Made by a program: the position numbers and the translations under genes. This document shows, piece after piece, positions 1 through 33,186 of a DNA stretch of 33,186 nt. This stretch comes from a virus. The notes below the pieces were generated by a model. It worked only from the letters and a program-made list of their open reading frames with translations, did not search any database and was not told the origin of the DNA. The DNA lies in the IMG/VR virus record IMGVR_UViG_3300037502_001820, positions 1 through 33,186 of that record; one strand, given 5' to 3'. Numbering within the stretch: position 1 is the stretch's first letter; each line of letters begins with the position of its first letter.

Positions 1-622
1 CGGCTGTGATGTTAGAAGTCGGCGTAAATGTTCCTGAGGAAAAGAAAGTGTGATAGTAATAGTTAGCATCAGAAGTAATAATTCCGCCAGTAGCCTTTGC
101 GCCCAAGCCAGCAGATGTCACGCCATAAATAGTTGCACTTGAATATTGTGTGTAATTTCCTCCGCCATCAGGAAATAAAGTAACTCTAGTGATAGCAGAA
201 GTTGAATTCCATGTTCCGTTGGTTATGCCTAAATATGCTAAATTGTCATTAGCAGGTGCTATATTCTCAGCAGAGAAAGTTTTTACTAAACTTGTAGATG
301 TATAATTAGAAATATAAATAAAAGTGTTATCAAAAACACTTGCACTCACATTTGTTCCAGCAATACTTCCAAAATAACCAGTAGCAGCCGCACTTGCTTG
401 TGTGCCACTACCAGTACCAAGCAAATAATTATTGCGCAAATTAGTGTCTGTATTATTGAAATATAATCTTTGACCTTGAAAAGAAGAAGTTGATTGACGC
501 GCAGATAGCAAAATAACAAGGTCGGTATAAGTTTGTGGAATGTTTTGAAAATCAATTGTGGAAGCTCCACCAGCACCGACTGTGACAGTTTGAATTGCTA
601 CCATATTTGGAATAGTTGGCAT
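1..622 (-). CDS. Tail fibre/adhesin-like protein, 3' end cut by window
   Basis: The ATG at 622 follows AAGGAG with good spacing, and the frame stays open to base 1, giving at least 207 residues. The N-terminus (MPTIPNMVAIQTV, then GGASTIDFQNIPQTYTDL) matches the pattern of the two genes upstream (GGASSVSFTNIPNTYTHL and SSVTFSNLPQNYQAL), so these are paralogous modules. The last visible residues (YYYHTFFSSGTFTPTSNITA) match the point in the neighbouring gene where its glycine-rich domain begins. A glycine-rich C-terminal half therefore probably lies outside the window. I infer a distal, host-contacting tail protein from its position at the end of the tail cluster and from the module type. No enzymatic motif is visible. 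Confidence 0.7.
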   Translation of the reverse strand, partial: MPTIPNMVAIQTVTVGAGGASTIDFQNIPQTYTDLVILLSARQSTSSFQGQRLYFNNTDTNLRNNYLLGTGSGTQASAAATGYFGSIAGTNVSASVFDNTFIYISNYTSTSLVKTFSAENIAPANDNLAYLGITNGTWNSTSAITRVTLFPDGGGNYTQYSSATIYGVTSAGLGAKATGGIITSDANYYYHTFFSSGTFTPTSNITA

Positions 623-635
623 TTAGATTTTCTCC

Positions 636-1991
636 TTATACCGCTGAATACCGAATAATGACAATACCTGAACCGCCAGAACCACCTGAATAAGGGTTGC
701 GACCACCTGCACCGCCACCGCCACCGCCTGTGTTTCCTGTTCCTGAGTTTCCATTGCTTTGTGTTACGCCAGAAGCGCCACCGCCAAAACCACCAGTTCC
801 ATTTGTTCCAGCCTCAGTACCACCAGCACCGCCACCTGCGTAATAAACAGTACCGCTTACATTTTGCCCTGTTCCTGTGGCTAATCCCCATTCACTAGCA
901 GTAGCAGAACCATTTCCTCCATTACCACCAGCAGCCGAAGGTGCTGCAATCGCGTTACCACCTACTGCGCCAGCGCCACCGCCACCGCCACCGCCGTATT
1001 CGGGACCGCTAATACCTTGACCGCCGTTATTACCTTCGCCATTTACGCCAGTACCAACACTAGCTCCGCCAGTAAAACCAGAACCACCACCAGAACCGCC
1101 GTTACGACCAGCCTGCTGTCCGGGAGTTCCTCCACCGCCACCACCACCAGTAGTTGAAAGCGTTGTGAATCCTGAACCAGTCATAGACGATGAAGTACCA
1201 TCTCCACCCTGATTATTTCCAGAGGCACCACCAGAGCCACCACCGCCGACAGTAATTGTGTAATTTTGCGCAACCAAAGAACGATTAAGTGAAAGTCTAT
1301 ATCCTCCAGCACCACCGCCTGCAGCAGCACCATTCAAAGAAGCACTACCACCGCCACCACCGCCACCTGCGACAACTAAACAGTCAGCAGTCAGGGCTTT
1401 CATTGGCGTAAATGTCCCAGATGATTGAAATACATGATACCAATATGTGCCATCACTTATGACAATATTTCCACCAGTCGCTTGAGCACTTGCCATACCA
1501 TAAATATCAATTGTTGTGCCTGTTGAAAATGCTGTTCCTTCGGCATTGAATACAGTAATGCTTGTGATGGGATTGGTTGAGCGATATTGACCAGCAACAA
1601 GTTGTGTCAAATTCGCAGCGCTGTTCGCATAACCCCATCTAGAAATGGCTATTTTGTGTGCGTCAGGTGTAGCGTAATTATTTATTTCAGTTATTTGCAG
1701 ACCAATTGTTGTGCTTGGGTCTGTCATAAAACCGCAATAAAACGCAGTTTGATTAGAACCTTTATTAGAAAAACCAGTACCGCTTCCAGTGCCAAGCATA
1801 GCAACCCAACTGTAAGCAGTAGATGTGTCGTTATTGTATCTGTAAGAAATTTGACTATATCCTGCACCGCTGATACCTCTGCCGTCAACAATAATGCGTA
1901 GTGCCTGATAATTTTGTGGCAAATTGCTAAAAGTGACAGATGATACGCCACTTTGAGTATTTGCACTAGCAATAGGAGTATAAGTACTCAT
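636..1991 (-). CDS. Glycine-rich tail adhesin
   Basis: 451 residues. The N-terminal third is a beta-rich module shared with both neighbours (VTFSNLPQNYQALRIIVDG). After a linker (YWYHVFQSSGTFTPM) comes a long glycine-rich domain from about residue 205 to the end, with many GGGGG runs, closing with GGSGIVIIRYSAV. Glycine-rich domains of this kind are known from phage distal adhesins, where polyglycine II-type sandwiches display variable receptor-binding loops. The start ATG follows AAAAAGGAAG and sits just after the upstream TAA. It probably binds the host surface. The assignment rests on composition, the N-terminal paralogy and the location at the end of the tail genes. The DNA is strongly biased (CCACCGCC-type runs on the plus strand), which gives false ORFs on the other strand. 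Confidence 0.75.
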   Translation of the reverse strand: MSTYTPIASANTQSGVSSVTFSNLPQNYQALRIIVDGRGISGAGYSQISYRYNNDTSTAYSWVAMLGTGSGTGFSNKGSNQTAFYCGFMTDPSTTIGLQITEINNYATPDAHKIAISRWGYANSAANLTQLVAGQYRSTNPITSITVFNAEGTAFSTGTTIDIYGMASAQATGGNIVISDGTYWYHVFQSSGTFTPMKALTADCLVVAGGGGGGGSASLNGAAAGGGAGGYRLSLNRSLVAQNYTITVGGGGSGGASGNNQGGDGTSSSMTGSGFTTLSTTGGGGGGGTPGQQAGRNGGSGGGSGFTGGASVGTGVNGEGNNGGQGISGPEYGGGGGGGAGAVGGNAIAAPSAAGGNGGNGSATASEWGLATGTGQNVSGTVYYAGGGAGGTEAGTNGTGGFGGGASGVTQSNGNSGTGNTGGGGGGAGGRNPYSGGSGGSGIVIIRYSAV

Positions 1992-2552
1992 TTATGCTTC
2001 CTTTTTCTTGATTCCATACAACGCAAATTGTGAAAATTGGCTTAGGTTCGTTGAATCAGGCGTAAATGTTATAGAAGATATTGTTGTTGATTGAAACCAA
2101 ACACCTGATGTGAACCACACAAGACCAGTTCCATTATTATCGCGAGCAGTAGAAACACGGAAAGATTTATTTTTGTTTGTATTAGTATATTCTAAAATGT
2201 CAATAGTTCCCATACCGAAACTACCAGCGGTATTGCCGCATTGAACATCTACATTGTTTGAACCTGCCCCAGGAGTTTCAGACCCAATAGTTGTACCATC
2301 AGCGTAAAGCGAATGCCGTCTATAATTACCACCCGTAGAGTTTCCATTCAAAGTCATATACAAAGAACCATTAGCAGTTTTTGTAGCAAAATATCTAATT
2401 TGTAAATGTGTGTAGGTATTAGGAATGTTTGTGAATGACACAGATGACGCACCACCAGAACCTACGAGCACGATTTGAATAGGAAACATAGCGCCAGTAT
2501 CAACATTTTGACCTTGACGAGTAGAAGAAGCAATTGTTCCAATAATAGGCAT
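1992..2552 (-). CDS. Short tail fibre/adhesin module protein
   Basis: About 186 residues starting MPIIGTIASSTRQGQ. A longer in-frame start exists at 2579, but 2552 is preferred: it is preceded by an AGGAG-type ribosome site and overlaps the upstream stop as TAATG. The protein is Ser/Thr/Asn-rich and beta-rich, and carries the module GGASSVSFTNIPNTYTHLQI also present in the next two genes. It ends in a short basic tail (YGIKKKEA) and lacks the glycine-rich extension of its neighbours. It may be a minimal or core version of the same fibre fold. A receptor-binding or fibre-accessory role is inferred from context only. Confidence 0.65.
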   Translation of the reverse strand: MPIIGTIASSTRQGQNVDTGAMFPIQIVLVGSGGASSVSFTNIPNTYTHLQIRYFATKTANGSLYMTLNGNSTGGNYRRHSLYADGTTIGSETPGAGSNNVDVQCGNTAGSFGMGTIDILEYTNTNKNKSFRVSTARDNNGTGLVWFTSGVWFQSTTISSITFTPDSTNLSQFSQFALYGIKKKEA

Positions 2553-3316
2553 TAGGAAATATCTCCTACTACATACCAAGTATCTGTACCTGTTTTGATG
2601 AGAGTAGCAGATGAATTTTGTGCGCGCAGTTTAGGTGCAGTTGTTGTTGCTCCTGTTGAATTTACAGTTGTTGTCGCAGGTGTTGTAGCCTGAATAGTAA
2701 GTTGCCCTGCGCCTGTTTGAATAATTGTTATCTGCGTTCCTGTTGGAAACGCTACGGAACCATTAGTAGGAATGTTGATTGTTCCTGCTGTTGCGCCGTT
2801 GCTCGCTAGAAGAATATCACCTTGGTCTGTAAGTTGAAGCGTATAAGCGTTAGCAGAGAATGATGGAGTTACAAGAGGCTGACGAATAACAGCATCAGCG
2901 AAAGTTCCGCCTGTAATTGTAGGGCTAGTTCCAAATACAAGTGCGCCTGAGCCTGTTTCGTCTGTGACTGCGGCAGCGAGGTTGGCTGATGAAGGTGTGC
3001 CAAGCCATGTCGCAACGCCTGTGCCGAAAGATGAAATACCTGTACCGCCATTCGCAACAGATACAGGAGTTGAAAGCGAGATAGTTCCGCTTCCTGTGAT
3101 TGTGCCACCTGATAAACCAGTTCCAGCAGTTACGCTAGTTACAGTTCCAGTTCCGCCAAAATAAGATAACGAAGCCCACGCAGTAGAACCATTGCCAATT
3201 TTCGCTTTACCGGTATCAGTTTCATATCCCCACTCACCAGCAGCGAGTGTTGGATTTGTTGAAGTCCATTGTGCGGCAGTTCCGCGCCGTACTTGAATTT
3301 GTGTGACTACTGCCAT
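2552..3316 (-). CDS. Tail fibre protein with Mtd-N-like N-terminus
   Basis: 254 residues. The N-terminus (VTQIQVRRGTAAQW, then LAAGEWGYETDTGKAKIGNG) resembles the N-terminal domain of major tropism determinant-like phage receptor proteins. The middle is Gly/Ser/Thr-rich (GTGLSGGTITGSGTISLSTP). The last 65 or so residues, ending TWYVVGDIS, closely resemble the end of the gene at 3573-4706 (NWLVVGDIS), including the QITIIQTGAGQLTI/QINIVQLGAGQVTV segment. This C-terminal unit is probably a trimerising or receptor-contact domain. The start overlaps the upstream stop as TAATG. A tail-tip fibre role is inferred from the domains and location. Confidence 0.7.
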   Translation of the reverse strand: MAVVTQIQVRRGTAAQWTSTNPTLAAGEWGYETDTGKAKIGNGSTAWASLSYFGGTGTVTSVTAGTGLSGGTITGSGTISLSTPVSVANGGTGISSFGTGVATWLGTPSSANLAAAVTDETGSGALVFGTSPTITGGTFADAVIRQPLVTPSFSANAYTLQLTDQGDILLASNGATAGTINIPTNGSVAFPTGTQITIIQTGAGQLTIQATTPATTTVNSTGATTTAPKLRAQNSSATLIKTGTDTWYVVGDIS

Positions 3317-3576
3317 TATGGAGTTCCCCCATTTACTGTTTGCGTAGCGGTATCAGATGGATTTGCGCCACCCATATAAGGTGCGATTCCGTCAAATACA
3401 CCAGCATCTATTTCGGTTAGTGTTGTTGAAGCGCCAACGACTTGCCAAGCAGAGCCGTCATACACTTTGAGTCCTGTTGAAGTATTGAAATATAAATCGC
3501 CAGCCCGTAGCGTAGGAGTTGAAATGTCCGAAGCCGAAGCAGGAACATTCGTAGGTGTAAGGGCTAAACGACTCAT
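3316..3576 (-). CDS. Small tail-fibre-associated protein
   Basis: 86 residues. It contains LRAGDLYFNTSTGLKVYDGSAW, a short beta-hairpin motif (GDLYFNT...L..YDG..W) that recurs in the fibre-like protein at 18651-20171 (GQIYYNTSDDTLYFYNGTQW). Such repeats are common at attachment points of phage fibres. The start overlaps the upstream stop in an ATGA arrangement, and the stop overlaps the next start, so it is probably translationally coupled to both fibre genes. It may be an adaptor or a split fibre N-terminus. No further function can be assigned. Confidence 0.55.
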   Translation of the reverse strand: MSRLALTPTNVPASASDISTPTLRAGDLYFNTSTGLKVYDGSAWQVVGASTTLTEIDAGVFDGIAPYMGGANPSDTATQTVNGGTP

Positions 3577-4706
3577 GAAATATCACCTACCACTAACCAG
3601 TTGTCCGTTGAGGTCTGGATTAGTGTAGCACTTGAATACTGTGCGCGTAATGCTGGCGCGCTGGCAGTTGCGCCTGTTGAAACTACTGTTACGCCACCTG
3701 TTCCTGATACTGTGACTTGACCTGCGCCTAGTTGAACGATGTTAATTTGCGCGCCGACAGGATAGTTTACAGATGCATTGAGCGGAATCGTAAGAGCAAT
3801 AGCAGATGCGTTAGTTAGCGTGACGAGTTTGCCGTTATCGTCTAATACTGTTGTATAAGTTGTACCTGTTTGTGGGTTGATGCCGAGGTTGATTTTAGGA
3901 GAAGAAAGAGTTTTACTGGCAAGCGTCTGCGCAGTAGTGAGGTCGGCTGTAACAGTTGTGTCAATAGCAACGCTGACCGAAGTTGTACCTGTAACAGTAA
4001 TACCTGTGCCACCATTGACAGTCGTAACACCGCCAGCAGCAGCCGTAGTTTGAGTTGTACCATCTTGGAAAGTTAGAGTTCCATCTACGCCGACAGCGAA
4101 TTTTTGTGTGCCTGTGCTGTCATTGACTTTGATGGCTTTGCCTGTTTGTGAAGCGATACCATTGACAACGATAGTATTCGCGGCAGTTGAACCAGCCGTA
4201 AATTCATGCTCGCTGAATTGTGCCGTTACGCGTGTATCCGTGATATTTGCATTGACGATAGATGTAGCGTTTGCCGCGACAGCGACATAAGCCAAAGTAA
4301 GAGAGTTAGCAGGTGCGGCAGGTGGTACTGGACTACCAGCAGGAGTTCCTGTGACGACAGCATAAACGACTTGATTAGAAGCACCTGAATAGTACGAGTC
4401 TTGTACTTTGACTACTACGCGGTCAATACGAGGCTGAGCAGGGTCGGCAGTAGCGATAGCAACAGTTGTAGCGGCATCGTTATACGCGATGTATAAACCT
4501 TGATTAGCGACTTCTGTGCCGTTGATAAGCGCGTGTCCTGCGGCAACTGATACTGACATAGCAGGAGTAGCGGATTGTGACACTCGCATTGAACCGTAAT
4601 CGGCTACGCCTTGCGATTTCCATACCGCACCAGTAGTGGTGAGTCGGTCATTATCGGCAGGGTGAGTGCCGTTTTGTAACCACGAAGGCGGTGTTCTTAG
4701 TGCCAT
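3573..4706 (-). CDS. Tail fibre / baseplate-proximal fibre protein
   Basis: 377 residues, with the start supported by AGGAG seven bases upstream. The N-terminal part (MALRTPPSWLQNGTHPADND, then AMSVSVAAGHALINGT and QPRIDRVVVKV) resembles proteins that sit directly after Dit/Tal-type genes in actinophages and anchor the fibres. The middle has a fibre-like stretch (IKVNDSTGTQKFAVGVDGTLTF) and a NGGTGI/TVTGT unit. The C-terminal 70 or so residues form the domain shared with the gene at 2552-3316, ending VVGDIS. It is probably a structural fibre subunit attached to the tail tip. Position just downstream of the Dit-like gene supports this. Confidence 0.7.
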   Translation of the reverse strand: MALRTPPSWLQNGTHPADNDRLTTTGAVWKSQGVADYGSMRVSQSATPAMSVSVAAGHALINGTEVANQGLYIAYNDAATTVAIATADPAQPRIDRVVVKVQDSYYSGASNQVVYAVVTGTPAGSPVPPAAPANSLTLAYVAVAANATSIVNANITDTRVTAQFSEHEFTAGSTAANTIVVNGIASQTGKAIKVNDSTGTQKFAVGVDGTLTFQDGTTQTTAAAGGVTTVNGGTGITVTGTTSVSVAIDTTVTADLTTAQTLASKTLSSPKINLGINPQTGTTYTTVLDDNGKLVTLTNASAIALTIPLNASVNYPVGAQINIVQLGAGQVTVSGTGGVTVVSTGATASAPALRAQYSSATLIQTSTDNWLVVGDIS

Positions 4707-4714
4707 TTCTTCTC

Positions 4715-5614
4715 CTAGATATATGCGCTACGCCACGATACAACACAAGCAGTATTGCCGTCTGTTCCCGTAGCAGTAAAAGTGTAGTACGAAGTTCCGG
4801 GTGGAGCAGCGAACCAAGTAGATGCGTTATTGAGCAACGCTCTGCGTGATACGCCGTTGAGTGTGACAGTTCTGTAATCTGTGTTAAGAATCAACTCATC
4901 TTCCGTGCCGAGAGTTGTGTCTATTTGAAGATATAAACCAGCCGTTACATTCGTGACGCGTGGGTTTATAGCAGGACCTTGAATCGAAATAGTCGGATAT
5001 GTCGTAGTCCAACCATTATTCGTAATAAGGTTTGGCGCACCAGCACCACCGCCGAAATACATACCGCTTTCAAATGGGTTGTTGCTACCCGATGATGGTG
5101 GTTCTGTATAAACACGATTATAGGTACGACCAGCAACAGTAGTCGCGTTGATGAGGTCAGTTGTTTGTAGCGTATCATCGTAATAGCGTGGGTCAGGACA
5201 GAAAAACTCATACATGACTGTCGCTAAACCCGATGAGTATTCGGTGTTGACAGTCAATGCTCTACGGCGAACACGCGCGTTAAAGCGTTGTAAACTACTT
5301 CCCGGAAGTTGAAACTGAAGTAATCCTGTGCCTTGTTGTTGTGGTACGAGGTTTTCTTGTAACAAATCAAGATAGTAGTTCATAGAGTAGTTAGAATCGC
5401 CACGAACTGTCATTGTAAAAACAAGCGTTCTGCCTGAAAGAAAATCGCGACCTGTCCACATACCATCTTGATAACCGCGATTATCGTCTTGGTTACGAAT
5501 GACAGGTAAATCTTCTAATCCGTCAATAGTCATAATCTGATAGACAGAATTGCCACCGCCGAACTCAAAATCATTGAAAGCGAAGCGATAGTTAAGTAGC
5601 GAAGCAACTGGCAT
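4715..5614 (-). CDS. Distal tail (Dit-like) protein
   Basis: 299 residues, directly downstream of the tape measure gene, where siphoviruses usually encode the distal tail protein. The N-terminal half (FAFNDFEFGG...YQIMTIDGLEDLPVIRNQD, then FLSGRTLVFTMTVRG and YEFFCPDPRYY) is typical of the Dit/phage tail component family, which forms the hexameric hub between tail tube and tip. The C-terminal half carries the usual galectin-like extension pattern (NNGWTTTYPTISIQGPA, then LILNTDYRTVTLNG). The start codon lies next to the tape measure stop. Family assignment rests on pattern recognition and gene order. Confidence 0.75.
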   Translation of the reverse strand: MPVASLLNYRFAFNDFEFGGGNSVYQIMTIDGLEDLPVIRNQDDNRGYQDGMWTGRDFLSGRTLVFTMTVRGDSNYSMNYYLDLLQENLVPQQQGTGLLQFQLPGSSLQRFNARVRRRALTVNTEYSSGLATVMYEFFCPDPRYYDDTLQTTDLINATTVAGRTYNRVYTEPPSSGSNNPFESGMYFGGGAGAPNLITNNGWTTTYPTISIQGPAINPRVTNVTAGLYLQIDTTLGTEDELILNTDYRTVTLNGVSRRALLNNASTWFAAPPGTSYYTFTATGTDGNTACVVSWRSAYI

Positions 5615-8600
5615 TATTCATACACCATCTTTCCGCGACCTAAAGTGCGATATTGTACATCGCCCGAAGTGCGAATTGCCCAACCTACATCATCAGCAAT
5701 TGCTTGCGAAGAAGCATTAGTTGTTGCGTTAATAGTAATGCTATTGCCTGTTTTTAGACCTTGTCCAGTAATTGTAGCGAAAATATCTGCGATTCTTTGA
5801 CGCGCGCGTGTTTCGCTTTCCGTATCATCAGGTTTTGCAGATGTAACAGTTCCAACACCATATTGGAATGTTCTTCCGCCAGCCGTGAATGTTTCAGGAA
5901 ATCCTGATGGTGTCGTAGGAGGAATAACAGGAGTAGGCGTGACAGGTGTTGGCACTACTGTCGGTGTTCCTTCGGGTGCGGTCGCTGTTGTAATAACGCA
6001 ACCCATGAAATTCGCGCTGAGTTCAACACCAGCCTCATTGTAAGTAACGCTGAAATTACCTTTGCCTGATGGGCATGTTCCGACACTTACCGCGCGTTGT
6101 TCTGTAACAGTTCTTGTAGTAGGAACTACATTCGGCGCTGTTGCTACAACCGCAGGAGCCTGCAATGTTGCGATAGCAGCCAACGATGATTGTAATTGAC
6201 GAATACGCTCTTGAAGTTGCGAAATTTGTAAATCAATCGCGGCAATCTGTTCGGCGGTGCGCGTGTTGATGACATCTAAAGATTTAGAATATGCATTGAA
6301 CGCTTCTGCAAGTGATTCAGTGAGTTGTTCTTCGTAGCCTTTAAGTTCTTTATTAAGTTCAACTTGAACATTTGCAAGGTCGGCTGTGAGTTGCTCTGTC
6401 GCTAGAACAATGCCTGAGTTCATGCGTTTGGCTAAATCATCTACGCCGTGCGTTGATACGCTCTGCAATTTATCCCAATACGCTTTCATCTGCGCAATAG
6501 ATTCAGGAGCAGAGTTGATAATAGTCTGCGCTAGTTGATGACCAACATCAGGACCTTGCGCTACGACTTCTTCGATGAAAGTTTGTGAGAATCCAAGACC
6601 AGCCAAAGTAGCAGCATCAGCAGCAAGCGTTTCGGCTTTCTTTGTTTGTAGTCCTAGCGCAGCGAGAATACGCTCAGTCGTGCCGCCTTTCATGTAGCGA
6701 CCCTCAAATGTCAAAGCAGAGAAAATATCTCCTACTGTGCGATAAGTAGCGCTTTTGAACGCACCGCGTAGTTGGTCAACGGATTGTTTGACGATTTCTG
6801 CACTACGCTTTGCTGCTGCTTCCTGTGCTGTATAAACATCTTTGTCGTATTGTGCGCGGATTTTTTTGACATCAATGTTGTATTGTTTCTCAAGTTCAGC
6901 GCGTTCTTTGGCTGCTTCTGCTAGCACTTTCGTGCGGTCAGCCTCGAGTTTGCCGATTTCTTTGTATGAGTCTGCGATAGCACGAATCATGTCTTGCTGT
7001 AATTTTTTGATTTCGCCTAACGCTTCACGCATTCCGCCAGCCAAATTATCTACAAGTTCCTCTGCCTTTTTCATCGTGCTTTCAGCAGATAGAATCGCTG
7101 CTTCATTACCGCTTTTAACAGCAGCGGTGTAATCTTTTTGTGCTTTTGTGAGTGTAGCAACAGCAGCGTTGTACTGATTAGATGATGCTTGATACGCATT
7201 GACAGCACTCTGCGCTTGCAAAATCAACTCATCGACAGGATTCATGAGGATATCTTGAACTGATTTGTTGAAATCGGTGCTAACAATGTCTTTCCAGAGC
7301 GCGCCTAATTCTTTGAACTCAGTTTTAGCCTTGTCGTTGAAATCTTTGATGGACTGTAACGCTTGATTCAAGCCTTTAGCAATATCATTAGCGATTGTAT
7401 CGCCAAGAGTTTCGCCATTCTCAAATCCCGGTATTTGCGGAACTTTGAAATCCCATTTGATTTCTAATTTTTTAGAAGTAAAACTGTCAATAGATTTCTT
7501 GGCGCCTTCTAATTTATCTGACCATTTGTCAATAGCCGCATATTGTTTCTCCATCATTCGGAGTCCTGCTTCGGCTTCGCTCGTATCTTTACCGAATAAT
7601 TTGCGTAACGCTATCGCTGCTTTTTGAGCAGCAAGAGGAATTTGATAAATGCCTTGAACGATGTTTTCTACTACATTGATGAGTGTTTGTGCTACTGTAA
7701 TTACTGCTTTGACGACAGAAGCAAAACCTTTACGGAAATCTTCGCTAGAATTGTAAGCCTTGACGAATGCGTAGGCGACAGCAAAAACAAGAACTGCTAT
7801 TCTGCCAAAAGGACTTTTGAGAATAGTCGCACTCAACAACAAAAGTTTTTTGGTTAAACTAACTACTGCTGGTATCAAAGCAATAGTAATTGCTGTGGCT
7901 AACGCTATAACAAAATCGTTATTTTTCTTGATGAACGCGCCAGTATTGTTTAACGCACTAATAAATCTGTTGAGAACAGGCAATACTTTCATGCCTATTG
8001 CCTCAAATAGGTCGCCTAGATTTTCATTGAGGATTGCTAACTGCCCAGCGAAAGTTTTGGCATACGCTTGTGCTTGACCACCTAAGCGTTGTTCTAACTG
8101 CTTCATCGCTTCCGCAGTAGCCTGTGCTTTCGGCTTATTTTGGTCTAATATGATGCCAAATTCTTTGAATACTCTTGCGTTGCCGTTTTGCGCACGAATG
8201 AGTGCTCGCGCTGCTTCTTCCATGCCCATGTTCTTCGCGCGCGCGAGGTCTGCTGACATAGCCAACAAACGATTACTTTTTTCAACATTGCCTGTGGCAG
8301 TAATCAAAACAGCATAAGCATCTGCCGCTTTTTCAGAACCGAAACCTAAACCTTCATAACTCTCAACAAGTTCAGCAACCTGTTGGCGATTTCTTTCAGT
8401 AGATACGCCGACATTCGCCATCGCTTGACCAAGACGATTCATGGACTTTTCTAAATCCATTACAGCCTTGACGCCGATACCCATAGAAACAACAGCAATA
8501 GCACCAAGAGCCTTCAACGCGCCCATGCCAACTACGGCTGCTTTCTGAAAACCTGACAACGCTTTGCCTGTTTTGATGGCTTGCGCTTCCATAGCCTTCA

Positions 8601-8691
8601 ACTGCGTATTTACTTTGCCGAAAGTTGCAATAGCCTGTGTCGCGTTGGCTTGAACTTCAAAGAGGACAGGTGGTAAAAAACTACCAATCAT
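5614..8691 (-). CDS. Tail tape measure protein
   Basis: 1025 residues, the longest gene here. N-terminal coiled-coil/helical region with the typical minor-tail/TMP pattern (YEGLGFGSEKAADAYAVLITATG, then LARAKNMGMEEAARALIRAQ). Hydrophobic stretches at about 260-310 (FVIALATAITIALIPAVV; IAVLVFAVAYAFV) are expected for a protein that is ejected and crosses the membrane. Long charged coiled coils follow at about 560-640 and 800-870. The C-terminal 170 residues are Pro/Thr-rich and then more compact. At roughly 0.15 nm per residue this predicts a tail near 150 nm. No lysozyme or peptidase motif was seen. The start overlaps the upstream stop (TAATG). Confidence 0.92.
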   Translation of the reverse strand: MIGSFLPPVLFEVQANATQAIATFGKVNTQLKAMEAQAIKTGKALSGFQKAAVVGMGALKALGAIAVVSMGIGVKAVMDLEKSMNRLGQAMANVGVSTERNRQQVAELVESYEGLGFGSEKAADAYAVLITATGNVEKSNRLLAMSADLARAKNMGMEEAARALIRAQNGNARVFKEFGIILDQNKPKAQATAEAMKQLEQRLGGQAQAYAKTFAGQLAILNENLGDLFEAIGMKVLPVLNRFISALNNTGAFIKKNNDFVIALATAITIALIPAVVSLTKKLLLLSATILKSPFGRIAVLVFAVAYAFVKAYNSSEDFRKGFASVVKAVITVAQTLINVVENIVQGIYQIPLAAQKAAIALRKLFGKDTSEAEAGLRMMEKQYAAIDKWSDKLEGAKKSIDSFTSKKLEIKWDFKVPQIPGFENGETLGDTIANDIAKGLNQALQSIKDFNDKAKTEFKELGALWKDIVSTDFNKSVQDILMNPVDELILQAQSAVNAYQASSNQYNAAVATLTKAQKDYTAAVKSGNEAAILSAESTMKKAEELVDNLAGGMREALGEIKKLQQDMIRAIADSYKEIGKLEADRTKVLAEAAKERAELEKQYNIDVKKIRAQYDKDVYTAQEAAAKRSAEIVKQSVDQLRGAFKSATYRTVGDIFSALTFEGRYMKGGTTERILAALGLQTKKAETLAADAATLAGLGFSQTFIEEVVAQGPDVGHQLAQTIINSAPESIAQMKAYWDKLQSVSTHGVDDLAKRMNSGIVLATEQLTADLANVQVELNKELKGYEEQLTESLAEAFNAYSKSLDVINTRTAEQIAAIDLQISQLQERIRQLQSSLAAIATLQAPAVVATAPNVVPTTRTVTEQRAVSVGTCPSGKGNFSVTYNEAGVELSANFMGCVITTATAPEGTPTVVPTPVTPTPVIPPTTPSGFPETFTAGGRTFQYGVGTVTSAKPDDTESETRARQRIADIFATITGQGLKTGNSITINATTNASSQAIADDVGWAIRTSGDVQYRTLGRGKMVYE

Positions 8692-9128
8692 TACCTGAAC
8701 CTCCTAAAAAATTTGGATTGAACTTGCGGAACGATAACAGTACGGAATTTCTGATAAGCAGGTTCCATATACGGGAAACGAAGTCCTGCTGGCCAGTCAC
8801 CGCCACCTAATTCTACTCTGCGTCCGTATTCAATAGTAGGACCAACTATTGCTGAATAATTAGCAAATCCCATTTTGAAGCGTTCGCCACGAATCGAACG
8901 GCGCAGGTTACCTGTGCGGTTCATAGGCGGTTGGTTCGGCGTGGCTTTCTCATAAACACGCCCACCGCGAGGACCTTTTGTGTAAGGTCGCGCGCCTTCG
9001 ATTTGTTCTTTTGAAAGTTGAATCAAAGCAGTCATCATCTCGTCACGCGCCATTCGTGCTGAGTTGTTGATATCAGCACCGATTTTATCAACGCCTTTTC
9101 TAACGAGTTTGAGATTGCTTGTTATCAC
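8691..9128 (-). CDS. HK97 gp10-like tail-completion/minor tail protein
   Basis: 145 residues. It shows the pattern of the HK97 gp10-like family: a basic helical N-terminus, a central TGNLRRSIRG motif, then IEYGRRVELGGG and a C-terminal FPYMEPAYQK. Family members act at the head-tail joining region or in tail completion. In many actinophages the gene lies near the tail assembly chaperones, as here. Its start overlaps the -1 frame extension of the upstream chaperone by about 29 bases. Confident on family, less so on exact role. Confidence 0.75.
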   Translation of the reverse strand: MITSNLKLVRKGVDKIGADINNSARMARDEMMTALIQLSKEQIEGARPYTKGPRGGRVYEKATPNQPPMNRTGNLRRSIRGERFKMGFANYSAIVGPTIEYGRRVELGGGDWPAGLRFPYMEPAYQKFRTVIVPQVQSKFFRRFR

Positions 9129-9668
9129 TCTTTGCTTTCACCTCATCAACAGCGCCAGCGATGGCTAATAGCCAGTCCATTAAATACGCTGGTTGTTCAT
9201 CTACTTGCGCAGGTGTCCAACCAAATTTTTCTGCCGCGACATAATAAATGTATTCATCATCGGGATACGAGAACGCTTCGTGGCGCTCTTTCCCTTGAAG
9301 AAGCCATTTTAGTCGCTGGAGCCTCCGAAAGGGCTTTCAGGGTCAGCCTCAGTTTCTTTTGTTTGTGACAACTGTGGGAACAGAACTTTCTGTGCTTTAC
9401 CTGCTTCTTCGGCGAGCGCATCGTAATCTGCCATTGTCAGTTCTTCGAGGAAACTGATTTTGACAGACGGAATCGGAAAATCAAAAGACCATTCTTCAAC
9501 GAGAATAGCGATAAGACCATCAACGATAGATAGCGCTTGCATCAAGCCTTCATCTTCCTTGCTGGCGTTTTTCAACACTTTCTTGCGGTCTTTTACGCGT
9601 AGTGTTGTTGGGTCTTTGAATACTGCCCAACCGCCCGAAGGGAGTTGTAATCTGTTTTTCTCTGTCAT
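9100..9668 (-). CDS. Tail assembly chaperone, -1 frameshift fusion product (gpGT-like)
   Basis: The zero-frame gene (9309-9668) has a CCCTTTC heptamer at 9333-9327, phased C CCT TTC. This is a canonical X XXY YYZ slippery site, five codons before the stop. A -1 shift there replaces the last five residues with a 75-residue extension running to a TAG at 9102-9100, giving a fusion of about 189 residues. The extension reads like real protein (DDEYIYYVAAEKFGWTPAQV, then AYLMDWLLAIAGAVDEVKAK). The GW-containing helical pattern is typical of the T part of lambda gpG-GT-like chaperones. The -1 frame has a TGA just upstream of the slippery site and no good independent start, so a shift is the best explanation. 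Confidence 0.75.
9309..9668 (-). CDS. Tail assembly chaperone, short form (gpG-like)
   Basis: 119 residues, between the major tail protein gene and the tape measure gene. This is the conserved position of the G/GT pair that coats the tape measure during tail assembly. The sequence is acidic and helical, with QLPSGGWAVFKDPTTLRVKDRKKV near the start and LSIVDGLIAILVEEWSF in the middle, as in phage tail assembly chaperone families. The short form ends in DPESPFGGSSD. The longer product comes from a programmed frameshift near this end, described separately. The start ATG follows AGGAAGGAAT. Confidence 0.85.
   Translation of the reverse strand: MTEKNRLQLPSGGWAVFKDPTTLRVKDRKKVLKNASKEDEGLMQALSIVDGLIAILVEEWSFDFPIPSVKISFLEELTMADYDALAEEAGKAQKVLFPQLSQTKETEADPESPFGGSSD
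9327..9333 (-). other. -1 ribosomal frameshift slippery site CCCTTTC
   Basis: On the minus strand the bases read CCCTTTC, with zero-frame codons agC CCT TTC. After slippage the P- and A-site tRNAs re-pair with CCC and TTT. The site sits five codons before the short-form stop and downstream of the nearest -1 frame stop, as required. No strong downstream pseudoknot was evident by eye. Confidence 0.75.
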
Positions 9669-9702
9669 GTTATTCCTTCCTAATCGCCTTCCGTCTTATA
9701 GG

Positions 9703-9761
9703 GGTGATAGGGGCAGAGCATAGTGGGAAGGCGGCACTATGCCGCACAATCCCCTATCACC
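9703..9761 (-). promoter_or_regulatory. Nested intercistronic hairpin after the major tail gene
   Basis: The gap between the major tail protein stop and the chaperone start holds a perfect 11-bp inverted repeat (9703-9713 with 9751-9761) enclosing a perfect 8-bp inverted repeat (9718-9725 with 9735-9742). A competing 5-bp stem, GCGGC/GCCGC (9731-9735 with 9741-9745), overlaps the inner one. No run of U follows in the transcribed direction, so it is not a classic intrinsic terminator. It may act as an RNA-processing, stability or partial-termination element that keeps tail tube expression above chaperone expression. That function is inferred. Confidence 0.65.
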
Positions 9762-9776
9762 GTACTGCGCTAATTC

Positions 9777-10766
9777 CTACTGATATGTACCAGAAGGAAC
9801 AGCATTCTCGAGATACCATTGAATCGGAGCGTATCCACCAGTAGCGCCAGCATCAGCGGTAGTAGCGATAGCCGCAATATCAACGGATACAGCAACATGG
9901 TCAGGTGAGCGGTCAATAGCAGCAGTTGTGTAAGCACCTTTGCTGAGGTTGAACGCGATAGTTGTTGCTGTTGCACCAGCGCCTTGTGACCATTGAAAGT
10001 TCAAGACTGGCTGTGTGTTATTAAGGAAATTCAACAATTGGTCATCGTTTTCCATTACGAAAGTGAGAGAACCTGTCGAATCAAGAGCGCCAACAAAGAT
10101 TTCGTATGGTCCTTGGTCTGTATTGATACCAAAGATAGCCTCAGCCTTGCGTGTCATGCTGATAGTTCCATCGGTGATATAACCGATAGTTGAACCACCA
10201 ATAAGAACAGAACCGCGCCAAACAGGAGTTGGCGTAACAGAACTGAATGTTGGTGCTGCTGCTGAGGTTGTTGTTGATGGGTGACCCATGAGTTTTGCTG
10301 TGTATTCGAGCATTCCTTCGCTATTGAAAGTCATGCTGAATTCGGTCACTTTGCATCCGGGATAGTAGCGGTTGTTCGCAACATACATATCTTCCAAAGT
10401 GAAAGATGTTGGCTGTGCGTCTGCGCCGATACCCGTTGCGTTTTTCAAAGTAATTGTGTGTGCGTACGGTGCTGATGCTCCGCTTGTTGCGACTGAACCC
10501 ATGATTCCGCCAAGCCAATAGCCAACTGTGTCGGCAAATACTGGACCTGCTACATCAATTTCCGTATGACGGCGACCTTGAATGTAGGTGTAGTTTTCAG
10601 CCATTGAACCGCGTAGCCCTGTGTCATACAGAGGTGCGATGATATCAACAGGCTTGAAAGCATCTTTGGAAATGGGGATAAAATCCGTTGCGGATACTGG
10701 CGTTGCTGGTGTTACTTCTTTAGCGATACCAAGGTAACTGCGTACGGAGGGTTTTGCTGATGCCAT
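9777..10766 (-). CDS. Major tail (tube) protein
   Basis: 329 residues. The start is supported by CAGGAG upstream. The N-terminus (SVRSYLGIAKEVTPATPV, then ATDFIPISKDAFKPVD) and the region around YTYIQGRRHTEIDVAGPVFADTVG are typical of actinophage major tail tube proteins. The C-terminal part is beta-rich with FNLSKGAYTTAAIDRSPDHV. It lies between head-tail connector genes and the chaperone/tape-measure genes, the standard place for the tube subunit. A strong hairpin follows the gene, fitting a protein made in large amounts. A fused Ig-like domain is not obvious. Confidence 0.85.
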   Translation of the reverse strand: MASAKPSVRSYLGIAKEVTPATPVSATDFIPISKDAFKPVDIIAPLYDTGLRGSMAENYTYIQGRRHTEIDVAGPVFADTVGYWLGGIMGSVATSGASAPYAHTITLKNATGIGADAQPTSFTLEDMYVANNRYYPGCKVTEFSMTFNSEGMLEYTAKLMGHPSTTTSAAAPTFSSVTPTPVWRGSVLIGGSTIGYITDGTISMTRKAEAIFGINTDQGPYEIFVGALDSTGSLTFVMENDDQLLNFLNNTQPVLNFQWSQGAGATATTIAFNLSKGAYTTAAIDRSPDHVAVSVDIAAIATTADAGATGGYAPIQWYLENAVPSGTYQ

Positions 10767-10771
10767 TTATT

Positions 10772-10993
10772 TCACGCTCCTGCGTTCGTGTCAGACGAGG
10801 CTGACGATTTTGATTCTTCTTTTGCTTTTTCCTTTGGTGCTTGAGCCGCAGGTGCGGATTTAGCAGGGTCAGCAAGCGATAATCCTAGAGCCGTTAGCCC
10901 TTCAGGACCATCAAATACATCACCTTTCTTAACAGTGATGCCGAGCGTAGGAAAAGAACGCTCAACTTCACCCTTGTATTCATAACGGGGCAC
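10772..10993 (-). CDS. Small protein upstream of major tail gene
   Basis: 73 residues. The N-terminal 45 form a compact beta-type domain (YEYKGEVERSFPTLGITVKK...GDVFDGPEGL). The rest is a low-complexity Ala/Lys/Ser/Glu tail (APAAQAPKEKAKEESKSSAS). Small proteins of this form often precede the major tail gene in actinophages, but their function is not established. It could be a head-tail joining or accessory protein. Co-transcription with the tail gene six bases downstream is clear from spacing. Confidence 0.6.
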   Translation of the reverse strand: MPRYEYKGEVERSFPTLGITVKKGDVFDGPEGLTALGLSLADPAKSAPAAQAPKEKAKEESKSSASSDTNAGA

Positions 10994-11003
10994 AGGATTC
11001 TCC

Positions 11004-11516
11004 TTATGTTTCTATCATTTGCGTTACGGTAAACCGTATCGCTGCCCAAGTTTCAGTTGCGCCACCTTCGTTAGTTAGTGGTTCACCGTACTGAACATCT
11101 ATGTTTGGTTCGGCTGCTTGCCAAATCTCGTTCGGGTTATCATTACCGAGAGTATGCTGACCCGCACGAAGTCTGTCTTTTATTGCGTCAATGAGTTCGT
11201 CAAATGCGTTCATCGCATCTTCTGCGTTGCGCTCTAACGAATGATGAAAAATTTGTAGTGCTATCTGATAATCAACGCGTTTCCAGCCTTTGCCGTATCC
11301 GCCTTGCGACATATCTCCTACGCCACCGATAGCGATACGCGCTTCCTGCTCGTTTTCGATAAATACTACGGCTGCTGCGCGTGAGTTTTGACCCGGAAAT
11401 GAATTTACCTGAAAATTGATACGCTTCGGAAACGAGGTAAATACCTGATTCAGCGTTGTAATCTGCGCTGACGAAATCCAGTTCGCGACATTTTCGCGGA
11501 CTACGCGCCGTGACAT
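11004..11516 (-). CDS. Tail terminator-like protein
   Basis: 170 residues. It has the pattern of small neck/tail-terminator proteins: a helical start (ENVANWISSAQITTLNQVFTS), then beta strands (AAVVFIENEQEARIAIGG; YQIALQIFHHS), then a helix (AEDAMNAFDELIDAIKDRL) and a closing strand (ETWAAIRFTVTQ). Tail terminators cap the tube and join it to the head. Position between the connector gene and the tube gene fits. The start overlaps the upstream stop. Family assigned from architecture and order, not from a unique motif. Confidence 0.6.
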   Translation of the reverse strand: MSRRVVRENVANWISSAQITTLNQVFTSFPKRINFQVNSFPGQNSRAAAVVFIENEQEARIAIGGVGDMSQGGYGKGWKRVDYQIALQIFHHSLERNAEDAMNAFDELIDAIKDRLRAGQHTLGNDNPNEIWQAAEPNIDVQYGEPLTNEGGATETWAAIRFTVTQMIET

Positions 11517-12424
11517 TATCTAATCCTGCGATAAGGTTGTAATAGCGCCATCGCCATGCCCATATCATCTGCGATGCTGGCTTGAACTTGTGGCGTTGTT
11601 GCTTGGTTTGGCAGAGTGCCAACAGCCATCGTGAGTGAATTATCACCACGAACTTTGAGCATAGCCGTTGTAGCGAGAATAGCAGCCTCTTTGATAGCAG
11701 GTGGAAGTGCGGAAATAGAAACACCTGCGCTATGCGAGTATATCAGAGGACTCGTTAGAGGAACAGTTGTAGAACCGAAAGTGTAAGTTGAGGCTACTGT
11801 TACATTTTCCGAATACATACCATCATAAATTTTGAGTTGAACACCTGCGGTAATTCCTGTGCCGTTTGTAACAGTTAGCGTGGATTGCGTTGCGACAGCA
11901 GACGCGATGAGGCTGTTTGGGTAACCATTGACATAGGTGTATTTGAGATAAACGATGTTGCCCGAACTGCTCGGAAAACCGAACTGAATTGGACCTTGCG
12001 AAGTTAGCGTAGTGCTAAGCGTGGCATACGGGAAAATGACCTGTTGATTTTCTAGCCAAGCCACAGAGCAGTCCTGCGCTTGAATTAAGTTAGTTGATGG
12101 GTTGCCGTACCAAAAATCGGTGAGCGCAATAATCGGGTTGTAGCGTGGGTGAAATTTGATAGTGCCGTCAGGCGAAATGCGTGAACGCTGAGTTTCGGTT
12201 TCTGTTGTTGCGCCGAGAATCTGATTACAGTAGGTATCTATCCATGATGACGCGCGCGCGATGACATTCGCTAATTCGCTATCTTGAACATCAGGGTCGC
12301 TACTGTTGAAAACTAAATTGTCAATATCAATAGCAGTAGGCGCATTGCGGTATTCCTGTGTAGTGAGATATGGCGTTGAAAACTGCTGTGTGGTTGGGTT
12401 AATTGCGTTAGCCACTTGAACCAT
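11516..12424 (-). CDS. Head-tail connector (adaptor) protein
   Basis: 302 residues. The N-terminal part (YLTTQEYRNAPTAIDI, then SELANVIARASSWIDTYCNQ without the first S) matches the helical pattern of phage head-tail connector/adaptor proteins that bind below the portal. The middle has beta-rich segments (FHPRYNPIIALTDFWYG; GNIVYLKYTYVNGYPNSLIA). The C-terminus is helical (IKEAAILATTAMLKVRGDNS). It is longer than simple gp6-type adaptors because of an inserted beta domain. Its start overlaps the upstream gene by 17 bases. Location after the capsid gene supports the role. Confidence 0.65.
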   Translation of the reverse strand: MVQVANAINPTTQQFSTPYLTTQEYRNAPTAIDIDNLVFNSSDPDVQDSELANVIARASSWIDTYCNQILGATTETETQRSRISPDGTIKFHPRYNPIIALTDFWYGNPSTNLIQAQDCSVAWLENQQVIFPYATLSTTLTSQGPIQFGFPSSSGNIVYLKYTYVNGYPNSLIASAVATQSTLTVTNGTGITAGVQLKIYDGMYSENVTVASTYTFGSTTVPLTSPLIYSHSAGVSISALPPAIKEAAILATTAMLKVRGDNSLTMAVGTLPNQATTPQVQASIADDMGMAMALLQPYRRIR

Positions 12425-12689
12425 CTCTCTCTATTCGTTCGTTCTCATGTCCGCAACGAGAACATTTCTTAAACCATGAACCGAATCCGCATTGAGAACA
12501 CGGATAACCTTCTCCGTCTATAAAACCACTCGCGCTCGCGATGCCTAAACCTTCTTGTTTTAGTTGCCGTTCCAACTTGGGATTATCAACATGGAATAAT
12601 CCGTCTTTTCCTGCTTTGATAACTTTCGTGCCTCGTTTTGTTTTGATGCCTATTTCGCGTAAGCCTTTCGGCGGAATCATTCGTGCCAT
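12408..12689 (-). CDS. Small zinc-ribbon protein between capsid and connector genes
   Basis: 93 residues. The N-terminal half is basic (PPKGLREIGIKTKRGTKVIK) and the C-terminal third has two CxxC pairs (PCSQCGFGSWFKKCSRCGHE), a zinc-ribbon arrangement. It lies between the capsid and connector genes with overlapping ends, so it is co-expressed with virion genes. Function unknown. It could be a minor head protein or a DNA/RNA-binding accessory factor. Confidence 0.6.
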   Translation of the reverse strand: MARMIPPKGLREIGIKTKRGTKVIKAGKDGLFHVDNPKLERQLKQEGLGIASASGFIDGEGYPCSQCGFGSWFKKCSRCGHENERIERDGSSG

Positions 12690-12698
12690 GTGCGCCTC

Positions 12699-12890
12699 CT
12701 AAATAGACCACCAACCGCCGTAAGTTGCCTTGCCGCTAGCAATCCATTCCCTATGTAATTCGCCTTGTTTTGCCCAGTCTGTTTCGTGCGTATTCCTACT
12801 GCAGTTAGGGCAAGTATCTGCGTTGAGATTTTTATAGATATGTTCGCATTGAATAAAGGTGCGCCCACTATTTGACGCACCTTCATTCAT
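12699..12890 (-). CDS. Small Cys-rich protein downstream of capsid gene
   Basis: 63 residues. It contains CEHIYKN...TCPNCSRNTHE, a likely zinc-binding site of C...H and CxxC ligands, followed by an aromatic-rich tail (ATYGGWWSI). It follows the capsid stop by 13 bases and precedes another zinc-ribbon gene. A second frame overlaps here (start 12886), but this one has the organised Cys motif and fits the spacing. Function unknown. Confidence 0.55.
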   Translation of the reverse strand: MNEGASNSGRTFIQCEHIYKNLNADTCPNCSRNTHETDWAKQGELHREWIASGKATYGGWWSI

Positions 12891-12903
12891 TATTCAGTTG
12901 TAA

Positions 12904-14568
12904 CTACGCTTGCTGAATTCCGGAAACTGCGCCGTTCCATGCAGGAGCGTAGCAGAAGAATGTTCCACGGAAGTAGGTGCTGAAGTCATACGAGAACTGA
13001 ACTACTGGCCATTGAATGCCCATGTAGTCCTGAACATTGATGACTGCCCATACATCTGAAACTTCTGTATCAGGAATTGGTAGTGTGTATGACAACACAG
13101 GGCTTACGCCTTGAGTTAGCCATGGGTGAACAGTCAGAGGAACCATCTTACCAGTGATTTCGTTATATAGAGCACCGATGGTTGCGCCACCAACATAATC
13201 GCCAACATCAGTTTGTGTGAGGTTTAGACGATAGTTAGCAGTTGAGCCGTTCTTAATTGCATCTGACAATTGTTTGCGGTCTGAGCCGTTGATGAGAATC
13301 TCATCTGGGTCAGCCTTGACATTGTTGTAGAGGTTATAGAAGACCTCTTGATATTCAACTCCCGGATTTCCGGTGCTGAATGTGGTGTTGATTGTGTTGT
13401 TGTAACCGCTGTTTGGACCGAGAACTGTTGGAAGAATTCCGTCATATCCAGTCGCGTAAGCAGAGGTGTTACCTGCTGCGTTGATGGTTGCAACAGTTGT
13501 TCCTGTTGTTGGAAGCGCACCAGTTACATTGAAAGTAGTGGTTGCGGTTGTTCCAGCATAGAACATTGCTGAATCAGCAGGAGCAGATGAGCCAGTTCCA
13601 ACATAAACATCATAAGCAACTGCACCTGTTACAGCAGCAATTGTTACCTTGATGTATTCGGAAGCGGCAGGAGTATCAGAGCCAGCAGCAGAAGCGGTTG
13701 TTCCGCCGAATGCACCAGCAGAAGCAACGACCTTTACCCATACCTTGCCAGTTACACCAGTAACAGCAGGAAGTTGAGAAGTAGCAGCAGTAGCGACTAC
13801 GGTTGGAGCAGCAGGTACTGAGAGCAGACCTGAGTATGCGCTAGCAGTTCCGCGTGCGAATAGAAGCATACGCTCTTCCATCAACATTGTTGCGTATAGC
13901 GTAGATGTTGAGGAAAGTTGGCGAAGGTCTTGATATCCCATACCTGAGAAGTTCGCATCGAACGAAACTTGGTCAGATAGTGAGTAGGAGTTGTAAGGCA
14001 ACACGAGGTCGTCTGCTGTGTAGGAAATCTGTGGACCGCGCTCTAAATAGAGAGGGTTAGATGCTCCGGGAGCAAAGTTGTTCTGTGTTGTTTCTGTAAT
14101 ACCAGGCCAAATGTTTCCTTGTCCGCCTGTTCCGGTACCTGTGTAACCAAGAATTCTCTTGACACGATGTGAGGTACCAACTCCGCGCTTGCGTGGAAGT
14201 TTGTTACGAAGTGGTGTTGGACGAGGTGTTAGAAGTTTTGCAGGTGCTTCGAGGTCGAATGCTGCAAAAGATGAGGAAAGTGGCTGAGTAAGAGTGATTT
14301 CTTTGTTGATATCACCCATAGCGCCACGCTGTGCTGCGAGAGCGTTGTTCAATGCTGAAACAGCATCAGGAGTCAAAGACTTGTTAGCAACAAGTGCTTC
14401 AATTTGTGACGCGGCATCAGTAGAACCACCAAGAGTTTCACCATCAAAAGAGCGAGGTGCGGAAAGCGCCTTGCTTAGTTCAGCGGTGTATTCCTCATGG
14501 CGCTCAGCAGCAACTTTAGGATTGGACTCATTGTATAAGTCCGCTGCTTTGAGTTGTGTTTTAGCCAT
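12904..14568 (-). CDS. Major capsid protein with inserted Ig-like domain
   Basis: 554 residues, long for an HK97-fold capsid protein. The N-terminal 120 residues are helical (delta-domain-like), followed by KRGVGTSHRVKRILGYTG and a core with DQVSFDANFSGMGYQDLRQL and MLMEERMLLFARG. At about residues 250-370 lies a Thr/Ala/Val-rich stretch (VPAAPTVVATA...VWVKVVAS...VAYDVYVG) that looks like an inserted Ig/fibronectin-like domain. The capsid core resumes at GYDGILPTVLG and includes DPDEILINGSDRKQLSDAI. Position after the protease-scaffold gene supports major capsid identity. The start follows AGAAAG. Confidence 0.85.
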   Translation of the reverse strand: MAKTQLKAADLYNESNPKVAAERHEEYTAELSKALSAPRSFDGETLGGSTDAASQIEALVANKSLTPDAVSALNNALAAQRGAMGDINKEITLTQPLSSSFAAFDLEAPAKLLTPRPTPLRNKLPRKRGVGTSHRVKRILGYTGTGTGGQGNIWPGITETTQNNFAPGASNPLYLERGPQISYTADDLVLPYNSYSLSDQVSFDANFSGMGYQDLRQLSSTSTLYATMLMEERMLLFARGTASAYSGLLSVPAAPTVVATAATSQLPAVTGVTGKVWVKVVASAGAFGGTTASAAGSDTPAASEYIKVTIAAVTGAVAYDVYVGTGSSAPADSAMFYAGTTATTTFNVTGALPTTGTTVATINAAGNTSAYATGYDGILPTVLGPNSGYNNTINTTFSTGNPGVEYQEVFYNLYNNVKADPDEILINGSDRKQLSDAIKNGSTANYRLNLTQTDVGDYVGGATIGALYNEITGKMVPLTVHPWLTQGVSPVLSYTLPIPDTEVSDVWAVINVQDYMGIQWPVVQFSYDFSTYFRGTFFCYAPAWNGAVSGIQQA

Positions 14569-14588
14569 TGTTATCTTTCTGTAAAGAG

Positions 14589-15947
14589 TTACGCCTTGAC
14601 TTCGGTTTCCGCTTTGGCAAGGTAATCCTTAGCCATTTCGCGGTATCCCTTAGCAAGGTCGTTATCGGTTGTAGCGGCAGCCTTTGCTAGATACAAATCT
14701 GCTTTGGCTTTCCACTCATTATTGGTTTTAGCACCTGTCGCTATGGTTGTCCGCTTTGGACCGCCACCTATTGCGAGAGATTTTGCCGTTGCTAGTTCTG
14801 TTTCAAGAGATGCTGCCTTGTTCTCTACCGCCTCTTTTGCGGACTTTAACTCAGCAATTTCTGCTTGTACTGAAGCCATAGCACTCTTTACGGCTTTCTC
14901 AATGACAGCAGTAACGCCGTCAGCGAGCAGGGACTTCTCTGCCGAGTCTGCCTCGTCAGAATCTTCTTCTTCGATTACTGTTCCGATTTCTTCGATAGTC
15001 GAAGGTGGAACAATTGTTTCAACGCTCTTAGGCGTTGGTGGTTGAATAGCAGGTGATGGCACAGGTGTTTCGTTTGGTGTGACCATAACTGCTGTTGAAA
15101 CATCAGGGTTGCCGTGAGAGTTTGCTGGCATATTGCATCCGCACTCTAAGCATTTGTGAACTGACTTATCTGCCATCTCGTTGTCCTCAACGACAACTTC
15201 TTTCTTGGCTTCTTCGAGTTCGTGTTGCGCGGTTTCTGCTCCGACCATTGGACCTTCGGCAGTTTCTTGTTCGGCGGTTTCGCCGTACTGCTTTTCAATG
15301 TCGTCATATCCGCATTCTTTGCACATACGCGATACTTCGTCTAGTGCTTTGCGAGCAGCAGCATAACGCTCTACCATTTCATCACGGGAAGGAACATTTT
15401 TGGCTTCACCGCTCATAGGCATTGCTTCTGATGCCATCTCTTTCTCTATGTTAGTTTCCACCAGTTCCTCTACTTTCGTTAGTGATTTTTCACCATTGAC
15501 TGATTTCGCCAAAACAAGTTGGCAATTTGGATTAGCAGGTCTATCGACCAAACTAACTTCTACGATTTGACCATCAATAATGCGACCATTTGCCGCTTTC
15601 TGGTCACGAACAACACGCGGCGCTTTGATGCCGATGCTGAAACCTTTAAGTACGCGCGACTTAACTTTCTTGACAGAAACAGGGTCAACTACTAGCGCGG
15701 AAATGTAGTGTCCGTCTGACTTCTGTTCGTATTCTTGCGCAACACCAGCAGCGATATTGCTGTGCTGTTCGCGGATATTACCGCCTGTCATGAACCATTC
15801 AGGCATCGCGCGGTCAAGCCACGCAGGGTCGCAAATCTGCTGGTCAATGTCAATGGAATCGTCTGTTGCTTTACCATAAACGGTAAGAGTGCCGTCACCA
15901 TTATCGTCCATTTTGACGATGCCAGCGTATACGCTTGTATCTTTCAT
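14589..15947 (-). CDS. Prohead protease fused to scaffold-like C-terminus
   Basis: 452 residues. The first 150 match prohead serine proteases of the HK97/XkdF type: a His in NIREQHSN (residue 62), then KGFSIGIKAP, and a candidate catalytic Ser in EVSLVDRPANP (residue 132). The C-terminal part has Cys clusters (C209, C212; C266, C269, C271), an acidic region near 320-335, and a predicted coiled coil at about 345-390 (VQAEIAELKSAKEAVENKAA). This layout suggests a scaffold that is cleaved after shell assembly. M258 is preceded by GAGG and could start a scaffold-only product. Located just before the capsid gene. Confidence 0.82.
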   Translation of the reverse strand: MKDTSVYAGIVKMDDNGDGTLTVYGKATDDSIDIDQQICDPAWLDRAMPEWFMTGGNIREQHSNIAAGVAQEYEQKSDGHYISALVVDPVSVKKVKSRVLKGFSIGIKAPRVVRDQKAANGRIIDGQIVEVSLVDRPANPNCQLVLAKSVNGEKSLTKVEELVETNIEKEMASEAMPMSGEAKNVPSRDEMVERYAAARKALDEVSRMCKECGYDDIEKQYGETAEQETAEGPMVGAETAQHELEEAKKEVVVEDNEMADKSVHKCLECGCNMPANSHGNPDVSTAVMVTPNETPVPSPAIQPPTPKSVETIVPPSTIEEIGTVIEEEDSDEADSAEKSLLADGVTAVIEKAVKSAMASVQAEIAELKSAKEAVENKAASLETELATAKSLAIGGGPKRTTIATGAKTNNEWKAKADLYLAKAAATTDNDLAKGYREMAKDYLAKAETEVKA

Positions 15948-15956
15948 ATCTTTCCT

Positions 15957-16766
15957 TTACTCGTTTATGAGTTTTGTATCAACTACATAGGGCGCAACAT
16001 CGCACATACAGTTCGGGTGAACAGGTGGGTCGCCGTTAGGCCATTGTTCGCCGAGTTGTATCGGTGATGCTGCTTCGTTTTCCGAACATAAATCGCAAGG
16101 GTCTGCGACTAAATATTCAATCATCTCAACACCTGAATCGCGGTACAAATCTAGAGAGGACTGTACCACCGCGTACGATGTTTCGGTTTGCGCTATTGAA
16201 AGCGCCCGAACAGGGTCGTCAATAAGTTGGTCTATCAGGATAGCGGCAGAGCGTGGGCTGATACCTTCGTTCAGCGTACGAGCGAGGATAGTTCCGATGC
16301 GTTTTACTGTCGTCATCGTTATCTCGTCAGACATACTCGTACCGCGATTAAGCAGGTCGTAGAGTGTTGCGCTAGGGCGTAGCCGTAATGCTGCTGCTCT
16401 GTTTCCGGGCTTCCAGTTGTTCCAGTTGATAGCCAATGCGCGCTGTAATTCTTTTTTACTCGGCGCTGCTTTGCTGACTTTTGCTTTTCTTGCTATCTCG
16501 TATGCGCTGAGGTCAATACCGAGAATCGCAGCATCAGCATAAAGGTTGAACAGGGTATTGCGTAGCGTACGAGTGTTCACAATGACATGAACGCGCGCCC
16601 ATGCGCGAGCCTCGTCAGGTGTGACATTTCCGCTACCTTCGGGAAAGTTCGCAAACCAAGCATCGATAATGTCTGTAACGCTTACCGAATCTCGTATTGC
16701 TCTGCGAATAGCGCGTTGATGCCGAACCGCAAGCCTCGTCTTAAGACGCTTCGTGTTCGGTTTCAT
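15957..16766 (-). CDS. MuF-like head morphogenesis protein
   Basis: 269 residues, directly after the portal gene. The C-terminal domain has the phage Mu gpF-type pattern: EISP-like GISPRSAAILIDQLI, AQTETSYAVVQSSLDLY, and the paired Cys/His motif CDLCSENE ... VHPNCMCDVAPYV (C224, C227, H250, C253, C255). MuF-like proteins are minor head proteins that are packaged and may be ejected with DNA. No toxin domain is fused. The stop of the portal gene and this start are adjacent. Confidence 0.85.
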   Translation of the reverse strand: MKPNTKRLKTRLAVRHQRAIRRAIRDSVSVTDIIDAWFANFPEGSGNVTPDEARAWARVHVIVNTRTLRNTLFNLYADAAILGIDLSAYEIARKAKVSKAAPSKKELQRALAINWNNWKPGNRAAALRLRPSATLYDLLNRGTSMSDEITMTTVKRIGTILARTLNEGISPRSAAILIDQLIDDPVRALSIAQTETSYAVVQSSLDLYRDSGVEMIEYLVADPCDLCSENEAASPIQLGEQWPNGDPPVHPNCMCDVAPYVVDTKLINE

Positions 16767-18641
16767 TTACAGCCCTATGTATCTCTCCGCGTGCCAACGG
16801 GCAGATTCTTCGTCACCGATAGCAAGATACTTGTTGATAACTTCTGCGTAGTCTGCTTCGATTACTTCGAAATTGAAGGGTCTTTTGCGATTACCTTTAC
16901 GGAGCCACTTGAGGAATTTCTTAACTTCCTCAGTAGTTTTATCACTTTCTTCTTCCTTCTTTTCCTCTGCCACCTCTTGAACCAGTTGTCCTTCTTCGGT
17001 TTGAGGTGTTTCGCCGATGGGGAGTTCGCCGTCAACTGCCTCAGCATCAGGACCTTCAAGAGCACTTGCTCCTGCCGCTGTTGCCGCATCGATAATCCCT
17101 TCTGGTGAGAGGAAGAATAATCCGCTACCACTATAAAGCATTGGCATATCTGCTTGTGGTGTGTCGAGTAGTGGCAGACCACTCTTGGAACGCGCTTCGT
17201 TTACTGTGCGGTTGCCGTTCTTCAACTCAATATCAATACGGCGCGCTTCTGCTTCCGTATCAACCTTAGACTCAAACAGAATCTTGAATTCAAGTTCGCG
17301 TGGCATACCGAGATAAACATAGGACAAGTTCGTAAGTTGCTTGCTAATCCAGTCAACTAGCGGAGCAATACCGATAACTTCACCCGAGAGTGTTTCGCCT
17401 TCTTGTAATCCTGACGCACCGAGCGAACCGCTACCGCTAAATCCGATTTCTGATGGCAATACGCCGAAGTGTCCGCAGATAGAGGTGACAAGATAGTTAT
17501 CAAGAACATCTTTGAACTTCTCGCCGTATCCTTCAAACTGATGCGGCACGAAACCAGCAGGTAGTACGCGCGAACGCTTACGCTGTGCGGTTTGTCCTGC
17601 GAGGTCATCGTTGAAGATGTTTTCATACGCGCGCAACAACTCTGGATTATTACCAAATGTTGCGTCAGTTTGAAACATTAGTTCAGGGAGTACACCATCT
17701 GTATATTCTGCTCGTAGCCACTGCTGTCTGCGCAGATAAATGTCAGCAAGAGGTAATGAGCGCTCAGTTGGGGAAAATCCATAGATAGTCCATGACCTTC
17801 TATTTTTGACCAAATAAGATAGTTCGTCAGAGGTGAATTCTCCATCGGCATCTTCCATTTCCATTGGTGCCATGAATTCGCTACGAGGAAATCCGTAGAG
17901 AATCTGCTGAAACGCAGGGTTAGGTGGAATAGGACGCATTCCTCGGTCGTCAATAAGTGGCTTGATAGTTGAGCCGTCAAGTACCTGAAATCCGTATAAA
18001 TCTCCACCGACAGACTTCTGTGGCCAAATAGCCCACGCATCTATCACGAGGATTTCTTCTACGGAGAGGTTAATCCAGTCCGAAAATGTGTATCCGTTTG
18101 CTTTGTCAGGGTTTTCCCAAAACGCGCGCAAACGAGCGATATCTTCCGTGTATTTTTCACGAGCAGTAGCCATCGCACGAACATGGTCTTTGCCTGATTC
18201 TGCCGCGATGCGTTCAGAAGCGTCATCGCTCAAAACAATATCCCAGTCCATACCCGTGATTTTGTTTTTCACAACTTCAAGACAACGGCGAATAATATCT
18301 ACTTGGTCTGCGGTTGCGCGTAATGTCTTGAAAGGGATAAGACGCGTTTCCGTGATGTTGATATTTTGCGCAACTTGATACTCATAACGGCGAGGGTCAG
18401 GACGACCATCTTCGCGTAATGGATTTATCGCTCCCGGAACGATAGGACTTCCGGGTGTAAATGGAACATTTGGCCAAATCGGATTACGAGGTAATCCAAC
18501 TGACTGACCGTATGTTTGATTCATAGGTCTAGAGCGATTCACCATATCTTGTTCAGAGATAGTGACAGTTCCGGGCGGAAGATTCGGTGCTTTCTGAATT
18601 TCCGCCGCGACTGCTCTAGCCAATCTGTCAAGCAGACCCAC
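16767..18641 (-). CDS. Portal protein
   Basis: 624 residues, somewhat long for the family. The sequence pattern is that of actinophage portals: TADQVDIIRRCLEVVKNKIT near the start, LSVEEILVIDAWAIWP, LPLADIYLRRQQWLRAEYTDG, and ICGHFGVLPSEIGFSGSGSLG followed by WISKQLTNLSYVYLG. The C-terminal 120 residues are acidic (VQEVAEEKKEEESDKTTEEV) and then basic. The portal forms the dodecameric DNA gate at one capsid vertex. Downstream neighbours are MuF and protease genes, as expected. Confidence 0.88.
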   Translation of the reverse strand: MGLLDRLARAVAAEIQKAPNLPPGTVTISEQDMVNRSRPMNQTYGQSVGLPRNPIWPNVPFTPGSPIVPGAINPLREDGRPDPRRYEYQVAQNINITETRLIPFKTLRATADQVDIIRRCLEVVKNKITGMDWDIVLSDDASERIAAESGKDHVRAMATAREKYTEDIARLRAFWENPDKANGYTFSDWINLSVEEILVIDAWAIWPQKSVGGDLYGFQVLDGSTIKPLIDDRGMRPIPPNPAFQQILYGFPRSEFMAPMEMEDADGEFTSDELSYLVKNRRSWTIYGFSPTERSLPLADIYLRRQQWLRAEYTDGVLPELMFQTDATFGNNPELLRAYENIFNDDLAGQTAQRKRSRVLPAGFVPHQFEGYGEKFKDVLDNYLVTSICGHFGVLPSEIGFSGSGSLGASGLQEGETLSGEVIGIAPLVDWISKQLTNLSYVYLGMPRELEFKILFESKVDTEAEARRIDIELKNGNRTVNEARSKSGLPLLDTPQADMPMLYSGSGLFFLSPEGIIDAATAAGASALEGPDAEAVDGELPIGETPQTEEGQLVQEVAEEKKEEESDKTTEEVKKFLKWLRKGNRKRPFNFEVIEADYAEVINKYLAIGDEESARWHAERYIGL

Positions 18642-18650
18642 GCTAGCCTC

Positions 18651-20171
18651 CTAAGCGTGTACGACTACACGATATTGATTTGAAGTTGGAGCAACTGAGA
18701 ATAGCAGAGTAATCGAAGTAGTGTTTGTATGTTGTACATCGCAAATCACTTCTGCGTATGGGCTGCTGTTATCATAGACAGTAACAATAACATCACGAGT
18801 GCCGAGATTATGGGAAATCGTGTATGAGGTGTTCGAGCCGTCACCAACATTGGCTGCGTACTTGCGTACAACAACAGCAGTATCGATAGCGATACCTGCG
18901 GAACTGACAGAGATACCTGTATCAGCAACAGCAGAGAAGTTATTTGCTCCGCCGACTGCTCCAAGAGCAACACCATTGCTTGCGGTATAAGTACCAGCAC
19001 CCGAGAACTGAGTGAACTCAAGAACAGTAGTGTTGAGGGTAATTGGATTGTCAGTTGTGAGAACCCAACCAGTATTGGCGAGAGTATCACCAGTCTGTAC
19101 GAATGTGAACATACCTGACTTAACTTCAGCAGAAGTATTAGCGTCAGCAGAGCGAACAAGAATCCAAGGATTTGAGCCGTCACCTTCTTGTGACAATACA
19201 TAAATGCCGTTGTATTCACCACCTAGACCGCCAAGGCTCGCCTCATTTTTGACGAGAACGCGCTGACCAGCGAGAACTTGGTCGCCGTCTACTGTGAGAG
19301 TGGTGTTGCTTCCTGCGGTAATTGTTCCGCCGTTAGCAGAAGTCCACGCAGGGCTGTTAGGAAGAATTGCGGCAGTTGCGAGGTGAACTGCTTCCTTGAT
19401 GAGAAGTCCTTGCGCAGTTGCATCAACATACGCCTTAGTTGCTGCGTCACTATCGGCTGATGGTGCTGCGAGGTTAGTAATCTTGTAGTTGCCGAAAGAC
19501 ACATCAGCAAGAGGAACAGTGAGCGCGGAAAGATTGATTGCGCTGTGCGCTGCGTTGTCGTGTGTTGGTGTTCCGTGAGTATGGTCATTACGAGCGAACT
19601 CTGTGCCTGAACCATTAGCAGAAGCAGAACCGAAAGTAGTTTGTGCGGTGACATTACCGAAGTTAGGTAGTGCGTGAACATGGTCTGCGCGAGCAGGTGT
19701 GGACGCAGTACCTACGCTGTTTGTTCCGCCAGCCGCAAGTGTTTGCGGTGCTGTGCTAGTGAGAGATGGCGTTCCGTGCGTGTGGTCAGCGCGAGCATAA
19801 TCGTTGCTGCTACCGCTTGACGAAGTATCGCCGTAGGAAGTCTGTGCCGAAACTGTGCCGAAAGATGAGATTTGGTCCCATGTCGAGCCATCGCTTAGAT
19901 ATAGGAGATTATTATCTGTTGCGAAATAGAGCGTACCAGCAGGAACAGCGTTTGCTTGTGGGCGGTTGCTAAATGTGCCGTACTGAACTTGCGTAGTCTG
20001 TACGAAGTTCACCCATTGTGTGCCGTTGTAAAAATACAGCGTATCGTCAGAAGTGTTGTAGTAAATCTGACCATCGAGAGGGCTAGATGGTGCAGTTCCG
20101 AGATTCTGAATTACCGCGTTTTGTAATTCGTTCTTATTTAAGTCAATGCTGACTAGAAATTTTCTTGCCAT
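18651..20171 (-). CDS. Fibre-like protein with DHTHG repeats, between terminase and portal
   Basis: 506 residues. The N-terminus has two similar hairpin units (GQIYYNTSDDTLYFYNGTQW and GTLYFATDNNLLYLSDGSTW). Then come three repeats ending in an HxH motif: ARADHTHG (H130, H132), ARADHVHA (H164, H166) and ARNDHTHG (H197, H199). HxH motifs are known in trimeric phage fibres, where they bind metal along the axis. A KITNLAAPSADSDAATKAYVDA motif, common in tail fibres, follows. The last 60 residues (SYTISHNLGTRDVIVTVYD) resemble the end of the gene at 20180. The position beside head genes is unusual; it might be a head fibre or a displaced tail fibre. Confidence 0.72.
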   Translation of the reverse strand: MARKFLVSIDLNKNELQNAVIQNLGTAPSSPLDGQIYYNTSDDTLYFYNGTQWVNFVQTTQVQYGTFSNRPQANAVPAGTLYFATDNNLLYLSDGSTWDQISSFGTVSAQTSYGDTSSSGSSNDYARADHTHGTPSLTSTAPQTLAAGGTNSVGTASTPARADHVHALPNFGNVTAQTTFGSASANGSGTEFARNDHTHGTPTHDNAAHSAINLSALTVPLADVSFGNYKITNLAAPSADSDAATKAYVDATAQGLLIKEAVHLATAAILPNSPAWTSANGGTITAGSNTTLTVDGDQVLAGQRVLVKNEASLGGLGGEYNGIYVLSQEGDGSNPWILVRSADANTSAEVKSGMFTFVQTGDTLANTGWVLTTDNPITLNTTVLEFTQFSGAGTYTASNGVALGAVGGANNFSAVADTGISVSSAGIAIDTAVVVRKYAANVGDGSNTSYTISHNLGTRDVIVTVYDNSSPYAEVICDVQHTNTTSITLLFSVAPTSNQYRVVVHA

Positions 20172-20179
20172 TATTTCTC

Positions 20180-20455
20180 CTATATTACATACGCGGTGCC
20201 AGTAAAGGCTGCCGTGAAGGTTATTACCATTGTGTTCTTGCTTGGATAACTAAATGTGCCTTCACATTGAGTACCTGCTGAATCAAGCACGACCGCAGTA
20301 GGTTCTCCACCGAGATTATGATTGATAGTCCATACGCTACTGGCGACTGCTTGAGTGTGCGTATAGAAAATTTGTGCTGCTCCACCTTGCGGTCCGGGAG
20401 CAGTAACGCGGATAATCGGCTGCGTTACTTGAACTACTACTGTTTCGTCTGCCAT
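20180..20455 (-). CDS. Small protein with HNLG-type beta domain
   Basis: 91 residues from the second of two adjacent ATGs; the first, at 20458, has a ribosome site too close. The N-terminus is a beta-strand and collagen-like stub (QPIIRVTAPGPQGGAAQ). The rest (SVWTINHNLGGEPTAVVLD ... MVITFTAAFTGTAYVI) matches the C-terminal domain of the next gene (SYTISHNLGTRDVIVTVYD). It is probably a small virion surface or fibre-tip protein sharing that fold. It overlaps the upstream stop. Confidence 0.6.
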   Translation of the reverse strand: MADETVVVQVTQPIIRVTAPGPQGGAAQIFYTHTQAVASSVWTINHNLGGEPTAVVLDSAGTQCEGTFSYPSKNTMVITFTAAFTGTAYVI

Positions 20456-20802
20456 CATGTCCTCGTTACTTGTGGGCTGACTTCAATTGTGCCTTGAACA
20501 AGGCGTGTTACAACATTCTGCGGCGAAGTAATTTCAATGTCATAAGCATATCTGCCGTTAGTAATCGCTGCCGTTTGTGTGTTGGTCGCATGACACGCGA
20601 TAGTTCCAGTATTGCCTGTGATAGTAATGCCGTTGCCGTTCGTCAGGGTCAGGACTGCTGTTTTGGCGAGTGGCGATGTGCGTACTTGTAGTGCTGCGGT
20701 GTAACTCGTGATATTGACAGGAGTGCCGTTCGGCTGTTCATAAATAAAAGTTATATACCAATCCGCACCTTGGTCGATTACGGTGTTGTAAGTAACTGCC
20801 AT
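20455..20802 (-). CDS. Beta-sandwich structural protein (BppU-N-like)
   Basis: 115 residues. It begins YNTVIDQGADWYITFIYEQP and continues with VNITSYTAALQVRTSPLA and TNGRYAYDIEITSP, a pattern of short phage proteins with an all-beta domain similar to the N-terminus of baseplate upper proteins. It sits one base after the large terminase gene and overlaps the next small gene. It is probably a structural or attachment protein forming a unit with the next two genes. Exact role unknown. Confidence 0.55.
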   Translation of the reverse strand: MAVTYNTVIDQGADWYITFIYEQPNGTPVNITSYTAALQVRTSPLAKTAVLTLTNGNGITITGNTGTIACHATNTQTAAITNGRYAYDIEITSPQNVVTRLVQGTIEVSPQVTRT

Positions 20803-22227
20803 TTATGCTCCTAGTGCCGCGTTACAGTATTCGCAAATCTTGTTCGTTTTCTTATTGGGCATCTGACAACTGCCGCAAATTGTAGCGAGGTTCTGTAATC
20901 CCGTAAGAGATACTGAACCATCTTTCAGTTCGGTAAGTGCCCACACTAGTGCGTCTAGTCTATCAGGTGATTCGGCGCTTTCAGGTGTCCACATTACCAT
21001 TTGGTCCTCTAGTTGCGGAAACGCGCCAACATGATGAACGCGATACTGCTCGTAGAGTGCCGAAATGGGTTCTGCGCGCACACGCTTTCCGCGTGTCGCA
21101 TGAACTTTAGTAACAGGTGCATTTCTATCTACCTGTTGAAGCACCATAATAACCATGTCACCGCCGTTGTTTGTTTCAGCAACGATTCGGTCTGCCTTGT
21201 GTTTTCTAAATGCTTCAATTGCTCGCTTGCCCCATTCGTTTGGAGTAGCGCGTATAGTGTCATCAGAGAGGACATAGAAATGTCCGTCTGATGCTGCTCC
21301 TGCTGTGATAATTCCTGTTTCATCGCTATCTTCTCCGCTCGTTACTGCTGGGTCAATAGCAACTACGATGCGGTATAGCGGTGGTACTTTGTCGGGCGTG
21401 ACGCGAGTATCTTCTATCCAATAGCGCTGCCATAGTGCGCCTTCTGCCTGTTCCAGCAGTTCGCCGTATAACTCTTGCCTTCCTGTGCGCGTACCTTCGT
21501 AGCGCGCCTTCAGTTCCGCTAGCGCGGTTTCAGACAAATTCCTTGCGTTATCAAATGTGCTTCCGCGAGTGACAACTACTGAGCCGTCAGTACGCGATAC
21601 CCAGTCACGAAGTAACTTGATGGGCTTTGGCGTTGTTGTTGCCACGATGCGTGGTCTTTCGCCAATACGCAGCGCAGGTGCTAAACCTTCTGTCCAAGTT
21701 TCATACGGATAAGGCCAAGCAGCAACTTCATCAAGCCACGCGCCTGATAAGTTCAGACCGCGACCGCTATCGGGCGAATCCGCACCGAACATGTGAACTA
21801 TCTGTCCGTCTTTGAAAGTAATCTTGTATGACGATTTGTTATAGACATAATCAACATCAGGCACTAGCCCACGATTTCGTATTGAAACCAGCAGTCCTGA
21901 TGGACCTTCAACGCAGACTGTTTTCGTATCACTGAAACGCGGTGCGATAATTGCCCATTGCGTACCCGTGCCGTCAGGTGCTTTTGGCGTTGTCAATATG
22001 CGTTCCGTGAGCCACTCTGCGCCTGTGCGTGTCTTGCCCCAACCGCGACCCGACATAATCAACCAGATATTCCAGTCGCCTTCGGGTTCGTGTTGTTCGG
22101 GTCTGCCGATAAACCACCAAGGCTTGCGGTGTAGGCTGTGAATGTACTCGCTAGTTTGTTGGTTCAGCCATCGCTGTTGTTCCGCTATCGGTAACTGCGA
22201 TATCTGTTCCCTGAGTGATAGACCCAT
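20803..22227 (-). CDS. Terminase large subunit with C-terminal zinc ribbon
   Basis: 474 residues. ATPase domain: Walker A GRGWGKT at 60-66 and Walker B AWLDEVA with D166 and E167, followed by ATTTPKP as the coupling motif. Nuclease domain: VVAIDPAVTSGEDSDETGI, IVAETNNGGDMV and SPDRLDALVWALTEL supply the acidic residues of an RNase H-like fold. This motor packages DNA through the portal. The last 25 residues contain four cysteines (C451, C454, C465, C468) in two CxxC pairs, an added zinc ribbon that is not usual for the family. The start overlaps the small subunit gene by 77 bases. Confidence 0.93.
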   Translation of the reverse strand: MGLSLREQISQLPIAEQQRWLNQQTSEYIHSLHRKPWWFIGRPEQHEPEGDWNIWLIMSGRGWGKTRTGAEWLTERILTTPKAPDGTGTQWAIIAPRFSDTKTVCVEGPSGLLVSIRNRGLVPDVDYVYNKSSYKITFKDGQIVHMFGADSPDSGRGLNLSGAWLDEVAAWPYPYETWTEGLAPALRIGERPRIVATTTPKPIKLLRDWVSRTDGSVVVTRGSTFDNARNLSETALAELKARYEGTRTGRQELYGELLEQAEGALWQRYWIEDTRVTPDKVPPLYRIVVAIDPAVTSGEDSDETGIITAGAASDGHFYVLSDDTIRATPNEWGKRAIEAFRKHKADRIVAETNNGGDMVIMVLQQVDRNAPVTKVHATRGKRVRAEPISALYEQYRVHHVGAFPQLEDQMVMWTPESAESPDRLDALVWALTELKDGSVSLTGLQNLATICGSCQMPNKKTNKICEYCNAALGA

Positions 22228-22645
22228 TTACGCTGCCTTCGTTAATGAACTCGAGAATTGCCTTCTTTGCTTCCTCTATGTCTATTTGAATCGGTGTGCC
22301 ATTCGGACCTGAAATCTCTGCGCGGATTTTGTCGTTCCTTCCCCAGCGTTCTGCGTGCTTTCTTTCAAGCCACCACGCTGCCGCTTGCCATCTGCCGTTT
22401 TGTGCTGCTTGTTGAATACGCACAACCGCATCAGCCTCAGCAGCAGCAAGAGCGCGCAAGACTGACTCCCGAAATTCCCGATAGTCTTTCTTCGCGTTAG
22501 GTTCTTGCGCTAACTCCATCCAGCGATAGAAAGTTGTTTCGCCTATTCCTGCTAGTTCAGCAGCAACTTTTTGGTCGTTTCCTGCTCGTAACGCACGGAT
22601 AAGTTTTTCCAGCGTTTCCGGTGTTAGTTTGCTCGGTCTAGACAT
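22151..22645 (-). CDS. Terminase small subunit
   Basis: 164 residues, directly before the large subunit. The N-terminus carries a helix-turn-helix (LRAGNDQKVAAELAGIGETTFYRW without the first five residues). A helical region follows (LRALAAAEADAVVRIQQAAQ) and then GRWQAAAWWLERKHAERWGR, typical of actinophage small terminases that recognise the packaging site. The C-terminus is low complexity and overlaps the large subunit reading frame. The start overlaps the upstream glycosyltransferase stop. Confidence 0.85.
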   Translation of the reverse strand: MSRPSKLTPETLEKLIRALRAGNDQKVAAELAGIGETTFYRWMELAQEPNAKKDYREFRESVLRALAAAEADAVVRIQQAAQNGRWQAAAWWLERKHAERWGRNDKIRAEISGPNGTPIQIDIEEAKKAILEFINEGSVNGSITQGTDIAVTDSGTTAMAEPTN

Positions 22646-23435
22646 CTACTCTTGGCAATTTCTCGAAGGTAATTGGTTTCAAGCGGATATTTTTGATTCC
22701 GCCAGCCTTCGTTACAACTTTGCATAGTTCAGGATAGTGCGCTTCCATTTCGTACAGTACCCGTGTGTGGTCTGTCTGCCTATCGGCTACTCCGCGTGTT
22801 TTGAGTTCTGCGTCAATACCGCCAGCAGCAAAATACTTGGTAGTAGGACAGAGATATTCGAAACGCACGACAGAGCCATTCTGAATGAACGAGCGAATCG
22901 TGCTTTCGTAGTCATCGCCTGATGCTTCTATGATTCTGTCTTTACCGATAAACACAGGGTCGCCAGCGTAGCAGCCGTAGAAAAGTCCGATGATATAGCG
23001 CAGCCCTACGGAGATATGGTCGTGAAGGAAAAAACCATTCTCAACAGGGTTGATTCCCCACATTGTTGCGCCGACCTGTTTTGCCGTCTTGAAACCAAGT
23101 TCAACGAGTGCGTCTAGGTCGCCTTGCCAGTCCTCTAATTTCCCATCTGCCGTACGCTGCCGAAGGCGGACAACATCATCGTCCATGTTCAGTAGCGGTG
23201 TGCCTTTGGGATAGTAGTGATGATAAAACTGTTGTTGTTGGATTTTTCCCAAAACACCTGTGACTACGCGGTATTTATGCCCTAGCACATACCGATAGTG
23301 GTCGCTTTCTTCTTCTCCTGCCACGAATATCGTGATGCGGTCAGGGTCTACTTTCTTGCTCTCTAGCCATACGAGAGTCTTATCGCGCAATAATTCGGCG
23401 CGCTTGTACGAAGGTATTGCTATTTGGTAATCCAT
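22638..23435 (-). CDS. Putative DNA-base glycosyltransferase (TET-associated type)
   Basis: 265 residues. It starts with a GT-A-type first strand and loop (YQIAIPSYKRAELLRDKTL) and has a NMDDDVVRL motif with D85-D87, the expected metal/nucleotide-sugar site. Other segments are ITIFVAGEEESDHYRYVLG and the C-terminal YEMEAHYPELCKVV. The pattern resembles the glycosyltransferases found beside TET/JBP oxygenases in phages. It lies immediately downstream of such an oxygenase, so it probably transfers a sugar to a hydroxylated base in phage DNA. Substrate and sugar are unknown. Alternative: a glycosyltransferase acting on a virion or cell-wall target. Confidence 0.75.
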   Translation of the reverse strand: MDYQIAIPSYKRAELLRDKTLVWLESKKVDPDRITIFVAGEEESDHYRYVLGHKYRVVTGVLGKIQQQQFYHHYYPKGTPLLNMDDDVVRLRQRTADGKLEDWQGDLDALVELGFKTAKQVGATMWGINPVENGFFLHDHISVGLRYIIGLFYGCYAGDPVFIGKDRIIEASGDDYESTIRSFIQNGSVVRFEYLCPTTKYFAAGGIDAELKTRGVADRQTDHTRVLYEMEAHYPELCKVVTKAGGIKNIRLKPITFEKLPRVDV

Positions 23436-23451
23436 CGCCTTCCTTCCGTTA

Positions 23452-24318
23452 TCAACCGCCGAGTATGCGCGGTTTCGTTTCGCCTTTCAGGGCGGAAGCG
23501 AATGCGAGTTCTCGCTCGGTTCTGCGTTTGCGTGCTTCGGCTTGTTCGACTGCGTAAGTGAAACAGTCTTTCATACCGCGTAAGCAGTAGTACACGACAG
23601 TATAACGATAGGCGTCTTTCGTGATGTGTTGAATAGGTGTTACGCCGTGAAGTAGTCGGAATCCCGGAAAGAACAACACCCAACCATCGCGGCATTCAAT
23701 AACAGCGTTATATTCAGGAATGCTGAGATAACCACCGCGAGTGCCACGCCGAACAACAGGCATAGCAGACCACATATCAAAATTATTGCCGTCATAATGA
23801 TACGGAAGCGTGGAAGTTTTATTGACAACACCGCTAGTCCAGAGAGAGCGCTCCGAAATGCGCCACTCATCAGCGACCGCCGATGTTTCTTTTGCGTCTT
23901 TTTCATAAATTTCGGGCGCGATTTCGCGCATGATATCGCTCAAAATATCAGCAGTCTGCACTAATACATCGTGTTCTTCGGGTTGTTCGTGCGACATTGA
24001 AGTAGGACGGCAAGCCTCGCGTGTTTGAAATGGTTTGCGTGGTGCCATACCGAAAGTACGACTGTTGTTCTGTACACCTGTGCTGCGTGTTACGCCTGTC
24101 GCGCTGTATTTGATTCCGCGTACTGCGTTACGAAGATTTGCAGTCACCTCTGCGTCCATCTTCAAATAAACAAGGAATGGCTCGCCTGTTGTTTCATCAA
24201 CATAGATGCCTTCTTCAGTAATGTTGGCTTCAATTTCAGGAACAAGTAATCCCTTCATTTCACGCACATCATCACGAGTGATAACTTGCTTGACGGGAAA
24301 TACTGTTAGTTCTCTCAT
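23452..24318 (-). CDS. TET/JBP-family 2-oxoglutarate/Fe(II) dioxygenase
   Basis: 288 residues. A complete double-stranded beta-helix motif set is visible: H174-x-D176 in LPYHYDGNNF, H224 in FPGFRLLHGVTPI, and R238 in DAYRYTVVYYCL for 2-oxoglutarate. The segment SRTFGMAPRKPFQTREAC and the glycine-rich GTRGGYLSIPEYNAVIEC fit the TET/JBP branch rather than AlkB. These enzymes hydroxylate the methyl group of 5-methylcytosine or thymine in DNA. Neighbours are a ParB-like gene upstream (overlapping ATGA) and a glycosyltransferase downstream, then terminase. No DNA methyltransferase is in the window, so a thymine target or an enzyme encoded elsewhere must be considered. Confidence 0.8.
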   Translation of the reverse strand: MRELTVFPVKQVITRDDVREMKGLLVPEIEANITEEGIYVDETTGEPFLVYLKMDAEVTANLRNAVRGIKYSATGVTRSTGVQNNSRTFGMAPRKPFQTREACRPTSMSHEQPEEHDVLVQTADILSDIMREIAPEIYEKDAKETSAVADEWRISERSLWTSGVVNKTSTLPYHYDGNNFDMWSAMPVVRRGTRGGYLSIPEYNAVIECRDGWVLFFPGFRLLHGVTPIQHITKDAYRYTVVYYCLRGMKDCFTYAVEQAEARKRRTERELAFASALKGETKPRILGG

Positions 24319-24953
24319 TGTGTAGGCACCTCAGAGTTGGATAGTTCGGCAATCATGCGCAAAATAGTTTCTGCATTGCTTTCTGTTCCGAAGCGTTCGC
24401 GCAACTCTGTAAGTTTTTCCATCGCCCAAATATATTGATGCTGTGGGAACTCACACATGAGCAGACGAATAGTTCTTTCTGCATAGCGTTGTGCGCGTTC
24501 TTCGAGTGTTGTTGTTGCCAACACATTTTCGTGTGCTGGTGCAGCAGCAACACCAAACTCAGGTGCTTGTTGTTCGTCTAATATCGCGAGCAAATCATCG
24601 ATATCTGCTGGTTGATAGCCTGTTCCTTCTAGCGAAATATCTTCGAGTAAATCTAATAATGCTTGTTCGTCATAAGTGCCGAGGTCAGCAAGACGATTAT
24701 CAGCAGCAACAATTTTCTTTGCGCCTTCGTCATCAACATCTATTTCAACGATATTGATTTCTGTCCAACCTAAAGATTGTGCGGCTTTCCATAAATGATT
24801 GCCTGCAAGAATTTGTTTCGTATCTTTGCGAACAACGATAGGTTTATATTGTCCATTCGCGCTCAATGATTCGGCGAGTGCTTTGACATTTCCTTTACGA
24901 GGATTGCCTTCAAACTCTTTCAAAGTATCGATTGATACCGATTTTGTTTCCAT
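24315..24953 (-). CDS. ParB-like nuclease domain protein
   Basis: 212 residues. The N-terminal 95 match the ParB/sulfiredoxin-like fold: FEGNPRKGNVKALAESLSAN, YKPIVVRKDTKQILAGNHLW and AADNRLADLGTYDEQAL. In place of the common GxxR the motif reads GNHLWKAA, as in many phage versions. The C-terminal half is helical without a clear DNA-binding motif. ParB-like proteins accompany TET/JBP and glycosyltransferase genes in phages, where they may act as nucleases, nucleotide-binding factors or DNA-modification accessories. The start has a strong GGGAGG ribosome site. First gene after the 24982-25010 hairpin. Confidence 0.82.
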   Translation of the reverse strand: METKSVSIDTLKEFEGNPRKGNVKALAESLSANGQYKPIVVRKDTKQILAGNHLWKAAQSLGWTEINIVEIDVDDEGAKKIVAADNRLADLGTYDEQALLDLLEDISLEGTGYQPADIDDLLAILDEQQAPEFGVAAAPAHENVLATTTLEERAQRYAERTIRLLMCEFPQHQYIWAMEKLTELRERFGTESNAETILRMIAELSNSEVPTQ

Positions 24954-24981
24954 AATTTCCTCCCATTACAGAAGAAATCTG

Positions 24982-25010
24982 CCTGATGTGAAAGGGTAAA
25001 ACACATCAGG
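24982..25010 (-). terminator. Hairpin between early genes and modification/packaging genes
   Basis: A perfect 9-bp inverted repeat (24982-24990 with 25002-25010) with an 11-base loop. It is extended outward by TCTG/CAGA and AGAAG/CTTCT pairs with small internal loops, so the full stem spans about 24970-25020. In the transcribed direction it is followed by a weakly pyrimidine-rich stretch (ATTTCTTCT). It lies between two genes and probably acts as a partial terminator or RNA-processing site. Confidence 0.6.
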
Positions 25011-25044
25011 ACAGACTTCTCCCATTGGCAGGAAGTGTAACATA

Positions 25045-25254
25045 CTAAGGCGTGGAAGTATTCCTTCCCTGACCCAGTTTGCCTCGGTATGTCTGTAGTG
25101 CCAGCACATCTTGTAGGTGAAAGGTACTCCTACGCGACTGCCTTCCGACTGGCACTAATTGTTTTCGGTGAACCAACTGACGAAGGTTGTTCTTGCTGAT
25201 TCCCAAAAGCATGGCTGCTACTTCGCTATCGATAATCCCGTTGCCTTCGGTCAT
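25045..25254 (-). CDS. Small helix-turn-helix (excisionase/MerR-like) protein
   Basis: 69 residues. The segment IIDSEVAAMLLGISKNNLRQLV followed by QLVPVGRQSRRSTFHLQDVL (shown in parts) is the winged helix-turn-helix layout of MerR/excisionase-type DNA-binding proteins. No integrase gene is seen nearby, so a transcriptional regulator is as likely as an excisionase. It is the last gene before the hairpin that separates early and packaging genes, so it might control the switch between them. Overlaps the upstream gene by four bases. Confidence 0.7.
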   Translation of the reverse strand: MTEGNGIIDSEVAAMLLGISKNNLRQLVHRKQLVPVGRQSRRSTFHLQDVLALQTYRGKLGQGRNTSTP

Positions 25255-25475
25255 GTATTTTCCTTTATGAATTTGACGATAGCGTGAAGCCTAGAATAGG
25301 CATCACCGCCACCCTCAACTATTTGTAACAGTTCTTTCGAATAATCTCTACGCACAGCCCAATACATTTGGGCACATAAAGATTCTTTGTCTAATCTTTT
25401 AGTTTTTTCGAAATCGTAGAAACGCAGGTTATCATTGAGGACATCCTCAACGAACTTGTAACGCTCGGCTACCAT
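25251..25475 (-). CDS. Hypothetical small protein
   Basis: 74 residues, charged and mainly helical (RYKFVEDVLNDNLRFYDFEK, then MYWAVRRDYSKELLQIVEGG). No recognised motif. The start overlaps the end of the 45-residue ORF upstream and the stop overlaps the next start, which supports real coupled translation. Confidence 0.6.
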   Translation of the reverse strand: MVAERYKFVEDVLNDNLRFYDFEKTKRLDKESLCAQMYWAVRRDYSKELLQIVEGGGDAYSRLHAIVKFIKENT

Positions 25476-25606
25476 TCAATGAATAACCACAGAGGTCCAA
25501 AATCTATGTTGAAAGACCACCTGTCCACGCATATTCCGAGTCCGAAACGCCAACTAATGCCACCGCCAATGGTGACTTTGCCTACCTGTTTGAATGAACT
25601 TACCAT
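25469..25606 (-). CDS. 45-residue Gly/aromatic-rich protein
   Basis: A short ORF: MVSSFKQVGKVTIGGGISW, then RFGLGICVDRWSFNIDFGPL, ending WLFIEW. It starts four bases before the SSB stop ends and finishes inside the start region of the next gene, filling what would otherwise be a 124-base gap. Small phage proteins with this alternating Gly/aromatic pattern (GPLW...IE ending) occur widely, but their function is not known. It may be a small beta-hairpin protein. Confidence 0.6.
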   Translation of the reverse strand: MVSSFKQVGKVTIGGGISWRFGLGICVDRWSFNIDFGPLWLFIEW

Positions 25607-25998
25607 GGGAAATCCTCGATAGGTTCTTCGTCCGATTTATCGGAACGCGGTTCTTGTGGTTCAGGTGCATATTTCGGCACTACGCCAACACCATCAGCAT
25701 TGATTTCAAGTGCGGTGCGCGCGTTGCCTTCTTTGTCTGTGTAGTTTGCTACTTGTAGTCTGCCTGTAACAATTGCTTTGTCACCTTTCTTGAGTGCCAA
25801 TGCTGTTCCGGCAGCATCACGATTCCATACGAATATGCGGAACCATGTTGTATCGCCATCTACCCACTCGTTGCCTTGTTGTTTGCGCGGAGTATTAGCG
25901 ATGCTAAATGTTGTAACGGGTGTGCCTTTCGGTGTTTTCTTAAATTCGGCATCCGTTCCCAAGTTACCGATAATGGTAACTATCGGTTCACCAGCCAT
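25600..25998 (-). CDS. ssb: Single-stranded DNA-binding protein
   Basis: 132 residues from the second of two nearby ATGs; the first (26004) directly abuts the AAAGGA ribosome site, leaving no spacing. OB-fold pattern: VTIIGNLGTDAEFKKTPKGT, TTFSIANTPRKQ, TTWFRIFVWNRDAAGTALAL and GDKAIVTGRLQV. The C-terminal tip is acidic and ends EEPIEDFPW. That differs from the common DDDIPF by ending in Trp but should still serve as a partner-docking tail. It coats ssDNA during replication and recombination, with RecT and RusA encoded nearby. Confidence 0.93.
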   Translation of the reverse strand: MAGEPIVTIIGNLGTDAEFKKTPKGTPVTTFSIANTPRKQQGNEWVDGDTTWFRIFVWNRDAAGTALALKKGDKAIVTGRLQVANYTDKEGNARTALEINADGVGVVPKYAPEPQEPRSDKSDEEPIEDFPW

Positions 25999-26338
25999 AG
26001 CCATTCCTTTCGAGATATTTATAGGTGCCTTCCTGCGTCAGTATAACAATATCCCCGTTCGGAAGCGTAACAGGACACTCCGCAGGGTCAGCCCAACTTG
26101 AAACCATATAGCCTTTTTCAAGTGCGCTGCTAGGGTTGTTATGTACCGAATCCGTGTCGAGGTTGTGACACTCATGGTGTAACGCAAGAAAATTAGCGAT
26201 TTCGTCTTTGCCGCCACGACTACGCAATTTGCGATGATGAAGCGCCCAAGAGTGTGGAAGTGACCCACCGCATTTTTCGCAGTACCCTCTCGCGCGTGCC
26301 CAAGTCAAAGCGCGTAGTACCTCTAGTTGCTGAGCCAT
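25988..26338 (-). CDS. HNH endonuclease
   Basis: 116 residues from an internal ATG at 26338. The longer frame (to 26437) would overlap the upstream gene deeply, so the shorter start is preferred. Motif: CEKCGG, then WALHHRKLRSRGGKDEIANF and LALHHECHN, then VHNNP, a complete zinc-stabilised HNH fold. In phages HNH proteins near terminase help DNA cleavage at packaging. Here the gene lies among replication genes, so it may instead nick DNA during recombination or be a homing-type nuclease. Neighbours overlap at both ends. Confidence 0.82.
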   Translation of the reverse strand: MAQQLEVLRALTWARARGYCEKCGGSLPHSWALHHRKLRSRGGKDEIANFLALHHECHNLDTDSVHNNPSSALEKGYMVSSWADPAECPVTLPNGDIVILTQEGTYKYLERNGYGW

Positions 26339-26841
26339 GTACGCAACTTTCCAGTCATCGGGTCTTTGCAAGCAGTATTGACACAGACGAACATATCGTT
26401 TATACGCATCACGGATTTGTGCGCACATTGTCCGCACATCATTTCGGACTCGTAGGTATAAATGTCGCCGTCATTGACTTTGACCCGAATACGGGTATGC
26501 CAATGGATTACCTCATCGCCTAAAGTTTTCGACAGCGATTTGCGTTTGCGAACGATATCTTCCCATACGAGGTTGAGCCACTCGATTCGTGACATAACAA
26601 GTGGACATGGACCTACTTCTGTTTTGCGAACAGGCACAGGTAACGCTTGTTGAATTTCGCTCGCGACAAAATATGTCGTCTTGTGTGTCCATTTATGAAA
26701 ATCTAACATCATGCTAAGAGTGCCAAGTGGTAACGGATAGCGCTGCGAAAATTTCGGCGCGCGCCCTTTCTCTCCTGAATCGTGTTTGTAATATTCCCAC
26801 ACTCGGGGATAGTCGCTCAGGATTTCTTCTAATAATTTCAT
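26323..26841 (-). CDS. Hypothetical protein with C-terminal zinc-ribbon motif
   Basis: 172 residues. The N-terminal two thirds are unrecognised (YPLPLGTLSMMLDFHKWTHK and IEWLNLVWEDIVRKRKSLSK). The C-terminus has a MCGQCAHKSVMRINDMFVC...TACKD stretch, two Cys pairs in a zinc-ribbon arrangement. The gene sits between RusA and HNH genes with overlapping ends, so a role in DNA metabolism or transcription control is possible. Confidence 0.65.
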   Translation of the reverse strand: MKLLEEILSDYPRVWEYYKHDSGEKGRAPKFSQRYPLPLGTLSMMLDFHKWTHKTTYFVASEIQQALPVPVRKTEVGPCPLVMSRIEWLNLVWEDIVRKRKSLSKTLGDEVIHWHTRIRVKVNDGDIYTYESEMMCGQCAHKSVMRINDMFVCVNTACKDPMTGKLRTWLSN

Positions 26842-27215
26842 GTGCCTAGTTGCTCAATCGTTATCCACACGCCTTCCACAGACCCGTATGATTTACTTGC
26901 TGAGATTAGCGTTACTTGCGCATCATCAACATAAGCAACACCCGTGAGTCCATCAAGAACTGCGCGAATTAGTTTATCTAAATCAGGCTTGACCCATGGC
27001 ATTGAACGCAGACTTGTTTTTGGTTTGATATAAATAAATTCACAACTAACTTTCACAGCACCATCAACAGGTCGATAGCCTGAGAGTTCTGCGTTACGCG
27101 CAATATCAGCACGCCATACTGCTAAATCTGTTGCTCTTGCGTGAATAGGGCGACCATGAATAAATTTCAGCGAACCCTGCGGAACGGGTCGCCCTTTCAC
27201 GAAGAACGAATCCAT
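26838..27215 (-). CDS. rusA: RusA-type Holliday junction resolvase
   Basis: 125 residues from an ATG at 27215 that overlaps the upstream stop as TGATG. The longer frame to 27248 runs into the preceding gene. Conserved features: VKGRPVPQGSLKF near the start, FIYIKPKTSLRSMPWVKPDLDK without the first two residues, and the acidic catalytic set in KPDLDKLIRAVLDGL (D78, D80, D88) and AYVDDAQV (D97 or D98). RusA dimers cut four-way junctions formed by recombination-dependent replication before packaging. RecT, nuclease and SSB genes nearby fit. Confidence 0.9.
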   Translation of the reverse strand: MDSFFVKGRPVPQGSLKFIHGRPIHARATDLAVWRADIARNAELSGYRPVDGAVKVSCEFIYIKPKTSLRSMPWVKPDLDKLIRAVLDGLTGVAYVDDAQVTLISASKSYGSVEGVWITIEQLGT

Positions 27216-27673
27216 CAATACCACCGATTCTTTTGCCAAAATTGCCAAGCGTTACATGGATTATTGTAACGGATAGAAATATAATTCAATCCCCAAACTA
27301 TCTGTCCTCGCGTGTCGTTGAGGAAAGCAGTTTTTTGGGCTTGAGTATTTCTTGGCATATTGCGTTGTGGTATCCCATGGTCATTGGTAGGGCTGACTGC
27401 TTTCGGATTCCATGCGGACTCTTTGCCCCATAGTTTCGATAGGCAGCCATACTGCTGTTTGCCCCATGCATATTCTGTCTTGGCAATATCACGAGCAATT
27501 GCCCTAGGGTCTGTCAATTTCTTGACTTTCACAGGGTCTATGACTGGTGACATAGTTGCCGATAACGGCGCTGTGAAGGTGAATAGGGCTGCGAAATACG
27601 CAATCGCTAGCCCTCGTACCTTCCATTTTCTTTGAGCCTTCCTATAGCCTTCTACGGGTTTTATTGTGCTCAT
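27215..27673 (-). CDS. Membrane-anchored transglycosylase-like (SLT-fold) protein
   Basis: 152 residues. A basic N-terminus precedes a hydrophobic segment at about 20-39 (GLAIAYFAALFTFTAPLSAT), a signal anchor or signal peptide. The C-terminal half resembles actinobacterial lytic transglycosylase-like domains: YGCLSKLWGKESAWNPKAV with the candidate catalytic E85, then HGIPQRNMP, GQIVWGLNYISIRY and a closing NPCNAWQFWQKNRWY. It would cut or bind peptidoglycan outside the membrane. It lies among replication genes, away from a lysis cassette, so it might help entry-stage or early wall remodelling, or serve as an endolysin. Confidence 0.78.
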   Translation of the reverse strand: MSTIKPVEGYRKAQRKWKVRGLAIAYFAALFTFTAPLSATMSPVIDPVKVKKLTDPRAIARDIAKTEYAWGKQQYGCLSKLWGKESAWNPKAVSPTNDHGIPQRNMPRNTQAQKTAFLNDTRGQIVWGLNYISIRYNNPCNAWQFWQKNRWY

Positions 27674-27682
27674 TGAAGTACC

Positions 27683-27982
27683 TCATAACGCTCTAGTCTT
27701 GGAGCGTTCTTCTTCTTCGTAGGCTTTGAATTTAGATACAGTAGAGCGAGCGCGTAGTCGCTCCTGTAGTTCCTGACTTGAACGGGAACTTGCCTGAATA
27801 TTTGCGCGTTCAGGGTCGCAGGTCGGACAAAATCGTACACCTTCGAAACGCTCTGATACAACTTTGGTATTCCCATCTTTTGTAACAGTTTTCTTGTCCT
27901 CGTAGTACTCGACCCATATATAACCATATTCGCATGGTTCACTATGCGTACAAATACAACCCGTTTTTCCACAATGATTCAT
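27683..27982 (-). CDS. Cys-rich zinc-binding protein
   Basis: 99 residues from an ATG at 27982 that overlaps the upstream stop (TAATG) and has AAGGG upstream. A longer frame to 28030 is less likely. N-terminus NHCGKTGCICTHSEPCEYG, then VRFCPTCDPERA, giving six Cys and a His in two groups. The C-terminal third is a charged helix (SSQELQERLRARSTVSKFKA). Small zinc proteins like this often lie next to phage initiator genes, but the function is unknown. Confidence 0.65.
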   Translation of the reverse strand: MNHCGKTGCICTHSEPCEYGYIWVEYYEDKKTVTKDGNTKVVSERFEGVRFCPTCDPERANIQASSRSSQELQERLRARSTVSKFKAYEEEERSKTRAL

Positions 27983-28167
27983 TACATACCCTTTGTTCGG
28001 AATGGATTTTTTCTTGGTTTGTACGGGCATTCCTCAAGGTGCGCGTCCATTTTTTCGCCCACTCCTTCGTGCCTACCCGATTTCCAGATGACTATGAAAC
28101 CACAATTGTGAAAACAACTCATGCTCTCATAGCCTTCTGGAATCTCGTATCCGTTTTCTAGTATCAT
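27982..28167 (-). CDS. Small zinc-finger-like protein
   Basis: 61 residues. CFHNCGFIVIW, then MDAHLEECPYKPRKNPFR, giving C-x3-C ... H-x3-C ligands like a short zinc finger. The tail is basic, consistent with nucleic acid binding. Starts four bases inside the initiator gene's end (ATGA) and ends on the next start, so it is coupled to both. Confidence 0.6.
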   Translation of the reverse strand: MILENGYEIPEGYESMSCFHNCGFIVIWKSGRHEGVGEKMDAHLEECPYKPRKNPFRTKGM

Positions 28168-29003
28168 GCTTTCCTATCCGCATACATTCTTTGGGCTATC
28201 CTAAACGCATAACTCACAAGGTCAGTCAAATCTTTTGCGGCTGCCTCGTCAATAGCGAGTAGGGCTATTCGCCCGAACCGCTTGGTCATTTGACCAATAC
28301 GGCTAATCTCTGCGGAAGTCAGTTTGCGTGACTGCAACTCAGCGACATACCACGCTGTCAGCGCGATACACCCACCGATATCGTTGTTGATATGCAGCGT
28401 ATCCCACTCGTCCTCGACCAACCGCGACAGATTCCATGCGTTGATACCCTGCGAACGCGCATCTGCAAGTTTGCTGCTAATCCTGATAACAGAATCCTTT
28501 GCAGACTTCACGCGTGGCAGCGGAATCGGAGTATCCGATTCGTATGGTTCTACCTCTTTAGATATATCGATAGATATATCTAAAGAATTGGGTTGGGTTG
28601 GGTTGGGTTGGGTTGGGGTTGGCGTTTCGAATTCGTTTCCGAAGTCATCAGGAAACGCATCGGAAACGCGTTTCTTTTGCGTTTCTCGATACTTTGCCAA
28701 CCTCTCCCGTGCCTCTGCTCGTTTGCCCTCTACCTTCTCCCGTGTCGGTTGATACTCGTCATACGAGCGTATTTGAAATCCCTTCGCCGTGCGTTCCCAT
28801 AGGTTTTGGTCCTCGAGTTCGTCACTTGGCTTTTCAGGATTATCGCCTACCCACGCATTGACGATTTGATATGGGATATGCCCGTCTGTCAGTTGGCGGT
28901 TGGAATAGCACAGTCCTGTTATGAACAGGCGAAATGCCGTATCCGACAGTCCAATGACTTTCGGGTGGTCTGCGAAATTGTCGTCTAGCCGTACCCAGCC
29001 CAC
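28164..29003 (-). CDS. Replisome-organizer-like replication initiator
   Basis: 279 residues from a GTG overlapping the upstream stop (TAGTG). N-terminal winged-helix domain typical of phage replisome organizers (WVRLDDNFADHPKVIGLSD, then FRLFITGLCYSNRQLTDGHI). A charged linker (residues about 90-160) is followed by a helical C-terminal domain (ARSQGINAWNLSRLVEDEW, then LTAWYVAELQSRKLTSAEIS). Such proteins bind the origin and load helicase. The linker-coding DNA (28555-28685) carries an inverted repeat, a GGGTT array and six GAAACG motifs, so the origin may lie inside the gene as in lambda O. Confidence 0.75.
   Translation of the reverse strand: MGWVRLDDNFADHPKVIGLSDTAFRLFITGLCYSNRQLTDGHIPYQIVNAWVGDNPEKPSDELEDQNLWERTAKGFQIRSYDEYQPTREKVEGKRAEARERLAKYRETQKKRVSDAFPDDFGNEFETPTPTQPNPTQPNSLDISIDISKEVEPYESDTPIPLPRVKSAKDSVIRISSKLADARSQGINAWNLSRLVEDEWDTLHINNDIGGCIALTAWYVAELQSRKLTSAEISRIGQMTKRFGRIALLAIDEAAAKDLTDLVSYAFRIAQRMYADRKA
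28555..28685. other. Candidate replication origin inside the initiator gene
   Basis: Three elements lie side by side: a perfect 14-bp AT-rich inverted repeat with a 4-base loop (28555-28568 and 28573-28586); five tandem GGGTT units plus a sixth altered one (28590-28620); and six copies of GAAACG/CGTTTC in both orientations (28622-28685), including a 12-base perfect palindrome at 28663-28674. All are in the part encoding a low-complexity linker of the initiator. Iterons next to an AT-rich segment inside the initiator gene is the lambda-type origin layout. Origin function is inferred. Confidence 0.5.
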
Positions 29004-29233
29004 TAGCCTTCTCCCTTCACAGGTTGCAGAAATGTAACGAGTTGCTCGACTATCACAACATCACGACCTTCAATGTGATGGTGATATTCGGAAGCGAACG
29101 CATGAATTTCCTTGATGAATTCAGCACGGAAATAAGATTCCATGTGCCGATACATTGTTTGCGATACGCAAGCGCAGATAACAGTCTTGTCACCAACATC
29201 GCGTACGCCTAAGCATTCGTGTAGGTCGCTCAT
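29003..29233 (-). CDS. Hypothetical small protein upstream of initiator
   Basis: 76 residues from the ATG at 29233, preceded by AAGGAG and overlapping the upstream small ORF as ATGA. A longer frame exists but would run through that ORF. Sequence MSDLHECLGVRDVGDKTVIC, then MYRHMESYFRAEFIKEIHAF, with a His run (YHHHIEGRDVVIVEQLVTFL). No known domain. Coupled to the initiator by a stop/start overlap. Confidence 0.6.
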   Translation of the reverse strand: MSDLHECLGVRDVGDKTVICACVSQTMYRHMESYFRAEFIKEIHAFASEYHHHIEGRDVVIVEQLVTFLQPVKGEG

Positions 29234-29325
29234 GCTTGCGCTCCTTCGTGTTCGAATTCGCATTCGTCACAATGGCACCAATCGCAACCTTCTATCGGAC
29301 ACTTGCCCCAATTGTCATCAGTCAT
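29230..29325 (-). CDS. 31-residue Cys-rich protein
   Basis: A very short ORF with a strong AGGAGG ribosome site: MTDDNWGKCPIEGCDWCHC, then DECEFEHEGAQA. It has five cysteines and two histidines in 31 residues, suggesting metal binding. Its start overlaps the nuclease gene's stop and its stop overlaps the next start (ATGA), so it fits exactly in the operon. Confidence 0.55.
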   Translation of the reverse strand: MTDDNWGKCPIEGCDWCHCDECEFEHEGAQA

Positions 29326-30277
29326 CGTTGCCTCCTGTTGCTTTCACGGATAGACGCGCAGAGTCCTTGCCGACCTTGAATGGAACATATCCAAGTTTTT
29401 CGAGGACTTCTGCTTCGTCGATGGATTTTCGTCCTGCTACGGACGACCAAACGATTTTCAAGCCCGATACAGTAGTTCCGTTAGCGCCTTCAAGAAATCC
29501 TTTGAGTCCGTCTTTTTCCGCCTCTAGTTTCCGTATCTCATCGCTAACTCGAAGATAGTCCTGTGCGACCTTATCAACGATAGGGTCAGGAATGTTGAAA
29601 CTATCGGCTTCTGATTTTGACCGACCAGCACAACCCTTCGTGCCTGTCTTGTCATAGAACTCGCAGTAGTTACGGCAGAACACCGCGTCTTTTTCAGGCG
29701 CAGGTGGGTTCTTTGCGAACTTTACTTCCGACAACCATGCGAACGCTTCATTTGCAACATTCGCATCGTACGGCTCGCTGTGATAAACAATGTCGTTTTC
29801 AGTACCATCACGCGGAATAGCAACAAGCGTAACAGTATTTACTTTCTGACCTAGGACATTTTCAATGAGCCAGCCGTATAACTGAACTTGCCAGCGCTGT
29901 TGTCTGCTCGGAAAATACGCAAGGTTGCGCATCTTCGTAGATTTCCAGTCAATGACTTCGCCCAATTGTTTATCGAACATATCAACATGACCACGCAGTT
30001 GTGCTTCTTCTGAATACACTTCTGTTTCCAGCAAATATCGTTCGCCGAATGGGTCAAGACGATGAAACGCCTGTTGAATGTACGAATGTATTGCTGTTCC
30101 CATCATGCTACTGAAACGCAATAAATTGCTGTTCGTTTTTTCCGCGCCGTTGATTTGTAGCCACAATTTGCGTGCGCAACTACCTACCTGACTCGGACCT
30201 ATATCAGTTTGCTTGCCGCGTGATTCTGATAAACCAGCAGCAGTAATGGCTTTGACTAATTCATTGGCTGCTGACAT
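29318..30277 (-). CDS. RecB/Cas4-like PD-(D/E)XK nuclease
   Basis: 319 residues. Nuclease core: GTAIHSYIQQA (H64), E85, GHVDMFD (D99), VIDWKSTK (D110, K112) and WQVQLYGWL (Q131), the RecB-type motif order. Four cysteines (C34 in GSCARKLWL; C201, C205, C216 in FCRNYCEFYDKTGTKGC) could hold an iron-sulfur cluster as in Cas4 and AddB. The C-terminus has a short coiled coil (YLRVSDEIRKLEAEKDGLKG). With the RecT-like gene it probably forms an exonuclease/annealase pair for phage recombination. Confidence 0.85.
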   Translation of the reverse strand: MSAANELVKAITAAGLSESRGKQTDIGPSQVGSCARKLWLQINGAEKTNSNLLRFSSMMGTAIHSYIQQAFHRLDPFGERYLLETEVYSEEAQLRGHVDMFDKQLGEVIDWKSTKMRNLAYFPSRQQRWQVQLYGWLIENVLGQKVNTVTLVAIPRDGTENDIVYHSEPYDANVANEAFAWLSEVKFAKNPPAPEKDAVFCRNYCEFYDKTGTKGCAGRSKSEADSFNIPDPIVDKVAQDYLRVSDEIRKLEAEKDGLKGFLEGANGTTVSGLKIVWSSVAGRKSIDEAEVLEKLGYVPFKVGKDSARLSVKATGGNDD

Positions 30278-30527
30278 TTTGCGAACTCCGTTTCTTAACT
30301 GTTGCCTCTATGTAATATTCCATAGAGTTGTAGATTTCGCGCCAAATTCCATCATCGACTTCCATCAAACGAATGACTTGAACCCACTCGTCATCGCTTA
30401 ACGCAGCCTCGCCTTCGTGATGATTTTTCAGGTGTTCATCGGCTTCATCACGCAGAGTAATAGCAGCGAAAACTTCGCTGTCATCAAGATACGGCGCGAT
30501 GAGTTTTTTTACTTTTTCTATTTTCAT
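30261..30527 (-). CDS. Hypothetical acidic small protein
   Basis: 88 residues. Acidic helical sequence (KLIAPYLDDSEVFAAITLRD, then LSDDEWVQVIRLMEVDDGIW), ending in a basic tail (KKRSSQNVSSQ). No recognised domain. Overlaps the nuclease start. The ribosome site is AAAGGG. Its place beside recombination genes gives no firm clue. Confidence 0.6.
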   Translation of the reverse strand: MKIEKVKKLIAPYLDDSEVFAAITLRDEADEHLKNHHEGEAALSDDEWVQVIRLMEVDDGIWREIYNSMEYYIEATVKKRSSQNVSSQ

Positions 30528-30543
30528 TACCCTTTGCCCTTTC

Positions 30544-30894
30544 TTACGCTATGTCCATTGAAGCGCGTACGGAGGTTCCGATAGAACGCGCAATATCTAC
30601 TTGAGTGCGAACGCGAGCAGCATTTCCGCGCGCAGCCTTCACTAATGCTTCGGCTGTTTGAAGTTGATGCCATTCCTGTTCACATTCGACAAGTGCTTTG
30701 TCAGCAACATCGCCTACGCGCAATTTCAGATTATTCATGCCAATGTTTAATCTTGCCCGAGCGATAGCGATTTCGAAAGTTGCCTTGACGCCGTGATATA
30801 ACTTCTCAGCATCTACAAGTTCGTCATGCGCTTTGTCGATTTCCTTGCTAAGTTCGTAGAGTCTTGCCTCTACTCGTTCAGGTGTTATCGTCAT
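30544..30894 (-). CDS. Hypothetical helical (coiled-coil) protein
   Basis: 116 residues from the ATG at 30894, which overlaps the upstream small ORF's stop (ATGA) and has AAAGG upstream. A longer frame to 30924 is not needed. Almost wholly helical with heptad-like spacing (YELSKEIDKAHDELVDAEKL, then KALVECEQEWHQLQTAEALV). Possibly a structural or regulatory partner in the replication region. No domain recognised. Confidence 0.6.
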   Translation of the reverse strand: MTITPERVEARLYELSKEIDKAHDELVDAEKLYHGVKATFEIAIARARLNIGMNNLKLRVGDVADKALVECEQEWHQLQTAEALVKAARGNAARVRTQVDIARSIGTSVRASMDIA

Positions 30895-31058
30895 ACTTGC
30901 CTTTCCGTTCCGCAGGTGGAACATGGTTGTTTATGAATATTCCACGCACCGCAATACGCACATCGCGCAATAGGTTCGTGTCTTGCTGGTCTTGTTGCCG
31001 GAACAGCGTGAGGGTATGTCAATGCCCACCCGTCACGCCACGAATATGAACCTGTCAT
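30891..31058 (-). CDS. 55-residue zinc-ribbon protein
   Basis: A short ORF: MTGSYSWRDGWALTYPHAVP, a linker, then ARCAYCGAWNIHKQPCSTCG and TERQV. Two CxxC pairs spaced as in zinc ribbons. The start overlaps the secreted protein's stop (ATGA) and the stop overlaps the next start (ATGA), filling a 160-base gap. Function unknown. Confidence 0.6.
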   Translation of the reverse strand: MTGSYSWRDGWALTYPHAVPATRPARHEPIARCAYCGAWNIHKQPCSTCGTERQV

Positions 31059-31690
31059 GACTCAAGCCACAATAGGAACTCTGCCCACAATTCTTGCCAA
31101 CGCGCTAACCATTCGATTAGCGATTCTGAGAATAGAGGAATTTCAGGTTCGGGTTGCGTTTCGACAGGTGCAGTCGTAGTCGTTGTCGTATCTGAATTTA
31201 TGACAGCGCCAACAGTAGCCGTATCTGCGACTGTTGTGACTGTGCTTGTTTCTGTAATGACTGTGCTTGTTTCTGTTGTGTTCGTAGGTGTTGGCGTAGG
31301 TGTTGGCGCAACAGGTTGTGGTTTAGGTTCAGGCGTAGGCTGTGGTTCTACTACTGTCGGCGTGACAATGACAGTAGTTTGCGTAGGTGTTATTGCCACG
31401 AATGTATTTTTCGTAGGTTCTTCTTTGACTACGAGAATTTGATTCGGTTGCGCACCGATTCCTGAATTGTTGCCATTGCTATCTGTCCTGCCTTGTAACA
31501 CATAGCGTTCCCCTGCTTTCAATGTTAGTCGTGAATACAGAGAATTCGGGTCGCCACAAGTACCAGCATCGCAAACGATTGCACCGCTTACGACTACACC
31601 ATTACTATCAACGATGACATACACATCTGCTCGCGCAGGAATAACTGTTGAAGCCAATAGAACAACTAACAATATGATTAGTTTTTTCAT
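31055..31690 (-). CDS. Secreted Pro/Thr-rich protein with Trp-rich C-terminus
   Basis: About 211 residues from the second of two adjacent ATGs, which has better spacing from GGAG. Clear signal peptide (MKKLIILLVVLLASTVIPARA) with cleavage likely after ARA. A small globular domain follows (DVYVIVDSNGVVVSGAIVCD, two Cys). Then a long Pro/Thr/Val linker (PQPTPEPKPQPVAPTPTPTP) and a Trp-rich amphipathic end (SLIEWLARWQELWAEFLLWL). It would be exported and may sit at the membrane or wall. Possible roles include superinfection exclusion or surface modification; neither is proven by sequence. Confidence 0.65.
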   Translation of the reverse strand: MKKLIILLVVLLASTVIPARADVYVIVDSNGVVVSGAIVCDAGTCGDPNSLYSRLTLKAGERYVLQGRTDSNGNNSGIGAQPNQILVVKEEPTKNTFVAITPTQTTVIVTPTVVEPQPTPEPKPQPVAPTPTPTPTNTTETSTVITETSTVTTVADTATVGAVINSDTTTTTTAPVETQPEPEIPLFSESLIEWLARWQELWAEFLLWLES

Positions 31691-32259
31691 CATCGCTCCT
31701 CGAATAAAAACGCAGGATGCTCATTGCGTTCTACCCAAACAATGCAGTCATGCCCTTTGTCGTTCTTGCGTGTTCTACCTGAATCTATTAGGTAGCCATC
31801 ATCAACGAGTGTTTTTCTTGTAGGGCGGAATGTGTTTCCATCGATGCCGAGAAAGTTTTGCGCTTCATCATCAGTCGCACCATACACACCGCGTCCTGTG
31901 AAATACGAGTGAACGCGGTGACGAATAGTTCCTGAACGCGGCAATACAGATTCGGCAGCAGCACGGCTTGTTCGCTGTGCTTTCTTGCCGACTATCACAG
32001 TATTGTCGGTGACGGCGCGCAATGGTTCTTTCTTGCGTAGCGCTTTCTGCGTGTGATAGTGCTTAACGATGATATCGTAGACTTCTTCCATTGTTTGGTG
32101 ATAGCAAGTTTCGCCCGTAGCGTCCATTTTGATAGCGTCAAAATTGGCAGGGTGAAACAGGCATACGAAATTATCGTGGTCGCCTATCCATGGCAAATAG
32201 TCGCTAGGGCGCGTGAGTTGTTCCTCGCACCAATAGCAACTATCTTGTAGTAGTTCCAT
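31690..32259 (-). CDS. Protein with N-terminal Cys motif and winged-helix domain
   Basis: 189 residues. N-terminus CYWCEEQL...NFVCLFHPANFD, a CxxC plus C...H metal site. Middle is basic (KKAQRTSRAAAES). The C-terminal 80 residues look like a winged helix: GTIRHRVHSYFTGRGVYGATDD, then FRPTRKTLVDDGYLIDSGRT and CIVW. This could be a DNA-binding regulator or replication accessory. Overlaps both neighbours. Confidence 0.65.
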   Translation of the reverse strand: MELLQDSCYWCEEQLTRPSDYLPWIGDHDNFVCLFHPANFDAIKMDATGETCYHQTMEEVYDIIVKHYHTQKALRKKEPLRAVTDNTVIVGKKAQRTSRAAAESVLPRSGTIRHRVHSYFTGRGVYGATDDEAQNFLGIDGNTFRPTRKTLVDDGYLIDSGRTRKNDKGHDCIVWVERNEHPAFLFEER

Positions 32260-32431
32260 GTTCTTTCCTTCCTTCTGCTAGTGCCTCTAGGAACAAATCG
32301 CAATTGTCGCGAGTCCAACGCATAGTGGCTTCCGCTAAATCGGTGTCGCCACTTTGCGCTGCGTTAAATAATTTCTTGCTGGCTTGCGTAAGGAAATCCG
32401 CAACCATTGGATTCAGCGTGTTGTTAATCAT
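32240..32431 (-). CDS. Hypothetical small helical protein
   Basis: 63 residues from the ATG at 32431; a TTG four codons earlier is possible. Sequence MINNTLNPMVADFLTQASKK, then LAEATMRWTRDNCDLFLEAL. Helical, no recognised motif. The start overlaps the RecT-like gene's stop, so it is probably translated with it. Confidence 0.55.
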   Translation of the reverse strand: MINNTLNPMVADFLTQASKKLFNAAQSGDTDLAEATMRWTRDNCDLFLEALAEGRKEHGTTTR

Positions 32432-33186
32432 TGTTGGTCGCAACTTTCTCTAGTACCAACATACGCAGAGTTTTGCCTTCGCCATCAGGAACGATTTCGT
32501 CTAGTAAGGTTTTGTTTTTATCCCAAAACTTTTTCAAATCTTCCTTGTTTTCGCACTCGTTGAATTTTTCCATGATGCCTTCCCAGTCGGTTTGGCTTTG
32601 AGGCGATACAGGCTGGACGACCTCAGCCACCACAGGCTCTAGAGTGACCTTTACAGGCTTGACTGTGGAATCCTGACCCGAATCCGCTTGGCTCATTTCC
32701 TCGTCTGTGTATAGCCCTGACAAATCGTTTGGAAACGCCTTGCGTAGCGCCAAAGATTCAGCGCATTTTGCGAGCATCAGGTCGGGCATTTTTTTCCACA
32801 CGGGCGATGCCAACGCATACGAATCCCATTTCGCTACTGCGTATAGTGGCTCGGCAAATCCTTTGCGATATACGCCAACTTTCGCTGCGTATGGTGAGGT
32901 CTTGCCAATCCAAACATCTTTCCATACGCCATCTTCGCCGCACCAAAATGGTCCTGCTTGTCCTGCGTATTCGCCTGAACGCTGCGCAACGATACGCAAA
33001 CCATCAACAGATGTTTGTATTCCGTAGCGTCCGCCTCGTTCTATCATGTAAATCTGACGAGCGAATGGGTCGAGTCCTGTTTTCTGTGCTTGATGAAAAA
33101 ATACGGCGAGGTCGCCGTTGCTCGCATTGTTCAAGCCAAGTTGCTTCAACGCAGCGAGTTGTTGATTTGACCAAAAATCTTGGTCG
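32424..33186 (-). CDS. RecT/Bet-family single-strand annealing protein, 5' end cut by window
   Basis: The frame is open to the right edge, so the true start is outside. Visible N-terminus DQDFWSNQQLAALKQLGLNN, then the family hallmark FHQAQKTGLDPFARQIYMIE, GIQTSVDGLRIVAQRSGEYA and DLMLAKCAESLALRKAFPND. These are the conserved core of RecT/Redbeta-type annealases. The C-terminal 90 residues are a variable linker and a short helical region. It anneals ssDNA during phage recombination, probably with the PD-(D/E)XK nuclease at 29318-30277 and SSB. Confidence 0.92.
   Translation of the reverse strand, partial: DQDFWSNQQLAALKQLGLNNASNGDLAVFFHQAQKTGLDPFARQIYMIERGGRYGIQTSVDGLRIVAQRSGEYAGQAGPFWCGEDGVWKDVWIGKTSPYAAKVGVYRKGFAEPLYAVAKWDSYALASPVWKKMPDLMLAKCAESLALRKAFPNDLSGLYTDEEMSQADSGQDSTVKPVKVTLEPVVAEVVQPVSPQSQTDWEGIMEKFNECENKEDLKKFWDKNKTLLDEIVPDGEGKTLRMLVLEKVATNND

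Follow-up and report, generated by a model that had tools for sequence, protein, structure and literature searches.

Which reaction do the three genes that run directly into the terminase genes of this virus carry out, and if they modify its DNA, which base do they act on and with what chemistry? The window analysed here is the whole virus record of 33,186 bases; it is a genome fragment, so that absences reported for it hold for these 33 kb. From the letters alone, the locus had been read as a probable DNA base hypermodification system. Taking operon structure, protein families, folds, catalytic residues and neighbour statistics together, this reading is far ahead of any other: the cassette very probably oxidises a pyrimidine of the viral DNA itself, with thymine the likeliest target, and attaches a sugar as a shield.

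Gene content, folds and catalytic residues of the cassette

The genes lie head to tail on the minus strand in the order ParB, TET, glycosyltransferase (GT), small (TerS) and large (TerL) terminase subunit:

24315..24953, minus strand: ParB-like protein, 212 aa, with a ParB_N domain (PF02195, E 1.9e-9; phrog_723, E 4.9e-45)
23452..24318, minus strand: TET/JBP-type 2-oxoglutarate/Fe(II) dioxygenase, 288 aa, with H174-x-D176, H224 and R238 (PF12851, E 4.9e-11)
22638..23435, minus strand: GT-A glycosyltransferase, 265 aa, with DDD at residues 85-87 (PF20691, E 2.4e-5, sub-threshold; phrog_25200, E 4.9e-26)
22151..22645, minus strand: terminase small subunit, TerS (phrog_4102, E 7e-34)
20803..22227, minus strand: terminase large subunit, TerL (PF03237, E 2.1e-20; PF17289, E 1.9e-17)
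24921..24966, minus strand: ParB start and upstream edge, where the sister loci L007 and L008 are ~1 kb longer

The ParB and TET genes overlap by 4 nt (24315-24318), TET and GT are separated by a 16-nt gap containing a purine-rich Shine-Dalgarno-like stretch, and GT overlaps TerS by 8 nt (22638-22645), which puts exact distances on the earlier description of three overlapping or nearly touching reading frames leading into terminase. TerL follows TerS and marks the end of the conserved cassette-to-packaging arrangement. Each of the three cassette proteins has a near full-length family match in PHROGs. Across the window, the CpG ratio is 1.15 and the TpG/CpA ratio 1.14, values that provide no usable signal.

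For comparison, we assembled a clade set from 80 IMG/VR loci, further loci and named phages, which together hold 90 distinct TETs. The ParB_N match of the window protein scores 37.8 bits (curated cut-off 26.3), and besides matching phrog_723 the protein resembles the N-terminal part of phrog_498, a phage DNA-methyltransferase family (1.9e-29). A ParB gene adjoins TET within 4 kb in 87 of the 90, so that the pairing is not due to chance. As the conserved first gene of the cassette, ParB is proposed to be a DNA-targeting or recruiting factor.

The oxygenase exceeds the curated cut-off of the Pfam family Tet_JBP (42.6 bits against 34.9). The complete HxD...H...R set pointed out in the sequence-only reading is present, and H174, D176, H224 and R238 are unchanged across 33 aligned diverse TETs. 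An AlphaFold model of the protein, predicted from an alignment from which GenBank phage proteins were left out, reached a pLDDT of 82 and a pTM of 0.80. When this model was compared with the PDB, the top 26 matches were all TET or CMD1 structures (CcTet, NgTET1, CMD1 and human TET2; E 1.6e-13 to 4e-10), while FTO, AlkB/ALKBH proteins and small-molecule hydroxylases ranked far lower. A fold outside TET/JBP had been named as the outcome that would speak against a modification enzyme, and the search gave the opposite. By profile and modelled fold, the oxygenase thus belongs to TET/JBP and is predicted to oxidise 5-methyl pyrimidines in DNA.

The GT-A start and DDD motif reported for the next gene are likewise borne out by its model, which shows a GT-A fold (pLDDT 91.8), and by the motif M-D85-D86-D87, whose D86 and D87 do not vary among 18 GTs. 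Its match to the TET-associated GT family (TAGT, PF20691) covers the N-terminal half only and, at 24.8 bits, lies under the curated cut-off of 27.5; the protein is a TAGT-like GT-A enzyme and we do not file it as a PF20691 member. Another match is phrog_842, annotated as beta-glucosyl-HMC-alpha-glucosyltransferase (6e-5). The best PDB folds for the model are GT-A or nucleotide-sugar transferases and nucleotidyltransferases. The enzyme is presumed to transfer a sugar onto the hydroxymethylated base.

An exchangeable slot between TET and terminase

Related TETs are found in ~100 phage records, mostly of actinophages, with best identities of 46-47% and annotations ranging from queuine tRNA-ribosyltransferase and thymidine hydroxylase to Tet-like J-binding protein. 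The cassette type itself is already known from the Pfam TET-associated GT family and from annotated actinophages, and the window carries a well-supported member of it. Mycobacterium phages Acadian and Indlovu and Arthrobacter phage Lilmac1015 encode ParB, TET/JBP and GT-A in the same order as the window, with TETs 40-43% and GTs 28-33% identical to those of the window. The order is ParB, TET, GT, PIG-L deacetylase, kinase, terminase in Indlovu, whereas the window GT is followed by terminase with neither deacetylase nor kinase in between; in Lilmac1015 it is ParB, a small gene, TET, GT, deacetylase. Rhodococcus phage Tonitrus and Gordonia phage Wooper share ParB and TET (~47% identity) with the window, but carry an amino acid:DNA transferase and a kinase where the window has its GT. 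Tonitrus has been described with a thymidine hypermodification system (PMC11955845).

Across the clade, the slot between TET and TerL holds GT-A proteins, one of two unassigned families, or genes of the ADDT type. The latter comprise an amino acid:DNA transferase (PF18724), a P-loop kinase (PF18751) and either an FAD oxidoreductase or a PLP enzyme. The two unassigned families, c9 and c5, resemble GT-B by eye only, and a profile search of these proteins against the PDB gave no hit. GT-type and ADDT/kinase contents are nearly mutually exclusive: 30 loci have GT-type genes only, 33 ADDT/kinase genes only, one has both and nine have neither (Fisher p=1.9e-11). The exclusivity holds after thinning to <80% identity (p=8.8e-4) and when GT-A genes alone are counted, without c9 and c5 (p=8e-5). 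On the TET tree at least 8 switches of slot content are needed, compared to 18-30 in shuffles, indicating that slot content has turned over several times, although not without constraint. The GTs themselves have also been exchanged, since within the GT-A set the window GT is closest to one of the two tandem GTs of locus L027 (63%) and then to that of L054 (54%), whereas phages with more similar TETs have GTs only 43-48% identical to it. By gene content the ParB-TET core is nearly constant, and the last step of the cassette, as predicted from these families, alternates between sugar and amino-acid chemistry.

Target base and proposed pathway

The sequence-only reading had left the choice between thymine and 5-methylcytosine open. 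The comparison of relatives now leans clearly to thymine; the argument is comparative rather than chemical, and on this basis the target base is better supported than before. It starts from the known thymidine modifications of Pseudomonas phage M6 and of phages ViI and phi W-14, which are thought to be made from 5-hydroxymethyldeoxyuridine via a 5-hmdU DNA kinase (PMC6449724) and thus share the 5-hydroxymethyluracil (5hmU) intermediate that we propose for the window. ADDT (PF18724) and a PALP enzyme are common to the clade and M6, and the clade kinase aligns over 143 columns (hhalign E 2.5e-7) with an M6 protein matching the 5-hmdU DNA kinase family. If the TETs of a single clade supply both kinase/ADDT genes and GTs, their common product is most plausibly 5hmU. 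This argument runs through ADDT/kinase relatives whose TETs are ~45-58% identical to the window TET, while relatives at 65-77% all have GT-type genes. M6-type kinase or ADDT genes between TET and terminase are found in relatives only and are absent from the window. In the M6/ViI/phi W-14 type, as in Tonitrus and Wooper, the hydroxymethyl group is phosphorylated and then replaced by an amino acid or amine, whereas the window encodes a sugar transferase. M6 also encodes a thymidylate-synthase homologue, in contrast to the window, where TET would oxidise thymine after replication. Of 38 TET-set records, 37 contain no such homologue and thus no pre-replicative route of this type to 5hmU, which leaves TET as the obvious 5hmU source; the one record with it is Cr30, whose TET is distant.

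An alternative is that the substrate of TET is 5-methylcytosine, supplied either by the host or by a phage methyltransferase encoded outside the sequenced fragment, and that the GT glycosylates the resulting 5-hydroxymethylcytosine. In favour of this, the solved TET homologues act on 5-methylcytosine (human TET2 and NgTet1 bind it), the window is a fragment, and phages that pair a TET with a C5-methyltransferase exist. Methylophilales phage Melnitz and its marine relatives encode a TET/JBP dioxygenase like the window, but there an HhaI-like methyltransferase adjoins it, and 53 of 58 TETs of this clade have a C5-methyltransferase within 4 kb. In contrast, just 2 TETs among the 90 in the window's clade have one at this distance, and when whole records of the set were searched, 5 of 50 contained such a gene. 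No C5-methyltransferase was found in the 33-kb window, in the six named phage records searched, in the 39.9-kb sister record G001 (which likewise yielded no thymidylate synthase), or in an actinobacterial MAG in whose bin a TET relative of 53% identity occurs together with ADDT, PLP enzyme and kinase. Moreover, the slot partners ADDT and kinase belong to 5hmU-pathway families. We therefore consider a cytosine target unlikely.

The active-site residues bear on this question to a lesser degree. Three positions past the HxD aspartate, the window TET carries N179, and this residue is Asn in 90 of 90 TETs here but Asp in all 55 scored in the methyltransferase-linked clade. The position corresponds to N1387 of human TET2, which also has Asn there, so that the residue is only suggestive with respect to the target base. 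Leucine occupies the position of the cytosine-contacting histidine (H297 in NgTet1, H1904 in TET2). Base-pocket residues were rejected as proof of the target, since other phage clades also lack this histidine and have Asp or Arg instead.

Two further alternatives concern the individual enzymes. The TET might modify DNA while the GT decorates a virion protein or a host surface glycan, in line with the sub-threshold TAGT match, the generic nature of GT-A folds and the protein and polysaccharide transferases that also appear in the PDB list for the GT model. We regard this as improbable: within an overlapping operon the GT occupies the very slot between TET and terminase that in relatives holds the DNA-acting ADDT/kinase pair, it is similar to the DNA glucosyltransferases of phrog_842, and the ParB-TET-GT order is kept in Indlovu and, apart from the additional small gene after ParB, in Lilmac1015. 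Less credible still is an oxygenase that hydroxylates RNA, nucleotides or small molecules outside DNA modification. In PHROGs, and in a number of GenBank entries, the protein family is indeed labelled queuine tRNA-ribosyltransferase; Pfam and the fold search, however, both return TET/JBP, and the partner genes belong to DNA-modification families. The label is at odds with the TET fold and appears to be a misannotation.

The pathway that we favour, and hold to be probable as a whole, is a phage analogue of base J synthesis. The ParB-like protein would bind DNA and probably help to choose or present sites. After replication, the TET/JBP enzyme would then hydroxylate the methyl group of selected thymines, giving 5hmU, and the GT-A enzyme would use a nucleotide-sugar donor to glycosylate the 5hmU hydroxyl and so yield the base J analogue. 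Modification presumably precedes packaging, so that the terminase would package modified DNA and the sugar-capped virion DNA would be shielded against host nucleases. In trypanosomes, JBP hydroxylates the thymine methyl in DNA to 5-hydroxymethyluracil. The base J pathway of trypanosomatids (JBP1/2 and JGT) combines a thymine hydroxylase with a separate sugar transferase, as proposed for the window, whereas the window system is phage-encoded and has a ParB partner. Both enzyme types, a TET/JBP-type oxygenase and a separate GT, are encoded in the window, with substrates that are assigned by prediction. If the thymine reading is true, phages of this clade oxidise thymine directly in DNA and so arrive at a base-J-like nucleotide, a common ParB-TET core supplies alternative end products, and a ready enzyme set would be at hand to write modified thymines into DNA.

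Candidate sugar donors

The sister loci L007 and L008, whose TETs are 99% identical to that of the window, carry ~1 kb of extra DNA directly upstream of ParB; around the cassette, L007's record G001 aligns with the window at 97-98% identity. The extra DNA encodes a 311-aa protein matching human UDP-glucuronate decarboxylase, i.e., UDP-xylose synthase (1.6e-116). Among 35 records searched, this gene occurs in L007 and L008 only, and the window contains neither a UDP-xylose synthase gene nor a nucleotide-sugar epimerase. Window and sister also do not share the same ParB start, as recombination at that edge would predict. By its position in the sisters, the synthase suggests a UDP-pentose donor, namely xylose, for this lineage, which we treat as a lead rather than a result. 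Pentosylated DNA with phage-encoded donor genes is known from RB69 and Shewanella phage Thanatos, to which the UDP-xylose synthase of the sisters may be compared; there, the modified base is cytosine, and the donor enzyme that has been characterised, from Thanatos, belongs to another type, UDP-xylose pyrophosphorylase (PMC12838424, PMC6024577). A more specific proposal would be xylosyl (pentosylated) 5-hydroxymethyluracil, a version of base J made post-replicatively on ParB-selected thymines by a ParB-TET core on which the final decoration is swapped. In this full form we offer the proposal tentatively, as one outcome among several.

In Indlovu and Lilmac1015 the GT is followed by a PIG-L (glucosaminyl) deacetylase, a gene not found in the searched IMG/VR contigs, which suggests N-acetylglucosamine as the sugar in these two phages. 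With a UDP-xylose synthase in the sisters and a PIG-L deacetylase in the two actinophages, the sugar probably differs between lineages.

Gene content around the cassette

Upstream of ParB, a UDP-xylose synthase gene is found in two sister contigs and is absent from the window (compared at 24921-24966). Nearly identical phages differ by gene presence or absence at the cassette edge.

Genes compared at the cassette edge and after TET
L007:6420-7355 (sister contig, record G001): UDP-xylose synthase gene, upstream of ParB
L027:8867-10464 (relative): two different GT-A glycosyltransferase genes in tandem, after TET

One member of the tandem pair is of the window's type and the other of a type common in the nearest phages; the two could add two sugars or serve as alternatives. 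An FkbM-type methyltransferase follows the glycosyltransferase in five relatives (L015, L016, L017, L018 and L022) and TET in HTVC112P (L164), and possibly methylates the sugar or a hydroxyl.

Cassette-related matches under other annotations

Proteins matching other families than their annotation
L005:737-2065 (Caulobacter phage Cr30): annotated putative SNF2 DNA repair protein, matches the TET/JBP queries, carries an HxD motif
L003:3717-5153 (Synechococcus phage S-CBWM1): annotated putative SNF2 DNA repair protein, matches the TET/JBP queries, carries an HxD motif
L280:11686-12249 (phage M6): gp054, annotated terminase small subunit, matches the 5-hmdU DNA kinase family

In both Cr30 and S-CBWM1 a homologue of the window's glycosyltransferase lies near the TET/JBP-matching protein. 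Cr30 additionally carries an amino-acid:DNA transferase gene adjoining the glycosyltransferase, and a thymidylate-synthase homologue. The kinase family matched by M6 gp054 is also the label of phrog_800, which matches the clade's kinase as well.

Genome extent and terminase genes

The tail-fibre region (window 1-2537) has no match in sister contig G001, and the two records differ in permutation, indicating that the full genome is larger than either. The TerS and TerL ORFs as called overlap by 77 nt (window 22151-22227), and an overlap of about equal size occurs in several relatives, e.g., L010 and L012.

Follow-up and report, generated by a model that had tools for sequence, protein, structure and literature searches.

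The origin of phage lambda sits in the middle of the gene of its initiator O, where iterons are followed by an AT-rich tract, as described in the available part of PMC7466680. In pSK41 Rep, a winged-helix N-terminal domain of about 120 residues binds boxes that lie midway through its own gene, the linker coded by the origin is dispensable, and the helical C-terminal domain binds primase, according to the accessible text of PMC5703833. At ori2 of Vibrio cholerae, RctB binds first to six iterons and then, on the strand that has opened, to six ATCA repeats (accessible portions of PMC11711613 and PMC10797057). DnaA boxes and DnaA-trios likewise combine a duplex initiator box with a short motif that is repeated near it, at the unwinding region (available part of PMC10797057). 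For short tandem arrays inside phage initiator genes, no description was found in the titles and abstract starts listed by searches of open-access literature.

The locus considered here belongs to a stretch of viral DNA of 33,186 nucleotides, which was analysed as a whole and is referred to as the window. In the sense of the initiator gene, a cluster of iterons (28685 to 28622) abuts a short tandem array (28622 to 28588), and beyond the array lies an AT-rich dyad (28586 to 28555). These elements and the genes around them are the following:

28164-29003, minus strand: replication initiator gene, 279 aa, GTG start, N-terminal family PHROG 2447/3926
28656-29003, minus strand: winged-helix domain and long helix (residues 1-116), from the AlphaFold model
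28622-28685, no strand assigned: iteron cluster with six copies of GAAACG(C), in both orientations, and with three same-strand pairs 11 bp apart
28623-28628 (-), 28634-28639 (-), 28652-28657 (+), 28663-28668 (+), 28669-28674 (-) and 28680-28685 (-): exact GAAACG sites
28663-28674, no strand assigned: 12-bp palindrome GAAACGCGTTTC, made of two abutting GAAACG sites, by direct reading
28588-28622, no strand assigned: tandem array of TTGGG on the plus strand, CCCAA in gene sense; TRF score 61, perfect over 28588-28617
28555-28586, no strand assigned: AT-rich dyad TCTTTAGATATATC-N4-GATATATCTAAAGA, next to the 3' end of the array as read in the gene
28170-28508, minus strand: C-terminal helical domain (residues 166-278), with many invariant residues within the close family
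27215-27673: transglycosylase (SLT) gene, just downstream of the initiator region
29318-30277: PD-(D/E)XK exonuclease gene, from the Pfam/PHROG search
32424-33149: RecT gene, from the Pfam/PHROG search

The lambda-type layout proposed in the initial annotation stands to the extent that the iterons lie in the middle of an initiator gene and are followed by AT-rich DNA, as at ori-lambda. It does not extend to the 11-bp period and the inserted tandem array. The lambda O iterons, as given in the lambda annotation, are imperfect inverted repeats of 18-19 bp, whereas those of the window have a 6-7-bp core and an 11-bp period, and the AT-rich tract of the window is separated from the iterons by the array, while lambda is without a short tandem array (no perfect 4-9-nt array of at least 16 nt was found in it). 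Among the Pfam and PHROG matches of the window protein there is no O-like family. With RepA_N initiators such as pSK41 Rep, the locus shares a predicted winged-helix N-terminal domain, an element in mid-gene and a helical C-terminal domain, origin activity being a prediction in the case of the window. pSK41 Rep differs in having four Rep boxes, with no 5-7-nt array mentioned in the accessible text of PMC5703833, and the fold match of the window protein is not significant and comes without a Pfam family.

Short direct repeats adjoin the iterons in the window and its relatives, as in RctB-type origins, where regular iterons are also found next to short direct repeats; in the accessible portions of the ori2 sources, those repeats lie in the DUE and are bound single-stranded. 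The ori2 system differs in being chromosomal and helped by IHF and DnaA, and its repeats are regularly spaced and, in the same portions, not described as head-to-tail. The DnaA-trio is a trinucleotide read by DnaA, whereas the window has 5-7-nt units and a winged-helix phage initiator.

The initiator gene and its repeated DNA

The assignment of the gene as a replication initiator is supported by the match of residues 1-161 to PHROG 2447, 'replication initiation protein', in a PHROG profile search (E 4e-33), and by the confident winged-helix model predicted for the N-terminal domain. The profile of this domain matches PHROG 2447 and 3926 with E values of 4e-33 and 8.8e-20, respectively. A Pfam search with the 279-aa protein at E ≤ 0.1 gave no family, and RepA_N (PF06970) was not matched; profile searches against PDB sequences yielded no hits beyond those at E 0.27 and 0.031, which were regarded as chance. 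The AlphaFold model of residues 1-118, built from 74 sequences, has a mean pLDDT of 95.5 and displays a winged-helix pattern, after which a long helix extends over 88-116.

The top three Foldseek ranks for the N-terminal domain are 4pt7, 4pta and 4pql, none of them significant (E 0.27-0.39). They are labelled 'initiator', 'MDR initiator' and 'DNA binding protein', that is, as initiator or DNA-binding entries, and we take all three to be RepA_N initiators. VIA-align gave Z values of 6.2-6.9 over about 80 residues for 4pql, 5kbj, 4pt7 and 4pta, which are equalled or exceeded by the winged helices of ORC2 (up to 7.9) and MCM8 (7.1), in the range 6.8-7.9. The full-length model has an overall pLDDT of 65.7, with its minimum at residues 119-158, between the long helix and the C-terminal helical region at 166-278, and a fold search with it gave nothing at E ≤ 0.001.

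The iteron cluster lies about 319-415 nt into the gene. The six GAAACG copies reported in the initial annotation were found as exact sites (for five of them, the coordinates given there span the heptamer GAAACGC), and the 12-base palindrome in mid-cluster was likewise read directly. The sites code for residues 107-127, approximately, which comprise the end of the long helix and the start of the disordered stretch; the earlier description of this part as a charged linker between two domains is roughly right, the motifs reaching from the helix into the linker.

It had also been proposed that the clustering of the motif stands out, rather than its overall number, and this is borne out by the counts. 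GAAACG occurs 27 times in the whole window, where 21.75 copies are expected, and is not clearly enriched, since 27 is attained in 10 of 100 shuffles. When 27 sites were placed at random, six within 64 bp were obtained in none of 20,000 trials. When the codons were re-drawn according to the codon usage of the genome with the protein unchanged, six GAAACG within 64 nt occurred once in 20,000 trials, and shuffling the codons within the gene gave no such case in 20,000. A scan of all hexamers on both strands found five or more copies per 64 bp only at the GAAACG cluster and at the adjacent TTGGG array, with no equal density of the motif elsewhere in the window. The cumulative GC skew, another check proposed for the origin, has no turning point near 28.6 kb; the skew is uninformative here, and the window is possibly incomplete.

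Both the TTGGG array and the 14-bp stem were omitted from the initial annotation. No other perfect 5-7-nt array of the window is as long as that at 28588-28622. The dyad at 28555-28586 forms a perfect stem of 14 bp, and the strand around it folds with a z value of -6.6. The iterons, the CCCAA array and the AT-rich hairpin all code for the linker that follows the winged-helix domain. A hidden internal start with a Shine-Dalgarno sequence in the hairpin was weighed by eye and dropped.

Conservation in close and distant relatives

The search of IMG/VR gave 68 relatives, from which 59 genes were taken and, together with the window, reduced to 15 distinct linkers with a CCCAA array. GAAACG precedes the array in all 15, with one to six copies in the preceding 80 bp; 12 linkers have two or more copies, and L006, L009 and L011 have a single one. 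Of 31 forward copies, 27 are located at exactly -11, -22, -33 or -44 from the array start, and this 11-bp grid holds in 14 of the 15 linkers, L022 being one base off. The same-strand spacings (n=19) are of 11 bp in 15 cases, 22 bp in three and 35 bp in one. These linkers share descent, and the grid counts are not independent events.

A step of 11 bp is not divisible by three, and the motif accordingly occurs in every codon frame: of the forward copies, 16, 9 and 6 fall in the respective frames, in addition to three reverse copies, and the motif codes for G-N-A, E-T-Q or K-K-R depending on the frame. At the level of sequence, the codon nulls, the use of three frames and the grid show that the DNA itself is constrained, beyond the peptide that it codes for.

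A dyad 3' of the array is found in the window, L003, L007, L009, L011 and L013, with stems of 10-14 bp. L022 has a different stem of 8 bp in this position, and the remaining close linkers have none of note. Between some of the dyads of L003, L007, L009, L011 and L013, paired changes are observed in both arms (CTCTTTAG/CTAAAGAG, CTCATTAG/CTAATGAG and CCTTAG/CTAAGG), which look as if the dyad itself were kept.

Conservation of the cluster, a check proposed in the initial annotation, is thus observed in most of the close linkers, and at greater distance the motif is changed: in distant relatives with the same domains another repeated motif often, but not always, replaces GAAACG. By eye, a second clade has the iteron-like motif TAACGCG(TTA) and an array of the 7-mer AGAATAC, and a third clade has the motif TTACTAATG and an array of the 6-mer ACAGAT. 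In such farther relatives both parts differ in sequence and their order is kept (TAACGCG with AGAATAC, GTGAC with CCCGA, GTAAGCA with CCCGTA). After truncated and near-identical loci had been removed by hand, 48 of the 68 IMG/VR loci were used; in 40 of these, the locus has its longest 4-8-nt array in the linker, and the other eight are without a perfect array there.

Fourteen actinophages (L134-L147), chosen from 106 matched records, are related to the window through the winged-helix domain. Their iteron-like motifs, identified by eye, are GTGAC, GTTCG, CGTTACG, GTAAGCA, GAACGCCGTTCC, GCATTGC or GCTAGCA, and their arrays, also by eye, consist of CCCGA, CCCGT, CCCAT, CCCGTA, CCAAGA, AGACAG or ACAG. 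Perfect 4-8-nt arrays of at least 14 nt directly follow the winged-helix part in 13 of the 14 (Jinkies being the exception) and in the MAG locus L071, and each of these arrays is the longest of its locus. L071, from a MAG labelled as a proteobacterium, was the one candidate confirmed among 26 in a prophage scan of genomes. A near-identity search for the window among GenBank phages gave no match.

The annotated gene of Sarge, Anatole, B22 and Sonali stops after the winged-helix domain, and the array is found in a gap of 189-211 bp before the next annotated gene, a gap that also contains most of the iteron-like repeats. The array in these gaps is spanned by frames of 93-141 aa that have a start codon, so that a small gene may have been missed in the annotation of the four phages. 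Sarge (L143 1915-2050) and Sonali (L146 1955-2070) have a common stretch 3' of the array, noticed by eye, with CTTGRGTGCCT..CTCACCAAT..CTTTTC and TCAATCAATCGTC, which may represent another conserved element, of the origin or of an RNA. Gene 65 of Vasanti (L147 1495-2289) is labelled 'HNH endonuclease' in NC_070797, yet it is an initiator relative by tblastn, and the label is likely a misannotation on this sequence evidence.

Five complete genomes (Appa, Anatole, Sarge, Vasanti and MrSmee) were compared with the window by an unguided scan, the choice of the genomes having been made after their linkers were viewed and hence not blind. In all six, the longest perfect 5-7-nt array lies in or just after the initiator gene, and in five of the six it is the sole 5-7-nt array of 20 nt or more. 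The predicted element extends over about 30,580-30,715 in Propionibacterium phage Anatole, about 26,330-26,480 in Microbacterium phage Appa and about 43,550-43,643 in Gordonia phage Vasanti. In the unguided hexamer scan, the iteron-like cluster comes first or joint first only in Anatole and Sarge; the array is at the top in the window, Appa and MrSmee, and an unrelated place is at the top in Vasanti.

From short arrays to initiator genes

The association was also examined in reverse, by scanning viral contigs for exact arrays, which gave 74 loci for CCCAA, at least 120 for CCCGA, 41 for AGAATAC and at least 120 for ACAGAT. The array lies inside an ORF that matches the winged-helix profile in 33 of 74 CCCAA and 36 of 41 AGAATAC loci, fractions that are partly circular because some of these contigs trained the profile, and, among the matches listed, in 72 of 120 CCCGA and 13 of 120 ACAGAT loci. 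It follows such an ORF within 400 bp in one further CCCAA locus and no AGAATAC locus, and, among the matches listed, in six CCCGA loci and no ACAGAT locus. Among the 62 CCCAA loci that have a covering ORF, 33 match phrog_3926. Many of the remaining CCCAA and CCCGA loci seem unrelated by eye and represent a real background.

The longest of the ORFs that cover an array runs in the array's sense direction in 55 of 74 CCCAA and 39 of 41 AGAATAC loci and, among the matches listed, in 90 of 120 CCCGA and 117 of 120 ACAGAT loci; only one ORF matched by the winged-helix profile is antisense to its array. From the CCCGA matches listed, 109 ORFs were aligned. For ACAGAT, the array starts 105-182 residues into the ORF in 96 of 119 ORFs among the matches listed.

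The families of the ACAGAT proteins were determined from the parts that precede the array, because the DT repeat could inflate PHROG matches of the whole ORF. Of the 120 loci listed, one has no ORF and 15 have the array less than 60 or more than 300 aa from the ORF start, which leaves 104 N-terminal parts. Among these listed matches, 57 match phrog_3926, 'replication initiation protein', and 50 match phrog_10469, 'DnaD-like helicase loader'; 18 match DUF1376, 13 Phage_rep_org_N, three DUF6291 and one Lin1244_N, and the families may overlap.

As a control, arrays that code for (Asp-Thr)5 in any codons were collected. The 120 stretches listed comprise 69 new loci and, by subtraction, 51 that were already in the ACAGAT set. 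Of the new loci, 68 are not purely GATACA, and the exclusion of three without an ORF and 32 that fail the same position rule leaves 33. In these, where other codons give the same peptide, the N-terminal parts are initiator-like in three of the 33 among the matches listed: three match the unnamed phrog_16304, 19415 and 15768, and two match 'primosomal protein' phrog_6451. The 33 also include one terminase, one head protein and one further unnamed family. Of the matched families, phrog_16304, 19415 and 6451 were found within the ACAGAT set as well. Initiator-like N-terminal parts are therefore rare in the control (3/33) when compared with the ACAGAT set (at least 57/104), which indicates that it is the DNA unit, and not the peptide, that marks initiators. 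From their N-termini, we infer that the three matching control proteins resemble DUF6291 (L536 and L538 with GATACT, L552 mixed). The arrays of L536 and L538, DUF6291-like by eye, are of GATACT and not GATACA, and GATACT is perhaps another variant of the array.

The surroundings of the arrays were compared across the four sets. The 15 bp 3' of the array are AT-rich in all of them with respect to the mean GC of the locus (0.28 versus 0.52, n=27; 0.41 versus 0.65, n=67; 0.29 versus 0.42, n=30; 0.33 versus 0.51, n=96). Decay of the array cannot explain this for the CCC arrays; for ACAGAT and AGAATAC, whose units are AT-rich, it could do so partly. On the 5' side, a hexamer occurs at least three times in the 90 bp before the array in 75% of CCCAA (n=24), 78% of CCCGA (n=64), 33% of AGAATAC (n=18) and 58% of ACAGAT (n=89) loci, versus 9, 11, 5 and 7%, respectively, in control stretches of the same loci; these counts are on non-redundant loci, and some of the hexamers are plain purine-rich words.

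Known intragenic systems were inspected for similar arrays. TP901-1, whose origin we take to lie inside its initiator gene, has one perfect 4-9-nt array of at least 16 nt, outside rep, and none at rep. In ydaU of Rac there is no perfect 4-9-nt array of at least 16 nt, and a degenerate ACAGAT-like stretch is seen by eye. Given that lambda and TP901-1 are without such arrays and that of Rac ydaU is degenerate, the array is common and not universal. In ydaU of E. coli K-12 Rac (DUF1376; L579 9320-10177), repeats of the TGTTCAAACA type come before this degenerate stretch, and together they are a candidate for the Rac origin, presumably the one named oriJ.

The putative origin and its alternatives

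The sequence of iterons, array and AT-rich DNA, the spacing grid and the recurrence of the array with initiators are read directly from the DNA. With this arrangement, the site is probably the replication origin of the phage, embedded in the part of its initiator gene that codes for the linker. The best reading of it is an intragenic origin in the style of lambda O and RepA_N, with a short-array module that is apparently undescribed.

We infer the origin activity itself, as well as four steps of a mechanism and the protein that would read the array. In the first step, the N-terminal winged-helix domain would bind the GAAACGC iterons in double-stranded form, and their 11-bp spacing would put adjacent protomers on the same face. 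The protein assembly would then grow with fixed polarity into the abutting tandem array. In a third step, the adjoining AT-rich tract or hairpin would open, and one of the two array strands would be retained as a repeated element for recognition, single-stranded (or as altered duplex). By analogy with RctB on the ATCA repeats of Vibrio ori2, it may be the initiator that holds the array single-stranded; a host factor could read it just as well, or it could fold, in the case of the CCC types. Finally, the C-terminal helical domain would recruit a helicase or primase of the host or the phage.

The folding of the array leads to a different view, in which it is a G-quadruplex or i-motif element and not a repeated recognition sequence. 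TTGGG, TCGGG, ACGGG and ATGGG, the complements of CCCAA, CCCGA, CCCGT and CCCAT, do give several G3 runs per strand, and such a role could still hold for the CCC subset. Nonetheless, arrays of AGAATAC, ACAGAT, CCAAGA and AGACAG occupy the same place without G3 runs, and for this reason a quadruplex is rejected as the common principle and is unlikely to account for the array. It is quite unlikely, too, that the cluster serves as an operator through which the initiator operon regulates itself, or in handcuffing or copy control, instead of as a start site. Known initiators do bind inhibitory or self-repression sites as well, such as the 29/39m sites of RctB (accessible portion of PMC11711613), but the cluster of the window is about 319-415 nt inside the gene, away from the promoter, and is coupled in fixed order to the array and the AT-rich tract.

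That the repeats serve the protein, as a flexible low-complexity linker that arose by codon repetition or slippage and has no role as DNA, would agree with the low model confidence of the stretch, which is like that of disordered linkers, with the low-complexity peptides coded by the arrays (PTQPN, RIQNTEY and DT repeats) and with the open frames across the annotated gaps of the split actinophages. This explanation is very improbable and was largely rejected, since GAAACG occurs in all three frames and both orientations on an 11-bp grid, the codon nulls do not reproduce the cluster, the array lies between annotated genes in four actinophages, and (DT)5 arrays in other codons have initiator-like N-terminal parts in only 3 of 33 cases among the matches listed. 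A partition (parS-like) site for a phage ParB-like protein is scarcely credible: the window has a ParB-like partition gene at 24315-24953 (PHROG 723, E 5e-45), and Miko and Rachaly have a parS locus of five direct repeats just downstream of repA (available part of PMC7157519), but many phages have the element together with an initiator gene, and a ParB-like product is annotated only in Appa among the five complete actinophage genomes.

Returning to the site as an origin, the families in which arrays were found are of the PHROG 2447/3926 type, DUF1376, Phage_rep_org_N, DUF6291 and Lin1244-like, with CCCNN(N), ACAGAT, AGAATAC and CCAAGA as units. We tentatively propose that several initiator families share an undescribed origin module, which would consist of a head-to-tail array of 5-7-nt units with fixed polarity between iterons and an AT-rich tract, usually within the gene after the winged-helix domain, and which would mark an origin by sequence alone. 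Given that the unit drifts between lineages, and that the array, its period class and its position stay, the reader of the module may be a shared host factor, or else oligomers of the initiator that track the repeat.

To our knowledge, the replication origins of most phages are unmapped. For extrachromosomal mycobacteriophage prophages, the available part of PMC7157519 reports no repeats in the regions examined and a suspected origin in or just upstream of repA. If the proposal is true, a short array directly after the winged-helix domain of an initiator would allow the origin to be predicted in hundreds of phages, cultured laboratory phages among them, and odd linkers such as PTQPN, TDTDTD and RIQNTE are explained as by-products of DNA signals. 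The natural variants of iterons and arrays on a common initiator scaffold offer a series in which to see how winged-helix initiators open DNA.

Two further observations concern other parts of the window. The protein of 1025 aa coded at 5614-8691 has no PHROG match at E 1e-5. At 31237-31308, within the ORF at 31055-31693, two perfect tandem repeats lie next to each other, one of 21 bp in 1.9 copies and one of 12 bp in 2.2 copies.
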